From positions 3,666,001 through 3,730,000 of the forward strand of contig BPGD01000001.1 of NCBI GenBank assembly GCA_026002855.1: DNA of 64,000 nucleotides. Reading direction: 5' to 3'. How positions within the stretch are numbered: position 1 is the first letter of the stretch; every line of letters begins with the position of its first letter. This document shows positions 1-64,000 of the stretch, piece after piece. This stretch comes from Bryobacteraceae bacterium (GTDB lineage: Bacteria > Acidobacteriota > Terriglobia > Bryobacterales > Bryobacteraceae). The notes beneath the pieces were generated by a model. The model was not told where the DNA came from and made no database searches. It saw only the letters and a program-made list of their open reading frames with translations. Position numbers and translations under genes: made by a program.

Positions 1-1
1 C

Positions 2-706
2 GGGTGCCGGGAATGCGAGCGGGCCTGTTCGGAAGGCAAACATCTTCCTTACGACGAGAAGATCGCGCAGGAAGAGCAGACTTCAGCCCGCAAGCTGACG
101 GCGATCAGGACGCACGGGGAGCGTTTCTCGAGAAAACTGTGCATGCACTGCCTGGACCCGGCATGTGCATCGGTATGCCCGGTGGCGGCGCTGGAGAAGA
201 CCGCCGCCGGGCCGGTCATTTATCATCCCGAACGCTGCATGGGATGCCGGTATTGCATGGTTTCCTGTGTCTTCGGCGTTCCGACCTACGAGTGGAACTC
301 GCGCCTGCCGTATGTGCGCAAATGCGACGGGTGCGCCGACCGCGTTGCCGGCAATGAGCCGACACGATGCGCGGAGGCCTGTCCGACCGGCGCGACGCTG
401 TTTGGGGACCGCGACGAGCTGATCGCCGAGGCGAAGAAGCGCCTGGCGGAGAAGCCGGATGAGTACTACCCGCGCATTTATGGGATCGAAGAGGCCGGCG
501 GCACATCGGTACTGGTTCTCTCCGCGGTGCCGTTCGACCAGATCGGCTATCCGGTGAACATCGAGAAGGTGGCCCTGCCGCAATACACGTGGGCGGCGCT
601 GAAGCACGTTCCCGACGTCGTGGTGATGGGCACGGTGCTGCTCGGCGGCATCCACTGGCTGACGCACCGCAAGGAAGAAGTGGCGAGGAAGGAGGGCCGC
701 TCATGA
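2..706 (+). CDS. HybA/NrfC-like 4Fe-4S ferredoxin subunit, 5'-truncated by window edge
   Basis: The frame is open from base 2, so the gene starts outside the window. The visible 234 residues carry several cysteine clusters typical of polyferredoxin electron-transfer subunits: C-x2-C-x3-C at the very start, then CMHCLDPACASVCP and CMGCRYCMVSC, and later CDGC with a distant CAEACP. The C-terminus has a hydrophobic stretch (GTVLLGGIHWL) followed by a charged tail, like the membrane anchor of hydrogenase-2 HybA. It should pass electrons between a periplasmic catalytic subunit (upstream, not seen) and the membrane subunit encoded next. The stop codon overlaps that gene in an ATGA arrangement. Which oxidoreductase it serves (hydrogenase, nitrite, sulfur or other molybdo-enzyme) cannot be told from this fragment. 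Confidence 0.85.
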   Translation, partial: GCRECERACSEGKHLPYDEKIAQEEQTSARKLTAIRTHGERFSRKLCMHCLDPACASVCPVAALEKTAAGPVIYHPERCMGCRYCMVSCVFGVPTYEWNSRLPYVRKCDGCADRVAGNEPTRCAEACPTGATLFGDRDELIAEAKKRLAEKPDEYYPRIYGIEEAGGTSVLVLSAVPFDQIGYPVNIEKVALPQYTWAALKHVPDVVVMGTVLLGGIHWLTHRKEEVARKEGRS

Positions 707-1884
707 TGGAAGGAATCCGGAGATACTTCTGGCGCGCTCTGTTTGTGGTCATCATGGCCGCCGGCGCGTGGGCCACATACCTCCGCTTCTGGGGCGGGCT
801 GGGTGCTGCCACCAACCTGAGCGACCAGTTCCCCTGGGGCATCTGGATCGGCTTTGATGTCCTGTGCGGCGTCGGCCTCGCGGCCGGCGGTTTCACGCTG
901 GCGGCGACGGTGCACATCTTTAACATCAAGTCCTTCCGGCCGGTCGTCCGTCCCGCCATTCTGACGGCTTTTCTCGGCTACCTGTTGGTGGTGGTGGCGC
1001 TGCTGTTCGACCTCGGCCATCCCTACCGCATCTGGCACCCGATCATCATGTGGAACCCGCGTTCGGTGATGTTCGAGGTGGGCTGGTGCGTCACGCTCTA
1101 CACCACGGTGCTGTTCCTGGAGTTCCTTCCAGTGGTGCTTGAGAGGCTGAAGTGGCACACGGCGCTGAAGGTGATGAAGGCGGCGACGCTGCCCATCATC
1201 ATCGCCGGCGTCATTCTGTCCACGCTGCACCAGAGCTCGCTGGGCAGCCTGTTCCTGATCATGCCGAACAGGCTCCATCCGCTGTGGTGGACTCCGCTGC
1301 TGCCGGTGCTGTTTTTCATCTCGGCGGTCGCCACAGGGCTGGCGATGACGATCTTCGAGTCCTGGCACAGCTCGAAGGCTTTCGGGCGTCAGCTCGAATA
1401 CGGGCTGGTGTGCCGCATGACGCGCGTGCTGGCAGTGATCACGGCCATCTACCTGACGCTGCGCTTTCTCGACCTCAGCCACCGCGGCGCGCTTTCGACG
1501 CTGAACCAGCCGGGCTTTGAGCGCTGGATGTTCGGCCTTGAGATCGTGCTGATGGCCGTGCCCATGCTCATGTTCTTCCGTGAGAAGACGCGCCAGCATC
1601 CGCTGGCCGTCTATCTGGGCGTGGTGATGTGGCTGCTGGGATTCGTGACCAACCGGATGAACGTCAGCGTCACCGGGCTGGAGCGGAGCTCGGGCGTGCA
1701 CTACTTCCCCAAGTGGAGCGAAATCGCGGTGACGCTGGCGATCATCGCCGCAGGCTTTGCCATCTTCCGCCTGGCGGCCCATTACCTGCCCGTGTTCGAG
1801 GAAGAGCACGAAGAGGAGGCCACCACGCCGGCAGGGTCGGGCCGCATCCCGACGCTCGAAGCGGCCCGTGTCCCGGGAGACTGA
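703..1884 (+). CDS. NrfD/HybB-family integral membrane quinone-interacting subunit
   Basis: A 393-residue protein made almost entirely of hydrophobic helices separated by short loops, matching the polytopic NrfD/PsrC/HybB family that exchanges electrons between quinones and a partner ferredoxin. The early segment LSDQFPWGIWIGFDVLCG and a following glycine-rich helix resemble the family's N-terminal helices; the line NPRSVMFEVGWCVTLY and the C-terminal TNRMNVSVTGLE also fit HybB. The ATG at 703 overlaps the upstream stop (ATGA), with a second ATG at 706. An upstream in-frame start at 589 would bury the start inside the ferredoxin gene and is disfavoured. Pairing with the preceding ferredoxin indicates one membrane-bound respiratory complex. 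Confidence 0.85.
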   Translation: MMEGIRRYFWRALFVVIMAAGAWATYLRFWGGLGAATNLSDQFPWGIWIGFDVLCGVGLAAGGFTLAATVHIFNIKSFRPVVRPAILTAFLGYLLVVVALLFDLGHPYRIWHPIIMWNPRSVMFEVGWCVTLYTTVLFLEFLPVVLERLKWHTALKVMKAATLPIIIAGVILSTLHQSSLGSLFLIMPNRLHPLWWTPLLPVLFFISAVATGLAMTIFESWHSSKAFGRQLEYGLVCRMTRVLAVITAIYLTLRFLDLSHRGALSTLNQPGFERWMFGLEIVLMAVPMLMFFREKTRQHPLAVYLGVVMWLLGFVTNRMNVSVTGLERSSGVHYFPKWSEIAVTLAIIAAGFAIFRLAAHYLPVFEEEHEEEATTPAGSGRIPTLEAARVPGD

Positions 1885-1894
1885 CAGGGCTTTG

Positions 1895-3534
1895 ATGCTT
1901 CGCGCCGTCCGCCTGCCACGATTCGGCCTGGCGGCGAAGCTCGCCGCCTGGCTTACGGTGGGTGTGGTCATCTGTTTCTTCCTGTTCGGATACGCGCACC
2001 AGCGGCTCGAGCAGCGCCACCTCGAGTCGCTGGTCTCGCTTTCGGCGCAGCGCGTGGCCGACGTGATCCACTTCTCCGCCTGGCAGGCGATGCTGCGCAA
2101 CGACCAGCAGATGCTGTATACGATGATCCGCGACATTGGCCGCGAGCCCGGCATCCGGCGGCTGCGGATCATCAACGAGGTGGGCCTGGTGCGCTACTCG
2201 ACCGACGCGGCCGAGATCGGCACAATGGTCGACAAGCAGGCCGAGGCCTGTTACGCCTGCCACGCGCAGGCGGAGCCGCTGACGCGGCTCCAGCGCAAGG
2301 ACCGCACCCGCATCTTCCGCGGCGATGACGGCCACCGGGTGCTGGCGGTCATTCTGCCCATCGAGAACCATCCCGATTGCAGTGCCGCCGCCTGCCACGC
2401 GCATCCGCCCTCGCGCCGCATCCTGGGGGTCATCGACGCCCATCTTTCGCTGGACGCGGTAGACGAGCAGCTCGCCGAGCACCGCACCCAGATGCTCGCC
2501 TTCACCATGGGAGCCGCCGTCATTGGCTGTCTGATGGCCATCTGCTTTGTGTGGTTCTTCGTGCACCGTCCGGTGCATGACCTCGTCGCCGGGATCATGC
2601 GGCTGGCCCAGGGCGACCTGAGCTGCCGCATTCAGGTGCGCTCGCGCGACGAGCTCGGCATGCTGGCCGAGTCCTTCAATCAGATGGCCGAAGACCTCGA
2701 GCGCACACACGACGAGCTGAGGAAGTGGGCCGAGACGCTCGAGGAGCGGGTCCGGCAGAAAACGGCCGAGCTTGAGGCGGCGCAGAAGAGCCTGATCCAC
2801 ACCGAAAAAATGGCGTCGCTCGGGCGGCTGGCCGCGACGGTGGCCCATGAGGTGAACAACCCGCTGTTCGGCATGCTTACTTACGCGCGGCTGGTGCTCA
2901 AGGACATTCAGAAACCGGACCTCGACGAGGCCACGCGGCAGCGCATGATGGACAATCTGCGCATCATCGAACGGGAGAGCCGGCGCTGCGGCGACCTGAT
3001 GAAAAACCTGCTCGCCTTCGCCCGGCAGTCGACGCCGCAGCGGCTTCGGGTCCAGCTCAACCAGGTGGTCGACCGGGCGGTAAAGCTGGTGGCGCACCAG
3101 TACGAACTCAGCCAGATCGCCCTGCGCACGATGCTCGACCCGGCCCTGCCTGAGATCGACTGCGATCCCGGCCAGATCCAGCAGGTGCTCATCGTGCTGC
3201 TGGCCAACGCGCAGGAGGCGCTCGGCCGCGGCGGCGAGGTTGTAGTGGAAACGCGGCGCCGCGAGGACGGGCTGGAGCTGGTCGTCCGCGACAACGGCCC
3301 TGGCATCCCGAAGGAGCTCCACCTGCAGATCTTCGAGCCGTTCTTTTCCACCAAGGACGATCCGCACCGCACCGGCCTTGGCCTGGCCGTGGCCAAAGGC
3401 ATCGTCGAGCGCCACGGCGGCACAATCACCCTGAAGTCCGAGCCCGGCCGCGGCGCCGAGTTCATCATCTTCCTGCCCTTCGAGCCGCGGGAGCCGGAGG
3501 GCGCAGAGGAAACCGTCATGAAGGGAGAAGCGTG

Positions 3535-3535
<1 letters not shown>
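1895..3535 (+). CDS. Haem-binding periplasmic sensor histidine kinase
   Basis: A 546-residue kinase starting at the ATG ten bases after the HybB-like stop. There is an N-terminal membrane helix (about residues 10-36), then a periplasmic sensor region with a CYACH haem-c motif (C119, C122, H123) and a second C-x4-CH motif (C162...C167-H168). A second membrane helix, a HAMP-like segment and a coiled coil follow. The HisKA box has the phospho-acceptor in AHEVNNP (H318), and the HATPase domain shows the usual N, DNGPGIP and GLGLAVAKGIV boxes. The haem motifs suggest it senses redox state, oxygen or NO. The last codons overlap the response regulator start (TGATG), so the two form a co-translated pair. 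Confidence 0.88.
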
Positions 3536-4883
<1,348 letters not shown>

Positions 4884-4887
<4 letters not shown>

Positions 4888-5453
4888 GGGCCGCCGTGGT
4901 GGAGCGGATCCATCTCGTCCCGCTGGGGCTTGCCAACGCGGACGGGATCCCTCCGCTCGAGCTGCTGGACCTCCTGGCCGCCCGGGCAGCGCGGCTGCTC
5001 GGCGCGTCCTGTCACGTCGATGCCTCGCCTCTTGATGTCACGTTCAGTTTTGACGAGCTGCGGCGACAGGTGTGGTCGACGCCGGTGCTAGCGCGGCTTG
5101 CCGCGCGGCCGGTTCCGCCGGGCGCGGTCATCGTCGGCGTCACCACGCTGGACCTTTTCGTGCCCGTCTTCACGTTCGTCTTCGGCGAGGCCCAGGCGCC
5201 CGGCCCGGCCGCCATCATCAGCGCGCACCGCCTGCGCGAGGAGTTTTACGGCCTGCCGCCGAATCCGGAGCTGCTGCTCGAGCGGCTGATGAAAGAGCTC
5301 CTCCACGAGCTCGGGCACACCCAAGGCCTGCGCCACTGCGCCGACTGGCGGTGCGTGATGAGCAGCGCGCACACGGTGGAGCGCATCGACGTCCGCCAGG
5401 CCGCATTCTGCGCCGACTGCGCCCGCCTGCTCCACAACCGCGGGCGCCCGTGA
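4884..5453 (+). CDS. amzA: Archaemetzincin-type zinc metalloprotease
   Basis: A 189-residue protein with the archaemetzincin signature: HELGHTQGLRHC beginning at H141 (zinc ligands H141, H145, H151; catalytic E142), followed by C152-x4-C157-x-M159 and a terminal C176-x2-C179 that builds the second, structural zinc site. The family usually has about 17 residues between the Met and the last CxxC; here there are 16. The GTG start at 4884 overlaps the stop of the sigma-54 regulator (GTGA), implying translational coupling. Archaemetzincins are common in archaea and vertebrates but patchy in bacteria, and their substrates are unknown. Linkage to a redox two-component system gives a rare contextual hint. 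No signal peptide is visible, so it is probably cytoplasmic. Confidence 0.88.
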
Positions 5454-5495
5454 CCGAGCGCAGCCATTTTCGGACTCCTGTGGTTGAATGGGAGC

Positions 5496-7097
5496 ATGGC
5501 AGAAACGGCAATTCTGATTGCAAACGGAGACCTGCGCCTCTCGGCCAACCAGGTTTGCTGGCCCGCCCAGCAGGAAGTGGAGCAGAAGGTCATGGAGGCG
5601 GTCCGCAGCCTCGGCCATGCCATCGAACGCGGCCATCCGTATGACGAGAACAGGAAGCACGGCTTCATCGACAGCCAGAAGTACGGCATGGAGGTGTTCC
5701 GCCGCATCCCGCCCACGGCGCCGCTGATCGTCGTCGAGGCCGTCTGGCAGTATTCGCATCATATTCTGCATGGCCTCTACACGCATCAGGGGCCGATCCT
5801 GACCGTCGCCAACTGGAGCGGGCAGTGGCCCGGTCTGGTGGGCATGCTGAACCTGAACGGGTGTCTGGCCAAGGCGGGCATCCCGTATTCGACGCTCTGG
5901 AGCGAAAATTTCAGCGACGAATTCTTCCTCTCCAACCTGAAACGCTGGCTGGAAGGCGAGAGGATCGTCCACGACACGCGCCACGTCCGGCCGCTGGCCG
6001 CCTTCCGCCTGCCGCCCGACTGCGAGGAGATGGGCGCCCGCATGGCGCGCGAGCTATACCGCAACAAGGCCATCATGGGCGTCTTCGACGAGGGCTGCAT
6101 GGGCATGTACAACGCCATCGTGCCCGACGAACTGCTGCACCGCACGGGCGTGTTCAAGGAGCGGCTGTCGCAGTCGGCGCTGTATGCCGAGATGCTCACC
6201 GTCAGCGAGGACGAGGCGCTTGAGGTGCGGCGCTGGCTGGATGCGAAGGGCATGAAGTTCATCACCGGGCCCAACCCTGAGACCGACCTGACCGACTCGC
6301 AGATCCTCGACCAGTGCCGGATGTACATCGCCGCCCTGCGCATCGCCGACGACTTCGGCTGCGACACCATCGGCATCCAGTATCAGCAGGGGCTGAAGGA
6401 CCTTGCGCCGGCCTCCGATCTCGCCGAGGGGCTGCTGAACAACGTGGACCGCCCGCCGGTGAAGGCCCGCGGCAATGGGCGCATTCTTTACGAGGGCCGG
6501 GCTCTACCACACTTCAACGAAGTGGACGAATGCGCCGGGCTCGACGCGCTGGTCACCAACCGCATCTGGACGGCGCTCGGCTATGATCCGGAGACCACGC
6601 TCCACGACGTGCGCTACGGCGAGCCGTACAACGGCGAATACGTGTGGGTGTTCGAGATCAGCGGCGCCGCGCCGCCGCAGCACTTCATCGGCGGCTACGC
6701 CGGCGCGGTGAGCGAGCGCCAGCCGCCCATGTATTTCCGTCTCGGCGGCGGCACGCTGAAGGGCGTCTCGAAACCTGGCGAGATCGTCTGGAGCCGCATC
6801 TTTGTTGACGCCGGCGTGCTGCGCGCCGACCTGGGCCGCGCGAAAGTGGTCGAGCTGCCGCGGGAGGAGACCGAGCGCCGCTGGCAGATGACCACCCCGC
6901 AGTGGCCCATCATGCACGCGGTGCTTTATGGGGTCACGCGGGACCAGATGATGGCGCGCCACAAGGCGAATCACATTCAGGTGGCCTACGCGCCCGACGC
7001 GGCCGCGGCCAACCGCGCGCTCGCCGTCAAGGCCGCCATGCTTCGCGAAATGGGCATCGACGTCAACATCTGCGGCACGCACCACGGGCTGGAGTAG
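5496..7097 (+). CDS. L-fucose/arabinose isomerase-like protein
   Basis: A 533-residue protein of the size and layout of the fucose-isomerase superfamily (COG2407-like): an N-terminal Rossmann-like part with [19 protein letters not shown] and [17 protein letters not shown], a central part with acidic clusters ([16 protein letters not shown]), and a C-terminal beta-rich part ending in CGTHHGLE. Family members interconvert aldoses and ketoses using Mn2+; the substrate cannot be assigned. The ATG at 5496 is preceded by GGGAG only two bases away and by a TTGAAT hexamer six bases away, so the mRNA may be leaderless; an in-frame TTG at 5484 is unlikely. The gene stands alone, 129 bases before the next operon. 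Confidence 0.6.
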
Positions 7098-7226
7098 CGG
7101 CCGTAGCGGAACACATCTTTCACGGGGCCGGCGCGCGGGCGGCGGCCCCGGTCCGGATCGACGCAGAGCATTTCCATTCTTGGGTCTTTCCGGATGACCT
7201 AGAATTCGGGAAGGAGGGCTGCGGCG

Positions 7227-7982
7227 GTGATTGAGACGGGGCTGAACGGGAAAGTGGTCATCGTGACCGGCGCAGCCGCGGGCATTGGCCATGCGACAGC
7301 GATGCGATTTTCCCTGGAGGGTTGCCGCGTGGCGGCATGGGACGTTCAACCCTGTGAGCACTGCCCTCCGGACTGGTTCGCTCTTCAGGTGGATGTCGCG
7401 GACCCGGCAGACGTGGAGGCGGCGGCCCGCGCGGTGGCGGAAAAGTTCGGCCGCATCGACGTGCTCGTCAACAACGCCGGCATCCTGCGGGACGGGCAAC
7501 TGGTGAAGTGGCGCGACGGGGCTGTGGCCGGCAGGATGTCGGACGAGGATTTCAGCCGGGTGATCGACGTCAACCTGAAAGGCGTCTTCCAGTGCACGCG
7601 CGCCGTGGTCCCGTACATGATCCGCGGCGGGGGCGGCGTGATCCTGAACGCCTCTTCGGTAGTGGCCCTGTACGGAAATTTCGGTCAGACGAATTACATC
7701 GCGTCGAAGGCCGGCGTGATCGGGATGACGAAGGTGTGGGCGCGAGAGCTGGGCCGTTACCGGATCCGCGTGAATGCGGTAGCCCCGGGCCTGGTGGAGA
7801 CGTCCATCCTGAAGGACATGCCGGAGAAAGTTCTGGAAGAGATGAAGCGCCGCACGCCCCTCGGCCGCCTGGGGCGGCCCGAGGAGATTGCCGAGGCCTA
7901 CGTCTGGCTTGCCTCTGACGCCGCAAGCTTCATCACCGGAGCGGTGCTTTCCGTCGACGGCGGCATCGTGACCGGCACCTGA
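7227..7982 (+). CDS. Short-chain dehydrogenase/reductase (FabG-like)
   Basis: A 251-residue classical SDR. It shows the cofactor motif TGAAAGIG (residues 14-21), the D60-V-A-D type adenine loop, VNNAG at 81-85, and the catalytic tetrad N116, S143/S144, Y157 and K161 (YIASK). The C-terminus FITGAVLSVDGG is typical of 3-oxoacyl reductases and of many sugar or alcohol dehydrogenases. A GTG start at 7227 is supported by AAGGAGG at 7211-7217, nine bases upstream. It is followed after 13 bases by a thiolase, which suggests a short acyl-CoA beta-oxidation or synthesis unit with this enzyme as the 3-hydroxyacyl/3-oxoacyl step; the true substrate is unknown. Confidence 0.88.
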   Translation: MIETGLNGKVVIVTGAAAGIGHATAMRFSLEGCRVAAWDVQPCEHCPPDWFALQVDVADPADVEAAARAVAEKFGRIDVLVNNAGILRDGQLVKWRDGAVAGRMSDEDFSRVIDVNLKGVFQCTRAVVPYMIRGGGGVILNASSVVALYGNFGQTNYIASKAGVIGMTKVWARELGRYRIRVNAVAPGLVETSILKDMPEKVLEEMKRRTPLGRLGRPEEIAEAYVWLASDAASFITGAVLSVDGGIVTGT

Positions 7983-7995
7983 GGACCTGAAGACG

Positions 7996-9201
7996 ATGAA
8001 AAAGATCTATATTGCCGCATATCACCAGTCGAAATTCGGAAAACTGATGGGCATGACCGTGCCCGAAATTCTCCGCGCCGCCGTCGAGGGCGCCTGCCGT
8101 GAAATCCACGCCGAGCCGGCCGCGCTGGACGTGGCCAGCGTCGGGGCGGCCTGCAACCAGAGCCTGAACGAGCAGGGGCTGCTCGCCGGCCTGGTGGCCG
8201 AAGCCGGCGGCCTTGAGGGGAAGATGATCGAGAGCGTCGAGAACGCCTGCGCCTCCGGCGGCCAGGCCGTCCTGAGCGTGACCTGGAAGCTCCAGCTGGG
8301 CTTTGGCGAGACGGGCATCGCCATTGGGTATGAGAAAATGCGCGGGCCGGACGGAAAAGCCGACGGAAAACTGGTGGGAAAGGCGCTTGGTTATTATTCT
8401 CATCCTGATGAAAGGCCCGGAAAAACGTTCGTATTTCCGCACATTTTTGCGGAAATCATGCAGCAATACATGGCCGAATACGGGGTGACCGAAGAGGACC
8501 TGGCGCGGATCGCCGTCGAGGAATACGCCTGCGCGCAGCACAACCCTTACGCGCAGATGCAGGGCGTGGCGCTGACGCTTGAGCAGGCGCTGCGGATCGA
8601 GGGCGTCAACCGCTACGTCGTCGAGGGGCTGCCGCTGAAGACCTATGACTGTTCGCAGATCACCGACGGCTACGCCGCGCTGATCCTGGCCACCGAAGAG
8701 GGCCTGGCCCGTCTGGGCGTGCGCCGGCAGGACTGCGTCGAGCTGGCCGGCTACGGCCAGGCCACTGATCGCCTGGGCCGCGCGGGCCGCGACGTGCTGC
8801 GGCCACGCGGCGCGCAGCGGGCGATGCAGCAGGCCTATCAGATGGCCGGGATCTCGCCGGCCGACGTCAACGTGGCCGAGATCCACGACTGCTTCACCGT
8901 CATGGGCGCCATCGGCACCGAGGTGATCGGCATGGCCGAGCCCGGCGCGGGAACGCGGTTCTGGCGGGACGGGCAGGCGCGGGTGGGCGGCCGTTGTGCG
9001 ATCAACTCTTCCGGCGGCCTCATCGCCAAGGGCCATCCCGTCGGCGCCACCGGTGTGGCGATGATCGGCTGGTGTTACTGGCAGCTCACCGGCCGCGCGC
9101 CGGCCGCGCTTCAGGTGGCGTCGCCGCGCGCGGCAGCGACGTTCAACATCGGCGGCCCGGTTTGCGCCAGCGTCTGCACGGTGCTGCGGCCGGCCGCCTG
9201 A
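7996..9201 (+). CDS. SCP2-type thiolase family acetyltransferase
   Basis: A 401-residue thiolase-fold protein. The nucleophile lies in ENACASGG (C85), the first histidine motif is IHDCFTV (H297), and the C-terminal NSSGGLIAKGHPVGATG (H347) closes the active site. The lack of a second catalytic cysteine in a CxG motif at the end and the HDCF box place it with the SCP2/non-decarboxylating thiolases, often annotated as lipid-transfer proteins or acetyl-CoA acetyltransferases. It condenses or cleaves acyl-CoA units in the cytoplasm. It is co-transcribed with the preceding SDR (13-base gap). Several stretches between 8330 and 8460 are noticeably richer in A/T than the flanks, but the frame is intact. 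Confidence 0.88.
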   Translation: MKKIYIAAYHQSKFGKLMGMTVPEILRAAVEGACREIHAEPAALDVASVGAACNQSLNEQGLLAGLVAEAGGLEGKMIESVENACASGGQAVLSVTWKLQLGFGETGIAIGYEKMRGPDGKADGKLVGKALGYYSHPDERPGKTFVFPHIFAEIMQQYMAEYGVTEEDLARIAVEEYACAQHNPYAQMQGVALTLEQALRIEGVNRYVVEGLPLKTYDCSQITDGYAALILATEEGLARLGVRRQDCVELAGYGQATDRLGRAGRDVLRPRGAQRAMQQAYQMAGISPADVNVAEIHDCFTVMGAIGTEVIGMAEPGAGTRFWRDGQARVGGRCAINSSGGLIAKGHPVGATGVAMIGWCYWQLTGRAPAALQVASPRAAATFNIGGPVCASVCTVLRPAA

Positions 9202-9218
9202 GCGCCGGGGCTCCGCGC

Positions 9219-9224
9219 TAGACT
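9219..9224 (+). promoter_or_regulatory. -10-like TAGACT just before an epimerase start
   Basis: TAGACT lies seven bases before the ATG at 9232. If used as a -10 element, transcription would begin at or next to that ATG, giving a leaderless mRNA. No -35 match was identified, so this rests on the hexamer and on similar spacing at other genes. Confidence 0.35.
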
Positions 9225-9231
9225 CATGAAT

Positions 9232-10116
9232 ATGAGGGTCTTTCTCACCGGGGCCACGGGCTACATCGGCTCCGCCATCTGCGAAGCGCTCCGCGCCTCC
9301 GGGCATCAGGCCATCGGCCTGGCACGCTCGGGGGAGAAGGCGGCGTTGCTCGCCGGCCGCGGCGACCAGCCGCTGCGCGGCAGCCTCCAGGAGCCGGACA
9401 CGCTGAAGGAGGGTTGCCGGCAGGCCGACGCCGTCATCCACTGCGCCCTCTCGTTCACCCCCGATGCCGGCGAGGTGGACCGCGCCGCCATCACCGCGAT
9501 GCTGGATGCGCTGGCCGGATCGAACAAGCCGTTCATCTACACAAGCGGCGTGTGGGTGTACGGTGACACCGGCGACCGGATGCTCGGCGAAGTGGCGCCG
9601 CTGAACCCGCCTCCGCTGGTCGCCTGGCGGCCTGCCGTCGAGGAGCTGGTGCTGGAGACCAAAGAGCGGGGCGTACGTCCGATGGTGTTCCGCCCCGGCA
9701 TGGTCTTCGGCCGCAGGGGCGGATTTCTGGCCGGCTTCTTTCACGACGCCCGGACGCTCGGGGCGGTGCGCGTCATCGGCGACGGCAAGAATTACTGGTC
9801 CACCGTTCACGCCGACGACCTGGCGGATCTGTACTTGCGGGCGCTGACGCGGCCTGCGGCGGGGGAGCTGTTTATCGCCTGCGGAGGGATGCCCCAGCAG
9901 GTGAACCGTTTCGCGGAAGCCGTGGCCGAAGCCTGTGGAATCCCGGGCAGGGTGGAACACGTTCCGCTCGAAACCGCCAGGCAGGAGATGGGCCCCATCG
10001 CCGACTGCCTGGCGATGAGCTGCAAGGCGGGTTCGACCAAGGCCGCGCGCTTCTTCGGCTGGATCGTACGCCGGCCCTCGGTGTTCGACGAGATCGCCTC
10101 TGGCAGTTACCTCTGA
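9232..10116 (+). CDS. NAD(P)-dependent epimerase/dehydratase family protein
   Basis: A 294-residue extended-SDR protein opening directly into the Rossmann fold with the nucleotide motif TGATGYIG. A central segment FIYTSGVWVYG stands where extended SDRs carry the catalytic tyrosine; the canonical Y-x3-K pair is not evident, so it may be an atypical reductase rather than a true epimerase. The motif FRPGMVFG is shared with nucleoside-diphosphate-sugar epimerases and dihydroflavonol reductases. An ATG at 9226 would add two residues, but the ATG at 9232 sits at the start expected from the -10-like element and gives the standard N-terminus MRVFLTGATG. It lies 30 bases after the thiolase and could be transcribed with it or separately. 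Confidence 0.8.
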   Translation: MRVFLTGATGYIGSAICEALRASGHQAIGLARSGEKAALLAGRGDQPLRGSLQEPDTLKEGCRQADAVIHCALSFTPDAGEVDRAAITAMLDALAGSNKPFIYTSGVWVYGDTGDRMLGEVAPLNPPPLVAWRPAVEELVLETKERGVRPMVFRPGMVFGRRGGFLAGFFHDARTLGAVRVIGDGKNYWSTVHADDLADLYLRALTRPAAGELFIACGGMPQQVNRFAEAVAEACGIPGRVEHVPLETARQEMGPIADCLAMSCKAGSTKAARFFGWIVRRPSVFDEIASGSYL

Positions 10117-10270
10117 ATTCCCGCCGGGAACCTGCGTTTTTTTGTGAGAAGTTTTCGGCCAACGTCCCACCTACTTGTTGAGCCAATACAGATCACTGCT
10201 CGTATTCGCCTCTTCTTTGCCTGGGGCGGTGCGGTAGGAACCGTCGTAGAGCGGGGAGGTCTGCTGTAGA

Positions 10271-10969
10271 ATGACCGATCTATACTGGGATGATGAAGAT
10301 GACGGTCAGGAGGGTCTATTGACCCGAAGGTCTTCCGAGCACTGCCTTTCGGAGCAGGAGATCGAAGACTTTCTTTTCAACCGCCTGTCCGGGGTGACCC
10401 GCGAGGCCGTGGAAGAGCATCTGCTCTTCTGCCAGAGTTGCCTCTCGAAGGTCGAAGAAGAAGAACGTATTCTGGAAGCGGCGCGTGCGGCGGCCGAGAA
10501 ACTGGAAACTGAGGCGCTGTTGGGCGAGCCGTCGCAGGGCGGGAAAGACGGCAAGTCCGGGCGAGGGCGGCGGCTGCCTCCGTGGCTGAGGATGGCGGCG
10601 GCGGTCGCTCTATTGGCAGCTGGCGGGACATTCTCCTATCGACTGCTTTATCCCCCCGAGGTGCTGGAGGTAGAGCTCCGGGTGGAGCGTAGCGGGGTGG
10701 AAAAGTCCCGGGTGCCGGCGGCCGGCCAGAGGCTTGTATTGATGCCGGATCTGCGCGGCCTGCCGCCGCTGCCGCAGTTCCACTGGAGCATCGTGGATTC
10801 GCTGGGCGCGCCCGTCGCCGAGGGAACTCTGGATGTGCGCGGAGGAACCGGCCGGATCGAAGTCGGGCGGGGACTGCCCGCGGGGATGTACTGGGTGAGG
10901 CTGCTCGATCCGCACAGTGGCGCGATGATGCGGGAGTTCGGGCTGATGGTTCAACCGAAGGGCCGCTAG
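10271..10969 (+). CDS. Zinc-finger membrane protein, anti-sigma-factor-like
   Basis: A 232-residue protein. The N-terminal cytoplasmic part holds an H-x3-C-x2-C cluster (H50, C54, C57) after a helical segment, the pattern of the zinc-finger domain found in anti-sigma factors. A hydrophobic helix at about 105-127 follows, then a periplasmic beta-rich region (residues 130-232) that reads like an Ig-type or carboxypeptidase-regulatory-like fold. The ATG at 10271 is preceded by GGGGAGG. No sigma-factor gene lies next to it, so a cognate sigma is not assigned; the ECF sigma gene at 47887 is too far away to pair. It may instead be a structural zinc-finger surface protein of the type numerous in Acidobacteriota. 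Confidence 0.65.
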   Translation: MTDLYWDDEDDGQEGLLTRRSSEHCLSEQEIEDFLFNRLSGVTREAVEEHLLFCQSCLSKVEEEERILEAARAAAEKLETEALLGEPSQGGKDGKSGRGRRLPPWLRMAAAVALLAAGGTFSYRLLYPPEVLEVELRVERSGVEKSRVPAAGQRLVLMPDLRGLPPLPQFHWSIVDSLGAPVAEGTLDVRGGTGRIEVGRGLPAGMYWVRLLDPHSGAMMREFGLMVQPKGR

Positions 10970-10995
10970 CCGGTGGCCGCTGCGGGGCGCTCTGT

Positions 10996-11658
10996 TCAGA
11001 AGACCCGGCGTTTGAGCCGCTCGATCGTAAATTTGGCCGTATCGGCCACGGCCATCACCGTCATCACCCCGGCCTGCACCGGGTCTGTGACCACCAGATC
11101 GGCGGCCTCGGGAACGCTGCCTGCCATGTTGAGGCTGACGACCAGCAGTCCCTGGGCGCGCACTTCGCGCACGGCCTTCTCGATTTCACCGCCCATCAGT
11201 GACCCGGCCAGCACGAGCGCTTTTGCGCGTGGCAACCGCGCCACCGCGCGCACGGCCGCGGCCAGCGGCTTCTCGCCCACCAGGGGGATCGTATCCACGC
11301 TGATGTGTTCGCCGCGGATGTTGTGGCGGTCGGCCTCGCTGATGGCGCCGATGGCCACCTGGCCCACCTGCGCGCCGCCGCCGATGATGATGATGCGCTT
11401 GCCGTAGATCTTCTGGAGGCTGGGCTCCTGGGCCGCGCCGACCACCGCGGGCACGGCGCGCAGCTCCTCGAGCAGCCGCTCCGGCTCGCGCACCTGCTCG
11501 AGCTCGAAATAGATGCGCGAATGGCCGGCCAAGGCGCTGCCGAGCATTTCGACGCTGGCAATGTTGGCGCGGCGCCGGGCAATGACGCCGGTCAGCTCGT
11601 GCAGCACGCCGGGCTCGTCGCGGGCCTCAATGACAATGCCAATGCGTTCCTCGCTCAT
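10996..11658 (-). CDS. ACT-domain regulatory protein (COG2061-like)
   Basis: A 220-residue protein with an N-terminal ACT domain (residues 4-80, [21 protein letters not shown]), which binds small effectors such as amino acids. A C-terminal alpha/beta domain of about 130 residues contains [18 protein letters not shown], which looks like a nucleotide-type glycine loop, and [16 protein letters not shown]. The combination matches COG2061-type predicted allosteric regulators known from methanogens and some bacteria. It starts six bases after the end of kdsC on the same strand, so the two genes form an operon. What it regulates is unknown; a link to amino-acid supply or LPS-sugar flux would be speculation. 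Confidence 0.7.
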
Positions 11659-11664
11659 CGTGGC

Positions 11665-12219
11665 TCAGATCACTTCGTAATGGCGCAGGATCTCCTGCCA
11701 GCGGCCCTGCGCGTCCAGAATCAGCTCGGTGGCCTCGCGCACCGCTCCGCTGCCGCCCGGCGCCGAAGTCACATAGTGCGCCATCGCCTTCACTTCCGGC
11801 GTCGCGTTGGCCACGGCGATGGCCAGCCCCACCCGTTTCATGAGAATGGCATCGGTCAGGTCGTCGCCGATGTATGCGATTTCCTCCGGCTGGAGGCCGG
11901 AATCGGCGAGAATTTCCTGGAAAATGGGCAGCTTTTCGGTATTGCCCATGTAGCAATAGGCCATGTGGCTCGTGCGGGCGCGTTCGCGCGTCGAATCGGC
12001 ATCGCGGCCGCTGATGACGCCGGTCCGGATGCCCATCCGGTGCAGCCATTGCAGCGCGATGCCATCCTGCGAATCGAACATTTTCACTTCGAACAGCCCG
12101 CCTTGCGGGCCCGGCACATGGAAATATTTTCCGTCGGTCAGCACGCCGTCGACGTCCATCAGCACCAGGCGGACGCGCGCGGCGCGGCGGCGGATTTCTT
12201 CACTGGTTTTCGGCGGCAT
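11665..12219 (-). CDS. kdsC: KDO-8-phosphate phosphatase (KdsC family HAD)
   Basis: A 184-residue C0-type HAD phosphatase without a cap domain, close to the usual KdsC length of about 180. The catalytic loop is LVLMDVDGVLTDG (nucleophile and acid/base aspartates), followed by SGRD, and by the Mg-binding GDDLTDAILM. KdsC removes phosphate from 3-deoxy-manno-octulosonate-8-phosphate during LPS inner-core synthesis. The family also includes YrbI-like acyl-neuraminate phosphatases, so exact substrate is inferred. The ATG at 12219 is chosen because the longer reading frame (to 12297) adds an unrelated N-terminus that runs into the divergent promoter region of tilS. Confidence 0.82.
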   Translation of the reverse strand: MPPKTSEEIRRRAARVRLVLMDVDGVLTDGKYFHVPGPQGGLFEVKMFDSQDGIALQWLHRMGIRTGVISGRDADSTRERARTSHMAYCYMGNTEKLPIFQEILADSGLQPEEIAYIGDDLTDAILMKRVGLAIAVANATPEVKAMAHYVTSAPGGSGAVREATELILDAQGRWQEILRHYEVI

Positions 12220-12301
12220 CTTCCGTGTGACTGTGCGGTTCAGAAAAAATCGAATCTGGGAGTCCTCTCGGGCTGACCCGGTTCTTCTTGAGCTCAAAGC
12301 C

Positions 12302-12307
12302 TACAAT
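12302..12307 (+). promoter_or_regulatory. -10-like TACAAT before tilS
   Basis: TACAAT (five of six matches to TATAAT) lies eight bases before the GTG start of tilS, in the 96-base divergent gap shared with kdsC. There is no Shine-Dalgarno sequence in front of the GTG. A very short or leaderless transcript is likely. No -35 element is obvious. Confidence 0.4.
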
Positions 12308-12315
12308 GGAAACGG

Positions 12316-13665
12316 GTGCTCGTCGAAAGAGTTCGAGGGACTATTCTCCGTTATAGCATGGCCCCGGAGGGCGCCCGGCTGGGCGTGGCCGTCTCCGGCG
12401 GGGCCGACTCGGTTTTCCTGCTTGAGGCGCTGCGGCGGCTGGGATACGAGCTGCACGTGCTCCATGTGAATCACGGTCTGCGCGGCGCGGAGTCGGACTC
12501 GGACGAACGCTTTGTGCGGGAACTCGCTGCCGCCTACGAACTGCCGCTGACGGTGCACCGCGCCCCGGCGCCCGCGGGCGAGAATCTCGAGCAGGCGCTG
12601 CGCCGCATCCGCTATGAGTTCTTTGGCCGGGCGCTCGCCGAGCACCGTCTGGAGCGAGTCGCCACCGGCCACACCCGGTCTGACCAGGCGGAAACCGTGC
12701 TGCTGCGGCTGGCGCGCGGGGCGGGCGCGCAGGGACTGGCCGGCATCCATCCGGTCACGGGCACGGGCATCATCCGGCCACTGCTTGAAATCGGGCGCGG
12801 CGAGATCCGCGCCTGGCTCCGGTCGCAGGGCCTCGCCTGGCGCGAGGACTCCTCGAATCTCGACCCGCAGTGGCGGCGCAACCGTGTCCGGCAGGAGATC
12901 CTGCCGCTGCTTGCCGCGGCGCTGAATCCGCGAATCGAGGAGATGCTGGCCCGCTCGGCGGCGCTTGCCTGGGAGGATGAGCAGGAGTGGCGCCGCCGCG
13001 TGGCAGCAGTGATGGAAGAGCTTGCCCCCGGCAAGCCGCCGGTGGTTGTGGAAGCGGACTGGCTCCGCCAGCTCGGGCCGGCGCTTGGCCGACGTCTGGT
13101 GCGGCAGTTGCTCTGGCTGGCGGCCGGCCGCAGGATGGGTCTCGCCTTCGAACATCTGGACGCAGTGTGGCGGCTGGCGACCGGGCCGGAGGGGAAGGGA
13201 AGAGTCACGGTTCCTGGGGCCGTGGCCTGGCGCTCGCACGGATGGGTCCGGTTCCAGTCCGCGTCCGGGCGGCTCGGGCCGCCTCCCAGCCCCGTCCTGG
13301 TGACCGCGCCGGGCGAAGTGGTTCTTGGGCGCTGGAGGATCGCCGTCAGCCAGACGCCGGAGCTTCCGGCCGCGGGCCGCTATAATGAGGTCAGCGCGCT
13401 GGCGCCTGGAGCGGCGGAATTTCCTCTGACGGTTCGCGTGCGGCGGCCCGGCGACAGATTCCAGCCTGCGGGCCGGGCAGAGCCCGTGAAACTGAAGGAG
13501 TTGTTCCAACGATCAAAGATCCCCTCATGGGAACGGGCCGAATGGCCGATGGTGGAGGCAGGAGGTCGAATCGTGTGGTGCCGCGGCTTTGGCGTTGCGG
13601 CCTGGGCGGCGCCGGCCCGCGGCGGGACGGCCGGGCTCTGGATTGGCGCCGCGCGGGAGGAATAA
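12316..13665 (+). CDS. tilS: tRNA(Ile)-lysidine synthetase
   Basis: A 449-residue protein with the PP-loop ATPase motif SGGADS near residues 20-25, the segment LHVNHGLRG, and ATGHTRSDQAETVLLRL, all diagnostic of TilS. The middle and C-terminal substrate-binding domains follow, including VRRPGDRFQPAG and KLKELFQRSKIP. TilS converts the wobble cytidine of the CAU-anticodon tRNA to lysidine so that it reads AUA and is charged with isoleucine; it is usually essential. It starts with GTG. The neighbouring order tilS-ftsH is conserved in many bacteria and supports the call. Confidence 0.93.
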   Translation: MLVERVRGTILRYSMAPEGARLGVAVSGGADSVFLLEALRRLGYELHVLHVNHGLRGAESDSDERFVRELAAAYELPLTVHRAPAPAGENLEQALRRIRYEFFGRALAEHRLERVATGHTRSDQAETVLLRLARGAGAQGLAGIHPVTGTGIIRPLLEIGRGEIRAWLRSQGLAWREDSSNLDPQWRRNRVRQEILPLLAAALNPRIEEMLARSAALAWEDEQEWRRRVAAVMEELAPGKPPVVVEADWLRQLGPALGRRLVRQLLWLAAGRRMGLAFEHLDAVWRLATGPEGKGRVTVPGAVAWRSHGWVRFQSASGRLGPPPSPVLVTAPGEVVLGRWRIAVSQTPELPAAGRYNEVSALAPGAAEFPLTVRVRRPGDRFQPAGRAEPVKLKELFQRSKIPSWERAEWPMVEAGGRIVWCRGFGVAAWAAPARGGTAGLWIGAAREE

Positions 13666-13796
13666 CTATCGGTAGCGGAGATGGTTAGGCGCGCATGCGA
13701 TGAATCGGCGGGGCTCGCCCGCGCGTCTGAACTAGTGTAGAGTGCTGAAGTAGGGGCCGCGGTGGCGTCTCCTGGAGGATCGGCGCTGGAGAAAGA

Positions 13797-15727
<1,931 letters not shown>

Positions 15728-15731
<4 letters not shown>

Positions 15732-16360
15732 TCGGACCCTTCCGCCTGTATCTGTTCGACGTCGACGGGACGCTGGTCGATTCGGCTGCCGACATCTGCG
15801 GCGCCGTGCGCGAGGCGCTGGCCGAGGCGGGCGTCGATGGCCTGAGCGAAGCCTACCTGCGCAGCTTCATCGGCCACCATCTGTTCGATCTCTTCCGCGA
15901 AGTTCTGCCGGGCTCCACCGCGGAAGAGCACGAACGGCTCCTTCAGCGCTACCGCCAGATCTACCTGGCCCGCCGGCACGCGTCAACGCGCGTCTACCCC
16001 GGCGTTCGCGAAATGCTGGCCGCGCTGCCCGGATGGAAATCCACTGCCACGACCAAGAGCAGCGAGACGACGCTCCAGGTGCTCGAGCTGTTCGGGCTGG
16101 CCGCATACTTCGACCATGTGCAAGGCACGGATGGATTCCCTTCAAAGCCCGCGCCGGACGTCATCCTGAAATCCCTGGAGAAGTTCGGCGTGGCGCCCGA
16201 GGATTGCCTCCTGGTGGGAGACTCCGCGCCGGACATGGAGGCCGGCCGCCGCGCCGGCGTCCGCACCTGCGCCGTCGGCTGGGGTTACGGCGACCCGGGC
16301 GCCATGGCCGCCCACCAGCCCGACTACTGGATTGCCTCTCCCGCCGAGCTGGTATCATAG
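15728..16360 (+). CDS. HAD-family phosphatase, phosphoglycolate phosphatase-like
   Basis: A 210-residue HAD hydrolase with motif [11 protein letters not shown], an alpha-helical C1 cap (residues 20-85), a degenerate motif [11 protein letters not shown], lysine in GFPSKPAPD and motif [15 protein letters not shown]. This layout matches Gph/PhnX-like small-molecule phosphatases. Phosphoglycolate is the commonest substrate in the group but cannot be confirmed. The GTG start overlaps the ftsH stop, so it is translationally coupled to ftsH; an ATG start is absent nearby. Confidence 0.82.
16350..16358 (+). promoter_or_regulatory. Extended -10 promoter TGGTATCAT before a sugar isomerase
   Basis: TATCAT matches five of six bases of the -10 consensus and is preceded by TGG, giving an extended -10 element. 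It overlaps the last codons of the upstream phosphatase and sits 20 bases before the ATG at 16379. A poor TTGCCT lies 15 bases further upstream. Confidence 0.4.
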
Positions 16361-16378
16361 CGGGCGGAAGAGACGACC

Positions 16379-17251
16379 ATGCAGATCTCCCGCAGAACCC
16401 TGTTTTCCACGTTTGCCGCCGCGCCGCTGGCCGCGGCCGCCCCCGCGCCCGGCCGCTTCAAGGTCTCGCTGGCCGAGTGGTCCATTCACCGCCTCATCCA
16501 GCAGGGCAAGGCGACCAACCTCGATTTTCCCCGCATCGCCCGCGAGAACGACTGCGAGGGACTGGAGTTCGTCAACACGCTCTGGGGCTCCCCGACGGCC
16601 GGCTACATCGCGCGCCTGAAGAAGCGCATCGCGGAGACAAACACGAAAGCGGTGCTCATCATGGTGGACGACGAGGGCCAGCTTGGCCACTCGGATCCGG
16701 CCGTCCGGCGCAAGGCGGTGAAAAACCACTACAAGTGGGTGGACATCGCCGCCGAACTCGGCTGCCACTCCATCCGCACCAACATGCACTCCAACGTGAC
16801 GCCGAAGACGCCGGCCGAAAACGAAACGGTGCTCGGCTACTGCGCCGACAGCTTCCGCGCCCTGTGCGACTATGCGCGTCAGGCGGGCATCTCGATTCTC
16901 ATCGAAAATCATTGGGGTCTGTCCTCCGATCCGGACGCCGTCATCGCGCTGATCCAGAAAGTGAACCTGCCCAACTTCGGCACACTACCCGATTTCGGCA
17001 ATTTCCCGCCTGAAATCGACAAATACCAGGCGGTGGCCAAGCTCGCCCGCTACGCCAGGGGCATGAGCTTCAAGTGCTACTTCGAAGGGCCGGAGGCGAG
17101 CGAGAACCGCTACGACTTCCAGCGCATGATGAAGGTGGTCGAGGATTCGCCCTATTCGGGCTATATCGGCATCGAATACGAGGGCAGCAAGCTCGCCGAG
17201 CTGGAGGGCATTGCGCGCGCCCGCAAGCTGCTGCGCGACTACGGCATCTGA
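16379..17251 (+). CDS. Exported sugar-phosphate isomerase/epimerase-like TIM-barrel protein
   Basis: A 290-residue xylose-isomerase-like TIM-barrel protein. The N-terminus MQISRRTLFSTFAAAPLAAA carries a twin-arginine (RR) motif and a hydrophobic stretch with an alanine-rich cleavage zone, indicating Tat export. Barrel motifs include CEGLEFVNTLWG, SIRTNMHSN, ILIENHWGLSSDP (metal-binding Glu and His) and GYIGIEYEGSKL. Such Tat-exported AP-endonuclease-2-family proteins are abundant in soil Acidobacteriota and Planctomycetes, and most have unproved sugar substrates. It ends 35 bases before a strong intrinsic terminator, which closes the ftsH-side transcript. Confidence 0.8.
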   Translation: MQISRRTLFSTFAAAPLAAAAPAPGRFKVSLAEWSIHRLIQQGKATNLDFPRIARENDCEGLEFVNTLWGSPTAGYIARLKKRIAETNTKAVLIMVDDEGQLGHSDPAVRRKAVKNHYKWVDIAAELGCHSIRTNMHSNVTPKTPAENETVLGYCADSFRALCDYARQAGISILIENHWGLSSDPDAVIALIQKVNLPNFGTLPDFGNFPPEIDKYQAVAKLARYARGMSFKCYFEGPEASENRYDFQRMMKVVEDSPYSGYIGIEYEGSKLAELEGIARARKLLRDYGI

Positions 17252-17285
17252 GTCCCGGCGGGCCGCTGAAAACCTGACCTGACTG

Positions 17286-17320
17286 GCGCCATGCCGCCGC
17301 CGGCGTGGCGCTTTCTTTTC
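17286..17320 (+). terminator. Rho-independent terminator
   Basis: An 11-bp stem (17286-17296 pairs with 17301-17311, one G-U pair) with a four-base loop CCGC is followed at once by the T-rich run TTTCTTTT. This is the clearest intrinsic terminator in the window and ends the transcript of the TIM-barrel gene. Confidence 0.85.
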
Positions 17321-17552
17321 AGGGTTTGCCCTGAATTGGCGCTTGAATTTGCCCTAGATTCGCCGCAGATGCCGGCTTCAGTGTAGACTCTCCACTCCGT
17401 TCCCGCGATAGTAAGGGCAGAGCATGATCGGCGATGTCCGGAGTGCAGCCAGGCCGGGCAGGCATGGGCGCCGCCCGTGTCTGCCCAGTATAAGGGTTCA
17501 GGTTCCGGCGCCTCCGGCGATTTGCCGGCAATTCTGGCAAGGAGGGATTCCG
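17321..17552 (+). other. Leader region of the Tad-type pilin operon
   Basis: No gene is evident. The stretch holds two copies of TTTGCCCT (17325-17332 and 17348-17355, 23 bases apart), a possible -10 TAGACT at about 17393, and AAGGAGGG at 17539-17546 serving the ATG at 17553. A long untranslated leader of about 150 bases is therefore possible. Confidence 0.45.
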
Positions 17553-18632
17553 ATGCGGGACGTGAGGCTGAGACAGGCAAGGCGAAAGGGCTTCGCGCTG
17601 GTGATGACCGCCATCTGCATCATTGTTCTGATCGGGATGATGGGGCTGACGGTCGATCTGGGACGCGCGTTCATCGTGAAGAACGAGGCGCAGGCATTCA
17701 CCGACGCGGCTGCGCTGGCGGCGGCCATCCAGCTGAACGGCAGTGCAAAGGGGATTTTGAATGCGCAGGCGGTGGTCGCGTCGATGATCAGCAACAACAA
17801 GTGGCAGTTCAACAAGAAGACGTTTTCGAATGTGCTGCTCGAGTTCAGTGCGGACAAGAACGTTTGGTATCAAAATCCTCCTTCCCCCGGCAACATCAAG
17901 TACGCGCGCGTCACGGCCACGGTCAACAGCCTGCCGTCGTACTTCGTGCCGGTGGTCAATGCCTCGCGGCTGATGACGATCCGGGCCCGGTCGATGGCCG
18001 GGTCCGAGCTTCCCACCTCGTTCCCGCAGGGCGCGTTTCCTTTCGCGCCCATTGCCAAGAACGCAAACGATCCCAACTTCGGCTATAACTTCGGCGACGA
18101 GCTGACGCTGCTGTGGCCTTCCAGCATCGGCAGCAATGGGCCGGTGAAGATGAACAACCTCTGCAAAGCCGACCAGAACCTGGCTTCGCTGGCGGCCGTG
18201 CAGGCCGGCACTACTGCGGATCGCGGCTACATCATGGAGACGAGCGCGTCCGCCATTGCCGCGGCCATCGAAGACGACCGCATGGATTACACGGTCTCTC
18301 TCGGGATGCCGGTCAGCCGGTCCGGCGGCGTCAAGACCACCGACGTCAAGCAGAGCCTGGCCGCACGGGTTGCCCAGGACTCGCTGCCGAATGAGAAGGA
18401 CTACAACAGATATCTGGCCAACCATGATCCTTCGCCGATGCGCCGGGTGGTGATTGTACCGATCATCGGCGACGCGGTGAATGCGGTCGTTGTTGGCTTC
18501 GCCAAGGTCTTTCTGCCGCCCACCCAGCCGCCCAATCCGAACGATGCAAAGTGCGCGATGTACATCGGTCCGGCCACCGGCCCCGTAGGCAACATTGCCA
18601 CCGGGGCCAATCTGGTCCGGCTGCTGGAATGA
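17553..18632 (+). CDS. TadG-like pilus assembly / Flp pseudopilin family protein
   Basis: A 359-residue protein starting at an ATG seven bases after AAGGAGGG. The N-terminus is basic (MRDVRLRQARRKG) and leads into a single hydrophobic helix, ALVMTAICIIVLIGMMGLTV, followed by DLGRAFIVKNEAQAFTDAAALAAA. This is the signature of the Tad/TadG N-terminal domain, which anchors proteins of Flp-type pili. The remainder is a predicted extracytoplasmic domain with no clear motif; it lacks an obvious VWA metal site. Two TadE-like genes follow immediately, forming a three-gene unit without the tadABC motor genes, which must lie elsewhere if the system is functional. Confidence 0.75.
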   Translation: MRDVRLRQARRKGFALVMTAICIIVLIGMMGLTVDLGRAFIVKNEAQAFTDAAALAAAIQLNGSAKGILNAQAVVASMISNNKWQFNKKTFSNVLLEFSADKNVWYQNPPSPGNIKYARVTATVNSLPSYFVPVVNASRLMTIRARSMAGSELPTSFPQGAFPFAPIAKNANDPNFGYNFGDELTLLWPSSIGSNGPVKMNNLCKADQNLASLAAVQAGTTADRGYIMETSASAIAAAIEDDRMDYTVSLGMPVSRSGGVKTTDVKQSLAARVAQDSLPNEKDYNRYLANHDPSPMRRVVIVPIIGDAVNAVVVGFAKVFLPPTQPPNPNDAKCAMYIGPATGPVGNIATGANLVRLLE

Positions 18633-18635
18633 GCA

Positions 18636-19109
18636 ATGAGGAAAGTCATGCGGAAGAGGCAACGCGGCAACGCCTTCATTGAATTCGCCATGGCCGCCGG
18701 CATCCTGCTGCCGGTGATGATGGGCACTTTCCAGTTTGGCTATACGTTTTACACCTACAACCTGCTCCAGTCGGCCGTTTCCAACGGCGGCCGCTACGCG
18801 GCCTACCGCACGTACCGTTGTCTGGCGGGCCAGACCGACGTGGCGAAGTTCAAACAGGCGGTGCAGAACATGGCCGTCTATGGCACGCCCTCGCCGCCGG
18901 CCTCGGCTGTGCCCGTCGTGAAGGGCCTCAAGCCGTCTGACATCGAAGTGATCGTCACCCTCGCCTCCACACAGGTGCCCACCGCCGTGACCGTGCGGGT
19001 GAAAAGCTTCCGTGTCAACGGCATCTTCGGGAAATACACGTTCAATGGCTACCCGACCTACACGGTGCCTTACCTGGGACGCTATGCGCCAGAAGAAGCA
19101 GAACCCTGA
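18636..19109 (+). CDS. TadE-like pseudopilin
   Basis: A 157-residue protein three bases after the TadG-like stop. The N-terminus MRKVMRKRQRGNAFIEFAMA has the short basic leader, glycine and glutamate at +5 typical of type-IV/TadE prepilins cleaved by a TadV-type peptidase, followed by a hydrophobic helix (AAGILLPVMMGTFQFGYTF). The C-terminal half is a small beta-rich extracellular domain. A second in-frame ATG occurs at 18648. The end overlaps the next TadE-like gene by 26 bases. Confidence 0.75.
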   Translation: MRKVMRKRQRGNAFIEFAMAAGILLPVMMGTFQFGYTFYTYNLLQSAVSNGGRYAAYRTYRCLAGQTDVAKFKQAVQNMAVYGTPSPPASAVPVVKGLKPSDIEVIVTLASTQVPTAVTVRVKSFRVNGIFGKYTFNGYPTYTVPYLGRYAPEEAEP

Positions 19110-19536
19110 CATCGGCCATGCCAGACGCGGCCAGGCGCTGGTGGAAGCCGCCCTGATCCTGTTCATCGTGATCTCCACGGTCATCGCGATCATGGACTTC
19201 TCCCAGCTCCTGTTCACGCACCAACTGCTGGTGGAGCGCTCGCGCATGGCGTTGCGCTGGGGGATGATCCACAAATGGGACGGCACAGGCGACCAGATCG
19301 CCAACCTGGTAGTGTATGGCAAAACCTCCGGCGGCACCGGTCCCGGCGTGCTCGGGCTCACCCGCGCCAACGTGCAGGTGACTTATACGCCGGGCACGGT
19401 GGCCAATCCCAACGACGCCCGCCTGCGCGTTGCCATCGTGAATTACGACTACCGCTTCTTTACGCCGTTCATCGCCGGCAAGTTCCGCAACAACTTCGCC
19501 GTCGTCGAGACTGCGCCATATCTGTACGTGGAGTAA
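19084..19536 (+). CDS. Second TadE-like pseudopilin
   Basis: A 150-residue paralogue of the preceding gene. The N-terminus contains ARRGQALVEAALILFIVIST, again with G-x4-E and a hydrophobic helix, which is the TadE prepilin signature. It overlaps the upstream gene by 26 bases in another frame, so translation is probably coupled. The ATG at 19084 is preferred over 19012 because the extra N-terminus would be an out-of-frame copy of the upstream coding sequence and would displace the leader peptide. Confidence 0.75.
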   Translation: MRQKKQNPDIGHARRGQALVEAALILFIVISTVIAIMDFSQLLFTHQLLVERSRMALRWGMIHKWDGTGDQIANLVVYGKTSGGTGPGVLGLTRANVQVTYTPGTVANPNDARLRVAIVNYDYRFFTPFIAGKFRNNFAVVETAPYLYVE

Positions 19537-19579
19537 CCGTGCCCCGGCTGGCCGGCCTTTCGATGAACATGCGCTCCGT

Positions 19580-20923
19580 TCATTCCGTCGTTGCGCGCAG
19601 CTCGTCTCGCCGTAGCCGGATCTGAAGCTTCGTGCCCGGGGGCGCGTCGCGCGCCTCGCGGACGATGGTTCCATCGGTCCGCTTCACGATCGCATAGCCG
19701 CGCTCGAGCACGTTCAGCGGGCTGAGAGCCTCCAGCCGGGCCCGGGCCAGCGCCGTGCGCTGCTTCGCCCGGTCCAGATGCCGCCGCACGCTTTCCGGGA
19801 GGCGTGGCGCCAGCGTCTCCAGCCGCAGCCGCGCCTGGTGAAGCAGGTTCCGCATGCGCTCGGCGGCGCGCCGGTCGAGCTGGTCCAGTGCGGCACGCGC
19901 TGTGGAGAGCCGCGCCCTCGGGTCGCCCCGCCGCAGGCGCTGGTCCAGTTCATCCAGCGACTGCCAGGCCAGCGCCACGCGGCGGCGGATGAGCGTGGCG
20001 GCGCGGTCCACGCCGCGCTCCTGGAGGCGATGGCGCGCGGTGCTCCAGTGAAGCTGCATGGCGCGCCAGGCGCGCCGCAGCAGGCTGGCGAGGTTCTCGA
20101 GCAGGTCGGCGCGGTTCTTCACCACCAGCTCGGCTGCGGCCGAAGGCGTGGGGGCCCGCAAGTCGGCGACAAAGTCGGCGATGGTAAAGTCCGTCTCGTG
20201 GCCCACGGCGCTGACCACCGGCACCGGGCAGGACGCAATGGCGCGCGCCACCGCTTCTTCGTTGAAGGCCCACAGGTCTTCGAGCGAGCCGCCGCCGCGG
20301 CCGACGATCACCACGTCGGCCCAGGGGTGCTCGGAGAAATAGCGGATGCCTTCGACGATCCCTTCCACCGCGCCCTCGCCCTGCACCACCGTCGGGTACA
20401 GCCGGATGTGCAGCCCGGGAAAGCGCCGCCCGAGGATGTTCAGCATGTCCTGGATCACCGCTCCCTGGGGCGAGGTCACGATGCCGATGCGCCGCGGATA
20501 AGGCGGCAGCGGACGCTTCCGCGCCGGGTCGAACAGCCCTTCGGCAGCCAGCTTCTGTTTGAGCTGCTCGAAGGCCACCTGCAAGGCGCCCGCCCCCTGC
20601 GGCTCGAGCGAGGTGACGATCAACTGATACTCGCCGCGTTCCTGCCGGACTTCCACCGCGCCGCGCGCCACCACCGCCATGCCATCGGCGGGCGTGAACT
20701 TCAGGTACCTCAGCACCTGCCGGAACAGCACGCAGCGGATCTGCGCGCCGTTGTCCTTCAGCGTAAAGTAGGCGTGCCCGGAGGTCCACACCTTGTAGCC
20801 GGAAATCTCGCCCATCACGCGCACGTCATCGAAATGCGCCGACAGCACGCGGTGGATGGCTGCCGTCAGGCTGGTCACCGTGTAGATCTTCGGCTCGACT
20901 CCGAACAGTTCCTGTTGCGCCAT
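19580..20923 (-). CDS. xseA: Exodeoxyribonuclease VII large subunit
   Basis: A 447-residue protein of the expected length (E. coli XseA is 456). It has an N-terminal OB-fold (TVTSLTAAIHRVLSAHF...VMGEISGYKVWTSGHAYFTLKD), the catalytic core with RPLPPYPRRIGIVTSPQGA, DVVIVGRGGGS and VVSAVGHETDFTIADFVADLRAPTPSAAAE, and a long coiled-coil C-terminal part that binds the small subunit. The enzyme degrades single-stranded DNA bidirectionally. The ATG at 20923 is chosen; the longer frame to 21145 runs across the divergent gene start. No xseB is seen next to it. Confidence 0.95.
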   Translation of the reverse strand: MAQQELFGVEPKIYTVTSLTAAIHRVLSAHFDDVRVMGEISGYKVWTSGHAYFTLKDNGAQIRCVLFRQVLRYLKFTPADGMAVVARGAVEVRQERGEYQLIVTSLEPQGAGALQVAFEQLKQKLAAEGLFDPARKRPLPPYPRRIGIVTSPQGAVIQDMLNILGRRFPGLHIRLYPTVVQGEGAVEGIVEGIRYFSEHPWADVVIVGRGGGSLEDLWAFNEEAVARAIASCPVPVVSAVGHETDFTIADFVADLRAPTPSAAAELVVKNRADLLENLASLLRRAWRAMQLHWSTARHRLQERGVDRAATLIRRRVALAWQSLDELDQRLRRGDPRARLSTARAALDQLDRRAAERMRNLLHQARLRLETLAPRLPESVRRHLDRAKQRTALARARLEALSPLNVLERGYAIVKRTDGTIVREARDAPPGTKLQIRLRRDELRATTE

Positions 20924-20981
20924 CCGTGTTAACAGCCTCTCACATCGGCGCGGCGGTTGCCGCACGCCCGGAGGCTTCAGT

Positions 20982-21563
20982 ATGATTCCGTCAAACCAGA
21001 CAGGAGGTGCGAGTCTGAAACGCCGAACATTTCTGGCCGGAAGCGCCGTGGCGGTGACGGCCTGCGGCCGCAGGCCTTCGGCCGCGCCGGGGTACCGCTT
21101 CCTGACATCTGCCGAGGTCGAGACGCTCGGCGCGTGGGTGGACACGCTGATCCCGCCCGATGAAGACCCGGGCGCGCGCGAGGCGGGCGTCGTCCATTAC
21201 ATCGATCTTCAGCTCACGCGCTGGTTCCGGAAGCATCAGTCCGACTACCGCGCCGCGCTCGCCGCCATCCACCGCTGGGCGCGCGAGGCACGCTCGATGC
21301 CCTTCGCCTCGCTGCCGCCGGCCGTGCGCGAGGAGATGCTGGCCCGGATGGAAAAAGGCGAGGCGCCGCGCGCGTATTTCGCCGACGGCGGCCGGGCGGC
21401 CTTTGAGCTCGTGCTCGCCCACGCCATGCAGGGCTATTATGGCAACCCGCGCCATGGCGGCAACCGCGGCTACGCGTCATGGAAGATGATCGGCGTGCCG
21501 CCCATGCCGGTGCGCGGCCGCGAGCACTACGCGGCCCAGGAGACCTTCCCGGAGAAGAGCTGA
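20982..21563 (+). CDS. Gluconate 2-dehydrogenase subunit-3-like (Tat/lipoprotein) protein
   Basis: A 193-residue small subunit of a GMC-type dehydrogenase. The N-terminus contains KRRTFLAGSAVAVTACG, a twin-arginine motif followed by a hydrophobic stretch and a lipobox-like TACG, so it is exported, possibly as a lipoprotein. The body has FLTSAEVETLGAWVDTLIPPDE and the C-terminal GNPRHGGNRGYASWKMIG, both typical of the gluconate dehydrogenase gamma family. The ATG at 20982 is preceded by GGAGG (20970-20974). A second ribosome-binding site AGGAGGT at 21002-21008 points to an in-frame CTG at 21015, giving two plausible starts. The stop overlaps the flavoprotein ATG (TGATG). Confidence 0.8.
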   Translation: MIPSNQTGGASLKRRTFLAGSAVAVTACGRRPSAAPGYRFLTSAEVETLGAWVDTLIPPDEDPGAREAGVVHYIDLQLTRWFRKHQSDYRAALAAIHRWAREARSMPFASLPPAVREEMLARMEKGEAPRAYFADGGRAAFELVLAHAMQGYYGNPRHGGNRGYASWKMIGVPPMPVRGREHYAAQETFPEKS

Positions 21564-23224
21564 TGCCGCTGCCGAAAGTGGATGCCGTCGTGATCGGCGC
21601 CGGGGCGGCCGGCCCCATCGTCGCCAAGGAACTCGCCTTCGCCGGCTGGCGTGTCGTACTGCTGGAGAAAGGCCGCTGGCACACGGCCGCTGACTGCCCC
21701 AAGGACGACCTGCGCAACCAGCGCAACGCCACCCTGGGCTATCCGTTCGGCCCGGAAGAGGAGGGCAACCCGCGCGTCCTCGTCGAGCTGAACGGACGCG
21801 AGCGCGTCGTCAGGCCCTCCGAGCCCGGTTACAACAACAACGCCTTTTGCGTGGGCGGCGGGACGCTTTCCTATGGCGCCATGGCCTGGCGTTTCCACCC
21901 GAACGATTTCCGGATGCGCACCTTGTATGCCTCCAGGGTGCCGCGCGCCTTTGAGAATTCGACGCTCGAAGACTGGCCTATCGGCTACGAAGACCTGGAG
22001 CCGTACTACGAGAAGGCAGAGTGGGAGATTGGCGTCTCCGGCGACGTTTCCGGCGATCCCTTCAAGGGCCCGCGCCGCCGCGGCCTGCCCATGCCGCCGC
22101 TGCCGCCCACGCGCGAACACGAAATCCTCGAGAGGGGCGCGCGCCGGCTGGGGCTGCATCCCTTCTTCATCCCGATGCTCCGCAATTCAGTCCCATACAA
22201 CGGCCGGCCGGCATGCATGCGCTGCCGGTGGTGCGTGGGATTTGCCTGCGAGGTGGACGCCAAAAACGGCACACAGAACACGGTGCTGCCGGCGGCGCTC
22301 GCCACCGGAAATCTCGAGCTGCGCACGCAGTGCTCGGCAAAGGAAATCCTCGTCGATGAGCGCGGCCGCGCCACCGGCGTTGCCTACTTCGATCACGAAG
22401 GCCGGCTTTGGGAGCAGCCGGCTCGGTACATCGTGGTCAGTTGCGGGGCCATTGAGAGCGCGCGTCTGCTGCTGAACTCGCGCTCGCGGCTGTTTCCGCA
22501 GGGGCTCGGCAACCGCTTTGACTGGGTGGGCCGCAACCTTCAGGGCCACACCTACACCGGGGCCAACGGGCTGTTTGAGGAGATCGTCTATGACGATCTC
22601 GGCCCCGGCGCCAGCATCGCCATCTGCGATTACAACCACGGCAACCCAGGCCTCGCCGGCGGCGCAATGCTCGCCAACGAGTTCATCCGCCTGCCCTATC
22701 AGTTTGTATCCGGCATCCGGGACCCCGAGGTGCCGCGCTGGGGCCGCGCCCACAAGGAATTCGTGCGGCACGCCTACCGGCGCATCATTCCGGTGCAGGG
22801 CCCCACGCAGGAGATCCCCGTCTTCGACTCCCGCGTCACCGTCGACGAGCGCGTCCGCGACCGCTTCGGCATCCCGGTGGCGCGCCTGTCCGGCTACCGG
22901 CACCCGCACACGATCGAAGTCTCCGAGTACATGGCCGAGCGCGCCGCTGAGTGGCTGCGCGCCTCCGGCGCCGTCAAGGTCTGGCTGCGCCGCGCCGGCC
23001 GCGGCCTCAGCGCCGGCCAGCATCAGGCCGGCACCTGCCGCATGGGCGCGGATCCGAAGACCTCGGTGGTCGATCCCTGGTGCCGCATTCATGACGTGGA
23101 CAACGTCTACGTCGTCGACGCGAGCGTCCACGTGACCAACGGCGGCTTCAATCCGGTGCTGACGATCATGGCCATCGCCTACCGCGCCGGCGAACACCTG
23201 GCGCGGGAAGGGAGGCGGGCATGA
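21563..23224 (+). CDS. GMC-family FAD-dependent dehydrogenase (large subunit)
   Basis: A 553-residue flavoprotein. It opens with the FAD dinucleotide motif GAGAAG (residues 12-17) and EKG, and has a central CMRCRWCVGFACEVDAKNGT stretch unique to the gluconate/sorbitol dehydrogenase branch. The C-terminal active site has H in GQHQAGTCRMG and N in GGFNPVLT. It oxidises an alcohol or sugar in the periplasm, probably carried through the Tat pathway by its small partner, and hands electrons to the cytochrome encoded next. The gene overlaps both neighbours by one to four bases, an arrangement known for three-subunit gluconate 2-dehydrogenases. Confidence 0.9.
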   Translation: MPLPKVDAVVIGAGAAGPIVAKELAFAGWRVVLLEKGRWHTAADCPKDDLRNQRNATLGYPFGPEEEGNPRVLVELNGRERVVRPSEPGYNNNAFCVGGGTLSYGAMAWRFHPNDFRMRTLYASRVPRAFENSTLEDWPIGYEDLEPYYEKAEWEIGVSGDVSGDPFKGPRRRGLPMPPLPPTREHEILERGARRLGLHPFFIPMLRNSVPYNGRPACMRCRWCVGFACEVDAKNGTQNTVLPAALATGNLELRTQCSAKEILVDERGRATGVAYFDHEGRLWEQPARYIVVSCGAIESARLLLNSRSRLFPQGLGNRFDWVGRNLQGHTYTGANGLFEEIVYDDLGPGASIAICDYNHGNPGLAGGAMLANEFIRLPYQFVSGIRDPEVPRWGRAHKEFVRHAYRRIIPVQGPTQEIPVFDSRVTVDERVRDRFGIPVARLSGYRHPHTIEVSEYMAERAAEWLRASGAVKVWLRRAGRGLSAGQHQAGTCRMGADPKTSVVDPWCRIHDVDNVYVVDASVHVTNGGFNPVLTIMAIAYRAGEHLAREGRRA

Positions 23225-24279
23225 AGGCCACGGCCGCCGCCCTGGTTGTCGGGCTCGCCGTGCTGCTGATGGTTCCCGCGGCGAGCTTCGTCTATGAAGC
23301 TGGCGCGCCGGACGCCTGTGCCCGCTGTCACGAGATGGGGGCGGCCGTCGGCGAATGGCGCCAATCGACGCACCGCGGCGTGCCGTGCAGCGCCTGTCAC
23401 GGCGACGCGCTCACCACGGACGTGCGTTTTCACCTGACCAACGCGCGCCGCGTCGTGGCGCACTGGCGGGGCCAGGCGGGCGAGCAGGCGCCACTGACGC
23501 CGGCCGACATCCGCCAGATGCTGCCCCGCTGCCGCCGGTGCCACGAACAGGAATTCGCCTCCTGGGCCAGCGGCCCGCACGCCATCGCTTACCGCAGCAT
23601 TTTCCTTGATGAGAAGCACAACTCGACACGGCATCTCATGGACGATTGCCTCCGCTGCCACGGGATGCACTTCGAAGGCGGCATCCGCGACCTCGTCGAG
23701 CCGCTCTCGCTGCGCGGCCCGTGGCGGCTGCGGCGGGCCGAGCTGGCCGAAGAGCCCGCCATCCCGTGCCTGACCTGCCACTCCATCCACCGCCGCGGCG
23801 CCCGTCTGGAGGAGCGCCGTCTGGAAGCGAAAGTGTCCGGCCCGCGGCAGGAAAAGTACCGCCCCTCGCTCGCATTCTTCGACCGCCGTTCGCGGATGCA
23901 TGTGGAGCTGGCGCTGCTGCCGACGCCGGCGATGCGTGAGAAGGGGCGCCCGGTGCGCATGAGCCCGGATCCGCGCCAGTCGCTCTGCTATCAATGCCAC
24001 GCGCCGCTGAGCACGGCCGAGGTCTTTTCCGGCGACGACCGCACGCCGGTGGGCGTCCATGAGGGCCTGTCCTGCCTGGCCTGTCATGACAAACACCGGC
24101 AGACGACGCGCGCTTCCTGCGCCAACTGCCATCCGCGGCTGTCCAATTGCGGGCTGGACGTTGAGACGATGGACACGACGTTCCGCAGCCGCAGTTCGCG
24201 CCACAACATTCACACGGTGAAGTGCGCCGATTGCCACCCGAAGGGCGTGCCTCCGCGCCGCGTCCGCCCCGCCCGGTGA
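23221..24279 (+). CDS. Nine-haem cytochrome c, NapC/NirT-like N-terminus
   Basis: A 352-residue secreted or membrane-anchored cytochrome. A hydrophobic N-terminal helix (residues 3-24) precedes nine CXXCH motifs: CARCH, CSACH, CRRCH, CLRCH, CLTCH, CYQCH, CLACH, CANCH and CADCH. The first pair with intervening M and W-x2-S-x-H spacing resembles NapC/NirT quinol-oxidising domains. The ATGA overlap with the GMC gene shows it belongs to the dehydrogenase operon, where the usual partner is a three-haem cytochrome; nine haems is unusual and could link sugar oxidation to a longer periplasmic electron wire. It converges with the following minus-strand gene with only 17 bases between. Confidence 0.88.
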   Translation: MKATAAALVVGLAVLLMVPAASFVYEAGAPDACARCHEMGAAVGEWRQSTHRGVPCSACHGDALTTDVRFHLTNARRVVAHWRGQAGEQAPLTPADIRQMLPRCRRCHEQEFASWASGPHAIAYRSIFLDEKHNSTRHLMDDCLRCHGMHFEGGIRDLVEPLSLRGPWRLRRAELAEEPAIPCLTCHSIHRRGARLEERRLEAKVSGPRQEKYRPSLAFFDRRSRMHVELALLPTPAMREKGRPVRMSPDPRQSLCYQCHAPLSTAEVFSGDDRTPVGVHEGLSCLACHDKHRQTTRASCANCHPRLSNCGLDVETMDTTFRSRSSRHNIHTVKCADCHPKGVPPRRVRPAR

Positions 24280-24296
24280 CGGCGGAGCGCACCCGG

Positions 24297-26252
24297 CTAC
24301 GGGGCCGGCTGGATGGGACGGCGGCTGCGGGCGGCCTTGGCCTCATCGATGGTCACGCCGTATTTGTCGAGAATCTGCGCCGTCTGGAGCTCAAGCTGGG
24401 TGCGGGCGCGCTGGTAGGCGGCCAGCGCCGCCACCTCGTTGGCCTGCGCCTGGGCGAGGTCGCGCTGCGTCTGCACCACCTGGAAGGCGGTCGACGCGCC
24501 GAGAGCGTATTTCTTGTTCTCGGCATCCAGGGTCTGCTCCTGGAGCCGGCGCTCCTTCACCGCTGACTCCCAGCGGGCCCTGGCCTGAATGACGGCGATG
24601 AGCGCGTTCTGCACGTTGACGCGGATGTCATTGATCAGCCGCTGGCGGCTGAGTTCAGCCTGGCGCAGGCTGATCTGGTCGCGGATATAGTCGGCCTGCG
24701 CGGTGCGGTTGCGGATGGGAATGCTCAAGTTGAATGCGACCGAATAATCGGGGAAATTCCGGCGGAAAAGCTGGGATAATGCGCTGCCATATCCGCCAAT
24801 GAAGAACGGGTCGGGCGCCAGCGGGCTGTTCGGCGGCAGCAGGACGTTGCGGCTGCCCGCAAGCGCATTGTTCTGAAGGGTTGCGGTCACATCGAGCGAG
24901 GGCAGCAACTGGCTGCGCGAGCCGGCGATGAGGATGCGGCTGTTGTCGAGATTGATGTTGGCCTGCTCGACGTCGGGCCGCGAACGCAGCGCCAGTTCCA
25001 CGAGCTCGGGCAGCCGGTCCAGCCGCTCGGGCTCGGGCTCGGCGAGCCGGTCTGTGGGAATGATGCGGGCATCGGCGATGGCCGGGCTGGCCACGCCGGT
25101 GCGGCTCAACGCGTTCTTCAGGATCGTCTCCTGTTGCAGCAGCGCCGTCTCAGCGTTGGTGAGATCCTGCTCGGCCTGGGCGACGCGCGCTTCGGCACGG
25201 ACGATCTCGATCGGGGCGAGCGTCCCGATGGCGACCTGTTTGCGGTTGTCTTCGTAGAATTTCTTCGCCACCTCCACCGCCTTGCGTTTTACCTTCACGT
25301 CCTCGTTCAGGCTGACGAGATCCCAGTAAAGGTTCACGATTCCCGCCACGGTCACCATCACCTGCTGTTTGAACGTGAGGTCTCCAACACGCAGATTGTT
25401 TTTCGCCACGCGAATGTTGCGGCTGTTGACGGCGAAGCCGAAGCCTTGCAGGAGCCGCTGCGTGATCTGAAGCTGGGCATTGGGGTTGTAGCCGGGGTTG
25501 ATGCCCGAGTTGCGGTTGTTCGAGCGGAAGTAGTTGTTGTTCCAGGCCAGGGTGAGGCCGGTGCCGGTGAGAAAGTTCTGCTGGTAGCCGAAGTTGAACT
25601 GGCGCGTGTCGAACACAAGCGCGGTGGTGCCGGTGGTGACGATGTTGGACTGCGGCGAGGAGCGGTGGGCGAGGTTGCCGCTGGAAAAGAAGAATGGATC
25701 GAGCGTCGGCACGGCGACGCCGGTCTGGGTGATGACGGCGCCGCCGACGCCCGTGCCTTCGCCGCTGAGCGCGCTCTGGATGTTGGTCACCCCGGCGCCG
25801 CCGGTCGTCCCGCCGGTCACCTGCGCCTGCACGCTCTGGGCCGCGGCGCGCACCGCGGTGGGCACACCGCGCAGCAGGCCGCCGGCGCGGGCGCGCAGCA
25901 GGTCAGCCTGGGCGATCAGCGGCGTGTAGCGGGCTACCTCGAGATCCAGGTTGTTCTCGAGGCCGATGGCGATGGCGTCCTCGAGGCTCAGATACAGGAT
26001 GCCGGCCCGAAGGAGCGATTCGAGCCGGCCGGAGTTTTCCAGCCTCACCGGCGGGAGCTCAGCCCGCCGGTAGGGCTTCAAAAACCACGGGCCGCCCGCA
26101 TGAGGCAGTTCGAAGCGGCTTTCCGAAGACGGCCCGGCGGGCGTGCCCGGCTGTGCCGGGCCGGCGGCCAGTGCCGGAGGCAGCGCGAGCGTGGCAGACA
26201 GCAGAACGGAGAGGCAGGACCGGAACATTTTTATCGATTCCCGTTTTTGCAT
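24297..26252 (-). CDS. TolC-like outer-membrane efflux protein
   Basis: A 651-residue outer-membrane factor. The N-terminus has a signal peptide (FRSCLSVLLSATLALPPALAAG), followed by a proline-rich linker and SLEDAIAIGLENNLDLEVARY, the usual first repeat. Two long heptad-rich helical regions with KRKAVEVAKKFYEDNRKQV and ERRLQEQTLDAENKKYALGASTAF match the TolC/OEP coiled-coil barrel. It exports drugs, proteins or polysaccharides in concert with an RND or ABC transporter not seen here. The region between residues 140 and 330 is unusually long and glycine/asparagine-rich for a TolC. Starts at 26252 or 26228 are both possible. Confidence 0.85.
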   Translation of the reverse strand: MQKRESIKMFRSCLSVLLSATLALPPALAAGPAQPGTPAGPSSESRFELPHAGGPWFLKPYRRAELPPVRLENSGRLESLLRAGILYLSLEDAIAIGLENNLDLEVARYTPLIAQADLLRARAGGLLRGVPTAVRAAAQSVQAQVTGGTTGGAGVTNIQSALSGEGTGVGGAVITQTGVAVPTLDPFFFSSGNLAHRSSPQSNIVTTGTTALVFDTRQFNFGYQQNFLTGTGLTLAWNNNYFRSNNRNSGINPGYNPNAQLQITQRLLQGFGFAVNSRNIRVAKNNLRVGDLTFKQQVMVTVAGIVNLYWDLVSLNEDVKVKRKAVEVAKKFYEDNRKQVAIGTLAPIEIVRAEARVAQAEQDLTNAETALLQQETILKNALSRTGVASPAIADARIIPTDRLAEPEPERLDRLPELVELALRSRPDVEQANINLDNSRILIAGSRSQLLPSLDVTATLQNNALAGSRNVLLPPNSPLAPDPFFIGGYGSALSQLFRRNFPDYSVAFNLSIPIRNRTAQADYIRDQISLRQAELSRQRLINDIRVNVQNALIAVIQARARWESAVKERRLQEQTLDAENKKYALGASTAFQVVQTQRDLAQAQANEVAALAAYQRARTQLELQTAQILDKYGVTIDEAKAARSRRPIQPAP

Positions 26253-26383
26253 GACACAGTCTCGGCGTTTCACAGGGCTCAAACTGAACAAGCGCTTCGG
26301 GCAGGGAGGAAGTTACCCGCAGGAACCTTCATCCTATCGCAGCGCGCCGCCGGCCCATCTTCCACCGGGCCGGGGAAATCCGT

Positions 26384-26404
26384 TAGAATCCCTTCCACGG
26401 AAGG
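26384..26404 (+). promoter_or_regulatory. TAGAAT -10-like element followed by a dyad
   Basis: TAGAAT at 26384-26389 is followed by the inverted repeat CCTTCC-AC-GGAAGG (26391-26404), 10 bases before the ATG at 26415. The right half of the dyad can also serve as a ribosome-binding site. The position at the expected transcription start suggests an operator, perhaps for the HTH protein itself. Confidence 0.35.
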
Positions 26405-26414
26405 AATCTCCGGA

Positions 26415-27758
26415 ATGCGGGAGAGAGTCCCGTCCCGCGACCGTCCGCCCGTCCGGATCACCACCTGGAAGGGCATCGCCACACATCTGGGAGTTTCCGT
26501 GCGGACTGCGCAGCACTGGGTGCGCACGCGCGGCCTGCCCGTCCACCGTCTGCCCGGAGGGCGGGGCGGCGTTTACGCCCTGGCCGAAGAGCTTGATGCC
26601 TGGATGAAGCAGGCTGAGGCGGAGATCTTGCAGGCGCAACAGAGTGGCCGCAGGCGGCGCCTGCTGGCCATCGGCGCTGGAGTGGCCGCCGTCCTGCTGG
26701 CGCTGGCCGGCATTGTGGCCGGCTTCTGGAACCACCTGCGCTCCTATTGGACGTGGCCCGCCCTGGTGCGGGTGGAGAATGAGGCATTGGCGGCGATCGA
26801 CGCCCAGGGTCGCGAGCTCTGGCGCCACCCGCTGTTGCCCCCATCGGACCTGCCTGGCGCGCGCCTCGCTCATGGCCGGTCCGAAGCGGTGCTGGCGGAC
26901 CTGAATGGGGACGGCTCGCCAGAGGCGGTGGTGGTCGCGGTGTACGAATCGAGCCAGCCCGGTGCCGGACGGGAGTCCCGCACCCGGCTGGCCTGCCTGA
27001 ACGCCCGCGGGCGGCTCCTTTGGGAGCGGCCGCCCGCATGTGATTTGCGGGATGCCAACGGCGTGCCCTTCGTGCAGGAGTGGGAGGTTCATGCGATGAC
27101 GGCCGCCCGGGCCGCAGGCAGGGACCATGTCTGGGTGGCGCTCGGGCACCACACCCGGTTCCCGGGTGTCGTGGGCGAGCTGTTGCCGGACGGGCGGCTG
27201 CGAATGCTCTTTGCCAACCACGGTCATGTGAACTCGCTCGCCGCCGTGCAGAGGGACGGGCGGCTGTGGCTTCTGGCAGGCGGGGCGACCAACGCTCTGG
27301 GGGGCGCGTTTCTGGCACTGCTCGATCCCGGCCGCGGTTTTGCCAAGGCGCCTGAGGGCGGCCCCGACCGCTACCGCTTTCAGACGCCTCCTCAGGCCGA
27401 GTTGCCAATCTATTTCCACCTGCCCGCGCTCGATCTCACGGCGGCGACTCTGTCCGATGTGAATCACGCCTACATGTTCGAGAAGCGCCCGCAGGGGGGT
27501 GTCGCCAGAATCTCCATTGGCGGGGCTGAAAACTGCGTCATCTATCTGGAATTCGACTACCCGCTCGAGCCGCGGGTGGCCAGGATCACCGCCGCCTGCG
27601 GCCTTCTTCACCGCCAACTGGAGGAGCGCGGGGTAATCCATCACCCGTTTGAGCGCTGCCCGGACTTCCAGCAGCCGCTCCGGCTGCGCCGCTGGGTGCC
27701 CGCCGCGGGCTGGAGCGACGTGCGCGTGCCCATGGCGACGATGAAGAACAAGTTCTGA
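26415..27758 (+). CDS. Membrane-anchored helix-turn-helix protein with VCBS/FG-GAP-like ectodomain
   Basis: A 447-residue protein of unknown role. Residues 14-70 look like a MerR/excisionase-type winged helix (ITTWKGIATHLGVSVRTAQHWVRTRGLPVHRL), then a basic stretch and one membrane helix (82-104). The extracytoplasmic part contains VLADLNGDGSPEAVVVAVYE, the D-x-N-x-D-G calcium-loop pattern of FG-GAP/VCBS beta-propeller repeats. The arrangement suggests a one-component membrane regulator that couples an outside signal to DNA binding, as in the ToxR or CadC concept, but with a different fold. The start at 26415 is fixed by the HTH; the frame remains open far upstream without coding features. 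Confidence 0.65.
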   Translation: MRERVPSRDRPPVRITTWKGIATHLGVSVRTAQHWVRTRGLPVHRLPGGRGGVYALAEELDAWMKQAEAEILQAQQSGRRRRLLAIGAGVAAVLLALAGIVAGFWNHLRSYWTWPALVRVENEALAAIDAQGRELWRHPLLPPSDLPGARLAHGRSEAVLADLNGDGSPEAVVVAVYESSQPGAGRESRTRLACLNARGRLLWERPPACDLRDANGVPFVQEWEVHAMTAARAAGRDHVWVALGHHTRFPGVVGELLPDGRLRMLFANHGHVNSLAAVQRDGRLWLLAGGATNALGGAFLALLDPGRGFAKAPEGGPDRYRFQTPPQAELPIYFHLPALDLTAATLSDVNHAYMFEKRPQGGVARISIGGAENCVIYLEFDYPLEPRVARITAACGLLHRQLEERGVIHHPFERCPDFQQPLRLRRWVPAAGWSDVRVPMATMKNKF

Positions 27759-27767
27759 CACCGGATG

Positions 27768-27794
27768 CGGCGCCGTGGGGATCCCACGGTGCCG
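27768..27794 (+). terminator. Strong hairpin after the HTH membrane protein gene
   Basis: A 12-bp stem (27768-27779 with 27783-27794, one G-U pair) and a three-base loop GAT begin ten bases after the stop. There is no T-tract, so it may be Rho-assisted, an RNA-stabilising hairpin or a repeat element rather than a classic intrinsic terminator. Confidence 0.5.
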
Positions 27795-28077
27795 AGATTC
27801 GACGGGAGCGAACCGCAGCCTTGAAAATCGCGCTCTAGGGAGCCGCGACTGAAGCGGCCGCAGGCCGCGAAACGAGCCGATACGGCCCATTCCGCGCTGC
27901 AAGAAAGAGCCACTCCTTCCGCCTTCCCTGACGGGCTCGCTCCAGGCTCAGCTCGGGAGCGCGAGCGCGTCCAATCCGGCGGCTGGCCGCGAACCCGCAG
28001 GCTGGCGGGCGGATGGTTGTAGCCTGGATAAAAGTCCTGGAGGTTTTGCCGATAGACTCACGTAGTGGGGATGCGCG
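27795..28077. other. Intergenic region before the hybrid kinase
   Basis: No gene is supported. The region carries CGGGCTCGCTCCA at 27932-27944 with an imperfect reverse-complementary partner (GGGAGCGCGAGC) about 20 bases downstream, and further GC-rich dyads. The same 13-mer recurs in the 53.1-kb gap. A promoter for the kinase must lie near the 3' end but no good hexamer pair was found. Confidence 0.4.
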
Positions 28078-30432
28078 ATGCCAGGCGCGGCAGAGAAACA
28101 AGTGCGATGGAAAAAGCCAGCCGGGGCGTGGCGATTCGTCTGGCCCTCACGCACCGGCTGGATTGTGGCCGCTTCTAGCCTCGCAGGCGTCGCCTTGAGC
28201 TGGCTTCTGTTCGTGCTGGCGCTCGAGAGGGAACAGAATCAGATGCTCAGCGAACACGAGCGGCAGGCGCTGAGCCAGGTAGCCTCCATTGAACAGCAGG
28301 TGGCGGCGAGCCTGCATTTTGCCCTGGCCTTGCAGGCGCTGGTCGAGCAGGATCCCGAGGCGAACCGCCGCGTCCTGCGGCGCTTTTACGAAACACTTGT
28401 CGAGGTGCAGGATCCGCATCGTCGGCCGGCCGTGCGCCTGGTGGAATGGCTGCGGCAAGTCCCGGCGCCGGAGCTGGATGCGTTCGAGCGCCGACAGCGG
28501 GTTCTGCGCGGCGACCCCGGTTACTTCGTCTGGCAACCCAATACCGACGGTAGCAGGAAGCGGGCGTCAGGGCGGCCATTCTACCATGTCGTCGAGTGGA
28601 TCGAGCCGGCTGAGGAGCACAATTCGGTGCTGGGACTGGACTCTGGGCATTCGCCGGCCACTCAGGCCGCCATCTGGCGAGCGCGGATGACGGGAAGGCT
28701 GGCAGCGACGGCCGGTTTCCGCCTGGCGCAGGACCCACAAGGCCGGACGAGTGTGATCATCTACGCCCCCGTATTCGCGGCAAGGGCCGAAGGGCGGGGA
28801 GAATTGCTCGGCCTGGCGGCCATTGGCGTCAGCGTGCAGCCGCTGCTGGATGCGGCGATGTTGCCGGCGGCGCGGCCCGGCTTCGGCGTGCGTATCTATG
28901 ACGAGGGCCTTCGGGGAGATGAGCGGGTGCTGCTGGCTGAGCGCAGCCTGACAGCCCGGGAAGAAGGCGCGTGGAAGACCGTGCATACGCCGCCGTTCGA
29001 GCGTGCCATCCAGGTGGCGGACCGCCGCTGGCACATTGTCTGTTCGGGAACGTATCCGCTTCCCCTCGGCCGCACCTGGCCGGCCTGGCTGCTGCTCACT
29101 GCCAGCCTGCTGATCACTGCCGGCGTGCAGTTCTCGATTGTCAGCCTGCACCGGCAGAACGTCCGGATCCGGAAAGAGGTCCAGCTTCGCACCCGGCAGT
29201 TGCGGCGCGCGCTGCGGCTGGCCCGGGAAGGCATGGAGGCCAAGAGCCGCTTCCTCGCCAAGATCAGCCATGAGATCCGCACGCCGCTGAACGGCATCAT
29301 CGGAACCGCGCACCTGCTGCTCGAGGACGGGCTGAACCCGGGGCAGCGCGAGTCGGCCGAGCTTATCCTCACCGCGGGCCGCCATCTGCTGGCCGTCGTC
29401 AACGACACGCTGGATCTGTCCAAGATGGAAGCCGGCAAGCTCGTGCTCGCGCGCGAGCCCTTTGAGCTGAGGCAGCTTCTGCGGGACTGCGAACGCATCT
29501 TCCGGCCGGTGGCCGAAAAGAAGGGGCTGGAGCTCGCCGTGCAGGCCGCCGAGGGGCTGCCCAAGTGGGTGGAAGGCGACGTGACGCGGCTGCGGCAGGT
29601 GGTGTGGAATTTGCTCAGCAATGCGGTGAAGTTCACCGAACGGGGCCGCGTCGAGCTGACGGCTGCGCCCGCCGCGACGGCGCCACGCGTTCGCTTCACG
29701 GTGCGCGACACCGGCCCAGGCATCTCGAAAGAAGATCTGACGCGGCTCTTCGAGCCCTATTTCCAGTCGAGCACCCCGGGCAAGGCGACCGAGGGCACCG
29801 GGCTCGGGCTGGCCATCAGCCGCCGGCTGGTGGAACTGATGGGAGGCGAGATGGGCTGTGAAAGCGAGCCGGGCGCGGGCAGCCTGTTCTGGTTTGAGGC
29901 GCCGCTACCGGCCTCCGCTCCCGCGGAATCGCGGCCCGCCAGCGGCGGACCCGGGAGGCTGCCGCTGCGCGCCTCGGTGCTGCTGGCCGAGGACAACCCG
30001 GTCAACCAGACAGTCTCCCGAAAGCTGCTGGAGCGCCTCGGCTGCCAGGTGACGGTGGCGGCCAACGGTGCGGAAGCGGTCGAAGCGGCGCAATCCCAGG
30101 CCTTCGACCTCATCCTGATGGACTGCCAGATGCCGGTGATGGACGGCTACGAGGCCGCGCGGCGGATCCGCCAGTTGGGCGGCCCGCTGGAGCGCACGCC
30201 CATGGTAGCCCTTACCGCGCACGCGCTGGAAGACGAGCGCCGGCGCTGCCTCGAATGCGGCATGAACGACGTGCTGACCAAGCCGGTGAGCCTCGAAATG
30301 CTCCAACAGGCTCTCGGACGCGCTCTTTCGCCCGAACAGCCACACCCACCAGCCGGAGGCGGATCGTCCGGCGGCGCCGTTTTGCTACACTCGACGCGAA
30401 GCGATGCCGCTGAGCCAGAGCGAAGTCCTTGA
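28078..30432 (+). CDS. Hybrid sensor histidine kinase with CHASE-like sensor and receiver domain
   Basis: A 784-residue protein. An N-terminal membrane helix (about 26-48) and a second one (about 338-355) enclose a periplasmic region that reads like a CHASE domain (GYFVWQPN, VIIYAPVF, GLAAIGVSVQPLLDAAM). Next come a HisKA domain with KISHEIRTPLNG (H398), an HATPase domain (NLLSNAVKF, DTGPGISKEDLTRLFEPY, GTGLGLAIS), and a C-terminal receiver with LILMDCQMPVMDG (D682) and LTKPVS. There is no Hpt domain or output domain, so signal relay to a separate phosphotransfer protein is expected. The last 29 bases overlap pyrE. The ligand is unknown. Confidence 0.88.
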   Translation: MPGAAEKQVRWKKPAGAWRFVWPSRTGWIVAASSLAGVALSWLLFVLALEREQNQMLSEHERQALSQVASIEQQVAASLHFALALQALVEQDPEANRRVLRRFYETLVEVQDPHRRPAVRLVEWLRQVPAPELDAFERRQRVLRGDPGYFVWQPNTDGSRKRASGRPFYHVVEWIEPAEEHNSVLGLDSGHSPATQAAIWRARMTGRLAATAGFRLAQDPQGRTSVIIYAPVFAARAEGRGELLGLAAIGVSVQPLLDAAMLPAARPGFGVRIYDEGLRGDERVLLAERSLTAREEGAWKTVHTPPFERAIQVADRRWHIVCSGTYPLPLGRTWPAWLLLTASLLITAGVQFSIVSLHRQNVRIRKEVQLRTRQLRRALRLAREGMEAKSRFLAKISHEIRTPLNGIIGTAHLLLEDGLNPGQRESAELILTAGRHLLAVVNDTLDLSKMEAGKLVLAREPFELRQLLRDCERIFRPVAEKKGLELAVQAAEGLPKWVEGDVTRLRQVVWNLLSNAVKFTERGRVELTAAPAATAPRVRFTVRDTGPGISKEDLTRLFEPYFQSSTPGKATEGTGLGLAISRRLVELMGGEMGCESEPGAGSLFWFEAPLPASAPAESRPASGGPGRLPLRASVLLAEDNPVNQTVSRKLLERLGCQVTVAANGAEAVEAAQSQAFDLILMDCQMPVMDGYEAARRIRQLGGPLERTPMVALTAHALEDERRRCLECGMNDVLTKPVSLEMLQQALGRALSPEQPHPPAGGGSSGGAVLLHSTRSDAAEPERSP
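30383..30391 (+). promoter_or_regulatory. Extended -10 promoter TGCTACACT for pyrE
   Basis: TGC-TACACT lies inside the 3' end of the hybrid kinase gene, 12 bases before the pyrE ATG at 30404. The same nine bases plus CG occur before the heptose kinase gene (41293). No -35 element is evident, consistent with an extended -10 promoter. Confidence 0.45.
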
Positions 30433-30982
30433 CCTGTTCCGCGCCACCGGCGCATTCCTCGAAGGCCATTTCCGGCTCTCCAGCGGCCTGCATTCATCGA
30501 AATATCTCCAGTGCGCGCTCGTCCTTCAGCACCCGCGCCATGCGGAAACGCTTGGCCGCGCGCTCGCCGAGCGAGTCCCTGCCGAAGTGGACGTAGTGGC
30601 CAGCCCCGCGCTCGGCGGGCTGATTATCGGCCATGAAGTGGCCCGCGCGTTAGGCGTCCGCCATGTGTTCACCGAGCGGGACGCCGAGCGGCGCATGACC
30701 CTGCGGCGCGGTTTCCGCATCGCGCCCGGCGAGCGCGTCCTGATCGTCGAGGACGTCATCACGACCGGCGGCAGTTCGCTGGAGGTGGCTGAGGTGGTGC
30801 GCGGACTGGGCGGGCAGGTGGCCGCTGCGGCCTCGATCATCGACCGCAGTGGCGGCGCAGCCGACCTCGGCGTCCCCCGGGTCGCGCTGGCCGTGCTCGA
30901 AGTGGAAAACTGGCCGCCGGATGAGTGCCCGCTGTGCGCGCAGGGCATTCCCGTGGAAAAGCCAGGCTCGCGGCCGGCATAA
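30404..30982 (+). CDS. pyrE: Orotate phosphoribosyltransferase
   Basis: A 192-residue type-I phosphoribosyltransferase. The PRPP loop is VLIVEDVITTGGSS, the flexible loop has ERDAERRMTLRRGF, and the N-terminus FRLSSGLHSSKYLQC is the orotate-side signature. It makes OMP from orotate and PRPP in pyrimidine synthesis. The gene overlaps the end of the hybrid kinase by 29 bases in another frame but has its own promoter-like element. truA follows after six bases. The C-terminal CPLCAQG cysteines are common in PyrE of this size class. Confidence 0.94.
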   Translation: MPLSQSEVLDLFRATGAFLEGHFRLSSGLHSSKYLQCALVLQHPRHAETLGRALAERVPAEVDVVASPALGGLIIGHEVARALGVRHVFTERDAERRMTLRRGFRIAPGERVLIVEDVITTGGSSLEVAEVVRGLGGQVAAAASIIDRSGGAADLGVPRVALAVLEVENWPPDECPLCAQGIPVEKPGSRPA

Positions 30983-30988
30983 GACGCC

Positions 30989-31738
30989 ATGCGGCGGATC
31001 CGCATTCTCGTCGCTTACGACGGCACGGAGTTTCACGGCTGGCAAGTGCAGCCCGGCCTTCCCACCGTCCAGGGCTGGCTTGAAAAAGTGGTTTCGGAGA
31101 TCGAGGGCGCGCCCGTAAAGGTTCATGGCAGCGGGCGCACCGATGCGGGCGTGCACGCGTTGGGGCAGGTGGCGGCCTTTTCGCTGAACAACCGCATCCC
31201 GTGCGCGAACCTGCGCCGGGCGATGAACCGGCTGCTGCCGTCGGCGATCCGAGTGCTCCATGTCGAGGAGGCGCCGCCCGATTTCCACCCGCGTTACCAC
31301 GCCCGCAGCAAGACCTATGAATACCGCATCTGGCGCGGAGAGATCTGTCCGCCGATGCGGCGCCTCTATCTCTGCCACTTTCCTTACCCGCTCGACGAAG
31401 AGCGGATGATCGAGCTGGCGCCGCTGTTTGAAGGCGAACACGATTTTTCGGCGTTCGCCGCCGCCGACGAGCGGGACGCGCTGGGCAAATCAAAGGTGCG
31501 GACCATCTTCGAGTCGCGGCTGTGGCGCGAGGGCGAAGAGCTCGTCTACCGCGTCCGCGGCAGCGGTTTCCTGAAACACATGGTCCGGATGATGGTGGGG
31601 ACGCTGGTGGAAGCGGGCAAGGGGAACCTGGAACGGAAAGATGTGGAGGCGCGGCTCGCACCCGGCTTTGCGGGCAAGGCGGGGCCGGCGATGCCGGCCA
31701 GCGGGCTGTGCCTGATGAGCGTGGAGTACGAGACATGA
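30989..31738 (+). CDS. truA: tRNA pseudouridine(38-40) synthase
   Basis: A 249-residue TruA with the N-terminal LVAYDGTEFHGWQVQPGLPTVQG, the catalytic aspartate D52 in SGRTDAGVHALGQ, and the C-terminal GSGFLKHMVRMMVGTLVEAG. It isomerises uridines 38-40 in the tRNA anticodon stem. The ATG lies six bases after pyrE, and the stop overlaps the ATG of the nucleoside hydrolase (ATGA at 31735), so pyrE-truA-hydrolase form one transcript. Confidence 0.95.
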   Translation: MRRIRILVAYDGTEFHGWQVQPGLPTVQGWLEKVVSEIEGAPVKVHGSGRTDAGVHALGQVAAFSLNNRIPCANLRRAMNRLLPSAIRVLHVEEAPPDFHPRYHARSKTYEYRIWRGEICPPMRRLYLCHFPYPLDEERMIELAPLFEGEHDFSAFAAADERDALGKSKVRTIFESRLWREGEELVYRVRGSGFLKHMVRMMVGTLVEAGKGNLERKDVEARLAPGFAGKAGPAMPASGLCLMSVEYET

Positions 31739-32688
31739 AAAAACAGATCGCCCTGATCTTGTTGTTTGCGGCGGCGGCCGCGGCCGCCGGGCCCGTGCCA
31801 GTCATCTATGACACCGACATGGGCAACGACATCGACGACGCGCTGGCGCTGGCGATGCTGCACGCGCTGGAGGCCCGCGGCGAGATCCGGCTGCGGGCGG
31901 TGACGGTGACCAAAAGCAACGTCTGGGCGGCGCGGTACGTGAGTGCGGTGAACCGCTTCTACGGGCGTGGCGACCTGCCGGTGGGGCTGGTGCGCGGCGG
32001 CGTAACGCCCGACGAAGGCAACTACGTGCGGCGCGCCCTGGAACAGGGCGGCTGGCCGCACGACCTGGAGTTTCCGGAAGCCGTTGGACTGCTACGGCGC
32101 GTGCTCTCGGAGGAAACGGATGGCAGCATCGTGATCGTTCAGGTGGGCTTCTCGACGAACCTGGCGCGGTTGATCGATTCGCCCGGAGGCCGGGAACTGG
32201 CCGCGCGAAAAGTGCGGCTGCTGGTGATGATGGCGGGAGACTTCGCCGGCGGCGGCCCCGAGTACAACGTCAAGGAAGACGTTCCCTCGGCGCGGAAGCT
32301 CGCCTCGGAGTGGCCCGGCCCAATCGTGTGGAGCGGCTTCGAGGTCGGCCGCGCCATCCGCTTTCCGGCGCGCTCGATCGAGCACGATTTTGCGTGGGCG
32401 GGCCGCCACCCGGTGGTCGATGGCTACAAGCTGTACATGAAATTCCCCTACGACCGCGAGACGTGGGACCTCACGGCGGTGCTCTACGCGGCACGGCCTG
32501 AGGATGGCTACTTCACCGTGTCCGGGCCCGGCTGGGTGCGGATCGACGAGCGCGGCATGACGCGCTTCGAGCCCGATCCGGCGGGCCGCCACCGCTACCT
32601 GAGGGTGAACGACATCCAGTGCGCCCGGGTGCTGGAGGCGATGATCTGGCTGGCTTCGCAACCGGTGCGGGGGACCATGCGACACTAG
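31735..32688 (+). CDS. Secreted inosine/uridine-preferring nucleoside hydrolase
   Basis: A 317-residue protein with a signal peptide (KKQIALILLFAAAAAAAG) and the nucleoside hydrolase calcium-binding motif VIYDTDMGNDIDDALAL. NH proteins hydrolyse the N-glycosidic bond of ribonucleosides to base and ribose; export suggests scavenging of extracellular nucleosides. The C-terminal HDFAWAGRHPVVDGY has the histidine and aspartate expected near the active site. The preceding in-frame extension to 31522 is the truA gene in another frame and is not used. Confidence 0.85.
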   Translation: MKKQIALILLFAAAAAAAGPVPVIYDTDMGNDIDDALALAMLHALEARGEIRLRAVTVTKSNVWAARYVSAVNRFYGRGDLPVGLVRGGVTPDEGNYVRRALEQGGWPHDLEFPEAVGLLRRVLSEETDGSIVIVQVGFSTNLARLIDSPGGRELAARKVRLLVMMAGDFAGGGPEYNVKEDVPSARKLASEWPGPIVWSGFEVGRAIRFPARSIEHDFAWAGRHPVVDGYKLYMKFPYDRETWDLTAVLYAARPEDGYFTVSGPGWVRIDERGMTRFEPDPAGRHRYLRVNDIQCARVLEAMIWLASQPVRGTMRH

Positions 32689-32696
32689 AAACTGTC

Positions 32697-33116
32697 ATGA
32701 GCGAGAAGCTGACCGCACCCCTGCCGCCGCTGCCGCCGGCCCGGCAGTGGCTGCCGCCCGTTCTCATCGCCTGGCTGATCCCCGGCGGCGGCCATTTCTA
32801 CCTCCGGCGCTACTACCGCGGGGCGATCCTCTGCGGCTGCACGACGATTCTCTTTCTGCTGGGCCTGTTGATGCGCGGCTACCTGTTTGAGCCGATGACG
32901 GGCGACCTGCTGACGACGATCATCTACGTCGGCGGCGCGCTCGCCGACCGTGCCACCGGCCTGCTGTACATCCTGGCCCGCATTTTCGGCTACAACGCGC
33001 CGGACGTGGCCGGCCACTCGGTCGACTATGGCACCAAGTTCATGGTCATTGCCGGACTGTTCAACGTCCTGGCGATGGTGGACGCCTTCGAGATCGCCGC
33101 GGGCAGGAAGGACTGA
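32697..33116 (+). CDS. Small membrane protein (DUF6677-like)
   Basis: A 139-residue protein with three to four hydrophobic segments. The motif WLIPGGGHFYLRRYYRGAILCG resembles the P-G-x-G-x-x-Y-x-x-x-x-x-R-G core of TM2-type and DUF6677-type membrane proteins frequent in Acidobacteriota. Function unknown. It starts nine bases after the nucleoside hydrolase gene and is followed after three bases by another small membrane protein, which suggests a complex or a common transcript. Confidence 0.55.
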   Translation: MSEKLTAPLPPLPPARQWLPPVLIAWLIPGGGHFYLRRYYRGAILCGCTTILFLLGLLMRGYLFEPMTGDLLTTIIYVGGALADRATGLLYILARIFGYNAPDVAGHSVDYGTKFMVIAGLFNVLAMVDAFEIAAGRKD

Positions 33117-33119
33117 GTC

Positions 33120-33302
33120 ATGAAGATGACCCTCACCCATTTCGAGGCGACGCTCATCCTGGCCATCTTCATTTCGGCCGTGCTGGCCGTTGTCACAAAA
33201 AAAACCGATGAAGAGCGCTTCCGCTACGGCATGCGCGCGCTCGGATGGTTCGCGGTCACTGTGTTCGGCCTTGCCTGGCTGATGTATCTGGGGCACCGCT
33301 GA
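33120..33302 (+). CDS. Small two-helix membrane protein of unknown function
   Basis: A 60-residue protein with two hydrophobic helices (about 8-26 and 40-57) separated by the charged loop TKKTDEERFRYG. It lies three bases after the DUF6677-like gene, on the same strand, so the pair is probably co-expressed. No recognised motif. The loop with YGMRALGW might form a short amphipathic link. The following 219 bases contain no further gene. Confidence 0.55.
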   Translation: MKMTLTHFEATLILAIFISAVLAVVTKKTDEERFRYGMRALGWFAVTVFGLAWLMYLGHR

Positions 33303-33521
33303 GCGCAGCGGCCGATTCCTGACAGCCCCTCGGGCAGAAACGCTGATCCCGTTTTTCGCGCCCCGGGCCGCAGTCCCGGTCCGGTGGCCCGGTCGTCCGG
33401 AACGAAAAGTTCAGTTGACAGTCCGCCACCGGCGTCAGGGATCTGCGAAGTCCGTTTCAGGCTTTCGTCCCGCTCGGGCAGATTCTTGCATTCGCGTGCG
33501 GAAATTCATTAGGCTCCCCCT

Positions 33522-35156
33522 ATGAGAGCAAGCAGAGGCATGCGGCTGGTGTTCGATCCAGTAGCGGCCATTCGCAAGGCCGAAAAAGGTTGCGATTGGA
33601 TCCTTCAGTGGATCGAACACAACGGTGACGTGTCGGCCCGCCTGATCGCTCTACTGATCTTCACCGTTGGACTGCTGAATGCTTCAGCAACAAAATTTTG
33701 GTTTGATGAAATTGTCACATTCCATCTGGCGAAGCTGGACAACTTCGGCAGTATGGTCCGTGCCGTTCTGAACGCGAGCGACACGGTCCCTCCTCTCTTC
33801 CACTGGCTTGAGTCCTGGCCGCTGCGAATCTTCCCGCGTGCGGAAGTCGGGCTGCGCATCCTGCCGGCCGCTGGAGTCGCCACGGCGGCGGCATCGGTCT
33901 ACTTTTTCCTGCGCCGGTGTTGCGGCCCGTTGGCAGCGCTTGTCGGAGCCTTGTTCCTTGGTGTCTCGCTGGCCCTGCGCTACGCCTCTGAGGCTCGACC
34001 TTACGGCATCCTGCTCGGCTGCTGTGGCGTGGCGGCGCTGGCCTGGCAGCGGGCTGCCGGAAGCAGGGCGGCAGGATGGTGGCTGGCGGCGGCGCTGGGC
34101 CTAGCGGCAGCGATTCATCCTTACACGATCTTCGTCATCGCCGCCTTTGCCGCTGCGGAGGCGTGGCGGGTGTGGACTTCTCGAACGATCCGTTGGCCGG
34201 TTGTGGCGGCGCTTGCCTTGTCGACACTGATTCTCCTGCTGGAACTGCCTTTCCTGCTCACCGCCCGGCGAGAGTTCTCCTTGAACTATTGGGCGCCCAC
34301 TACGTTAAAGAGCTTCAGTTACGCCTTGGCCCTGAATTTTGGCGATCTTTGGCGCCTGTTGGCTCCGTTCCTCGCATGGCTTGGCATCTCCTGGATATTA
34401 GAACACGATGCAGCATCCGGAAGAGTTCCACGGGATCAGCATTCTCCGGGAAACACAACAATCTGCGCAATGCAGGGCCGCGCAGAAGCCTGTCTGGGAG
34501 TCGCCCTTATGGCGGTATTTCCCATCATTGCCTTTCTTGCATTGAAGTTGTTTCGCGGCGGAATGGCGGGGCGTTATATCCTGCCGGTGACGCTTGGAGC
34601 TGCCTTTCTGCTGGGTCTCGCCGCCTCCCGGTTGCCGAGGCGGCATGCGGCAGCCATCCTTGTCCTCCTGCTTGTTCTGCACGGGGTGCAGGCGGCCAGT
34701 GCAGGCCGTGACTTTATCAGAAGCATGCGGCAACACAATTCTCCGGATCTGGTGGATCAATGGATCCATCGCGCTTACCTTTCAGCCATGCCCATCGTGA
34801 TTGCCGACGGTATTTTATTCCTCGAGCGTTGGCATCACACACCGCATGAGGCCCAGAAGTTCATGTATTACCTGACGGACCGGGCGCGGGCTGTCGCTGC
34901 GACAGGAACCGATTCCGTGGATCTCACACTCGAGCGCTTCTCGAAGATTGTGCCGGTCAATGTCGTTCCATACGGGCAATTTCTGGCGCAGGCGCCGCGG
35001 TTCCTCGTGCTCACGTCGAATCGGGAAAATGCCTGGGGAGACCGTGATCTTGTCCGCGATGGTTGCACGCTCGTCCTGCTGGACGCTGCGGGAGCTCACC
35101 GTCTTTTTTCTGCCGACTGCGGCCGGAAAATGCCACGCGCTGATTCCAACCCTTGA
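33522..35156 (+). CDS. GT-C-type polytopic membrane glycosyltransferase-like protein
   Basis: A 544-residue protein with about ten to twelve membrane helices and a C-terminal extramembrane domain. An early loop FWFDEIVTFHLAKLD holds the D-E pair characteristic of GT-C glycosyltransferases (GT39/GT83 class) in the first periplasmic loop; SEARPYGILLGCCG is also typical. Such enzymes move sugars from polyprenyl-phosphate donors onto lipids, glycans or proteins in the periplasm. Base composition is visibly more A/T-rich than neighbouring genes (for example 33660-33730), so acquisition by transfer is possible. It stands alone between two gaps of 219 and 377 bases. Confidence 0.6.
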   Translation: MRASRGMRLVFDPVAAIRKAEKGCDWILQWIEHNGDVSARLIALLIFTVGLLNASATKFWFDEIVTFHLAKLDNFGSMVRAVLNASDTVPPLFHWLESWPLRIFPRAEVGLRILPAAGVATAAASVYFFLRRCCGPLAALVGALFLGVSLALRYASEARPYGILLGCCGVAALAWQRAAGSRAAGWWLAAALGLAAAIHPYTIFVIAAFAAAEAWRVWTSRTIRWPVVAALALSTLILLLELPFLLTARREFSLNYWAPTTLKSFSYALALNFGDLWRLLAPFLAWLGISWILEHDAASGRVPRDQHSPGNTTICAMQGRAEACLGVALMAVFPIIAFLALKLFRGGMAGRYILPVTLGAAFLLGLAASRLPRRHAAAILVLLLVLHGVQAASAGRDFIRSMRQHNSPDLVDQWIHRAYLSAMPIVIADGILFLERWHHTPHEAQKFMYYLTDRARAVAATGTDSVDLTLERFSKIVPVNVVPYGQFLAQAPRFLVLTSNRENAWGDRDLVRDGCTLVLLDAAGAHRLFSADCGRKMPRADSNP

Positions 35157-35533
35157 ACGCTGTGGGCCCCGCGAGCCAGGCTCCGTTCCGGAATCTGAGC
35201 GTGTCACGGCGCACCGCATCACAGAGGGCTATTTCTCAGTTCCGTACGTCCTGTCCCCGTTGGTTCTCCGCGGCTGCCGCGCAGCAGGCGTCGACCTTTG
35301 CGGCGTAACCGTGGATTCATCTGCCGGTGCGAGTCGTCTGCGTGTTATCTCCGGCGCTTGTACTTCCACAGGGGCGGGAGCCTTGCTTTTCGGCCAAGGA
35401 ACGCCCTGGAATGCAACCCGCGCGCGGCGGCCGGTGCGGGCCCTCCCGAGGGGCGCGGCGCCGCGCGGTGCGTCTCCCACCGGCGCCGCCTGCATTGCAC
35501 TTCAGTCACCGGATTCTGGACAATAAGAGAGCT
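35157..35533. other. Intergenic region between glycosyltransferase and GH3 genes
   Basis: No gene can be supported; the open frame that runs through it from 35327 is the upstream extension of the GH3 frame and has no coding features. Around 35420-35500 the sequence is extremely GC-rich with the dyad GGCGCGGCGCCGCGC. A promoter for the GH3 gene is expected just before 35534 (ACAATA near 35520) but the match is weak. Confidence 0.4.
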
Positions 35534-37777
35534 ATGTCCCGGAAATGGTTTCTCTTGCTCCTCGTCGGAATCGGCGTGCTTCCTCTGGCCAGCCAGCCGG
35601 CCCGCCGGCGCGCGGCGCCGGCCGCGGGTCCGGAAGCGCGCATCGAAAGTCTGCTCCGGCAGATGACGCTGGAAGAGAAGGTCGGCCAGATGACGCAGGT
35701 CACCATCGACGTCGTCTCCGTGCCCAACGCGGTTGGCCGCAATCACCGGCTGGATCCGCAGAAACTCGAGGAAGCCATCCTCAAGTGGAAGGTCGGTTCG
35801 ATCCTCAACGTCAACGGCGAGGCCTACACGGTCGAACACTGGCACGAGATTCTCAACGCCATCCAGGACGTCGTTGAGAAATCCCGGCTGAAGATTCCGG
35901 TGCTGTATGGCATCGACTCGATCCACGGCGCCACTTACACGCTGGGTTCGGTGCTGTTCCCGAACGCGATTTCCGCCGCGGCCACCTGGAACGTGGACCT
36001 GGTGAAGCGCTCCGCCGAAATTTCGGCCTATCAGACCCGCGCTTCCGGCATCCCGTGGGCGTTTTACCCGGTGATGGACATCGGCCGGCAGCCTCTGTGG
36101 CCGCGGTTCTGGGAGACGTTTGGCGAGGACGTCTACCTGGCCTCGCGGCTCGGCGTGGCCTATGTGGAAGGGCTCCAGGGCAAGGACATGGCGGCGCGCG
36201 ACCGCGTGGCCGCCTGCGTCAAGCACTATGCCGGCTACTCGATGCCGTTCAACGGCAAGGACCGCACGCCGGCCATCCTCGACGAGCGCACGCTCCGGCA
36301 GGTGATCCTCCCGCCGTATGAGGCGGCGGTGCGCGCCGGCGCGCCCACGGTGATGGTGAACTCGGGCGAGATCAGCGGCGTGCCCGGCCACGCCAACTCC
36401 TGGCTGCTGAACGACGTACTCAAGAAAGAGTGGGGCTTCCGCGGCCTGGTCGTCAGCGACTGGGAGGACATCAAGCGGCTGCACACGCGCGACCGCGTCG
36501 CCCCGACGCCCAAAGACGCCGTCTGCATGGCGGTGAATGCCGGGGTCGACATGAGCATGGTGCCCTACGACTACAGCTTTGCCGAGCTGCTGCCGCAGTG
36601 CGTCAAGGAGGGCAAGGTGACCATGGCGCGCATCGACGATGCGGTGCGGCGCATCCTCCGCGTGAAGATGCAGGTGGGCCTGTTTGACCATCCGCGGCCC
36701 GACCCGGCGATGAAGGCGGAATTCGACAAACCCGAATTCCACCAGGCCAACCTGCAGGCGGCGCGCGAGGCGCTGGTGCTGCTCAAGAACGACGGCCTGC
36801 TGCCGCTGGCCAAAGGGCGCCGCGTGCTCGTCACCGGGCCGAACGCCGACCTGCTGAGCGTGCTCAACGGCGGATGGTCGCTCACCTGGCAGGGCAACAA
36901 GGAAGAGTTGTTCCCGAAGGACAAACCGACCATCCTGAAGGCGATCCGCGAGCTCAATGGCGCGGCCAACACGCAGTATGTGAGGGGCGTCACCTGGGAC
37001 AGGGCAACGGACTTCGACGCGGCCGTGCAGGCCGCCGATACTGCCGATGTTATCGTCGCCGTGATGGGCGAGCCCACCTACTGCGAGACGCCGGGCAACA
37101 TCGAGGACCTGGCGCTGCCGGAGGTGCAGATCCGGTTCATCGAGGCGCTGGCGTCGCGCGGCAAGCCGATTGTGACGGTGCTGGTGGGCGGGCGGCCCCG
37201 CGTACTGCGCACGATCACGAAGAACTCCAAAGCCATCCTGTGGGCCGGCCTGCCTGGCAACGAAGGCGGCCGCGCCGTGGCCGAGGTGCTGTTCGGCGAG
37301 GTCAACCCCAGCGGCAAGTTGCCGTTCAGCTATCCGCGGAATGTGAACGGCTTCACCACCTACGACTACAAGCCGGCGGAAAACACGCATGACAATCCCA
37401 CCGGCTGGGAGTTTCCCTTCGGCCACGGCCTCAGCTACACGACGTTTTCCTACAGCGGCCTGAAGCTGAGCTCGAACGTGATGCCGCGCACCGGCAGCAT
37501 CACTGTTTCGGTCAAGGTGAAGAACACCGGCCCGCGCACGGGCAAGGAGGTGGTCCAGCTCTACGTGAGCGACCTTTACCGGCAGGTCACTCCGCCCAAC
37601 CGGGAGCTGAAGGGCTTCCAGAAGATCGAACTCACGCCGGGAGAAGAAAAGACGGTTGAGTTCCAGCTCGCCGCCAGGGACCTGGCTTTCGTCGGGCTGA
37701 ACAACCGGTGGACGCTCGAGCCCGGCGAGTATAAAGTGCAAATTGCGAATCTGACCGACGGGTTCACGCTGCGCTGA
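35534..37777 (+). CDS. GH3 family beta-glucosidase (BglX-like), exported
   Basis: A 747-residue glycoside hydrolase with a signal peptide (residues 1-20). The catalytic (alpha/beta)8 domain shows the nucleophile in GLVVSDWEDI (D309) and substrate-binding lysine and histidine in CVKHYAGYS (K230-H231). The second alpha/beta domain contains VLVTGPNADLLSVLNGGWSLTW, and the C-terminal fibronectin-III-like domain begins near EFPFGHGLSYTTF. It hydrolyses beta-glucosides or beta-xylosides, probably in the periplasm. The length matches BglX (765). It is monocistronic and is closed by a bidirectional hairpin. Confidence 0.93.
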   Translation: MSRKWFLLLLVGIGVLPLASQPARRRAAPAAGPEARIESLLRQMTLEEKVGQMTQVTIDVVSVPNAVGRNHRLDPQKLEEAILKWKVGSILNVNGEAYTVEHWHEILNAIQDVVEKSRLKIPVLYGIDSIHGATYTLGSVLFPNAISAAATWNVDLVKRSAEISAYQTRASGIPWAFYPVMDIGRQPLWPRFWETFGEDVYLASRLGVAYVEGLQGKDMAARDRVAACVKHYAGYSMPFNGKDRTPAILDERTLRQVILPPYEAAVRAGAPTVMVNSGEISGVPGHANSWLLNDVLKKEWGFRGLVVSDWEDIKRLHTRDRVAPTPKDAVCMAVNAGVDMSMVPYDYSFAELLPQCVKEGKVTMARIDDAVRRILRVKMQVGLFDHPRPDPAMKAEFDKPEFHQANLQAAREALVLLKNDGLLPLAKGRRVLVTGPNADLLSVLNGGWSLTWQGNKEELFPKDKPTILKAIRELNGAANTQYVRGVTWDRATDFDAAVQAADTADVIVAVMGEPTYCETPGNIEDLALPEVQIRFIEALASRGKPIVTVLVGGRPRVLRTITKNSKAILWAGLPGNEGGRAVAEVLFGEVNPSGKLPFSYPRNVNGFTTYDYKPAENTHDNPTGWEFPFGHGLSYTTFSYSGLKLSSNVMPRTGSITVSVKVKNTGPRTGKEVVQLYVSDLYRQVTPPNRELKGFQKIELTPGEEKTVEFQLAARDLAFVGLNNRWTLEPGEYKVQIANLTDGFTLR

Positions 37778-37803
37778 CGCGCGTGGCGTGAAACGGGACG
37801 CAA

Positions 37804-37835
37804 GCGCGGGGGGCGCAGGTCATGCGCCTCCGCGC
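37804..37835. terminator. Bidirectional GC-rich hairpin between convergent genes
   Basis: The arms 37804-37817 and 37823-37835 pair with a small bulge around a five-base loop, in the 91-base gap between the GH3 gene (plus) and the aminotransferase gene (minus). There is no T-run on either side, so termination there may be Rho-assisted. Confidence 0.45.
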
Positions 37836-37868
37836 TGCTCAAAGCGGGCAGCCCCGTAGACAGCCGGC

Positions 37869-38993
37869 TCAGCCCTCCCAGCCTTCGGCCCGGAGCGCTT
37901 CGCGAAGGGCGTCGAGCAACAGGTCGACGTTCTCTTCCGTCGAGCCGTAGCCCATGGTGCCGATGCGCCACACCCTGCCGGCCAGCGGGCCGAAGCCGCC
38001 GGCGATCTCGATTCCGTGGGAATCCATCAGACGCCGGCGGACATTGGCATCGTTGATGCCTTCGGGCACGCACGCCGTATTCAGCGTCCAGAGCCGCTCG
38101 CCTTCGGCCACATGCATGCGAATGCCCAATTCGGCCAGCCCGGCGACAAAGCGCTCGTGATTGCGGCGGTGCCGCGCCCAGCGGTTTTCCACGCCCTCTT
38201 CCCCGATGATTGCCAGCGCTTCCCGCAGGGCGTAGAACATGGAAATTGGCGCCGTGTGATGATAACGGTGCGCGCTTTCGTAATAGTCGAGCAGCAATTT
38301 CAGGTCGAGATACCAGGTGGCGGGCGGCGATTTCCGCCGCCGCAGATACTCGACGGCGCGCGGCGAACAGGTAATGGGCGCCAGGCCCGGCGGCGCGCCC
38401 AGGGCTTTCTGCGTGCCGCTGTATGCGATGTCGATGCCCGTTTCGTCCACCAGCACGGGCATCCCTCCGAGGCTGGTGACGCAGTCGGCGATCACCAGCG
38501 CGCCCTCTTCGTGCGCGGCCCGGCAGATGGCCGCGCCCGGCTGGTGCGCGCCGGTGCTGGTCTCGGCGTGGACGTAGGCGACCACCTGCGGGCGCACCGC
38601 ATGGATGAACTCCCGGGCCTCGCCGTCCGTATAGATGCGGCCCCAGGGTTTTTCCAGACGCTCGACCCGGGCGCCGTGGCGGCGCGCCATCTCGGTGATT
38701 CGGTCGCTAAAATACCCGTTGGCGAAGACGGCGACAGTGCAGCCGGGCTCGACGAAATTCGCCACGGCGCATTCCATTCCGGCGCTGCCGGTGCCGGAAA
38801 TCACCATGGTAAATTCGTTTTTCGTTCCGAAACAGGCATTTAAGCCGGCGCGGATTTCTTCGTTGATCTGGAAGAAATACGGGTCGAGATGGCCGACAAT
38901 GGGCCGGCTCATTGCCTCATAAATGCGTGGATGGACGGGCGAAGGCCCGGGACCGAACAGGAGACGCCTGGGCGGTTGGACGGTGACAGCCAT
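37869..38993 (-). CDS. Class V aminotransferase (serine-glyoxylate/alanine-glyoxylate type)
   Basis: A 374-residue PLP enzyme. The N-terminus LLFGPGPSPVHPRIYEAM and the early GHLDPYF are the standard opening of the alanine-glyoxylate/serine-pyruvate transaminase group; PLP is bound through K196 in YSGTQKALGAPPG, with D170 in ALVIADCVTSLGG. Possible roles are glyoxylate detoxification or serine metabolism, and phosphonate-type transaminases cannot be excluded. The ATG at 38993 is 15 bases from the divergent hrpB start, so the promoters of the two genes must overlap one another's 5' ends. The upstream in-frame extension to 39389 lies inside hrpB and is rejected. Confidence 0.88.
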   Translation of the reverse strand: MAVTVQPPRRLLFGPGPSPVHPRIYEAMSRPIVGHLDPYFFQINEEIRAGLNACFGTKNEFTMVISGTGSAGMECAVANFVEPGCTVAVFANGYFSDRITEMARRHGARVERLEKPWGRIYTDGEAREFIHAVRPQVVAYVHAETSTGAHQPGAAICRAAHEEGALVIADCVTSLGGMPVLVDETGIDIAYSGTQKALGAPPGLAPITCSPRAVEYLRRRKSPPATWYLDLKLLLDYYESAHRYHHTAPISMFYALREALAIIGEEGVENRWARHRRNHERFVAGLAELGIRMHVAEGERLWTLNTACVPEGINDANVRRRLMDSHGIEIAGGFGPLAGRVWRIGTMGYGSTEENVDLLLDALREALRAEGWEG

Positions 38994-39008
38994 AGCTACA
39001 GTGTATAT

Positions 39009-41282
39009 GTGGAACGGCTTCCGGTTGACGGGATCCTGGACGAAGTACTCAAAACGCTGCGGCGGGCGCCGTGCCTGGTGGTGGAGGCGCCGCCGGGAGC
39101 GGGCAAGACGACACGCGTGCCGGCGGCGATGCTGGATGCGGTCGCCGGCCAGGTGCTGGTGCTGGAGCCGCGGCGGCTGGCGGCGCGGCTGGCGGCCGAG
39201 CGGGTGGCGCAGGAGCGCGGCGAGCGAGCCGGCGAGACCGTCGGCTGGCAGGTGCGCTTTCAGAAAGTGGCCGGGGAGCGCACGCGGCTGCTGTACCTGA
39301 CCGAAGGGTTGCTGGCCCGCCGACTGCTGGCGGACCCTCTGCTTGAGGGAGTCGGTGCGGTCGTGCTGGATGAGTTCCACGAGCGGCACCTGGAGGGCGA
39401 CCTCGCGCTGGCGCTGCTCCGGCGGCTTCAGCGGACCTTCCGGCCGGACCTGCGGCTGGTGGTGATGTCGGCCACGCTCGATGGCGGCGCGGTGGCCGCT
39501 TTTCTTGGCGGCTGCCCGGTGCTGCGCAGCGAAGGGCGGCTATATCCGCTGGAGGTGCGCTACACGCCGCACTCGGCCGCGCCGCTGGAACAGCTGGTGC
39601 GGGAAGCGGTGGAGGGCTGCCAGAACGAAACAGAAGGCGACATTCTTGTTTTTCTGCCCGGGGCCGCCGAGATCCGCCGCTGTCTGGAAACGCTGTCGGC
39701 GCGGACCATCGCCCGTGAGGCCGACGTGCTGCCCCTCCATGGCGACCTGCCGCCGGAACAGCAGGACCGGGCGGTGCGGCCGTCGGTGCGGCGCCGCGTT
39801 GTGCTTGCCACCAACATTGCCGAGTCGAGCGTGACGATTCCGGGCGTGCGCGCGGTGGTGGACTCCGGACTCGCGCGGATCCCCTCGGATTCGCCCTGGA
39901 GCGGTCTGCCGCGGCTCGAGCTGCGGCGCATCAGCCGCGCGTCGGCCATTCAGCGCGCCGGCCGCGCCGCGCGCACCGGGCCGGGCGTCGCCGTGCGGCT
40001 GTACCCGCAGGACGATTTCCTGCGCCGCCCGGAGCAGGACACGCCGGAGATCCTCCGCCGCGAACTGTCGCAGGTCCTGCTGCATCTGCATGCGGCCGGC
40101 GTGCGCGATCCGCTGGAAGTCGAATGGATGACGCCACCGCCTCGCGAGTCCGTGGCCGCCGCGGAAGAACTGCTGCGGCGCCTGGACGCGCTGGACCCGC
40201 AGGGGCGGCTCACGGATTTCGGCCGGCGGCTGGCGCGGCTGCCGCTGCATCCGAGGCTGGCCGCACTGGTGGAGCGCGGCGGCGCGCCAGCCATCCGCCT
40301 GGCGGCGGAGCTTTCCTCGGCGCATCCGGCACAGACGGCGCAGATCGAACGGCAGTTGCGCGGGGTCGCATCCGCGCGCCCGTCGGCGGCGCTGGAAGAG
40401 TCTGTTCTGCGGGCCTTCCCGGACCGCGTGGCGCGGCGCCGGCGCGGGCGCGAACTGCAATTGTCCAGCGGCGGCTCCGCCCTGCTGGCCGCCGATGCGG
40501 GCGTCGAAAAGGAAGATTTCCTTGTGGCGCTTGAGACCGAGGAGCGGCCCGAGCGCGGCCTGCCGGTGGTGCGGCGCGCCGTGGGGATCGAGCCGGAGCT
40601 GCTGGTGGACGTGTTCCCGGACAGGCTGCGCGAGCAGCGCACGCTCGAATGGAACCGCGAGGCCGGACGCGTCGAAGAAGTGTGGAGGCTGATGTATGAC
40701 GCGCTGGTGGTGGAAGAGTCCCGCCGGCACGAGCCGGACCCGGACGAGGCGGCGGCACTGCTCTCGCAAAAGGCGCTGGAAGCGGGGATCGAGCGGTTCG
40801 CCGACGTGGAGGCGCTGGAAGAACTGCGGCGGCGGATCCGCTTCGCCGGGCTTCCGGAGCCGGACCTCGCCGAAGTGCTGCGCGGGCTCTGCCGCGGGCT
40901 GCGGTCCTTCGATGAGCTGCGGGGCGCCGCCGGCGCCGGCGGACTGGAGGCAGCGATGAAGGCATCGCTCGGCGCGCGCGCCGCCGAGCTGGAGCGGCTC
41001 GCGCCGGAATGGCTGCGGCTGCCTTCGGGACGGCGCGTGCGAGTGCGCTATCCCGATGGGGCGCCGCCCTATGTCGCCTCGCGCCTCCAGGACTTCTTCG
41101 GCATGACCGAGACGCCGCGCATCGGGCCGCAGCAGACGCCGCTGGTGGTGCATCTGCTGGCGCCGAACCAGCGCCCGGTGCAGGTGACGCAGGACCTGGG
41201 CGGGTTCTGGCAACGGCTGTACCCGCAGGTGCGGCGTGAGCTGATGCGGCGCTACCCGAAACATTCCTGGCCGGAATTGTAG
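39009..41282 (+). CDS. hrpB: ATP-dependent helicase HrpB
   Basis: A 757-residue DEAH-box helicase. The N-terminal core has Walker A APPGAGKTTRVP, the DEFHERH box (the D-E-x-H motif), SATLDGG and the second RecA domain with LPLHGDLPPEQQDRAV and IAESSVTIPGVRAVVDSG and QRAGRAARTGPG. A winged-helix and HrpB-specific C-terminal domain follow (PRIGPQQTPLVVHLLAPN, LGGFWQRLYPQVRRELMRRYPKH). HrpB is widespread and its physiological substrate is unclear. The start is set at GTG 39009, giving VERLPVDGIL; the open frame continues to 38889 only by running antisense through the aminotransferase gene. GC is especially high. Confidence 0.9.
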   Translation: MERLPVDGILDEVLKTLRRAPCLVVEAPPGAGKTTRVPAAMLDAVAGQVLVLEPRRLAARLAAERVAQERGERAGETVGWQVRFQKVAGERTRLLYLTEGLLARRLLADPLLEGVGAVVLDEFHERHLEGDLALALLRRLQRTFRPDLRLVVMSATLDGGAVAAFLGGCPVLRSEGRLYPLEVRYTPHSAAPLEQLVREAVEGCQNETEGDILVFLPGAAEIRRCLETLSARTIAREADVLPLHGDLPPEQQDRAVRPSVRRRVVLATNIAESSVTIPGVRAVVDSGLARIPSDSPWSGLPRLELRRISRASAIQRAGRAARTGPGVAVRLYPQDDFLRRPEQDTPEILRRELSQVLLHLHAAGVRDPLEVEWMTPPPRESVAAAEELLRRLDALDPQGRLTDFGRRLARLPLHPRLAALVERGGAPAIRLAAELSSAHPAQTAQIERQLRGVASARPSAALEESVLRAFPDRVARRRRGRELQLSSGGSALLAADAGVEKEDFLVALETEERPERGLPVVRRAVGIEPELLVDVFPDRLREQRTLEWNREAGRVEEVWRLMYDALVVEESRRHEPDPDEAAALLSQKALEAGIERFADVEALEELRRRIRFAGLPEPDLAEVLRGLCRGLRSFDELRGAAGAGGLEAAMKASLGARAAELERLAPEWLRLPSGRRVRVRYPDGAPPYVASRLQDFFGMTETPRIGPQQTPLVVHLLAPNQRPVQVTQDLGGFWQRLYPQVRRELMRRYPKHSWPEL

Positions 41283-41292
41283 CTGGCGGCTC

Positions 41293-41301
41293 TGCTACAC
41301 T
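41293..41301 (+). promoter_or_regulatory. Extended -10 promoter TGCTACACT before the heptose kinase gene
   Basis: TGC-TACACT ends 16 bases before the ATG at 41318 and is identical over eleven bases (including the following CG) to the element before pyrE. There is no clear -35 hexamer. Confidence 0.45.
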
Positions 41302-41317
41302 CGCAGAGGCGCAGACG

Positions 41318-42292
41318 ATGCGTGTCGAACGGGCGCAGCAGATCCTTTCGAGATTTCCCGGACTCCGCATCCTGGTGGCGGGCGACCTGATGCTGGACGA
41401 GTTCGTCTGGGGCGAAGTGAGCCGCATCTCGCCGGAAGCGCCGGTGCCGGTGGTCGAGGTGACGGGCGAGTCTTTTTTCGCCGGAGGCGCCGCCAACGTG
41501 GCGCGGAACCTGCGCGAATTCGGCGCGCGCGTCAGCATGGCCGGCGTCCGCGGCCAGGACGCGGCGGGCGAGCGGCTGGCGGCGCTGCTCGGCGAGTCGG
41601 AAATCGACGACGCGGCCGTAGCGGCTTCCGGCGCCTGCTCCACCATTGTGAAGACGCGCGTGATTGCCCGGCATCAGCAGGTGGTGCGCATCGATCGCGA
41701 GCAGCGCCGCCGCATCCACCCGGAGCTCGAGCGCGAGGTGCTGGCCCGGCTGGAGGCGCAGAAGGACGGCTGGGACGCGGTGATCTTTTCCGACTATGCC
41801 AAAGGCTTTCTCACGCCGGCGCTCGTCGAAGGGCTCTGCCGGCTGGCGCGAGGCCGCATCATTACCGTCGATCCCAGTCCGCTGAATCCGCTCGTCTGGC
41901 GGGGCGTGACCGCGGTGAAGCCGAACCTGCGCGAGGCCCGCGCCGCCGCCGGGCTGCTGCCGGAGGCGGGCGCCGAGGAGGCGGCCACGCGGCTGCTGGA
42001 GATCTGGGACACGCAGATGGTGCTCATCACCCTGGGCGAGCACGGCATGCTGCTGCTGGAACGCGGCGGCCGGCCCTATCACACGCCGACGCGGGCCCGC
42101 GAGGTGTTTGACGTGAGCGGCGCCGGCGACACGGCGATCGCCGTCTTCACGCTGGCTTTGGCTGCCGGCGCCGCGCCGGCCGAAGCGGCCGAGCTCGCCA
42201 ATCACGCCAGCGGCGTCGCCGTCGGCAAGCTGGGTACGGCCACGGTGAAGCCGGAAGAGCTCGTGGAGAGCGTGGCGCGGATGGGCCGGTAA
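41318..42292 (+). CDS. D-glycero-beta-D-manno-heptose-7-phosphate kinase (HldE kinase domain)
   Basis: A 324-residue PfkB-family kinase matching the N-terminal half of HldE: ILVAGDLMLDEFVWGEVSRISPEAPVPVVEV, GGAANVARNLREFGA, and the catalytic FDVSGAGDTAIA with the base aspartate. It phosphorylates heptose-7-phosphate at O-1 in ADP-heptose synthesis for the LPS core. The cytidylyl/adenylyl-transferase half of HldE is absent, so in this organism the second activity is presumably a separate protein (as in HldA/HldC systems). With kdsC it is part of the evidence for an LPS-bearing outer membrane. It is followed by a convergent symporter gene 15 bases away. Confidence 0.87.
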   Translation: MRVERAQQILSRFPGLRILVAGDLMLDEFVWGEVSRISPEAPVPVVEVTGESFFAGGAANVARNLREFGARVSMAGVRGQDAAGERLAALLGESEIDDAAVAASGACSTIVKTRVIARHQQVVRIDREQRRRIHPELEREVLARLEAQKDGWDAVIFSDYAKGFLTPALVEGLCRLARGRIITVDPSPLNPLVWRGVTAVKPNLREARAAAGLLPEAGAEEAATRLLEIWDTQMVLITLGEHGMLLLERGGRPYHTPTRAREVFDVSGAGDTAIAVFTLALAAGAAPAEAAELANHASGVAVGKLGTATVKPEELVESVARMGR

Positions 42293-42307
42293 CGCCGGGC
42301 TGGCGGC

Positions 42308-43999
42308 TCACCGGATGATGAGCCATGCCAGCGCGACCATGCCGAGCGCGATGACCCATCCCGCGGCGAAGCCCTGAAGGTCGATGCGGTAGGCGCGCCA
42401 GAACGGCTCGCCCGCAGCCCCGCGCAACGGGTGCAGCAGATGCGTGAGCAGGAGCTGCTCGCCGCGGCGCGCGGCCTCGCGCTCCACGTCTTCGATCGTT
42501 GCCGCCTGCTCCGGGTTGAGGTGACTTGGCGTGCGGAGGCGCCGGAAGAAGTCATCGAGCGCGGCGTCAGGCTCGGCGGGCGTCAGGAGACTGACAACGA
42601 CGAAGGCGGCCGTGCCGACGAGCAGCGCGGCCAGAAAGACGTTCGGGTCCCAGTGGTCGAAGCGCTGGCCCAGCCAGGAGTATATGCCGAAGTTGGCGGC
42701 CATGGCCGCGGTGATGCCGGCCAGCGCGCCCCAGCGGTTGGCGCGGCGCCAGAAGATGCCGCCGAGGACGGCGATGCCCACATAGGTGGCCAGCGTCTCA
42801 GTGAGCAGGAACGTGTTCAGGACCTTTTCGATGAGAAACAGCGCATAGAGCACGCCGAGCAGCGTGATCAGGAGCCCGCTGAGGCGTCCCACCCGGAGGT
42901 AGTGCCGGTCGCTGCCGTGGCGCACGAGGTAGCGGCCGTAGAGGTTGCGTGTGAACAGCGCGCCGGCGCTGACCATGTAAGCCGAGCAGGCCGCCATGTT
43001 GGCGGCCAGCAGGCAGGCCACCAGCAGGCCCTTGCCGCCGGGGAAGAGCAGATGCCGGCAGGCAAAGCCGAAGGCCTCCTCGGCGTCCTTCAGCGTGGTT
43101 GTGCCAAAGACGCCTTTCGCAAGCAGCGCCGCAGCCACCAGCCCGGTGAGCGCCCACCCCAGCGTGCAGAAGCGCTTGACGAACGTCCCGTACAGGAATC
43201 CTTCGCGGCAGGCGGCCTCGTCCCGTCCGGTGGCGACCATGCCCATGATGTGCGGCTGGCTGGTGATGCCAATGAGGCCGTTGATCGTCAGCATCAGGAT
43301 GAACCACGGGCCGATGCCTTCCGGCGCGGTGAGCGTCAGCCGTTCAGGGCCGAGCGCGTCGCGAATGCCGGCCATGCCTCCCACGAGTCCCCAGCCAAGT
43401 GGAATGAGCAGAAAGGACAGGACGATGATCAGGAATCCCTGCACCAGCTCGGTCCACGCCGTGGCCACCTGCCCGCCAATGAAGCTGTAGAGCAGGAAGG
43501 CCGCCGTCATCGCCACGACGATGGCATTGACCGGGATGTCGCCCCCGGCCGCCTGGCTGATGACCTTGGCCGCGCCTTTGAGCATGCTGGCCATGTTGAT
43601 GGTGAGGAAGGCGAGCGCGAACACCATATAGGCCGCGCCCATCCGTGCGCCGTAGCGGTCTTCGAAAAACTCGGCGATGGTGGTGCGGCGCATGCGGCGG
43701 TACAGGGGCGCCAGCAGCCAGTAGAACGGCGTGGCGAACATGTTTTTCCACTGGAACCAGATGGCGCTGAAGCCGCGGGCGTAAACGGCTCCGGCCAGCG
43801 ACACCGGCATGTCGGCGTGCGTTCCGGAAGCAAAGCTTTGGGCGATCATTACCCAGCGGTTGAAACGGCGCGCCCCCAGGAAATACTGTTCGGTGCGGCC
43901 CACCCGCCGCCCGATCCAGACGCCGAGCAGCGCAATGCCGGCCAGATAGGCGGCCAGAATCAGCCAGTCCAGCACGGTGAAGGCGGCAAACGGGGGCAT
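42308..43999 (-). CDS. Sodium:solute symporter (SSS family)
   Basis: A 563-residue membrane protein with about 13 hydrophobic helices. Diagnostic SSS features include the N-terminal LDWLILAAYLAGIALLGVWIG, GRRVGRTEQYFLGARRFNRWVMIAQSFASGTHADMP and the central IGGQVATAWTELVQGFLI. The family couples uptake of sugars, amino acids, vitamins or organic acids to sodium; the solute is not deducible. The ATG at 43999 has GGAAG six bases upstream and is preferred over a GTG at 44011. A C-terminal cytosolic tail of about 60 residues (FFRRLRTPSHLNPEQAATIEDVER) is followed by two more hydrophobic segments. Confidence 0.87.
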   Translation of the reverse strand: MPPFAAFTVLDWLILAAYLAGIALLGVWIGRRVGRTEQYFLGARRFNRWVMIAQSFASGTHADMPVSLAGAVYARGFSAIWFQWKNMFATPFYWLLAPLYRRMRRTTIAEFFEDRYGARMGAAYMVFALAFLTINMASMLKGAAKVISQAAGGDIPVNAIVVAMTAAFLLYSFIGGQVATAWTELVQGFLIIVLSFLLIPLGWGLVGGMAGIRDALGPERLTLTAPEGIGPWFILMLTINGLIGITSQPHIMGMVATGRDEAACREGFLYGTFVKRFCTLGWALTGLVAAALLAKGVFGTTTLKDAEEAFGFACRHLLFPGGKGLLVACLLAANMAACSAYMVSAGALFTRNLYGRYLVRHGSDRHYLRVGRLSGLLITLLGVLYALFLIEKVLNTFLLTETLATYVGIAVLGGIFWRRANRWGALAGITAAMAANFGIYSWLGQRFDHWDPNVFLAALLVGTAAFVVVSLLTPAEPDAALDDFFRRLRTPSHLNPEQAATIEDVEREAARRGEQLLLTHLLHPLRGAAGEPFWRAYRIDLQGFAAGWVIALGMVALAWLIIR

Positions 44000-44045
44000 G
44001 GCGGCTTCCACTTTCCAGGGAAGCCATCCTATCGCAGGCGCGGGT

Positions 44046-44912
44046 TCAACTGCGCCAGGCGAGCACCACGGTTTTCCCGTCGCGCTCGGTGTTGCCGCCG
44101 AGGGCGTGCAGCGTCAGACTGGCGCCTCTGTCGCTGAAGACGGCATCTACCCAGCCCACCGGCTCGCTGTCGTTGAAGTTGTAGCCGAGCGCAGGCAGAT
44201 TGATCATCTGGATTCCGTCCCAGACCAGATGCGCGTAGCGGTGCGAGTGGCCGAAAACCACGGCCTTCACCATGTTGCGGCCGCGGATGATGTCCATCAG
44301 CCGCGGCATGTCCAGCAGCGCGCTGTCGCTGTCGTCGGGCGTGTGGTGCATGAAGAGCACGGTGGGCAGCGGCGCGGCGGTATCGAGGAATTGCGCCAGC
44401 CAGGTGCGCTGGTCCTTGCCGAGCAGCCCCGGCGTGAAGTCGGGCATGATGAGCGAGTCCAGCACAATGAAGCGCAGCGCCGGGCCTTGGATGACGAGTA
44501 CATGGCGGTTCTTCACCTTCTGCGTGCCCGGCTGCGAGCCGCCGAACACATCCAGGAAATTCTTCCGGTCATCATGGTTGCCCAGCGCGATCGCCACAGG
44601 CATGCGGCTGCTGAGGGGATCCAGCAGCGATTTGAGCATCCGGTAATCGCCCGGCAGTCCCTTGAGCCGGGCAGCGTCTCCGCAGATCAGCACGCCTTGC
44701 GGCTTCACCTCCAGCACCATCGGCACGGCCTTGCGGAGGTTGTCCACGGGCCGGAAGCCGCGGTAGGAGTCTTCCGGGTTTTCGGGGATGTGCGTGTCCG
44801 ATAGCAGCGCCCAGTGCATCTCCGGCTCCTCGGCGCGCAGCAGCGCGGCGCCGCCGGCCAGCGAGAGGGAAAACGCGCGGCGCGTCAGCAGATCGGGTCC
44901 CAGCAGTGGCAT
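44046..44912 (-). CDS. Tat-exported calcineurin-like metallophosphoesterase
   Basis: A 288-residue phosphoesterase. The N-terminus LLTRRAFSLSLAGGAALLRA has a twin-arginine signal. The metallophosphoesterase motifs are all present: SDTHIP (D-x-H), ICGDAA (GD), LGNHDD (GNHD), MHHTP, and VVFGHSHRY (GHSH). It hydrolyses phosphomono- or diesters using two metal ions. It lies 34 bases from the symporter on the same strand and divergent to the sulfatase. A likely role is periplasmic phosphate or nucleotide scavenging, which is inference. Confidence 0.87.
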   Translation of the reverse strand: MPLLGPDLLTRRAFSLSLAGGAALLRAEEPEMHWALLSDTHIPENPEDSYRGFRPVDNLRKAVPMVLEVKPQGVLICGDAARLKGLPGDYRMLKSLLDPLSSRMPVAIALGNHDDRKNFLDVFGGSQPGTQKVKNRHVLVIQGPALRFIVLDSLIMPDFTPGLLGKDQRTWLAQFLDTAAPLPTVLFMHHTPDDSDSALLDMPRLMDIIRGRNMVKAVVFGHSHRYAHLVWDGIQMINLPALGYNFNDSEPVGWVDAVFSDRGASLTLHALGGNTERDGKTVVLAWRS

Positions 44913-44970
44913 GGCACTTCCGATTGTATCCGTCTGGTGTGAAAATGCGGTGAATCTGCGGCCATTGCGA

Positions 44971-44976
44971 TAGAAT
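44971..44976 (+). promoter_or_regulatory. -10-like TAGAAT before the sulfatase gene
   Basis: TAGAAT sits nine bases before the ATG at 44986, so a transcript from it would have a leader of about three bases or none. No Shine-Dalgarno sequence is present in the gap. Confidence 0.4.
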
Positions 44977-44985
44977 CCCCGGCGT

Positions 44986-46530
44986 ATGCATCTGTCCTTT
45001 CCAGGGGATTCGCGGCTGGCCCGGCGCAGCTTCTGCCGGGCGCTGATGGGCGCGCCGCTGGCGGTGGGCGCCGCCGGGCGGCGGCCGCCGAATATCGTCC
45101 TGATCTACGCCGATGATCTCGGCTACGGCGACGTGAGCGCCAACGGCGCCCGCCATGTCCACACGCCGAACATCGACCGAATTGCGCGCGAAGGCGTGCG
45201 ATTCACCCACGCGCATTCCCCTGCTGCCACGTGCACGCCGTCGCGTTATTCGCTGCTGACGGGCGAATACGCGTGGCGCCGGCCCGGCACGGGCGTGCTG
45301 CCCGGCGACGCCCGGCTCATCATCGATCCCGGCCGTCCGACGCTGCCGGCGATGCTCCGCTCGCGCGGCTACCGCACGGGCGTTGTGGGCAAGTGGCATC
45401 TCGGGCTGGGATCGGGCGAGCTCGACTGGAACGCCGAGATCCGCCCCGGCCCGCTGGAGATCGGCTTCGACGAGGCGTTCCTGATCCCCGCCACCGGCGA
45501 CCGCGTGCCGTGCGTCTATGTGGAGAACCACCGCGTTGTGAACCTCGATCCGGCAGACCCCATTCGCGTCAGTTACAAGGAGCCGTTCCCCGGCGAACCT
45601 CTCGGCCGCACGCATCCGCACCTGCTGAGGATGTTGCCCAGCCACGGACACGACATGGCGATCGTGAATGGCATCAGCCGCATCGGTTCCATGACCGGCG
45701 GGAAGAAGGCCCTGTGGAAAGACGAGGACATGGCCGACACCATCACGGCCCGGGCGCTTGACTTCATCGCCCGCCACCGCCAGGAACCGTTCTTTCTCTA
45801 TTTCGCCACGCACGATATCCACGTGCCGCGCGTGCCGCATCCGCGCTTTGTCGGCCGCTCCGGCATGGGGCCGCGCGGCGACGCGATTGTCCAGCTCGAC
45901 TGGTGCGTCGGCGAGATCCTCGGTGCATTGGACCGCCACGGCGTCTCGCGCGACACGCTGCTGATCTTTACAAGCGACAACGGTCCGGTGCTCGACGACG
46001 GCTACCGCGACAATGCGGTGGAGAAGCTCGGCAACCACCGTCCCGCCGGTCCCTGGCGCGGGGGCAAGTACAGCATCTTTGAAGGCGGCACCCGTGTGCC
46101 GTTCCTGGTCCGCTGGCCCGGGCATGGGAAGCACGGCACAGCGTCGCGCGCGTTGGTCAGCCAGATCGACCTGTTCGCATCCCTGGCCTCACTTGCGGGA
46201 GTCCGGCTCGAAGATGACGCGGCGCCGGACAGTTTCGACGTCCTGCCCGCGTTGCTCGGCCAATCCGCCCGGGGGCGAGACCATCTGGTGGAACAGGCCG
46301 GGACGCTGGCGCTGATCGAAGGACGCTGGAAATACGTGGCCCCGGGCAGGGGCGCGAGGGTGAGCCGCGAGACGGGCATCGAGCTCGGCAACGATCCGGC
46401 GCCGCAGCTATTCGACCTGGAGCAGGATCCCGGGGAGAGAATCAACCTGGCGGCACAACATCCGGAGCGGGTGGGCATGATGGCGGAGCGGCTGGAGCGA
46501 ATCCGCGCCACGCCCCGCACGCGGCCTTAG
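44986..46530 (+). CDS. Sulfatase (arylsulfatase-type), exported
   Basis: A 514-residue sulfatase. The formylglycine motif is C83-TPSR in SPAATCTPSRYSLLTGEY, where the cysteine is oxidised by a formylglycine-generating enzyme. Metal ligands are in IYADDLGYGD, and later in IFTSDNGPVLDD, with the lysine of VVGKWHLGLG. The N-terminus LARRSFCRALMGAPLAVGAAG looks like a Tat signal. Sulfatases of this type free sulfate from glycans such as those of algal or plant/animal polymers, matching the carbohydrate-degrading profile of the window. C-terminal FDLEQDPGERINLAAQHPE is the usual family tail. Confidence 0.92.
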   Translation: MHLSFPGDSRLARRSFCRALMGAPLAVGAAGRRPPNIVLIYADDLGYGDVSANGARHVHTPNIDRIAREGVRFTHAHSPAATCTPSRYSLLTGEYAWRRPGTGVLPGDARLIIDPGRPTLPAMLRSRGYRTGVVGKWHLGLGSGELDWNAEIRPGPLEIGFDEAFLIPATGDRVPCVYVENHRVVNLDPADPIRVSYKEPFPGEPLGRTHPHLLRMLPSHGHDMAIVNGISRIGSMTGGKKALWKDEDMADTITARALDFIARHRQEPFFLYFATHDIHVPRVPHPRFVGRSGMGPRGDAIVQLDWCVGEILGALDRHGVSRDTLLIFTSDNGPVLDDGYRDNAVEKLGNHRPAGPWRGGKYSIFEGGTRVPFLVRWPGHGKHGTASRALVSQIDLFASLASLAGVRLEDDAAPDSFDVLPALLGQSARGRDHLVEQAGTLALIEGRWKYVAPGRGARVSRETGIELGNDPAPQLFDLEQDPGERINLAAQHPERVGMMAERLERIRATPRTRP

Positions 46531-46769
46531 ATGCGACGTTTCCTCCTTCCGCCGCCAGGCTTTTTCCGGCGCCCCCTGAGCCCCGGCGGCGAACGGTCCT
46601 TCATGCGGCGCCCTGCGCCGCGAAATCGCCCGCATTCCCGGCTCGCGCCGCGGGCAGATGGCACCACACCAGCCAGAGGGAAAGGCCGGGTTCGGCTTGC
46701 CCGGTGCATGTCCTGAAGGGAGAATCCGGATACGCTCCTGAACCAGCGGCTCGCAGAATCTGAGAAGTT
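46531..46769. other. Intergenic region after the sulfatase gene
   Basis: I see no gene in these bases. Short open frames occur on both strands but none has a start, ribosome-binding site or recognisable protein sequence. The stretch contains small GC-rich dyads and joins a clear hairpin at 46770. Confidence 0.4.
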
Positions 46770-46794
46770 GGGGCGGAACCCCTCCCTCCGCCCC
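46770..46794 (-). terminator. Hairpin downstream of the mini-cytochrome gene
   Basis: An eight-bp perfect stem GGGGCGGA / TCCGCCCC encloses a nine-base loop 22 bases beyond the stop of the minus-strand cytochrome gene. It lies between convergent genes. No T-tract follows, so efficiency is uncertain. Confidence 0.5.
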
Positions 46795-46815
46795 TCCTGG
46801 AGAGCGGAACGGCGC

Positions 46816-47031
46816 TTACTTCTTGGGCGCGCCTTCGAGCGTGCCCTTCTGCTTGTAGTACTTGCCGATCTCGTTCAACAGTGGGTTCTCCTTGGTCGGC
46901 TTGCCCTTTTCATGGCAAGTGGTGCACGGCTTCTTCTCCTTCTTGCTCATCTCCGGCGTGGCCAGAGCATGAGCGGCCAGGAACGTGAGGGCAGCGGCGC
47001 AGGCCGGCAGCAGAAGACGCAGACGTTTCAT
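46816..47031 (-). CDS. Very small periplasmic mono-haem cytochrome c
   Basis: A 71-residue protein. A signal peptide (KRLRLLLPACAAALTFLAAHALA) leaves a mature chain of about 46 residues with one haem motif, CTTCHEKGKP. The mature part is strongly basic and lysine-rich, with KYYKQKGTLEGAPKK at the end. A methionine axial ligand is not obvious after the motif. It is far shorter than class-I cytochromes (about 80-100 residues); similar mini-cytochromes occur in several Acidobacteriota as a separate group. It could be a small electron shuttle or a fragment that needs a partner. Transcription runs away from the XRE regulator gene on the same strand, 113 bases upstream. Confidence 0.75.
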   Translation of the reverse strand: MKRLRLLLPACAAALTFLAAHALATPEMSKKEKKPCTTCHEKGKPTKENPLLNEIGKYYKQKGTLEGAPKK

Positions 47032-47144
47032 ACGCGTGGTGTATCTCCTTGATAAAGATCTGGGCCGCGGAAACGGCCACCGGTCAGAATATCATTTCCT
47101 GACCAGCCCCATGGACGCCAGCCGCCGCCCGGGCGTTCCAGCTC

Positions 47145-47777
47145 TCAGATCCGCGGCGGCGTCGTCACCACGACGGCCCGGGCTTTGTCCGGCCCCGCGG
47201 CGCGGTAGGCGTGCGGATGGGAAGCGTCGAAATAGACGCTGTCGCCCTGTTTCAGAATTGTCTCCTCGCCTTCGTAGCGCAGGGCCAGGTCGCCGTCCAG
47301 CACCAGAATGAATTCCGCGCCATCGTGAACATGGTCAGCCACCTGCCCGGGGAGCCGCGGTTCAAACTCCGCCAGGTAGGCCTGCATCGACTTCTCCTGG
47401 GCGGAGAACGCCAGCACCTCAAACCAGTAGGCCGGCGCCGGCGAGTCCGGCCGGTCGGGGAAGCGCATCCGCTCGCCGGCACGAACCACCGCCAGCAACC
47501 CGCGACGGCGGCGGTCGCTGAAGAAGTAATCCAACCCCACGTCGAACACCATCGCGATTCGCGCCAGCGTGGGCAACGTCGGCACCAGCTTGCCGTTCTC
47601 GATCTGCGACAGCAACGAAGCGGACAAGCCTGTGTGTTTGCCCAGCTCGACCAGGCCGAGCTTCTTCCGCAGCCGCAGCCGGCGGAGCCTGGCGCCGATT
47701 TCGTACGACGACAGCACCCGCTGAATCGTCTCCGGCCCCGACTCAGAAGGGGAGGAGTGTTCTTCTTTCAGCACCAC
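47145..47777 (-). CDS. XRE-family regulator with C-terminal cupin domain
   Basis: A 210-residue two-domain regulator. Residues 25-85 hold a lambda-repressor-like HTH (IGARLRRLRLRKKLGLVELGKHTGLSASLLSQIENGK). The C-terminal cupin (residues 125-205) has DHVHDGAEFILVLDGDLALRYEGEE, with a histidine/glutamate metal set, and HPHAYRA. This PuuR/SutR type of regulator senses a small molecule or metal through the cupin. It is divergent to the ECF sigma gene with a 109-base A/T-rich gap, where AAATT-N9-AATTT and two GAATTT copies may be operator parts. Auto-regulation or control of the sigma gene is plausible but unproved. Confidence 0.85.
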   Translation of the reverse strand: MVLKEEHSSPSESGPETIQRVLSSYEIGARLRRLRLRKKLGLVELGKHTGLSASLLSQIENGKLVPTLPTLARIAMVFDVGLDYFFSDRRRRGLLAVVRAGERMRFPDRPDSPAPAYWFEVLAFSAQEKSMQAYLAEFEPRLPGQVADHVHDGAEFILVLDGDLALRYEGEETILKQGDSVYFDASHPHAYRAAGPDKARAVVVTTPPRI

Positions 47778-47829
47778 TAAATTTCCTATTCGAATTTTTA
47801 GCAGAGATGAACCAGAATTTCAACTAGGC

Positions 47830-47858
47830 TTGAAAAGATTTTACCAGAGCCGTAAACT
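47830..47858 (+). promoter_or_regulatory. Housekeeping-type promoter of the ECF sigma gene
   Basis: TTGAAA (47830-47835) and TAAACT (47853-47858) are separated by exactly 17 bases: the best -35/-10 pair in the window. Start of transcription would fall near 47865, giving a leader of about 22 bases that contains GAGGGG before the ATG at 47887. It also excludes a start codon at 47830. Confidence 0.65.
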
Positions 47859-47886
47859 TGAACTGTTAGTAGAGGGGATTCCATCC

Positions 47887-48507
47887 ATGCCCGACCCTGA
47901 GACCCGGTACAGCCGTCTTGAGGACCCTGAGCTCGTCGTGCTTTCGCAGGCGGGCGATAACGAAGCCTTCGCCGAGCTCGTCAGACGGCATCAGGCCACC
48001 TGCCGCCGTCTGGCGCTCAGCATCCTGAAGAACGCGGAAGACGCCGACGATGAGGTGCAGAACGCGCTGTGGAAGGCGCTTGAACACATCGGCCAGTTCC
48101 AGCAGGACGCGAAGTTCTCCACCTGGCTGTCGCGAATCGTGGTGAACCAGTGCCTGATGCGGCTGCGGAAGGACCGGCGCGCGCGTCATGTGTCCATTGA
48201 CGAACCGGTCGCGGCCGAGGAAAGTGTCCGCCTGGACCTGCCCGACCAGACGGCGACCCCTGAGCAGGCGCTGGGGCGCGAGGAGGTCGGGCGCGTGCTT
48301 CACACCGAGATCCGGCGGATTCCGCCGCTGCTGCGGCAGGTCTTCATTCTGCGCGACGTCGAACAGCGCCCGATGGAAGAGGTAAGCCAGATGCTCGGGA
48401 TTTCGATTGCCGCCGCCAAGAGCCGACTTCTGCGCGCGCGTCTGGAGCTCCGCAGCCGGATGCAGAAGCATCTTGGGGCTATGGGCCTGGCGACGCTGGC
48501 GGGCTAG
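47887..48507 (+). CDS. ECF-family RNA polymerase sigma factor
   Basis: A 206-residue sigma factor of the sigma-E type. Region 2 has DNEAFAELVRRHQATCRRLALSILKNAEDADDEVQNALWKALEHIGQFQ and WLSRIVVNQCLMRLRKDRR, and region 4 contains LPPLLRQVF-type sequence with the HTH RPMEEVSQMLGISIAAAKSRLLRARLEL. It lacks sigma-1.1 and sigma-3. No anti-sigma gene lies next to it; downstream is phoH, and upstream a divergent XRE-cupin regulator. The start at 47887 is supported by the promoter and the GAGGGG sequence. Confidence 0.9.
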   Translation: MPDPETRYSRLEDPELVVLSQAGDNEAFAELVRRHQATCRRLALSILKNAEDADDEVQNALWKALEHIGQFQQDAKFSTWLSRIVVNQCLMRLRKDRRARHVSIDEPVAAEESVRLDLPDQTATPEQALGREEVGRVLHTEIRRIPPLLRQVFILRDVEQRPMEEVSQMLGISIAAAKSRLLRARLELRSRMQKHLGAMGLATLAG

Positions 48508-48557
48508 GGGGGCCCGCGGGGGAGGGTGCGTGGGGGGCTTCCGGCGCGGGCGCGTGG

Positions 48558-48563
48558 TATATT
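48558..48563 (+). promoter_or_regulatory. Extended -10 TGG-TATATT for phoH
   Basis: TATATT (five of six matches) preceded by TGG gives an extended -10 promoter. It lies nine bases before the ATG of the 14-codon upstream frame. The sequence TGGTATATTGAAAGCAGA closely resembles TGGTATTGTTGAAGCAGA ahead of the rhomboid gene (53265). Confidence 0.5.
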
Positions 48564-48572
48564 GAAAGCAGA

Positions 48573-48617
48573 ATGACGGCCCAGGCCCTTGCTGGCGGCG
48601 TCGCTTTCGCCCCATGA
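48573..48617 (+). CDS. Short upstream open reading frame (14 codons) overlapping phoH start
   Basis: ATG at 48573 begins [14 protein letters not shown] and its TGA (48615-48617) overlaps the phoH ATG (48614-48616) as ATGA. The start sits nine bases after the -10-like TATATT, so the mRNA may be leaderless for this frame. No Shine-Dalgarno sequence precedes phoH, hence coupling through this uORF is an attractive explanation. Whether the peptide itself has a function is unknown. Confidence 0.35.
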   Translation: MTAQALAGGVAFAP

Positions 48618-49639
48618 AAGTACGCCTGCCTCTGATCCGCGGCCTTGAGAGCTTTTTCGGCACGAGGGACGAGAATCTCCGTCTGTTGGAATCGAGCTTC
48701 GGGGTCGCCACACGTCTTACATCGGACGCCTTTGAAATCGAAGGGGAGCCGGAAGCAGTTTCCCGCTCCGAGCGGATCCTGCGCGACTACATCTCGCTGA
48801 CCGAGGCCGGACACAAGCTTTCCGCCGGGGACGTGAACAGTTACCTGCGCGTCCTGACGGCGGACGACACGGTCACGCTGCGTTCGCTGTTTGAAAGCGG
48901 CCGTGCGCGCAATTTTGGCAAGAAATCGCTTGTCCCGAAGACGCCGAACCAGCGCGCCTACCTCGACGCGATCGAGCGCTACGACCTGGTCTTCGGCATC
49001 GGCCCCGCCGGCACGGGCAAGACGTATCTGGCGGTGGCAATGGCCGTCTCGGCGCTGCTCAACAAGCAGGTGACGCGCATCATCCTCACGCGGCCGGCCG
49101 TGGAGGCCGGCGAGCGGTTGGGGTTCCTTCCGGGCACGATTCAGGAGAAGGTGGACCCCTATCTGCGCCCGCTCTACGACGCGCTGTTCGACATGCTGGA
49201 CACCGAGCGCGTGGAGAAATACATGGAGCGCAATGTCATCGAGGTGGCGCCGCTGGCCTTCATGCGCGGGCGCACCCTGAATGACAGCTTCATCATCCTC
49301 GACGAGGCGCAGAATTCGACCGCTGAACAGATGAAGATGTTCCTGACGCGCCAGGGCTTCAACTCGAAAACCGTTGTCACTGGCGACCTGACGCAGATCG
49401 ATCTGCCGCCGGGCAAGCGTTGCGGCCTCAGCGAGGCGATCGAGGTGCTCAAGGGCGTGGAAGGGATCCAGGTGGTCTATTTCGACCAGCGCGACGTCGT
49501 GCGCAATCCGCTGGTGCAGCGCATTGTCCGCGCCTACGAACAATACAATGAGCTGATGGGGCCGGGCCGTCAGATGTCGCTGCGGCTGGAGCAGCCCGCG
49601 GCGGCGGCCGAAGAGGATACGGCCGCCGCACAGGCATGA
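48614..49639 (+). CDS. phoH: PhoH-like RNA-associated ATPase
   Basis: A 341-residue protein of the PhoH/YbeZ family. The N-terminal about 90 residues resemble a KH-like RNA-binding region, then the P-loop [16 protein letters not shown] (Walker A near residue 130), [18 protein letters not shown] and Walker [10 protein letters not shown]. YbeZ interacts with YbeY and acts in ribosome maturation and quality control. Here the ybeY gene overlaps it by four bases, the usual arrangement. No ribosome-binding site is visible before the ATG at 48614. Confidence 0.93.
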
Positions 49640-50094
49640 AAGAAGACCCGTTATTGATCTTTGCCGTTCCGACGCCCGGGCTTGACCGGAAGGCGTTGCG
49701 CGAGTTCGCAGGGCGCCTGCAACAGGAGCTGGCCGGCGGACGTCCGTTCTGCTGCCGCATCACCACGGACCGCGAAGTCCGCGGCCTGAACCGGCGTTTT
49801 CTCGGCGAAGACCGTGTCACCGATGTGCTCAGTTTCCCCTCGGGCGACGGCATCGGCTCGCTGGGCGATATTGCGATTGCATATCCCTGCGCGCGGCGCC
49901 AGGCCAGAGAGATGGGGCATTCGGCCGACACCGAGCTGCGCATATTGCTGCTGCACGGCGTGCTCCATCTGCTGGGTCATGACCATGAGTCCGATGCCGG
50001 GCAGATGCGGCGCGCCGAGCGGAAATGGAGGCTGCGGCTGGGGCTGCCGCATGGACTCATCGACAGGGCGGGGCGGCGGGGAGCGCGCCCATGA
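49636..50094 (+). CDS. ybeY: Endoribonuclease YbeY (rRNA maturation factor)
   Basis: A 152-residue protein of normal family length with the zinc-binding motif HGVLHLLGHDHESD, preceded by the typical FLGEDRVTDVLSFP and GDIAIAYP. YbeY processes the 3' end of 16S rRNA and functions in ribosome quality control with YbeZ. ATG at 49636 overlaps the phoH stop (ATGA), and its own stop overlaps the CorC-like gene start (50091). Confidence 0.94.
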   Translation: MKEDPLLIFAVPTPGLDRKALREFAGRLQQELAGGRPFCCRITTDREVRGLNRRFLGEDRVTDVLSFPSGDGIGSLGDIAIAYPCARRQAREMGHSADTELRILLLHGVLHLLGHDHESDAGQMRRAERKWRLRLGLPHGLIDRAGRRGARP

Positions 50095-51347
50095 TGTTTC
50101 TCCTGGCGCTCCTGTTCGGAGCGCTGCTCGTGGTGGTCAGCTTCGTGCAGCTTCTCTATCTCGAGTCGCTCCGGCTGCGCACGCGCGAATCGAGGGCGCT
50201 TGAATACTTCAAGGAGAAGCTCCAGGACGAGCTCGGCCACGAAACAGAACAGGGCGCTTTTGTTTTCTCCTTCATCAAGCACACGCTTCTGGTCCTGTGC
50301 GGCGTGACGTTTGCCGCCGCTGCCCGCGGGGACTGGCGCGAGCGTCTGGAGGCGGCCCTCTCGGCCTGGCTGGTGATGGTGGCGGCCTCCTACGTGGCGC
50401 CGCAGTTGCTGTACCGGCGCACCTCCGGCCGGTGGGTTTCCCCGCTGGCCAGGCCGCTGCGAATGCTCGGGCTCGTCTTCCGTCCCGCCACCTTGAGTCT
50501 GGAGTTCCTTGAAAAGCTCTTCGAACTGGGCGAGCCGGAGCCGGAACAATCCGCGGCCGACAGCGCCGGAGAGATCGAGGCGCTGATCACGGCCGGCGAA
50601 GAGGAAGGAATCCTGGAACGGGAGGACTCGCGGCTCATCCAGAACGTGGTCGCCTTCGGCGACAAGCGCGTGCGCGAGGTGATGACGCCACGGCGCGAGA
50701 TCGTCGCCATCGAGGCGAACTCGTCGCTGGAAGATCTGCGGCGCCTGGCCCGCGAGCAGCAGTTTTCCCGCATTCCCGTCTATGAGGGCGACATCGACCA
50801 CATCATCGGCTTCATTCACGTGCGCGACCTCTTTGAGCTCGACGAGGAACAGCGCCGCACGAAGACGATCCGCGACCTGATGCGCCCGATCGAGGCGGTT
50901 CCCGAAACCAAGCCCGTGCCGGCGCTGCTGCGCGAGATGCAGGAGCGCGGCATCCACATCGTCTATGTCGTCGACGAATACGGCCGGCTGGCCGGACTGG
51001 TGACGATGGAAGACCTCGTCGAAGAAGTCTTCGGCGAGATCCGCGACGAGCACGAGCCGCAGCACGACGTGGAACGGGGCGAGGACGGCTCGATCACCGT
51101 CTCGGGCACCTTCGATCTCGACCACCTGCGCGAGTATTTCGGGTTCCGCCCCGGCGACGAGGTGGAGGCGACCACCGTAGGCGGTCTGGTGAGCGAATGG
51201 CATGGCTCGGTTCCGAAGCCGGGCGAGGTGGTCGAGCAGCAGGGGCTGCGCATCGAAGTGCTGTCGTCGGACGATTACCGGGTGGACCGGGTGCGCATCA
51301 GCGCCGCGCCGCCGCAGGAGAATCCAGAGCGTGAAGCTGAGCCGTAA
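50091..51347 (+). CDS. CorC/HlyC-family membrane protein with CBS domains
   Basis: A 418-residue member of the CNNM/CorC family: a DUF21-type N-terminal membrane domain (residues 1-145), then two CBS repeats (from about REVMTPRREIVAIEANSSLEDL to VYVVDEYGRLAGLVTMEDLVEEVFGEIRDEHE) and a C-terminal CorC/HlyC transporter-associated domain (YFGFRPGDEVEATTVGGLVSE). These proteins affect Mg/Co efflux. The frequent ybeY-corC order supports the call. The end overlaps the era GTG start by 17 bases. Confidence 0.9.
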   Translation: MMFLLALLFGALLVVVSFVQLLYLESLRLRTRESRALEYFKEKLQDELGHETEQGAFVFSFIKHTLLVLCGVTFAAAARGDWRERLEAALSAWLVMVAASYVAPQLLYRRTSGRWVSPLARPLRMLGLVFRPATLSLEFLEKLFELGEPEPEQSAADSAGEIEALITAGEEEGILEREDSRLIQNVVAFGDKRVREVMTPRREIVAIEANSSLEDLRRLAREQQFSRIPVYEGDIDHIIGFIHVRDLFELDEEQRRTKTIRDLMRPIEAVPETKPVPALLREMQERGIHIVYVVDEYGRLAGLVTMEDLVEEVFGEIRDEHEPQHDVERGEDGSITVSGTFDLDHLREYFGFRPGDEVEATTVGGLVSEWHGSVPKPGEVVEQQGLRIEVLSSDDYRVDRVRISAAPPQENPEREAEP

Positions 51348-52290
51348 AAAATCAGAATCGAAGAAATTTGTTTCGGGCTTCGTCTCTCTTCTCGGACGGC
51401 CGAACGCCGGCAAGTCGACGCTGCTGAACGCGCTCGTCGGCGCGAAACTGGCCATCGTCAGCGACCGGCCGCAGACGACGCGCACGCTTGTTCAGGGCGT
51501 CTGGACCACCGCTTCGGCCCAGGTCGTCTTTCTCGACACGCCCGGCATCCACGAGGCGGAGACACGCTACAACCGCTGGATGATGGAGTCGGTGGCCGAG
51601 GCCTTGCAGGACCGCGACCTGTTGCTGCTGGTCATCGACAGCACCCGCAAACTGTCGCCCGCCGACGAGCGCACGGTGGAGCTGGTGAAGAAGGCCGGCA
51701 CGCCAACGCTCGCGGTCTTCAACAAGGTGGACGCGGTGCGGCCCAAGTCGCTGCTGCTGCCGCTGATCGACCAGTACCGGCAATGGCACGCCTTCGAGGA
51801 GTATCTCCCCATCTCCGCCCTCACCGGCGAAGGGCTGGACGAGTTGCGGGAGGCGATCCTGAAGCGCCTGCCCGAAGGACCGGCATGGTACCCGGCCGAC
51901 CATCTTACTGACCAGCCCGAGCGCTTCCTCGCCGCCGAAATCGTGCGCGAAAAGATTCTGCACCTGACGCGGAACGAGGTGCCGCATTCCGTTGCCGTGA
52001 CCATCGACACCTGGGAGGACCAGCCGAAGCTGTTGCGCATCCTGGCCACCGTGCACGTCGAGCGTCCCGGCCAGAAGGCCATCGTTCTCGGCGAAAAGGG
52101 TGCGCGGCTGAAGGAGGCCGGCACGGCGGCCCGGCTGGAGCTGGAAGCGATCTTTGGCAGGAAGGTCTACCTCGAACTGTTTGTCAAGGTCAGCGAGAAA
52201 TGGCGCGAAAACCCGCGCTTCCTCAAGGAACTCGACTGGCGTTCGATGCGCGGTTCGGACGCGGCTGAGCCGGCCGGTCCAGAGAGCTGA
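51331..52290 (+). CDS. era: GTPase Era
   Basis: A 319-residue GTPase with G1 GRPNAGKST, G3 DTPG (in VFLDTPGIH), G4 NKVD and the C-terminal KH domain (HVERPGQKAIVLGEKGARLKEAGTAAR). Era binds 16S rRNA and acts in 30S maturation, fitting the ybeY/phoH block. It begins at GTG 51331, ten bases after AGGAG and 17 bases before the CorC stop. Longer frames toward 51202 would be the CorC sequence in another frame. Downstream a seven-bp hairpin (52357-52373) without T-run occurs. Confidence 0.95.
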   Translation: MKLSRKKSESKKFVSGFVSLLGRPNAGKSTLLNALVGAKLAIVSDRPQTTRTLVQGVWTTASAQVVFLDTPGIHEAETRYNRWMMESVAEALQDRDLLLLVIDSTRKLSPADERTVELVKKAGTPTLAVFNKVDAVRPKSLLLPLIDQYRQWHAFEEYLPISALTGEGLDELREAILKRLPEGPAWYPADHLTDQPERFLAAEIVREKILHLTRNEVPHSVAVTIDTWEDQPKLLRILATVHVERPGQKAIVLGEKGARLKEAGTAARLELEAIFGRKVYLELFVKVSEKWRENPRFLKELDWRSMRGSDAAEPAGPES

Positions 52291-52416
52291 TCCTTTCTGC
52301 CGGGTTCCGTTCCGGCCGCGCCGACGGGTGGCGCGCCCGGAAAAAATTCTCGCCCGGGCTCACTGGGTGAGCCACGGATCCCGGCACACTTGAGGCGAAG
52401 GAGATTTCTTTCGCCC

Positions 52417-52902
52417 ATGCAACGGTTCACCCGCAGAATCATCTTTCCCCTGGTTTTGACTGCTCCGGCCGCGCTGGCCGGCGTAGGCAAAAATGAGGTG
52501 CGCTACCTGGGCGGCATGTGGAAAGACGTGCCGGAAGGGGCCGAAGGCCGGGTCCGGCTGGAAGAGGACGCCGCCGTGTTCCGCTTTGCCGGCAGGGAAT
52601 ACCGGCTTCCTTACGCGCGCATCACCAGCATCGAATATGGACAGAAAGTCGGCCGGCGGATCGGCGCGACCATCGGCTGGGGCGCCACCACGCTGGGGCT
52701 GGCCGCGCTGCCGATGCTGCTGTCGAAAAAGCGCCGCCATTTCGCCACCATCGGATATACGGACGAAGAGGGCCGGCCCCAGGGCCTGGTGGTTGAATTC
52801 GGCAAGGAAATCAACCGCAGTGCGCTGAAAATGCTTTCGATAAAATCGGGAAAAGAGATCGAATTTGAAAGCGACAAGGCGCGCCAGGAGTTTTATCACT
52901 GA
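52417..52902 (+). CDS. Exported or membrane-anchored protein of unknown function
   Basis: A 161-residue protein. A signal peptide (FTRRIIFPLVLTAPAALA) is followed by a small beta-rich region (about residues 25-75: VRYLGGMWKDVPEGAEGRVRLEEDAAVFRF), a hydrophobic segment (GATIGWGATTLGLAALPML), and a second beta-rich region ending in KSGKEIEFESDKARQEFYH. The LEEDAAVFRF and YARITSIEYG segments look like a GRAM/PH-type beta fold, but this is a guess. It starts 127 bases after era with AAGGAG upstream. No homologue can be named from memory. Confidence 0.6.
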   Translation: MQRFTRRIIFPLVLTAPAALAGVGKNEVRYLGGMWKDVPEGAEGRVRLEEDAAVFRFAGREYRLPYARITSIEYGQKVGRRIGATIGWGATTLGLAALPMLLSKKRRHFATIGYTDEEGRPQGLVVEFGKEINRSALKMLSIKSGKEIEFESDKARQEFYH

Positions 52903-53264
52903 TTGCCGTCTCGCGGCGCCGCAGCCGTCAGCGGCCTTCCCGGCGGTGCGCTGACGCGCCCGCCGGGAGCTAAAAGGCGGCCCGGCGCCGGGTTGTGCCC
53001 GCCTGGCACTGCCGCCCCGGGAATCACGGTCCTCAAAGCCGCGCGTCAACGAGCGGAAGCGCGAAGAAAACGAGCGGCCTGTGGCGGGCCTCATGGCCGT
53101 GCGTAATTCCGGGAGCCGCCCGCCCGGCGGGCTCGCTCCATCCGATGTTGAGAAAGCGCGATGGAGGCGGCGCGAAGCGCCACAAGGATCCGGCCGCCAG
53201 GGGCCTGCGGCCCATCATTCGGGCCATGGCGGCCCATCCGCGCCGCCGGCCGCGCCGGGCGCGG
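52903..53264. repeat. GC-rich intergenic region with palindromes
   Basis: I see no gene. The 362 bases are full of dyads: the eight-bp stem CGTCAGCG/CGCTGACG (52926-52956), CCCGGCGCCGGG at about 52981, and CGGGCTCGCTCCA at 53128-53140 with an imperfect partner GATGGAGGCG near 53159. The last 13-mer also occurs at 27932. The first dyad may end the preceding transcript. The region may be a degenerate family of extragenic palindromes. Confidence 0.45.
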
Positions 53265-53273
53265 TGGTATTGT
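53265..53273 (+). promoter_or_regulatory. Extended -10 TGG-TATTGT for the rhomboid gene
   Basis: TATTGT preceded by TGG lies 23 bases before the ATG at 53297. The surrounding bases resemble the phoH promoter (48555). No good -35 was found. Confidence 0.4.
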
Positions 53274-53296
53274 TGAAGCAGAGACTGACTCTTCCG

Positions 53297-54088
53297 ATGG
53301 GCTATTCGTATCCGAACCGCGCGCCCGGCCCGCCCTCCATGTTCCGCATGACCCCGGGCGTGCGCTGGCTGCTGATCGTCAACGCTGTCTGCTTCGTTCT
53401 GTATTTTCTGGCCGCGCGAACCTACCTGGCCGGCATCTTTGCTCCACTGGCGCTATCGCCCCGCGCGGTGCTGACGCAGTTCGCCATCTGGCAACTGGTC
53501 ACCTACATGTTCCTTCACAGTCCGCTCGGCTTTGGCCACATCCTGATCAACATGCTCACGCTGTGGATGTTTGGCTCGCCGCTCGAAGACACCTGGGGCA
53601 CGCGGAGATTCCTGCACTTTTACTTCTTCTGCGGCATTGGCGCCGGGCTGTGTGTCGTGCTGCTCAATGCGCTGACGGGCTCGATGGACACGCGCACCAT
53701 CGGCGCCTCCGGCGCCGTCTTCGGCGTGCTGATCGCCTTCGGGATGCTGTTTCCGAGGGCCATCATCTATCTGTTTCTGATGTTTCCGATCGAGGCGCGC
53801 TGGTTCGTGCTCATCCTCGGCGCCATTGTCTTTTTGAGCGCCGTGGGCGATACCGGGGGCGGCGTCAGCCACTTTGCTCATCTCGGCGGCCTGCTGTTCG
53901 GATATGTGTGGCTCAGGACCTACGGCCGCCGGGGCCGCCCGGTGACTTCAGCGCGGCGTGCGGGCCTGTTGCAGACGCTCGATCAGCGTTACCGGGAGTG
54001 GAAGCTGCAACGTGCGCGGAAACGCTTCCAGGTCTATCTCCGCAAGCAGGGCCGCACCGGCGGGGGGTGGGATGACAACGTCCAGTGA
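53297..54088 (+). CDS. Rhomboid family intramembrane serine protease
   Basis: A 263-residue rhomboid with six predicted membrane helices. The catalytic dyad is S139 in GASGAVFG and H195 in HFAHLGGLLFG; HILINMLTLWMFG gives the conserved H-x-x-x-N of helix 2. The C-terminal tail is basic and cytoplasmic (residues 218-263). It cleaves membrane-embedded substrates; none can be named. It begins at ATG 53297. The downstream VWFA gene is 61 bases away. Confidence 0.92.
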   Translation: MGYSYPNRAPGPPSMFRMTPGVRWLLIVNAVCFVLYFLAARTYLAGIFAPLALSPRAVLTQFAIWQLVTYMFLHSPLGFGHILINMLTLWMFGSPLEDTWGTRRFLHFYFFCGIGAGLCVVLLNALTGSMDTRTIGASGAVFGVLIAFGMLFPRAIIYLFLMFPIEARWFVLILGAIVFLSAVGDTGGGVSHFAHLGGLLFGYVWLRTYGRRGRPVTSARRAGLLQTLDQRYREWKLQRARKRFQVYLRKQGRTGGGWDDNVQ

Positions 54089-54149
54089 TCCGGGCAACCG
54101 CGGCCGCCGGGCGACGCGTCTTATTGTTGTAGAAGGAGGGATCCGAGCG

Positions 54150-55286
54150 ATGAGGCTGCTCCGCCTGCTTTTGCCTCTGGCTGTTGCCGTACTGCTGGCC
54201 GCGCCGTCCGTCCTGTTCCCGCAGGCCGGCCCGAAGAAAGAAACCGGCGACACCGTGGCCCGGCCGAAGAAGAAGGCCGCGCCCGAGGCCGAAGCGGAGC
54301 AGGAGGCTGAAAAGATCCCCTCGAAGCTCCGCAAGAAGGCCGAAGGCGGCCCGGTGGAAGGCCCCACCTTCCGCTCTGACGTCTGGACCGTCAACGTGGA
54401 CGTGGCCGTGCTCGACAACCGCGGCCGATTCATCCCGAACATCCCCCAGCAGGCGTTCCGTGTTCTGGAAGACGGCGTCCCCCAGAAGGTCATCAGCTTC
54501 GGCACGGGCGAGCAGCCGATCACGCTGGCGATGGTGATCGAGTTCAGCGGACTCTTCCAGCAGTACTGGTCTTACGGGTGGCAGGAGACTCTGACGGCGA
54601 CTTACGGATTTGTCCAGACGCTGAAGCCCGAAGACATGGTCGCCGTCGTCGCCTTTGACATGCGGCCGGAAATCCTCTCTGACTTCACCAACAACCGCCA
54701 GGAGACTTACGAGGCGCTGGCCCGGCTCCGCGTACCTGGCTTCTCCGAGTCCAACCTGTATGACGCGCTCACGGAAGTTGCCGACCGCATGAGCGACATT
54801 GAGGGCCGCAAAGCCATCCTCTACATCGGCAGCGGCATGGATACATTCTCGAAGATCACCTTCGACCAATGTCGGCGCAAGCTCCAGACCGCCGGCGTGC
54901 CCATTTACGCTCTCGGAACGCTTCAGGCCCTGCGCGAATGGTACGACGCGCGCGGGCTGCTCGGTCCGATCGCCCGGCTCGATTTTCTTCAGGCCGACAA
55001 CCAGCTTCGCACTTTCGCGCGCGAGACCGGCGGCTATGCGTGGTTTCCCCGCTTCTTCGGCGAGTACGGCGGCATTTTCCGCCAGATCAACGAAGCGCTG
55101 CGCAACACCTACCAGTTGGCCTACCAGCCCGTCAACATCGCCCGCGACGGCAAGCCCCGCAAGATCAAGGTGGAGCTCATCGGCGAGGGCGGCCAGCCGC
55201 TGCGCGTTGTCGACGAGCGCGGCAAGCCGATCAAGTACCAGATCATCCACAAGACGGGCTACACCGCGCCGCGCGAGGTCGAGTAG
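54150..55286 (+). CDS. VWFA-related acidobacterial protein
   Basis: A 378-residue exported protein. A signal peptide (LLRLLLPLAVAVLLAAPSVLF) is followed by a lysine/alanine/glutamate-rich linker (about residues 30-65) and a VWA-type domain in which the canonical D-x-S-x-S is not evident (the position reads VIEFSGLFQ). The segment VNVDVAVLDNRGRFIPNI and the closing TYQLAYQP match the TIGR03436-type VWFA-related proteins that are highly expanded in Acidobacteriota. Role unknown, probably adhesion or protein interaction in the envelope. AGAAGGAGG at 54131-54139 marks the start. Confidence 0.88.
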   Translation: MRLLRLLLPLAVAVLLAAPSVLFPQAGPKKETGDTVARPKKKAAPEAEAEQEAEKIPSKLRKKAEGGPVEGPTFRSDVWTVNVDVAVLDNRGRFIPNIPQQAFRVLEDGVPQKVISFGTGEQPITLAMVIEFSGLFQQYWSYGWQETLTATYGFVQTLKPEDMVAVVAFDMRPEILSDFTNNRQETYEALARLRVPGFSESNLYDALTEVADRMSDIEGRKAILYIGSGMDTFSKITFDQCRRKLQTAGVPIYALGTLQALREWYDARGLLGPIARLDFLQADNQLRTFARETGGYAWFPRFFGEYGGIFRQINEALRNTYQLAYQPVNIARDGKPRKIKVELIGEGGQPLRVVDERGKPIKYQIIHKTGYTAPREVE

Positions 55287-55354
55287 CTCTGCCACAGCCG
55301 CACGCCGAAGTCAAGCACGAAATTTCCCTGCGCATGAATGTCTTGGCAGAGCGT

Positions 55355-55383
55355 TGACACGCACGTCATCGCTCTGTTACCTT
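55355..55383 (+). promoter_or_regulatory. Promoter candidate with perfect -35 before the response regulator
   Basis: TTGACA (55355-55360) is followed after 17 bases by TTACCT (55378-55383), a weak -10. The transcript would start near 55390, about 11 bases before the ATG at 55401. The -35 and spacing are exact, the -10 is poor. Confidence 0.45.
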
Positions 55384-55400
55384 CGGCATGGTTTTCGCGC

Positions 55401-55865
55401 ATGACCTCGCGGAGAAGTAACCGAGCGCCGCTCCCGGCCCGCATCCTCCTCGTCGATGACAACCGCTCCGGCCTGTCGGCCCGCAAGGCGATTCTTACAG
55501 AAATCGGTTACACGGTGGATTGCGCCGAAGACGCCTCCAGCGGACTGCGTCTCTTCGAACGCCACGCCTACGATCTGGTGGTGACGGACTTCCGGATGCC
55601 CGACATGGACGGCGTCCAATTCATCGCCGAAATTCGCCGCCGCAGGCCCGAAGTGCCCATCGTCCTGCTGTCCGGTTTTGTCGAAGCGCTGGGTCTCAAC
55701 GAAAAGAACACCGGTGCGGACACGGTGATCATGAAAAGCGCGCGCGAAGTCCAGCACCTGACCAGTGCGATCAACCGGCTATTGCGGGCCGCGCGCAAAC
55801 CTCCGGCGCGGGAATCCTCTGCGGCAGGCACCAGGCGCCGCACCAACCGCGCCGCTGAAGCCTGA
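55401..55865 (+). CDS. Single-domain response regulator
   Basis: A 154-residue receiver-only protein. It has the acidic pocket in ILLVDDN, phospho-acceptor in LVVTDFRMPDMDG, T/S in VLLSGF, and a lysine in VIMKSARE where the usual K-P has become K-S. No output domain follows; the 30-residue C-terminal tail is basic (arginine-rich). Single receivers act as phosphate sinks or as chemotaxis-type signal couplers. No kinase is next to it, so the partner is unknown. Confidence 0.82.
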   Translation: MTSRRSNRAPLPARILLVDDNRSGLSARKAILTEIGYTVDCAEDASSGLRLFERHAYDLVVTDFRMPDMDGVQFIAEIRRRRPEVPIVLLSGFVEALGLNEKNTGADTVIMKSAREVQHLTSAINRLLRAARKPPARESSAAGTRRRTNRAAEA

Positions 55866-55911
55866 TTGGCGCCCTCGCGCGAGGGTTTCCGCCGCCTGCT
55901 AGCCTGTGAGT

Positions 55912-57666
55912 GTGTTGCGCGCGAAAATCCTGGCCGCATTCCTTTCACTGGCTCTCGCCGTTTCGGCTGCCCAGACCGGCGCGACACGTCCCGGCGGCGA
56001 CGTGGCGCGCCGCTGGCTCGCGTCGCTGACTCCTGCCGAACGCGCCGCGCAGCTCGTCATGGTACCGTTCTATGGCGACGCGCCCAATCCGAAGAGCTCT
56101 GAGTATCAGGCGCTGGCGGCGCTCGTGAGGGACCTGCGCGTTGGGGGCCTTATCGTTCTGAACCGTGTCCGTGAAGGCGTTGTCGAGCGCGCCGACCCGT
56201 ATCAGATGGCCGCGTTCCTGAACCGCATGCAGCGGCTGGCGCGCATCCCGCTCATTGTCGGCGGCGACTTTGAGCGCGGCGCCAGCATGCGGATGACTTC
56301 CACCACGCCTTTTCCCCACGCGATGGCCTACGCGGCTGCCGGCGAAGTCGATGCCGTGCGGCGCCTCGGCCGCACTACCGCCCGCGAAGCCCGCGCCATG
56401 GGCGTCCACTGGGTTTTCGCGCCGGTGGCGGACGTCAACAACAACCCCGACAACCCGATCATCAACATCCGATCCTTCGGCGAGGATCCGGCGAGCGTGG
56501 CCCGCTTCGTGCGCGCATTCATTGAAGGCGCGCATTCTGATCCTGCCTCCCGCGTTCTCGTCACGGTGAAGCATTTTCCGGGCCACGGCGACACGGTCAC
56601 CGACAGCCACCTTGGCCTGGGCACGGTGGAAGCAGAACGCGCGAGGCTGGACGCCGTCGAGCTCGTTCCGTTTCGCGCCGCCATCGGGGCGGGCGTCGAT
56701 GCCATCATGACCGCTCACCTGGCCGTGCCTGCGCTCGAACCGGAACGGATCCCCGCGACGGTTTCGCGCCACATCATGACCGGGCTGCTGCGGGACGAGC
56801 TCGGTTTCCGCGGCCTGCTGACAACGGACGCCATGGACATGCAGGGACTCACGCAGATGTTTCCGCCGGGCGAGGCCGCTGTCCGTGCGCTCGAGGCCGG
56901 CAACGACCTGCTGCTGATCCCGCAGGACCCGCGCGCCGCCGTCCGCGCCATCCTGGAGGCCGTGCGCACGGGCCGCCTCACCCAGGAGCGGATCGACCGC
57001 TCCGTGCTGAGGCTGCTTCAGGCCAAGGTCCGCCTGGGGCTGCACCGGCAACGCCGGGTGCGGATCGAAGAGATTTCCAATACGCTGCTGGACCCTGACG
57101 ATCTTGCCGACGCCGCCCGCACCGCCGAGCGCGCGCTGACCCTGGTCAAAAATGAAGGCGGGATTTTCCCGCTGAAGGACCCACAAAAGTCCTGCTGGTT
57201 TCTTCTTTCCGGAAGCCGGTTTTCCACCCAGGGCATGGAGCTGCGCGCGGCGTTGCGCGCCCGCGGCGTCGGCAGCATCGCGCTGCTCGATCCGGGTCTG
57301 CCTGAATCCGAATTCAACGCACAGGCCGAGCGCGCGGCCGCCTGCGCCGTACCGGTCGTCGCCGCCTGGGTGACCGCCTCGGCCTATCGCGGCACGGTGG
57401 ATTTGACCGGAAATTACCCGGCGTTTGTCCGGAAAATTCTCACCTCCGGCCGTCCCGCCGTCTTCATCGCCTTCGGAAATCCCTATCTGTTGCGCACGTA
57501 TCCGGACGCCGCCGCCTATCTGGCGGCCTTCAGCACTGCGCGGCCCAGCGAGCAGGCCGCTGTGCGCGCCGTCTTCGGCGAAATCCCCGTGACCGGGCGC
57601 CTGCCGGTGTCGATTCCGGGCTTGGCACCGGTGGGCTTCGGGATCATGATAGAGAAGCCGGAATGA
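55912..57666 (+). CDS. GH3 family beta-N-acetylhexosaminidase-like protein
   Basis: A 584-residue GH3 enzyme with a signal peptide (AKILAAFLSLALAVSAAQ). The NagZ-type signature KHFPGHGDT lies near residues 220-227, and the nucleophile aspartate is in LLTTDAMDM (about residue 306). Unlike the 340-residue cytoplasmic NagZ it is exported and has a second C-terminal alpha/beta domain (residues 385-580), as in larger GH3 hexosaminidases. It likely trims N-acetylglucosamine from peptidoglycan or chitin fragments. GTG codons at 55906 and 55912 are both possible; the one at 55912 sits six bases after a -10-like TAGCCT and is preferred. Confidence 0.85.
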   Translation: MLRAKILAAFLSLALAVSAAQTGATRPGGDVARRWLASLTPAERAAQLVMVPFYGDAPNPKSSEYQALAALVRDLRVGGLIVLNRVREGVVERADPYQMAAFLNRMQRLARIPLIVGGDFERGASMRMTSTTPFPHAMAYAAAGEVDAVRRLGRTTAREARAMGVHWVFAPVADVNNNPDNPIINIRSFGEDPASVARFVRAFIEGAHSDPASRVLVTVKHFPGHGDTVTDSHLGLGTVEAERARLDAVELVPFRAAIGAGVDAIMTAHLAVPALEPERIPATVSRHIMTGLLRDELGFRGLLTTDAMDMQGLTQMFPPGEAAVRALEAGNDLLLIPQDPRAAVRAILEAVRTGRLTQERIDRSVLRLLQAKVRLGLHRQRRVRIEEISNTLLDPDDLADAARTAERALTLVKNEGGIFPLKDPQKSCWFLLSGSRFSTQGMELRAALRARGVGSIALLDPGLPESEFNAQAERAAACAVPVVAAWVTASAYRGTVDLTGNYPAFVRKILTSGRPAVFIAFGNPYLLRTYPDAAAYLAAFSTARPSEQAAVRAVFGEIPVTGRLPVSIPGLAPVGFGIMIEKPE

Positions 57667-57685
57667 TTCGCCGAAGGAGGTTCTT

Positions 57686-58144
57686 ATGGCTTTCCGGATT
57701 CGCTCGCTCGCCTTCGACGAAGGCGGCTGGATTCCCAGGCGCCACACGGGGGAGGGGGAAGACCTGAGCCCGCCCCTCGAATGGCAGGACCTGCCCCCGG
57801 GCACGCGCAGCCTGGCCCTGGTGATGGATGATCCCGATGCCCCGGGCGGGGTCTGGACACACTGGATCTTGTGGGACATCCCCGTCACCGAGACGGGACT
57901 GGCCGAAGGGTTCGTGCCCGGTCGGCTTGGCATCAGCGGCGTGAACGATTTTGGCAAGGAGGGCTACAACGGCCCGATGCCGCCCCGCGGCCATGGTCCG
58001 CACCGGTATTTCTTCAAACTCTACGCGCTCGATACGCGCCACCTGATGGTGGCGCCGGGTGTCAAGCGGCTCGAATTCGACAAGGCCCTGCGCGGCCACA
58101 TTCTCGAAGAAGCGTGGACCATGGGCAGGTACGAGCGGAAATAG
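57686..58144 (+). CDS. YbhB/YbcL-family PEBP-like protein
   Basis: A 152-residue phosphatidylethanolamine-binding-protein-like protein with the family motifs GEGEDLSPPLEWQDLPPGTRSLALVMDDPDAPGG, HWILWDIP and PPRGHGPHRYFFKLYALD. Family members bind anionic ligands; in bacteria their function is not settled (Raf kinase inhibitor-like). The ATG at 57686 is preceded by AAGGAGG seven bases upstream and is 20 bases after the GH3 stop, so it may be part of that transcript. Confidence 0.9.
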   Translation: MAFRIRSLAFDEGGWIPRRHTGEGEDLSPPLEWQDLPPGTRSLALVMDDPDAPGGVWTHWILWDIPVTETGLAEGFVPGRLGISGVNDFGKEGYNGPMPPRGHGPHRYFFKLYALDTRHLMVAPGVKRLEFDKALRGHILEEAWTMGRYERK

Positions 58145-58164
58145 CCGCCCTGCGCCGGTCTGCT

Positions 58165-58170
58165 TAGAAT
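58165..58170 (+). promoter_or_regulatory. -10-like TAGAAT, start codon six bases downstream
   Basis: TAGAAT is followed by six bases and the ATG at 58177. A -10 element this close would put the transcription start on the A of the ATG, indicating a leaderless mRNA. Confidence 0.4.
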
Positions 58171-58176
58171 GAAGGC

Positions 58177-58872
58177 ATGACCGGCATCACCTGGCTTGGA
58201 CACGGCACTTTCGAACTCGTACTTGACAACGGTCAGACCATCGTCATCGACCCGTGGGTCGAGGGCAACCCTTCGTTTCCCGCGGGCCGTGGTTTCACGC
58301 GCATCGACACGCTGCTGGTCACCCACGGCCACTTCGATCACATCAACGACGCGGTGGCGCTGGCCAAGCGCTTCCGTCCGCAGGTGATTTCGAATTTCGA
58401 AATCTGCACGTGGCTCGAATCGAAAGGGGTGGAAAACACCTCCGCCATGAACAAGGGCGGCACGCAGCAGGCGGGCGCGCTGAAAGTCACGATGACCGAT
58501 GCGAAACACTCCTCGGGCATCCTCGACGAAGGCCATTTCGTCTATGGGGGAGAACCGGCCGGCTATGTGCTGCACTTCCCCGACGGGCGGCGCGCCTACT
58601 TCGCCGGCGACACCGCCGTTTTCAGCGACATGGCGCTCATCGCCGAGCTCTACCAGCCTGAGCTGGCCTTCCTGCCCATCGGGGACCACTTCACCATGGG
58701 GCCGCAGCAGGCCGCACTGGCCTGCCGCCTGCTTCAGGTGCGCACGGTGATTCCCATGCACTACGGCACCTTCCCGGTACTCGCCGGCCGGCCCGCCGAG
58801 CTGGCATCTCTCGTGAGCGATGCCGGCGTTCGGGTGTGGGAGCTGACCATCGGCCAGCGCGTCGAATGGTAA
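58177..58872 (+). CDS. UPF0173-type metal-dependent hydrolase (metallo-beta-lactamase fold)
   Basis: A 231-residue protein of the UPF0173 family. The metal-binding motif HGHFDHIND is the H-x-H-x-D-H variant; GDTAVF and GDHFTMGPQQAA and the closing VIPMHYGTFPVL supply the remaining ligands. The substrate is unknown; the fold performs hydrolysis with one or two Zn ions in the cytoplasm. No Shine-Dalgarno sequence is visible. It stands directly before the CRISPR locus, with a 123-base gap that contains repeats. Confidence 0.88.
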   Translation: MTGITWLGHGTFELVLDNGQTIVIDPWVEGNPSFPAGRGFTRIDTLLVTHGHFDHINDAVALAKRFRPQVISNFEICTWLESKGVENTSAMNKGGTQQAGALKVTMTDAKHSSGILDEGHFVYGGEPAGYVLHFPDGRRAYFAGDTAVFSDMALIAELYQPELAFLPIGDHFTMGPQQAALACRLLQVRTVIPMHYGTFPVLAGRPAELASLVSDAGVRVWELTIGQRVEW

Positions 58873-58904
58873 TCGCCGGGCAGGCCTCGAAGCCTGAGGC
58901 CCGC

Positions 58905-58950
58905 CCGTGGCGGCCACGCAACATTGGCATCTGCCGCCACGGCAACATTG
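58905..58950 (+). promoter_or_regulatory. Inverted and direct repeat in the cas2 leader
   Basis: CCGTGGCGG (58905-58913) and CCGCCACGG (58934-58942) form a nine-bp dyad with a 20-base spacer. Overlapping it, GCCACGCAACATTG (58913-58926) recurs nearly unchanged as GCCACGGCAACATTG (58936-58950), 23 bases later. The location upstream of the cas genes suggests an operator or a transcript-end hairpin of the preceding gene. Further downstream TTGTCA (58958-58963) and GATTCT (58981-58986) at 17-base spacing make a weak promoter. Confidence 0.4.
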
Positions 58951-58995
58951 TCAAATCTTGTCATTTCGGCCCGATGAGGCGATTCTGGCTCTGGA

Positions 58996-59280
58996 ATGCC
59001 TGACCGGAGCCTGTATCTGGCCGCTTACGACATCTGCGACCCTGGCCGCCTGCGCAAGGCGCTGCACGTGATGAAGCAGTACGCCACCGGCGGACAGAAA
59101 TCCGTCTTCGAATGCTTCCTCACTGAGGCGGAAAAGCAGCGCCTGATTGGCGAAATGCGCGAAGTGATCGAGCCTCGCGAGGACCGCTTTTTTCTCATTC
59201 CCATCGAAATGCGCAGCCCGGTGAGGACGCTCGGCATCGCCGTGCCGCCCGAAGATCTGCCCTTTTATTACGCGGGGTGA
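58996..59280 (+). CDS. cas2: CRISPR-associated protein Cas2
   Basis: A 94-residue Cas2 with the ferredoxin-fold nuclease pattern: YLAAYDICDPGRLRKALHVM (catalytic-position aspartate D12), the arginine-rich helix, and the beta strand GQKSVFECFLTEAE. The C-terminal strand RFFLIPIE is normal. Cas2 forms the central dimer of the Cas1-Cas2 spacer-integration complex. It is the first gene of the locus and six bases ahead of cas1. Cas2 with Cas1 is standard; what is unusual is a second Cas2 two genes downstream. Confidence 0.92.
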   Translation: MPDRSLYLAAYDICDPGRLRKALHVMKQYATGGQKSVFECFLTEAEKQRLIGEMREVIEPREDRFFLIPIEMRSPVRTLGIAVPPEDLPFYYAG

Positions 59281-59286
59281 ACCACG

Positions 59287-60270
59287 ATGGCGACCTTGTA
59301 CATCGACCGCAGCGGGGCCGAGCTCGAGCTCGATCATGGCGCCCTCGCCGTGCGCGCCGGCGGGGAGCTCCAGCAGCGCGTGCCGCTGCTTCATCTGGAG
59401 CGCTGCGTTATCACCGCCGGCGTTCAGCTCTCCACCGGGCTGCTGGCCGGACTCTCTGATGCCGGAGTCGGCGTGGTGATTGTCCGTCCACGGCAGGACC
59501 GCGCTGCCGTGCTGACGGGCTTGCCCAGGGGCGACGCAGGCCGGCGGCTCGGGCAGGCAGCGATGGCGTTGCACGGGCCCGCCCGAGACCGCTGGGCGCG
59601 CTTCTGGGTGCATGCAAAGTGCCTGGCCATGATCCGGCTGTTGCGGGCCGAAGCGGTCTCGGGCGCGGGCCGTGCCAGGCTTGCCCAGGCGGCGGAACGA
59701 ATCGAATCCCTCGCCGTGCGCCTCCGGCGGGACCGGCCGGCCGCCGACGCGGCGCGCGGCATCGAGGGCGCCGCATCGGCCGCATACTTTGAGGCCTTGC
59801 GGGAACTGTTTGCACCGGAGCTTGGATTTGAAGGCAGGAACCGGCGCCCGCCGCGCGACCCTGTGAACGCCTGTCTGTCGCTTCTCTACACGCTGCTCTA
59901 CGGCGCGGCCGTGGAGGCCGCGACGGGGGCAGGGCTCGACCCGTCCATCGGGTTCCTCCACGAGCCCGCGCCGGGCCGCGCCGGCCTTGCCTGCGACCTG
60001 GTGGAGCCGTTCCGCGCTCCGGCTGATCGCATTGTCGTCGAGCTGTTCCGCTCGCGCTCATTGCGCAAGGAGCATTTCCAGAAAACGAATGGCGCGTGCC
60101 TGCTCGGCAAGGCAGGGCGGCGCGCCTTCTACGAGTCCATTGAAGAACCGCTGGAAAGGCTGCGGCGGAGGATGCGCGCAATGGCCCGGCGCGTGGCGCG
60201 CGCCGCCGACCGCGCCTACCTGCGGGTGTCAGAGGCAGGAGGCATGACGCCATGCGGCCCCTCTATGTAG
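59287..60270 (+). CDS. cas1: CRISPR-associated endonuclease Cas1 (catalytic)
   Basis: A 327-residue integrase. The N-terminal beta domain (residues 1-78) is followed by the alpha-helical catalytic domain. The metal-binding residues are seen in RGIEGAASAAYFEAL (E160), IGFLHEP (H225) and CDLVEPFR (D237/E240), so it should be active. The order cas2-cas1 is the reverse of most loci. The 3' end overlaps the following Cas1-like gene by 19 bases. High GC matches the flanking genome and gives no sign of recent import. Confidence 0.95.
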   Translation: MATLYIDRSGAELELDHGALAVRAGGELQQRVPLLHLERCVITAGVQLSTGLLAGLSDAGVGVVIVRPRQDRAAVLTGLPRGDAGRRLGQAAMALHGPARDRWARFWVHAKCLAMIRLLRAEAVSGAGRARLAQAAERIESLAVRLRRDRPAADAARGIEGAASAAYFEALRELFAPELGFEGRNRRPPRDPVNACLSLLYTLLYGAAVEAATGAGLDPSIGFLHEPAPGRAGLACDLVEPFRAPADRIVVELFRSRSLRKEHFQKTNGACLLGKAGRRAFYESIEEPLERLRRRMRAMARRVARAADRAYLRVSEAGGMTPCGPSM

Positions 60271-61001
60271 CAGGAGCGCCCGGCGTTCGGCTCCGGCTGG
60301 ATGGCCCGTCGCTCGTTGTGGAGGCCCCGGCGCGCGCCGTGCGCCGATATCCGCTGGAACGGCTCTCGCAGGTAGTCCTCTGCGGACTGGTGGAAGCGGA
60401 ACTGGACGCGCTGCGCGCCTGCGCCATGCGCGGCATTCCCGTGGGCGCGATGAACGCGGACGGCGTTCCGGTGGGATTCTTTCTGCCATGGCGCGCGCCA
60501 GCGCCTCGGGCCAGCGTCCTGCTGGAGGCGTTTCTCGAACGGGGCGACGCGCCCGGCCGCTACCGGGACTGGCAGCGCTCGCAGCAGCGGCGGGCCATAA
60601 TCCGCGCCCTGCGCGCCGCGGGCCTCTCACCCATGCGCCACCTGACCCCGCAGCCGGCCATGGAGGCGCTGATGGCACAGTTCGCCGGCCCCGCGGCCGC
60701 GGCGCAAGTCCTGAAAAGCTGGCTGGGGCTTGCGGCCAACGTCGTCCAGAAAAAGCTGACCGAATTTCGGCTCTGCCCGACACTTGTGGCCGGGCGCAGG
60801 CGCGGCATTGACCTGCCGGCGGACCTCGCGGAACTGGCCGCCTGGGGACACTACGAAGCCGTGCGGCGGCTGGAGCCACTGCCAGCCAACCGGGCCGAGG
60901 AGGTGGCCGCTTACGAGGCGCAGCGGCCGCGGGATGAACGCTTCGTTCATGCCGTGCTGGAAAACTTCCTGTGCTGGCTGGGCGGAATGCGATGGCAGTA
61001 A
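60252..61001 (+). CDS. Cas1-like protein without recognisable catalytic residues
   Basis: A 249-residue protein. Residues 2-80 parallel the Cas1 N-terminal beta domain (LYVAGAPGVRLRLDG...YPLERLSQVVLCG...GIPVGAMNADGVPVGFF against LYIDRSGAELELDHG...VPLLHLERCVITAG...GVGVVIVRPRQDRAAVL). The next helix RYRDWQRSQQRRAIIRAL corresponds to Cas1 DRWARFWVHAKCLAMIRLL. After that the catalytic segments are missing: no G-x-E-x-x, no H in a FLH context, no D-L-x-E. Instead there is a helical region of about 120 residues with KSWLGLAANVVQKKLTEFRLCP. AGGAGG at 60237-60242 precedes the ATG. It overlaps cas1 by 19 and cas2-like by 10 bases, so it must be co-translated. Confidence 0.72.
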   Translation: MRPLYVAGAPGVRLRLDGPSLVVEAPARAVRRYPLERLSQVVLCGLVEAELDALRACAMRGIPVGAMNADGVPVGFFLPWRAPAPRASVLLEAFLERGDAPGRYRDWQRSQQRRAIIRALRAAGLSPMRHLTPQPAMEALMAQFAGPAAAAQVLKSWLGLAANVVQKKLTEFRLCPTLVAGRRRGIDLPADLAELAAWGHYEAVRRLEPLPANRAEEVAAYEAQRPRDERFVHAVLENFLCWLGGMRWQ

Positions 61002-61309
61002 GCGGACTCCGTTGCTGGATCATCGCCTACGACATCACCGAGCCGCGCCGGCTCCGGCAGGTGCATGCCTATCTGGTGAAGCACGCTCATGCGCTGCAAT
61101 ATTCCGTGTTTCTCGCCGTCTGCACGGAACGCCAGCTCGAACGGATCCTCGCCGGCCTGGCCGGCCAGATCCACCATCGTTCCGACGACGTCCGCGCCTA
61201 TCCGCTGCCTGAAGGCGCCGAGCCCGTCTGTCTGGGCGTCATGTATGAGAGCGATTTTCTCCTGCTGACCGGGCTCGTGGAAGGCGCCAGAGGGTTTTTC
61301 GGGTACTGA
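60992..61309 (+). CDS. cas2: Second Cas2 paralogue
   Basis: A 105-residue Cas2-family protein: CWIIAYDITEPRRLRQVHAYLVKHAHALQYSVFLAVCTERQLERI (aspartate of the YD motif kept) and HHRSDDVRAYPLPEGAEPVCLG. It is clearly diverged from the first Cas2 of the locus (no continuous identity beyond short motifs), with a longer C-terminus ending in LVEGARGFFGY. The ATG at 60992 overlaps the Cas1-like stop by ten bases. A 40-base A/T-rich gap then separates it from the CARF gene. Possible partner of the Cas1-like protein. Confidence 0.85.
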   Translation: MAVSGLRCWIIAYDITEPRRLRQVHAYLVKHAHALQYSVFLAVCTERQLERILAGLAGQIHHRSDDVRAYPLPEGAEPVCLGVMYESDFLLLTGLVEGARGFFGY

Positions 61310-61364
61310 GGAAAAATCATCAAGAAAATTTCACCCGCAGATTTGATATATGAACAGAGGGAAA

Positions 61365-62552
61365 ATGAACGCCGGAAAAGGGATTGAAGCGGCAACGCCG
61401 GCCCGGAAACAGCGCGTGCTTCTGGTGGTCACCGGACTATCGCCACAGGTGGTCACCGAGACGGTCTACGCGCTCGCCGTGCAGCGCAGCCCGAAATGGG
61501 TCCCGCACGAGATCCGCCTGGTGACCACTGCTGAAGGTGCGGAACGCGCGCGGCTGACGCTGCTGGACCCGAAGTCCGGCTGGTTTCACCGCCTGCGCCG
61601 CGAATACCGCCTGCCGGCGATCCGGTTTGGCCCCGAATCCATCCGCGTCGTCCAGGACACGAAAGGCAGGCCGCTTGGCGATATCCGCACCGCCGAGGAC
61701 AACGCCGCAGCGGCGGATTTTCTGCTCCGGGAGATCCGCGAATTGACCCGCAACCCGCATAACGAGCTGCATGTGTCCATCGCCGGCGGACGAAAAACGA
61801 TGGGCTTTTTCGCCGGCTACGCGCTGTCCCTGTGCGGCCGTCCGCAGGACTCGCTGTCCCATGTGCTGGTGGATCCGCCCTTTGAGTCTCACCCGGCTTT
61901 CTTCTATCCCACCCGCGAGCCACACGTGATCCACACGCCGCCGCCGGAGAGCCGTCCGCTGGATGCCTCCACCGCCCGGGTGACCCTGGCGGAAATCCCC
62001 TTCGTAAGGCTTCGCGAACTGCTCGAGCGCAGCGGCCAGCCTCCGGAAGGCGGCTTTCGCCAAACGGTTGCTGCGGTTCAGCAGGCGCTGTACCCCGAGC
62101 TGTGGCTCGACCGCGGGAAAGGAATCGTGACCGCTGGCGGCGTTGAAGTGCGCATGCGGCCTGCCGAGATGGCTTTTTATGCGATGATCGCCCGCGCCAG
62201 CCGGCAGGGCCAGGGCGTGCATTGCCCCAGCGGCAGCGAGGATCAACCGCTGGCTCAGGCGTACTTGCAGGAATACGAGCAGTGCGCCGGAGGCCGCGAC
62301 ATCGAGCGCACGCGCCGCGCCCTGAGACGCGGCATGGATCGCGAATATTTCCTCGAGCGGGTCTCCCGCGCCAACCGGGCACTGCGCGACGCGTTGGGGG
62401 CGGAGCGCTCCTACGGGTTTGAGATCCAGTCCGTGGGCAGGCGAACGGAAACCGAATACCGGATCAGCGTCGCGCCGGACAGGATCCGCTTTGCCGGGGA
62501 AAATTCCACTCCGCCGGCACAGGCTCACCCTGTGAGCCCGCGGCGGCAGTAG
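61365..62552 (+). CDS. CARF-domain protein, NE0113/Csm6-ring-nuclease-like
   Basis: A protein of 395 residues (400 if the ATG at 61350 is used; ATG 61365 has GAGG just upstream). The CARF Rossmann fold shows VVTGLSPQVVTETVYAL and the ligand-loop HVSIAGGRKTMGFFAGYAL, then FYPTREPHV and AEIPFVRLREL, matching the NE0113 family often annotated as CRISPR ring nuclease or Csm6. It should bind cyclic oligoadenylate made by Cas10 and cleave it or act as a switch. The C-terminal 170 residues are helical without a convincing HEPN R-x4-6-H. The A/T-rich gap before it (61310-61364) may hold its own promoter. Confidence 0.75.
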   Translation: MNAGKGIEAATPARKQRVLLVVTGLSPQVVTETVYALAVQRSPKWVPHEIRLVTTAEGAERARLTLLDPKSGWFHRLRREYRLPAIRFGPESIRVVQDTKGRPLGDIRTAEDNAAAADFLLREIRELTRNPHNELHVSIAGGRKTMGFFAGYALSLCGRPQDSLSHVLVDPPFESHPAFFYPTREPHVIHTPPPESRPLDASTARVTLAEIPFVRLRELLERSGQPPEGGFRQTVAAVQQALYPELWLDRGKGIVTAGGVEVRMRPAEMAFYAMIARASRQGQGVHCPSGSEDQPLAQAYLQEYEQCAGGRDIERTRRALRRGMDREYFLERVSRANRALRDALGAERSYGFEIQSVGRRTETEYRISVAPDRIRFAGENSTPPAQAHPVSPRRQ

Positions 62553-62574
62553 TCGAAGGAGAGAAGAATCACCC

Positions 62575-63921
62575 ATGAACCAGAATCCGCTCAGCCTTCC
62601 GGGCAACGGCAAGGTGCTCGTGATGACCGTGGGCGAGGGCACCGTTGACAGGCTGGAGGAGACAATCGTCACGCCCTTCCGAAAATCCTTCGAGCAGGGC
62701 GAGTGGCAATGCATCGTGCTGCTGCCTTCCCGGAAGACCGAGCCCAACGCGCGACTGCTGCAAGAGCGTTTCCCGCAATTCCCGCTTCAGGTGCGGGCGC
62801 TACGGCAGGAGACAGAAGAAGACAACACCGATGCCTGCTTCCGTCACTTTGATGCGGTGATCGAACGGATGCTCGAACAAGGCTGGCAACGCGAAAACAT
62901 CACCGCCGACGTCACCCGTGGGACCAAAGCGATGACGGCCGCCCTCGCGATGGCGGCGATGGCTCACCGCGTCGGCCAGATCCGCTACATCACCGGCGAG
63001 CGCGACAACCGTGGCATGGTGAGGCCTGGAACGGAAGTCATCGTGGACGTGCCGCCCCAGAAGGCGCTCGAGCGTCAGGACGTCAACCTGGCGGCGCAAT
63101 ATCTGAGAACCGGCAACTACCGCGCAGTGGAAGCGCTGTTTCCCGGAGCGCCGAGGCGTCTCTACGAGGGGCATTTGAGGGAGGAGATCCGCTGGCTCGC
63201 CTGGGCGGCCCAGTTCTGGGGCGCATGGGACCGTTTCGATTACAAGGAAGCGGCGCGGCTGGCCCAGCGCAACGGCATGCCGGCCAACCCGCCCGCGACC
63301 CTGCGCGACCTGCTGCCTGCGGCCGGGCAGCAGGTCGTCCTGCAAGTCCTTGCGGGACGTTCGGCGCCGGACTCCGACGACAATGTCGGCTACTGCCGTG
63401 CTCTCGCCGCCGACCTGCTGGCCAACGCCGGCCGCCGGCTGCGCGAAGGGCAAAACGAAGAAGTGCTGGTGCGCCTGTATCGCGTGCTCGAGCTGCTGGG
63501 CCAGATGCGGCTGTTCAGCCACGGCATCGACTCGGGCCGTACGGATGCTCGGGATGAAAGAGTCCGGGCATGGCTCGAAACTCTGCCGCCTCAGCGCAGG
63601 CCGGCACCCAACGAGGATGGGTTTCTCGAGCTGTCCCGCCAGAAGGCGGCCGAACTGCTGCATTTCATCGAAGAGAAATCCGGAAATGCCGGCGGGCTCG
63701 AAATCGCCGGGAAGCTCACGAACCTGGACTGGCTGGGCGACTGGGGGCCGACGATGCGCAACACAAGCGTGCTGATCCACGGCTTCCGTGCGCGGAGCCG
63801 GGGCAGGGAAGCAGAGCTCCGGAGTCTTCTCGAAAAACTGACGCAGCTTTATTCGGGCGAATCGGACGGCAACCCGGCGCTGCTGGCGGCTTGTCAATTC
63901 GGATTTCTGCGAGGCTTATGA
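62575..63921 (+). CDS. CARF-HEPN protein, TIGR02710-like
   Basis: A 448-residue protein. The N-terminal CARF domain (residues 12-160) has VLVMTVGEGTVDRLEETI and the ligand motif ITADVTRGTKAMTAALA (D112-T114-R115-G116-T117). The C-terminal region (200-448) is helical and contains R395-N-T-S-V-L-I-H402, an R-N-x5-H (R-x6-H) HEPN ribonuclease pattern followed by GF. The layout fits a TIGR02710-like CRISPR CARF protein, which would degrade RNA when cyclic oligoadenylate binds. It lies 22 bases after the previous CARF gene, with GAAGGAGAG upstream of the ATG, in one transcript. Confidence 0.72.
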   Translation: MNQNPLSLPGNGKVLVMTVGEGTVDRLEETIVTPFRKSFEQGEWQCIVLLPSRKTEPNARLLQERFPQFPLQVRALRQETEEDNTDACFRHFDAVIERMLEQGWQRENITADVTRGTKAMTAALAMAAMAHRVGQIRYITGERDNRGMVRPGTEVIVDVPPQKALERQDVNLAAQYLRTGNYRAVEALFPGAPRRLYEGHLREEIRWLAWAAQFWGAWDRFDYKEAARLAQRNGMPANPPATLRDLLPAAGQQVVLQVLAGRSAPDSDDNVGYCRALAADLLANAGRRLREGQNEEVLVRLYRVLELLGQMRLFSHGIDSGRTDARDERVRAWLETLPPQRRPAPNEDGFLELSRQKAAELLHFIEEKSGNAGGLEIAGKLTNLDWLGDWGPTMRNTSVLIHGFRARSRGREAELRSLLEKLTQLYSGESDGNPALLAACQFGFLRGL

Positions 63922-64000
63922 TGGCGGGGATGACAACGTTGTCGAAGTGGCATCGCAATGGACGGGAATGCTGTTGTCGTCATCAGAATCGGATAAATCA
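63922..64000 (+). other. Unresolved downstream sequence, probable start of next gene
   Basis: Two plus-strand frames stay open to the window end: one from ATG 63918 overlapping the CARF stop, and one with ATG at 63968 reading MLLSSSESDKS. The second has an upstream in-frame sequence that also lacks stops. Neither is long enough to identify. A type III effector gene would be expected here, but nothing in 79 bases supports it. Confidence 0.25.

Follow-up and report, generated by a model that had tools for sequence, protein, structure and literature searches.

The window, a 64,000-nucleotide stretch of a Bryobacteraceae genome from the phylum Acidobacteriota, carries near its end four adaptation genes, cas2a-cas1a-cas1b-cas2b, which lie on the plus strand between positions 58996 and 61309 and adjoin a type III-A operon. 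The first gene, cas2a (58996..59280, +), encodes a GGQKS-type Cas2 of 94 residues that matches Pfam family PF09827 (E 7.3e-13), and the second, cas1a (59287..60270, +), a full-length Cas1 of 327 residues that matches PF01867 over residues 4-287 (E 1e-71). These are followed by cas1b (60252..61001, +), whose 249-residue product is a diverged Cas1 with a PF01867 match confined to residues 9-79 (E 5.6e-9), a score above the cut-off that establishes homology to Cas1 at the sequence level. The last gene, cas2b (60992..61309, +), encodes a Cas2 of the LQYSVF / DDVRxYP type, 105 residues long when read from the ATG at 60992; its longest frame opens with a GTG at 60971 and comprises 112 residues (PF09827, E 1.6e-13 for 60971-61309). 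Six bases separate cas2a from cas1a, cas1a and cas1b overlap by 19 bases, and cas1b and cas2b overlap by 10 bases from the ATG at 60992 or by 31 from the GTG at 60971. The initial annotation had described a cas2, a catalytic cas1, a shorter cas1-like gene and another cas2 in one operon with overlaps of 19 and 10 bases, and both the reading frames and the Pfam matches agree with that description. Downstream lie a gene for a CARF protein of the CRISPR-associated ring nuclease Csm6 family (TIGR02584; 61350..62552, +), part of a type III signalling set, and one for a Csm6/Csx1-like CARF-HEPN protein (TIGR02710; 62575..63921, +). Beyond the end of the window, cas6, cas10/csm1, csm2-csm5 and a second CARF-HEPN gene (locus L007) assign the system to type III-A.

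Type III-A CRISPR-Cas systems usually possess a single cas1-cas2 pair, whereas the adaptation module of this locus is doubled. The canonical Cas1-Cas2 integrase is built of four Cas1 and two Cas2 subunits, each encoded by one gene. The window module shares with it a full-length Cas1a endowed with the catalytic residues and two proteins of the Cas2 family, but has two genes of each kind. Neither the window nor loci L007 and L008, which together cover 40 kb starting just before the module, yielded a CRISPR array, a feature that type III-A loci commonly have but do not require. Elsewhere in the same genome, about 309 kb from the module, there are 287 matches (at most 3 mismatches) to a 36-base pattern, namely the repeat found next to the module of a related genome, G635, and 284 of these repeats form one array (C1 3396953-3416420). 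A Cas4-Cas1 (type I-G-like) module with its own array of 75 repeats is also present in this genome; it, too, is an adaptation module, but differs in its Cas4 fusion, its repeat, its one adjoining Cas2 frame, and a Cas1 that falls outside the clade formed by Cas1a. The other Cas1 matches in the genome were considered as extra Cas1 genes and discarded, three being decayed fragments in a dispersed repeat and one the Cas4-Cas1 fusion.

A Cas1b profile recovered Cas1b from 22 of 437 genomes belonging to one order and two other classes of the phylum: 13 among the 257 genomes of the order, 6 among the 142 from the class to which G111 belongs, and 3 among the 38 from that of G122. The weaker matches in these three sets are other Cas1 proteins. 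A Cas1a profile applied to the same sets returned module Cas1a in the identical 13, 6 and 3 genomes, all scoring at least 346.8 bits, against no more than 208.7 bits for any other Cas1 in the 437 genomes. This co-occurrence is counted over the best candidates per genome (10 for Cas1b in the order, 8 for Cas1a), so that weak members could escape it. In a 23rd genome, G566, cas2a is present with a cas1a truncated by the contig end (202 bits) and there is no Cas1b match, which leaves that case undecidable. A narrower contig scan with Cas1b yielded two loci, both already known, and single-protein queries detected no Cas1b in viral contigs, phages or plasmids. The genome searches cover this phylum, and the range beyond it is known from plasmids only.

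Wherever all four genes lie in one stretch, their order is cas2a-cas1a-cas1b-cas2b (19 of 19 loci), and this recurrence in related genomes shows that the layout in the window is more than chance. As for the remainder, the module of G344 is split across contigs, that of G619, close to a contig end, shows no cas2a, and G562 carries cas2a-cas1a on one contig and cas1b-cas2b on another. The overlap between cas1b and cas2b, found in 21 of 22 loci, marks these genes as the tightest-coupled pair; cas1a and cas1b overlap in 17 of 20, with the cas1a start uncertain in L101. Eight of 24 loci have, at most about 1.1 kb from the module, an array of 4 to 115 repeats (the called repeat being 27-37 bases long), a count to be read in light of several contigs ending too early to judge. 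With the window's own proteins as blastp queries, which miss distant effectors, cas6, cas10 or csm genes were found in 12 of the 24 loci, the window included; five more have only a CARF-HEPN gene, two a weak csm3-like match, and five, short contigs among them, nothing. The module is best explained as a conserved and enlarged apparatus for spacer acquisition in type III CRISPR loci.

The larger Cas1 has a full complement of catalytic residues. Its residues 150-229 align with residues 131-212 of PDB entry 3nkd (E. coli Cas1) and its kin, and the window protein carries E160, H225, D237 and E240, which are taken as the catalytic residues. The Glu, His, Asp and second Glu are kept in 22 of 22 Cas1a, 20 of them by alignment column and L110 and the partial L109 separately. 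An alternative assignment, in which the Glu of a YTLLxxE motif would be the catalytic one and the window Cas1a inactive, was rejected; E160, in a GxEG motif 65 residues from the His, fits the alignment with solved Cas1 proteins. An AlphaFold2 model of Cas1a made with three sequences reached a mean pLDDT of 70.5. In a tree with 23 other Cas1 of the phylum, drawn from 30 loci (103 of 396 genomes matched) plus the Cas4-Cas1 of the same genome, the 21 module Cas1a group as a single clade (support 100/99); this tree left out L132 and L135, whose genes are those of L107 and L108, the rows L121-L130, which repeat others, and the partial Cas1a of G344.

Cas1b presents a different distribution of residues. 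The window protein lacks both the block around the Glu motif (from GxEG to RRPPRDPVN) and the His, and only the Asp and the second Glu align. Among the 16 window-type Cas1b, none has the Glu or His in the catalytic columns and 15 keep the Asp; one alignment underlying this comparison holds 13 of the 16 (L099, L103 and L104 omitted). In the class with six Cas1b, all six keep the Asp and an invariant Glu within a GEG- or SER-type motif, and three also keep a His that aligns to that of Cas1a by profile. Three of the 22 Cas1b thus appear, as judged from their sequences, to retain the full Glu, His, Asp triad; this count equates the GEG/SER Glu with the catalytic Glu by eye, and by alignment column alone 0 of 22 Cas1b have the Glu or His. 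Since half of the Cas1b in that class seem to keep the triad, the family apparently derives from an active Cas1, and it looks like a full Cas1 that probably lost catalysis in most lineages yet was retained. Profile comparisons bridge the two groups: the window Cas1b group matches the other group over 247 columns (E 3.6e-18), the other group matches Cas1a over 238 columns (E 2.5e-12), and the window group matches Cas1a over its first 76 columns only (E 1.4e-10).

In the structural models, the N-terminal part of Cas1b is the portion predicted and recognised with confidence. AlphaFold2 modelled approximately residues 1-70 of the window Cas1b well, and the C-terminal half mostly at pLDDT below 50; the Cas1a model, built from a less diverged alignment, is an imperfect control for this result. 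The modelled N-terminal domain, the dimerisation domain of Cas1, matches several solved Cas1 proteins over 81-83 columns at 1.5-1.6 A. In a tree of this domain that included 14 of the 23 other Cas1, the 22 Cas1b group together in a single clade (100/95), whose position among Cas1 is unsure because of the few columns. Of the four proteins, Cas1b diverges fastest (mean distance 0.72 versus 0.46-0.58). Its frame is open in 22 of 22 genomes, the single TGA in G567 being the gene's own stop codon, and a C-terminal WLGG motif occurs in 11 of 13 Cas1b of the order and in none of the nine from the other two classes. Six pairwise comparisons among four genomes of the genus gave dN/dS ratios of 0.18-0.42 (dS 0.76-1.7, partly saturated), a range indicating that cas1b is under purifying selection in the genus.

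The two Cas2 proteins likewise resolve into separate families. In a tree to which each reference locus contributed a single Cas2 (L131 without its second one), Cas2a (21 rows, two from plasmids) and Cas2b (24 rows, two from plasmids) each form one clade, with support of 99/95 and 98/80, respectively, both from few columns; the two types keep the YD[IV] motif. Pairwise distances of the four genes correlate across 19 loci (Pearson r 0.83-0.94, Spearman 0.56-0.89), a correlation also expected from shared ancestry of the loci, and no natural fusion of module genes was seen. Two Cas1 and two Cas2 paralogues, each a family of its own, are kept side by side in a fixed order. The initial annotation had allowed for a decayed second pair unique to this genome, a possibility excluded by the presence of the pair in 22 genomes, the one clade per gene, and dN/dS below 1 within the genus.

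Outside the phylum, plasmids of Sphaerotilus sulfidivorans and Aeromonas media carry a three-gene version, cas2-cas1-cas2, and a Cas2a search of 72,556 plasmids at 1e-6 gave matches in these two records only. The plasmid modules resemble that of the window in having Cas2a first, Cas2b second and a Cas1 that belongs in the Cas1a tree, but differ in being devoid of cas1b: none was found between or beside the three genes in the 16-17 kb examined on these plasmids, though the search covered plasmids only and the hosts may carry a cas1b elsewhere. By profile, the first Cas2 belongs to the Cas2a family (113 versus 32 bits and 74 versus 26 bits for the two plasmids), the second to the Cas2b family (94 versus 29 and 74 versus 44), and the Cas1 is assigned to the Cas1a family by scores of 384 and 313 bits, where an ordinary Cas4-Cas1 from a Rhodothermus plasmid reaches 222 bits. 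Existing annotation names the plasmid proteins merely as ordinary Cas1 and Cas2. In a tree with 17 of the 23 other Cas1 and one plasmid Cas1 (L138, L140, L143, L146, L147 and L149 omitted as long or partial), the module Cas1 of the two plasmids nest at two places within the Cas1a clade, the Aeromonas branch being long. Two losses of cas1b, with both Cas2 families retained, would be the simplest explanation. The absence of Cas1b from these two modules means that it is not indispensable, and points to the Cas2 pair as the invariant part of the module.

How far this module had been described before depends on which part is considered. The window Cas1b matches PADLOC-DB family PDLC01185, "Cas1, diverged variant, second in the loci", with E 1.5e-11 over profile positions 1-116 of 246; G706 Cas1b matches far more fully (E 2.2e-34, positions 8-245), and of the four members tested besides the window protein L106 matches weakly (0.0013). 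This family, which was reportedly first published in the Shmakov/Makarova/Koonin surveys, indicates that a diverged second Cas1 had been noticed earlier. Its scope is one protein, without the paired Cas2, the four-gene order, the co-occurrence with Cas1a or the catalytic split, and in the phylum sample it missed the Cas1b of G224 and G387, both of which the Cas1b profile caught. In the passages covered, neither the 2025 classification (PMC12669027) nor a 2023 survey on rare CRISPR systems (PMC10910872) describes the four-gene module or its Cas2 pair. A wider literature search, mostly of openly available main texts, likewise returned no description of either. For a Methylacidiphilum strain, two Cas2 proteins and a truncated cas1 are on record (PMC6688271). 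In the genome G051, an ordinary Cas1 lies between two ordinary Cas2. The initial annotation's remark that it knew of no described system with this layout holds, within the literature searched, for the four-gene layout and the Cas2 pair, and falls short for the second Cas1, which PDLC01185 records.

In an ordinary Cas1 dimer, one subunit catalyses strand transfer and the other, non-catalytic, serves only to shape the DNA channel. A contact between a non-catalytic Cas1 and the repeat is discussed for type II systems (PMC6895254). From the conserved genes, their fixed order and the distribution of catalytic residues, we infer, at slightly better than even confidence, that the four proteins form one heteromeric integrase in which Cas1a is catalytic, Cas1b occupies the place of the inactive Cas1, and Cas2a-Cas2b acts as an asymmetric bridge. 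In a Cas1a-Cas1b heterodimer the catalytic position would fall to Cas1a and the structural, non-catalytic one beside it to Cas1b, and a Cas2a-Cas2b heterodimer would join the Cas1 heterodimers. As the two faces of the Cas2 bridge would differ, the complex would be asymmetric, and may tell leader side and spacer side, or the two ends of a prespacer, apart with no need of Cas4. Upon loss of Cas1b, Cas1a homodimers would take over and the Cas2 pair would remain. A further version, considered somewhat doubtful, posits an obligate Cas2a-Cas2b heterodimer bridging Cas1a-Cas1b heterodimers, with separate genes for the catalytic and structural Cas1 roles that identical chains fill in known complexes; such a complex might by itself impose the polarity towards the leader or the orientation of spacers, needing neither Cas4 nor a host factor. 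The division of labour between the two pairs that had been proposed at the outset draws support from the fact that only Cas1b has lost catalytic residues; the more specific proposal, a hetero-complex whose second pair would select, hold or orient prespacers, stands as a hypothesis. Counting against a single complex are the fast divergence of Cas1b, its absence from the two plasmid modules, the separate contigs of the two pairs in G562, and the lack of natural fusions among the genes seen.

The main rival to the heteromeric integrase, considered rather unlikely, is that the locus encodes two separate complexes: Cas1a-Cas2a would integrate, and a non-catalytic Cas1b-Cas2b would bind and deliver leader or prespacer DNA (or RNA), or regulate integration. 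The gene order does read as two Cas1-Cas2 pairs, the tight coupling of cas1b to cas2b accords with such a pairing, and the location of the two pairs on different contigs in G562 would also suit it. On the other hand, cas1a and cas1b overlap as well, in 17 of 20 loci, and the plasmid modules retain cas2b without cas1b, so Cas1b is not the sole necessary partner of Cas2b. The same plasmid modules, nested in the Cas1a tree, bear on the view that Cas1b is a decaying duplicate kept by linkage only, the functional unit being Cas1a with one or both Cas2. Its absence there, its fast divergence and the loss of catalytic residues in most members would all be expected of decay, yet the reading frame is open in every one of the 22 genomes, dN/dS stands at 0.18-0.42, the WLGG motif persists in 11 of 13 proteins of the order (0 of 9 in the other two classes), and among the 437 genomes none with a full module Cas1a is without Cas1b, G566 being undecided where its contig ends inside cas1a. 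Taken together, these points render decay improbable.

Two further possibilities concern the Cas2 pair and the origin of the layout. Nuclease activity has been reported for Cas2 proteins of other systems, and this precedent, along with the YD[IV] motif kept by both Cas2 types, would fit a role of the pair unconnected with integration, for example as a Cas2/VapD-like nuclease or toxin. Such a role is very improbable given that the pair shares one operon with an intact Cas1 in all 19 whole loci and that arrays lie near the module in 8 of 24. That two ordinary adaptation modules were juxtaposed by chance finds a precedent of sorts in G051, where an extra cas2 does accompany an ordinary Cas1, but is refuted by the comparative data, in which each gene has a single origin and the order is the same across three classes; the probability left to it is negligible.

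The symmetric Cas1-Cas2 integrase must act asymmetrically, as the leader side is attacked first and spacers are directional. The module analysed here points to tasks that identical subunits ordinarily share having been divided among different proteins. If the heteromeric integrase is the correct reading, this natural specialisation of Cas1 and Cas2 into paralogues would make the roles of individual subunits separable by mutating single genes. Nature also supplies a graded series, comprising modules of four genes, modules of three without cas1b, pairs on separate contigs, and Cas1b proteins with or without catalytic residues, that amounts to a ready experiment. Finally, the module offers an orthogonal, and possibly self-polarising, recorder.

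The genome that carries the four-gene module (cas2a-cas1a-cas1b-cas2b) holds further CRISPR and adaptation sequences, several of them on the same contig, C1. An array of 284 repeats, together with three further repeats (L159 and L160), lies about 309 kb from the module (C1:3395241-3416420), and a type I-G-like Cas4-Cas1 fusion is accompanied by a 75-repeat array (L009:2503-9933). A dispersed repeat of approximately 1.2-1.5 kb, present in three copies, the second and third sharing 98.8% and 92% identity with the initial one, contains in each copy a decayed Cas1-like fragment (L010-L012; C1:227666-228124, C1:4320491-4320949, and C1:466644-466946, with Cas1 matches of 2.4e-12, 2.4e-12, and 1.3e-5, respectively). 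Neither a module match nor the repeat of the 284-repeat array was found in G636, a member of the same genus; the module is present in G633, but the repeat of that array was not found there within 3 mismatches. In two related loci, CRISPR arrays of equal orientation and identical or nearly identical repeat lie on either side of the module (L106:7569-17002 and L107:7967-13349), and in G562 the module genes are divided over two contigs, cas1b-cas2b on L100 and cas2a-cas1a on L110.

The plasmid-borne three-gene modules, composed of cas2a, cas1a, and cas2b, have surroundings of their own. BREX/pgl genes adjoin that of Sphaerotilus sulfidivorans (L154:1-9400), and no CRISPR effector is annotated in the surrounding 16 kb. 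On the Aeromonas media plasmid, a toprim-domain protein (L155:9260-10291), for which no PADLOC match was found at 0.01, separates the module from III-B cmr genes.

Two Cas2 genes also flank an ordinary Cas1 in G051 (L162:1122-3152). Both of these Cas2 proteins are ordinary and by score fall outside the Cas2a and Cas2b families; this locus is a separate instance of paired Cas2 genes. Finally, one paper reports a truncated cas1 and two Cas2 proteins in Methylacidiphilum strain V4 (PMC6688271), which may represent this module in another phylum.
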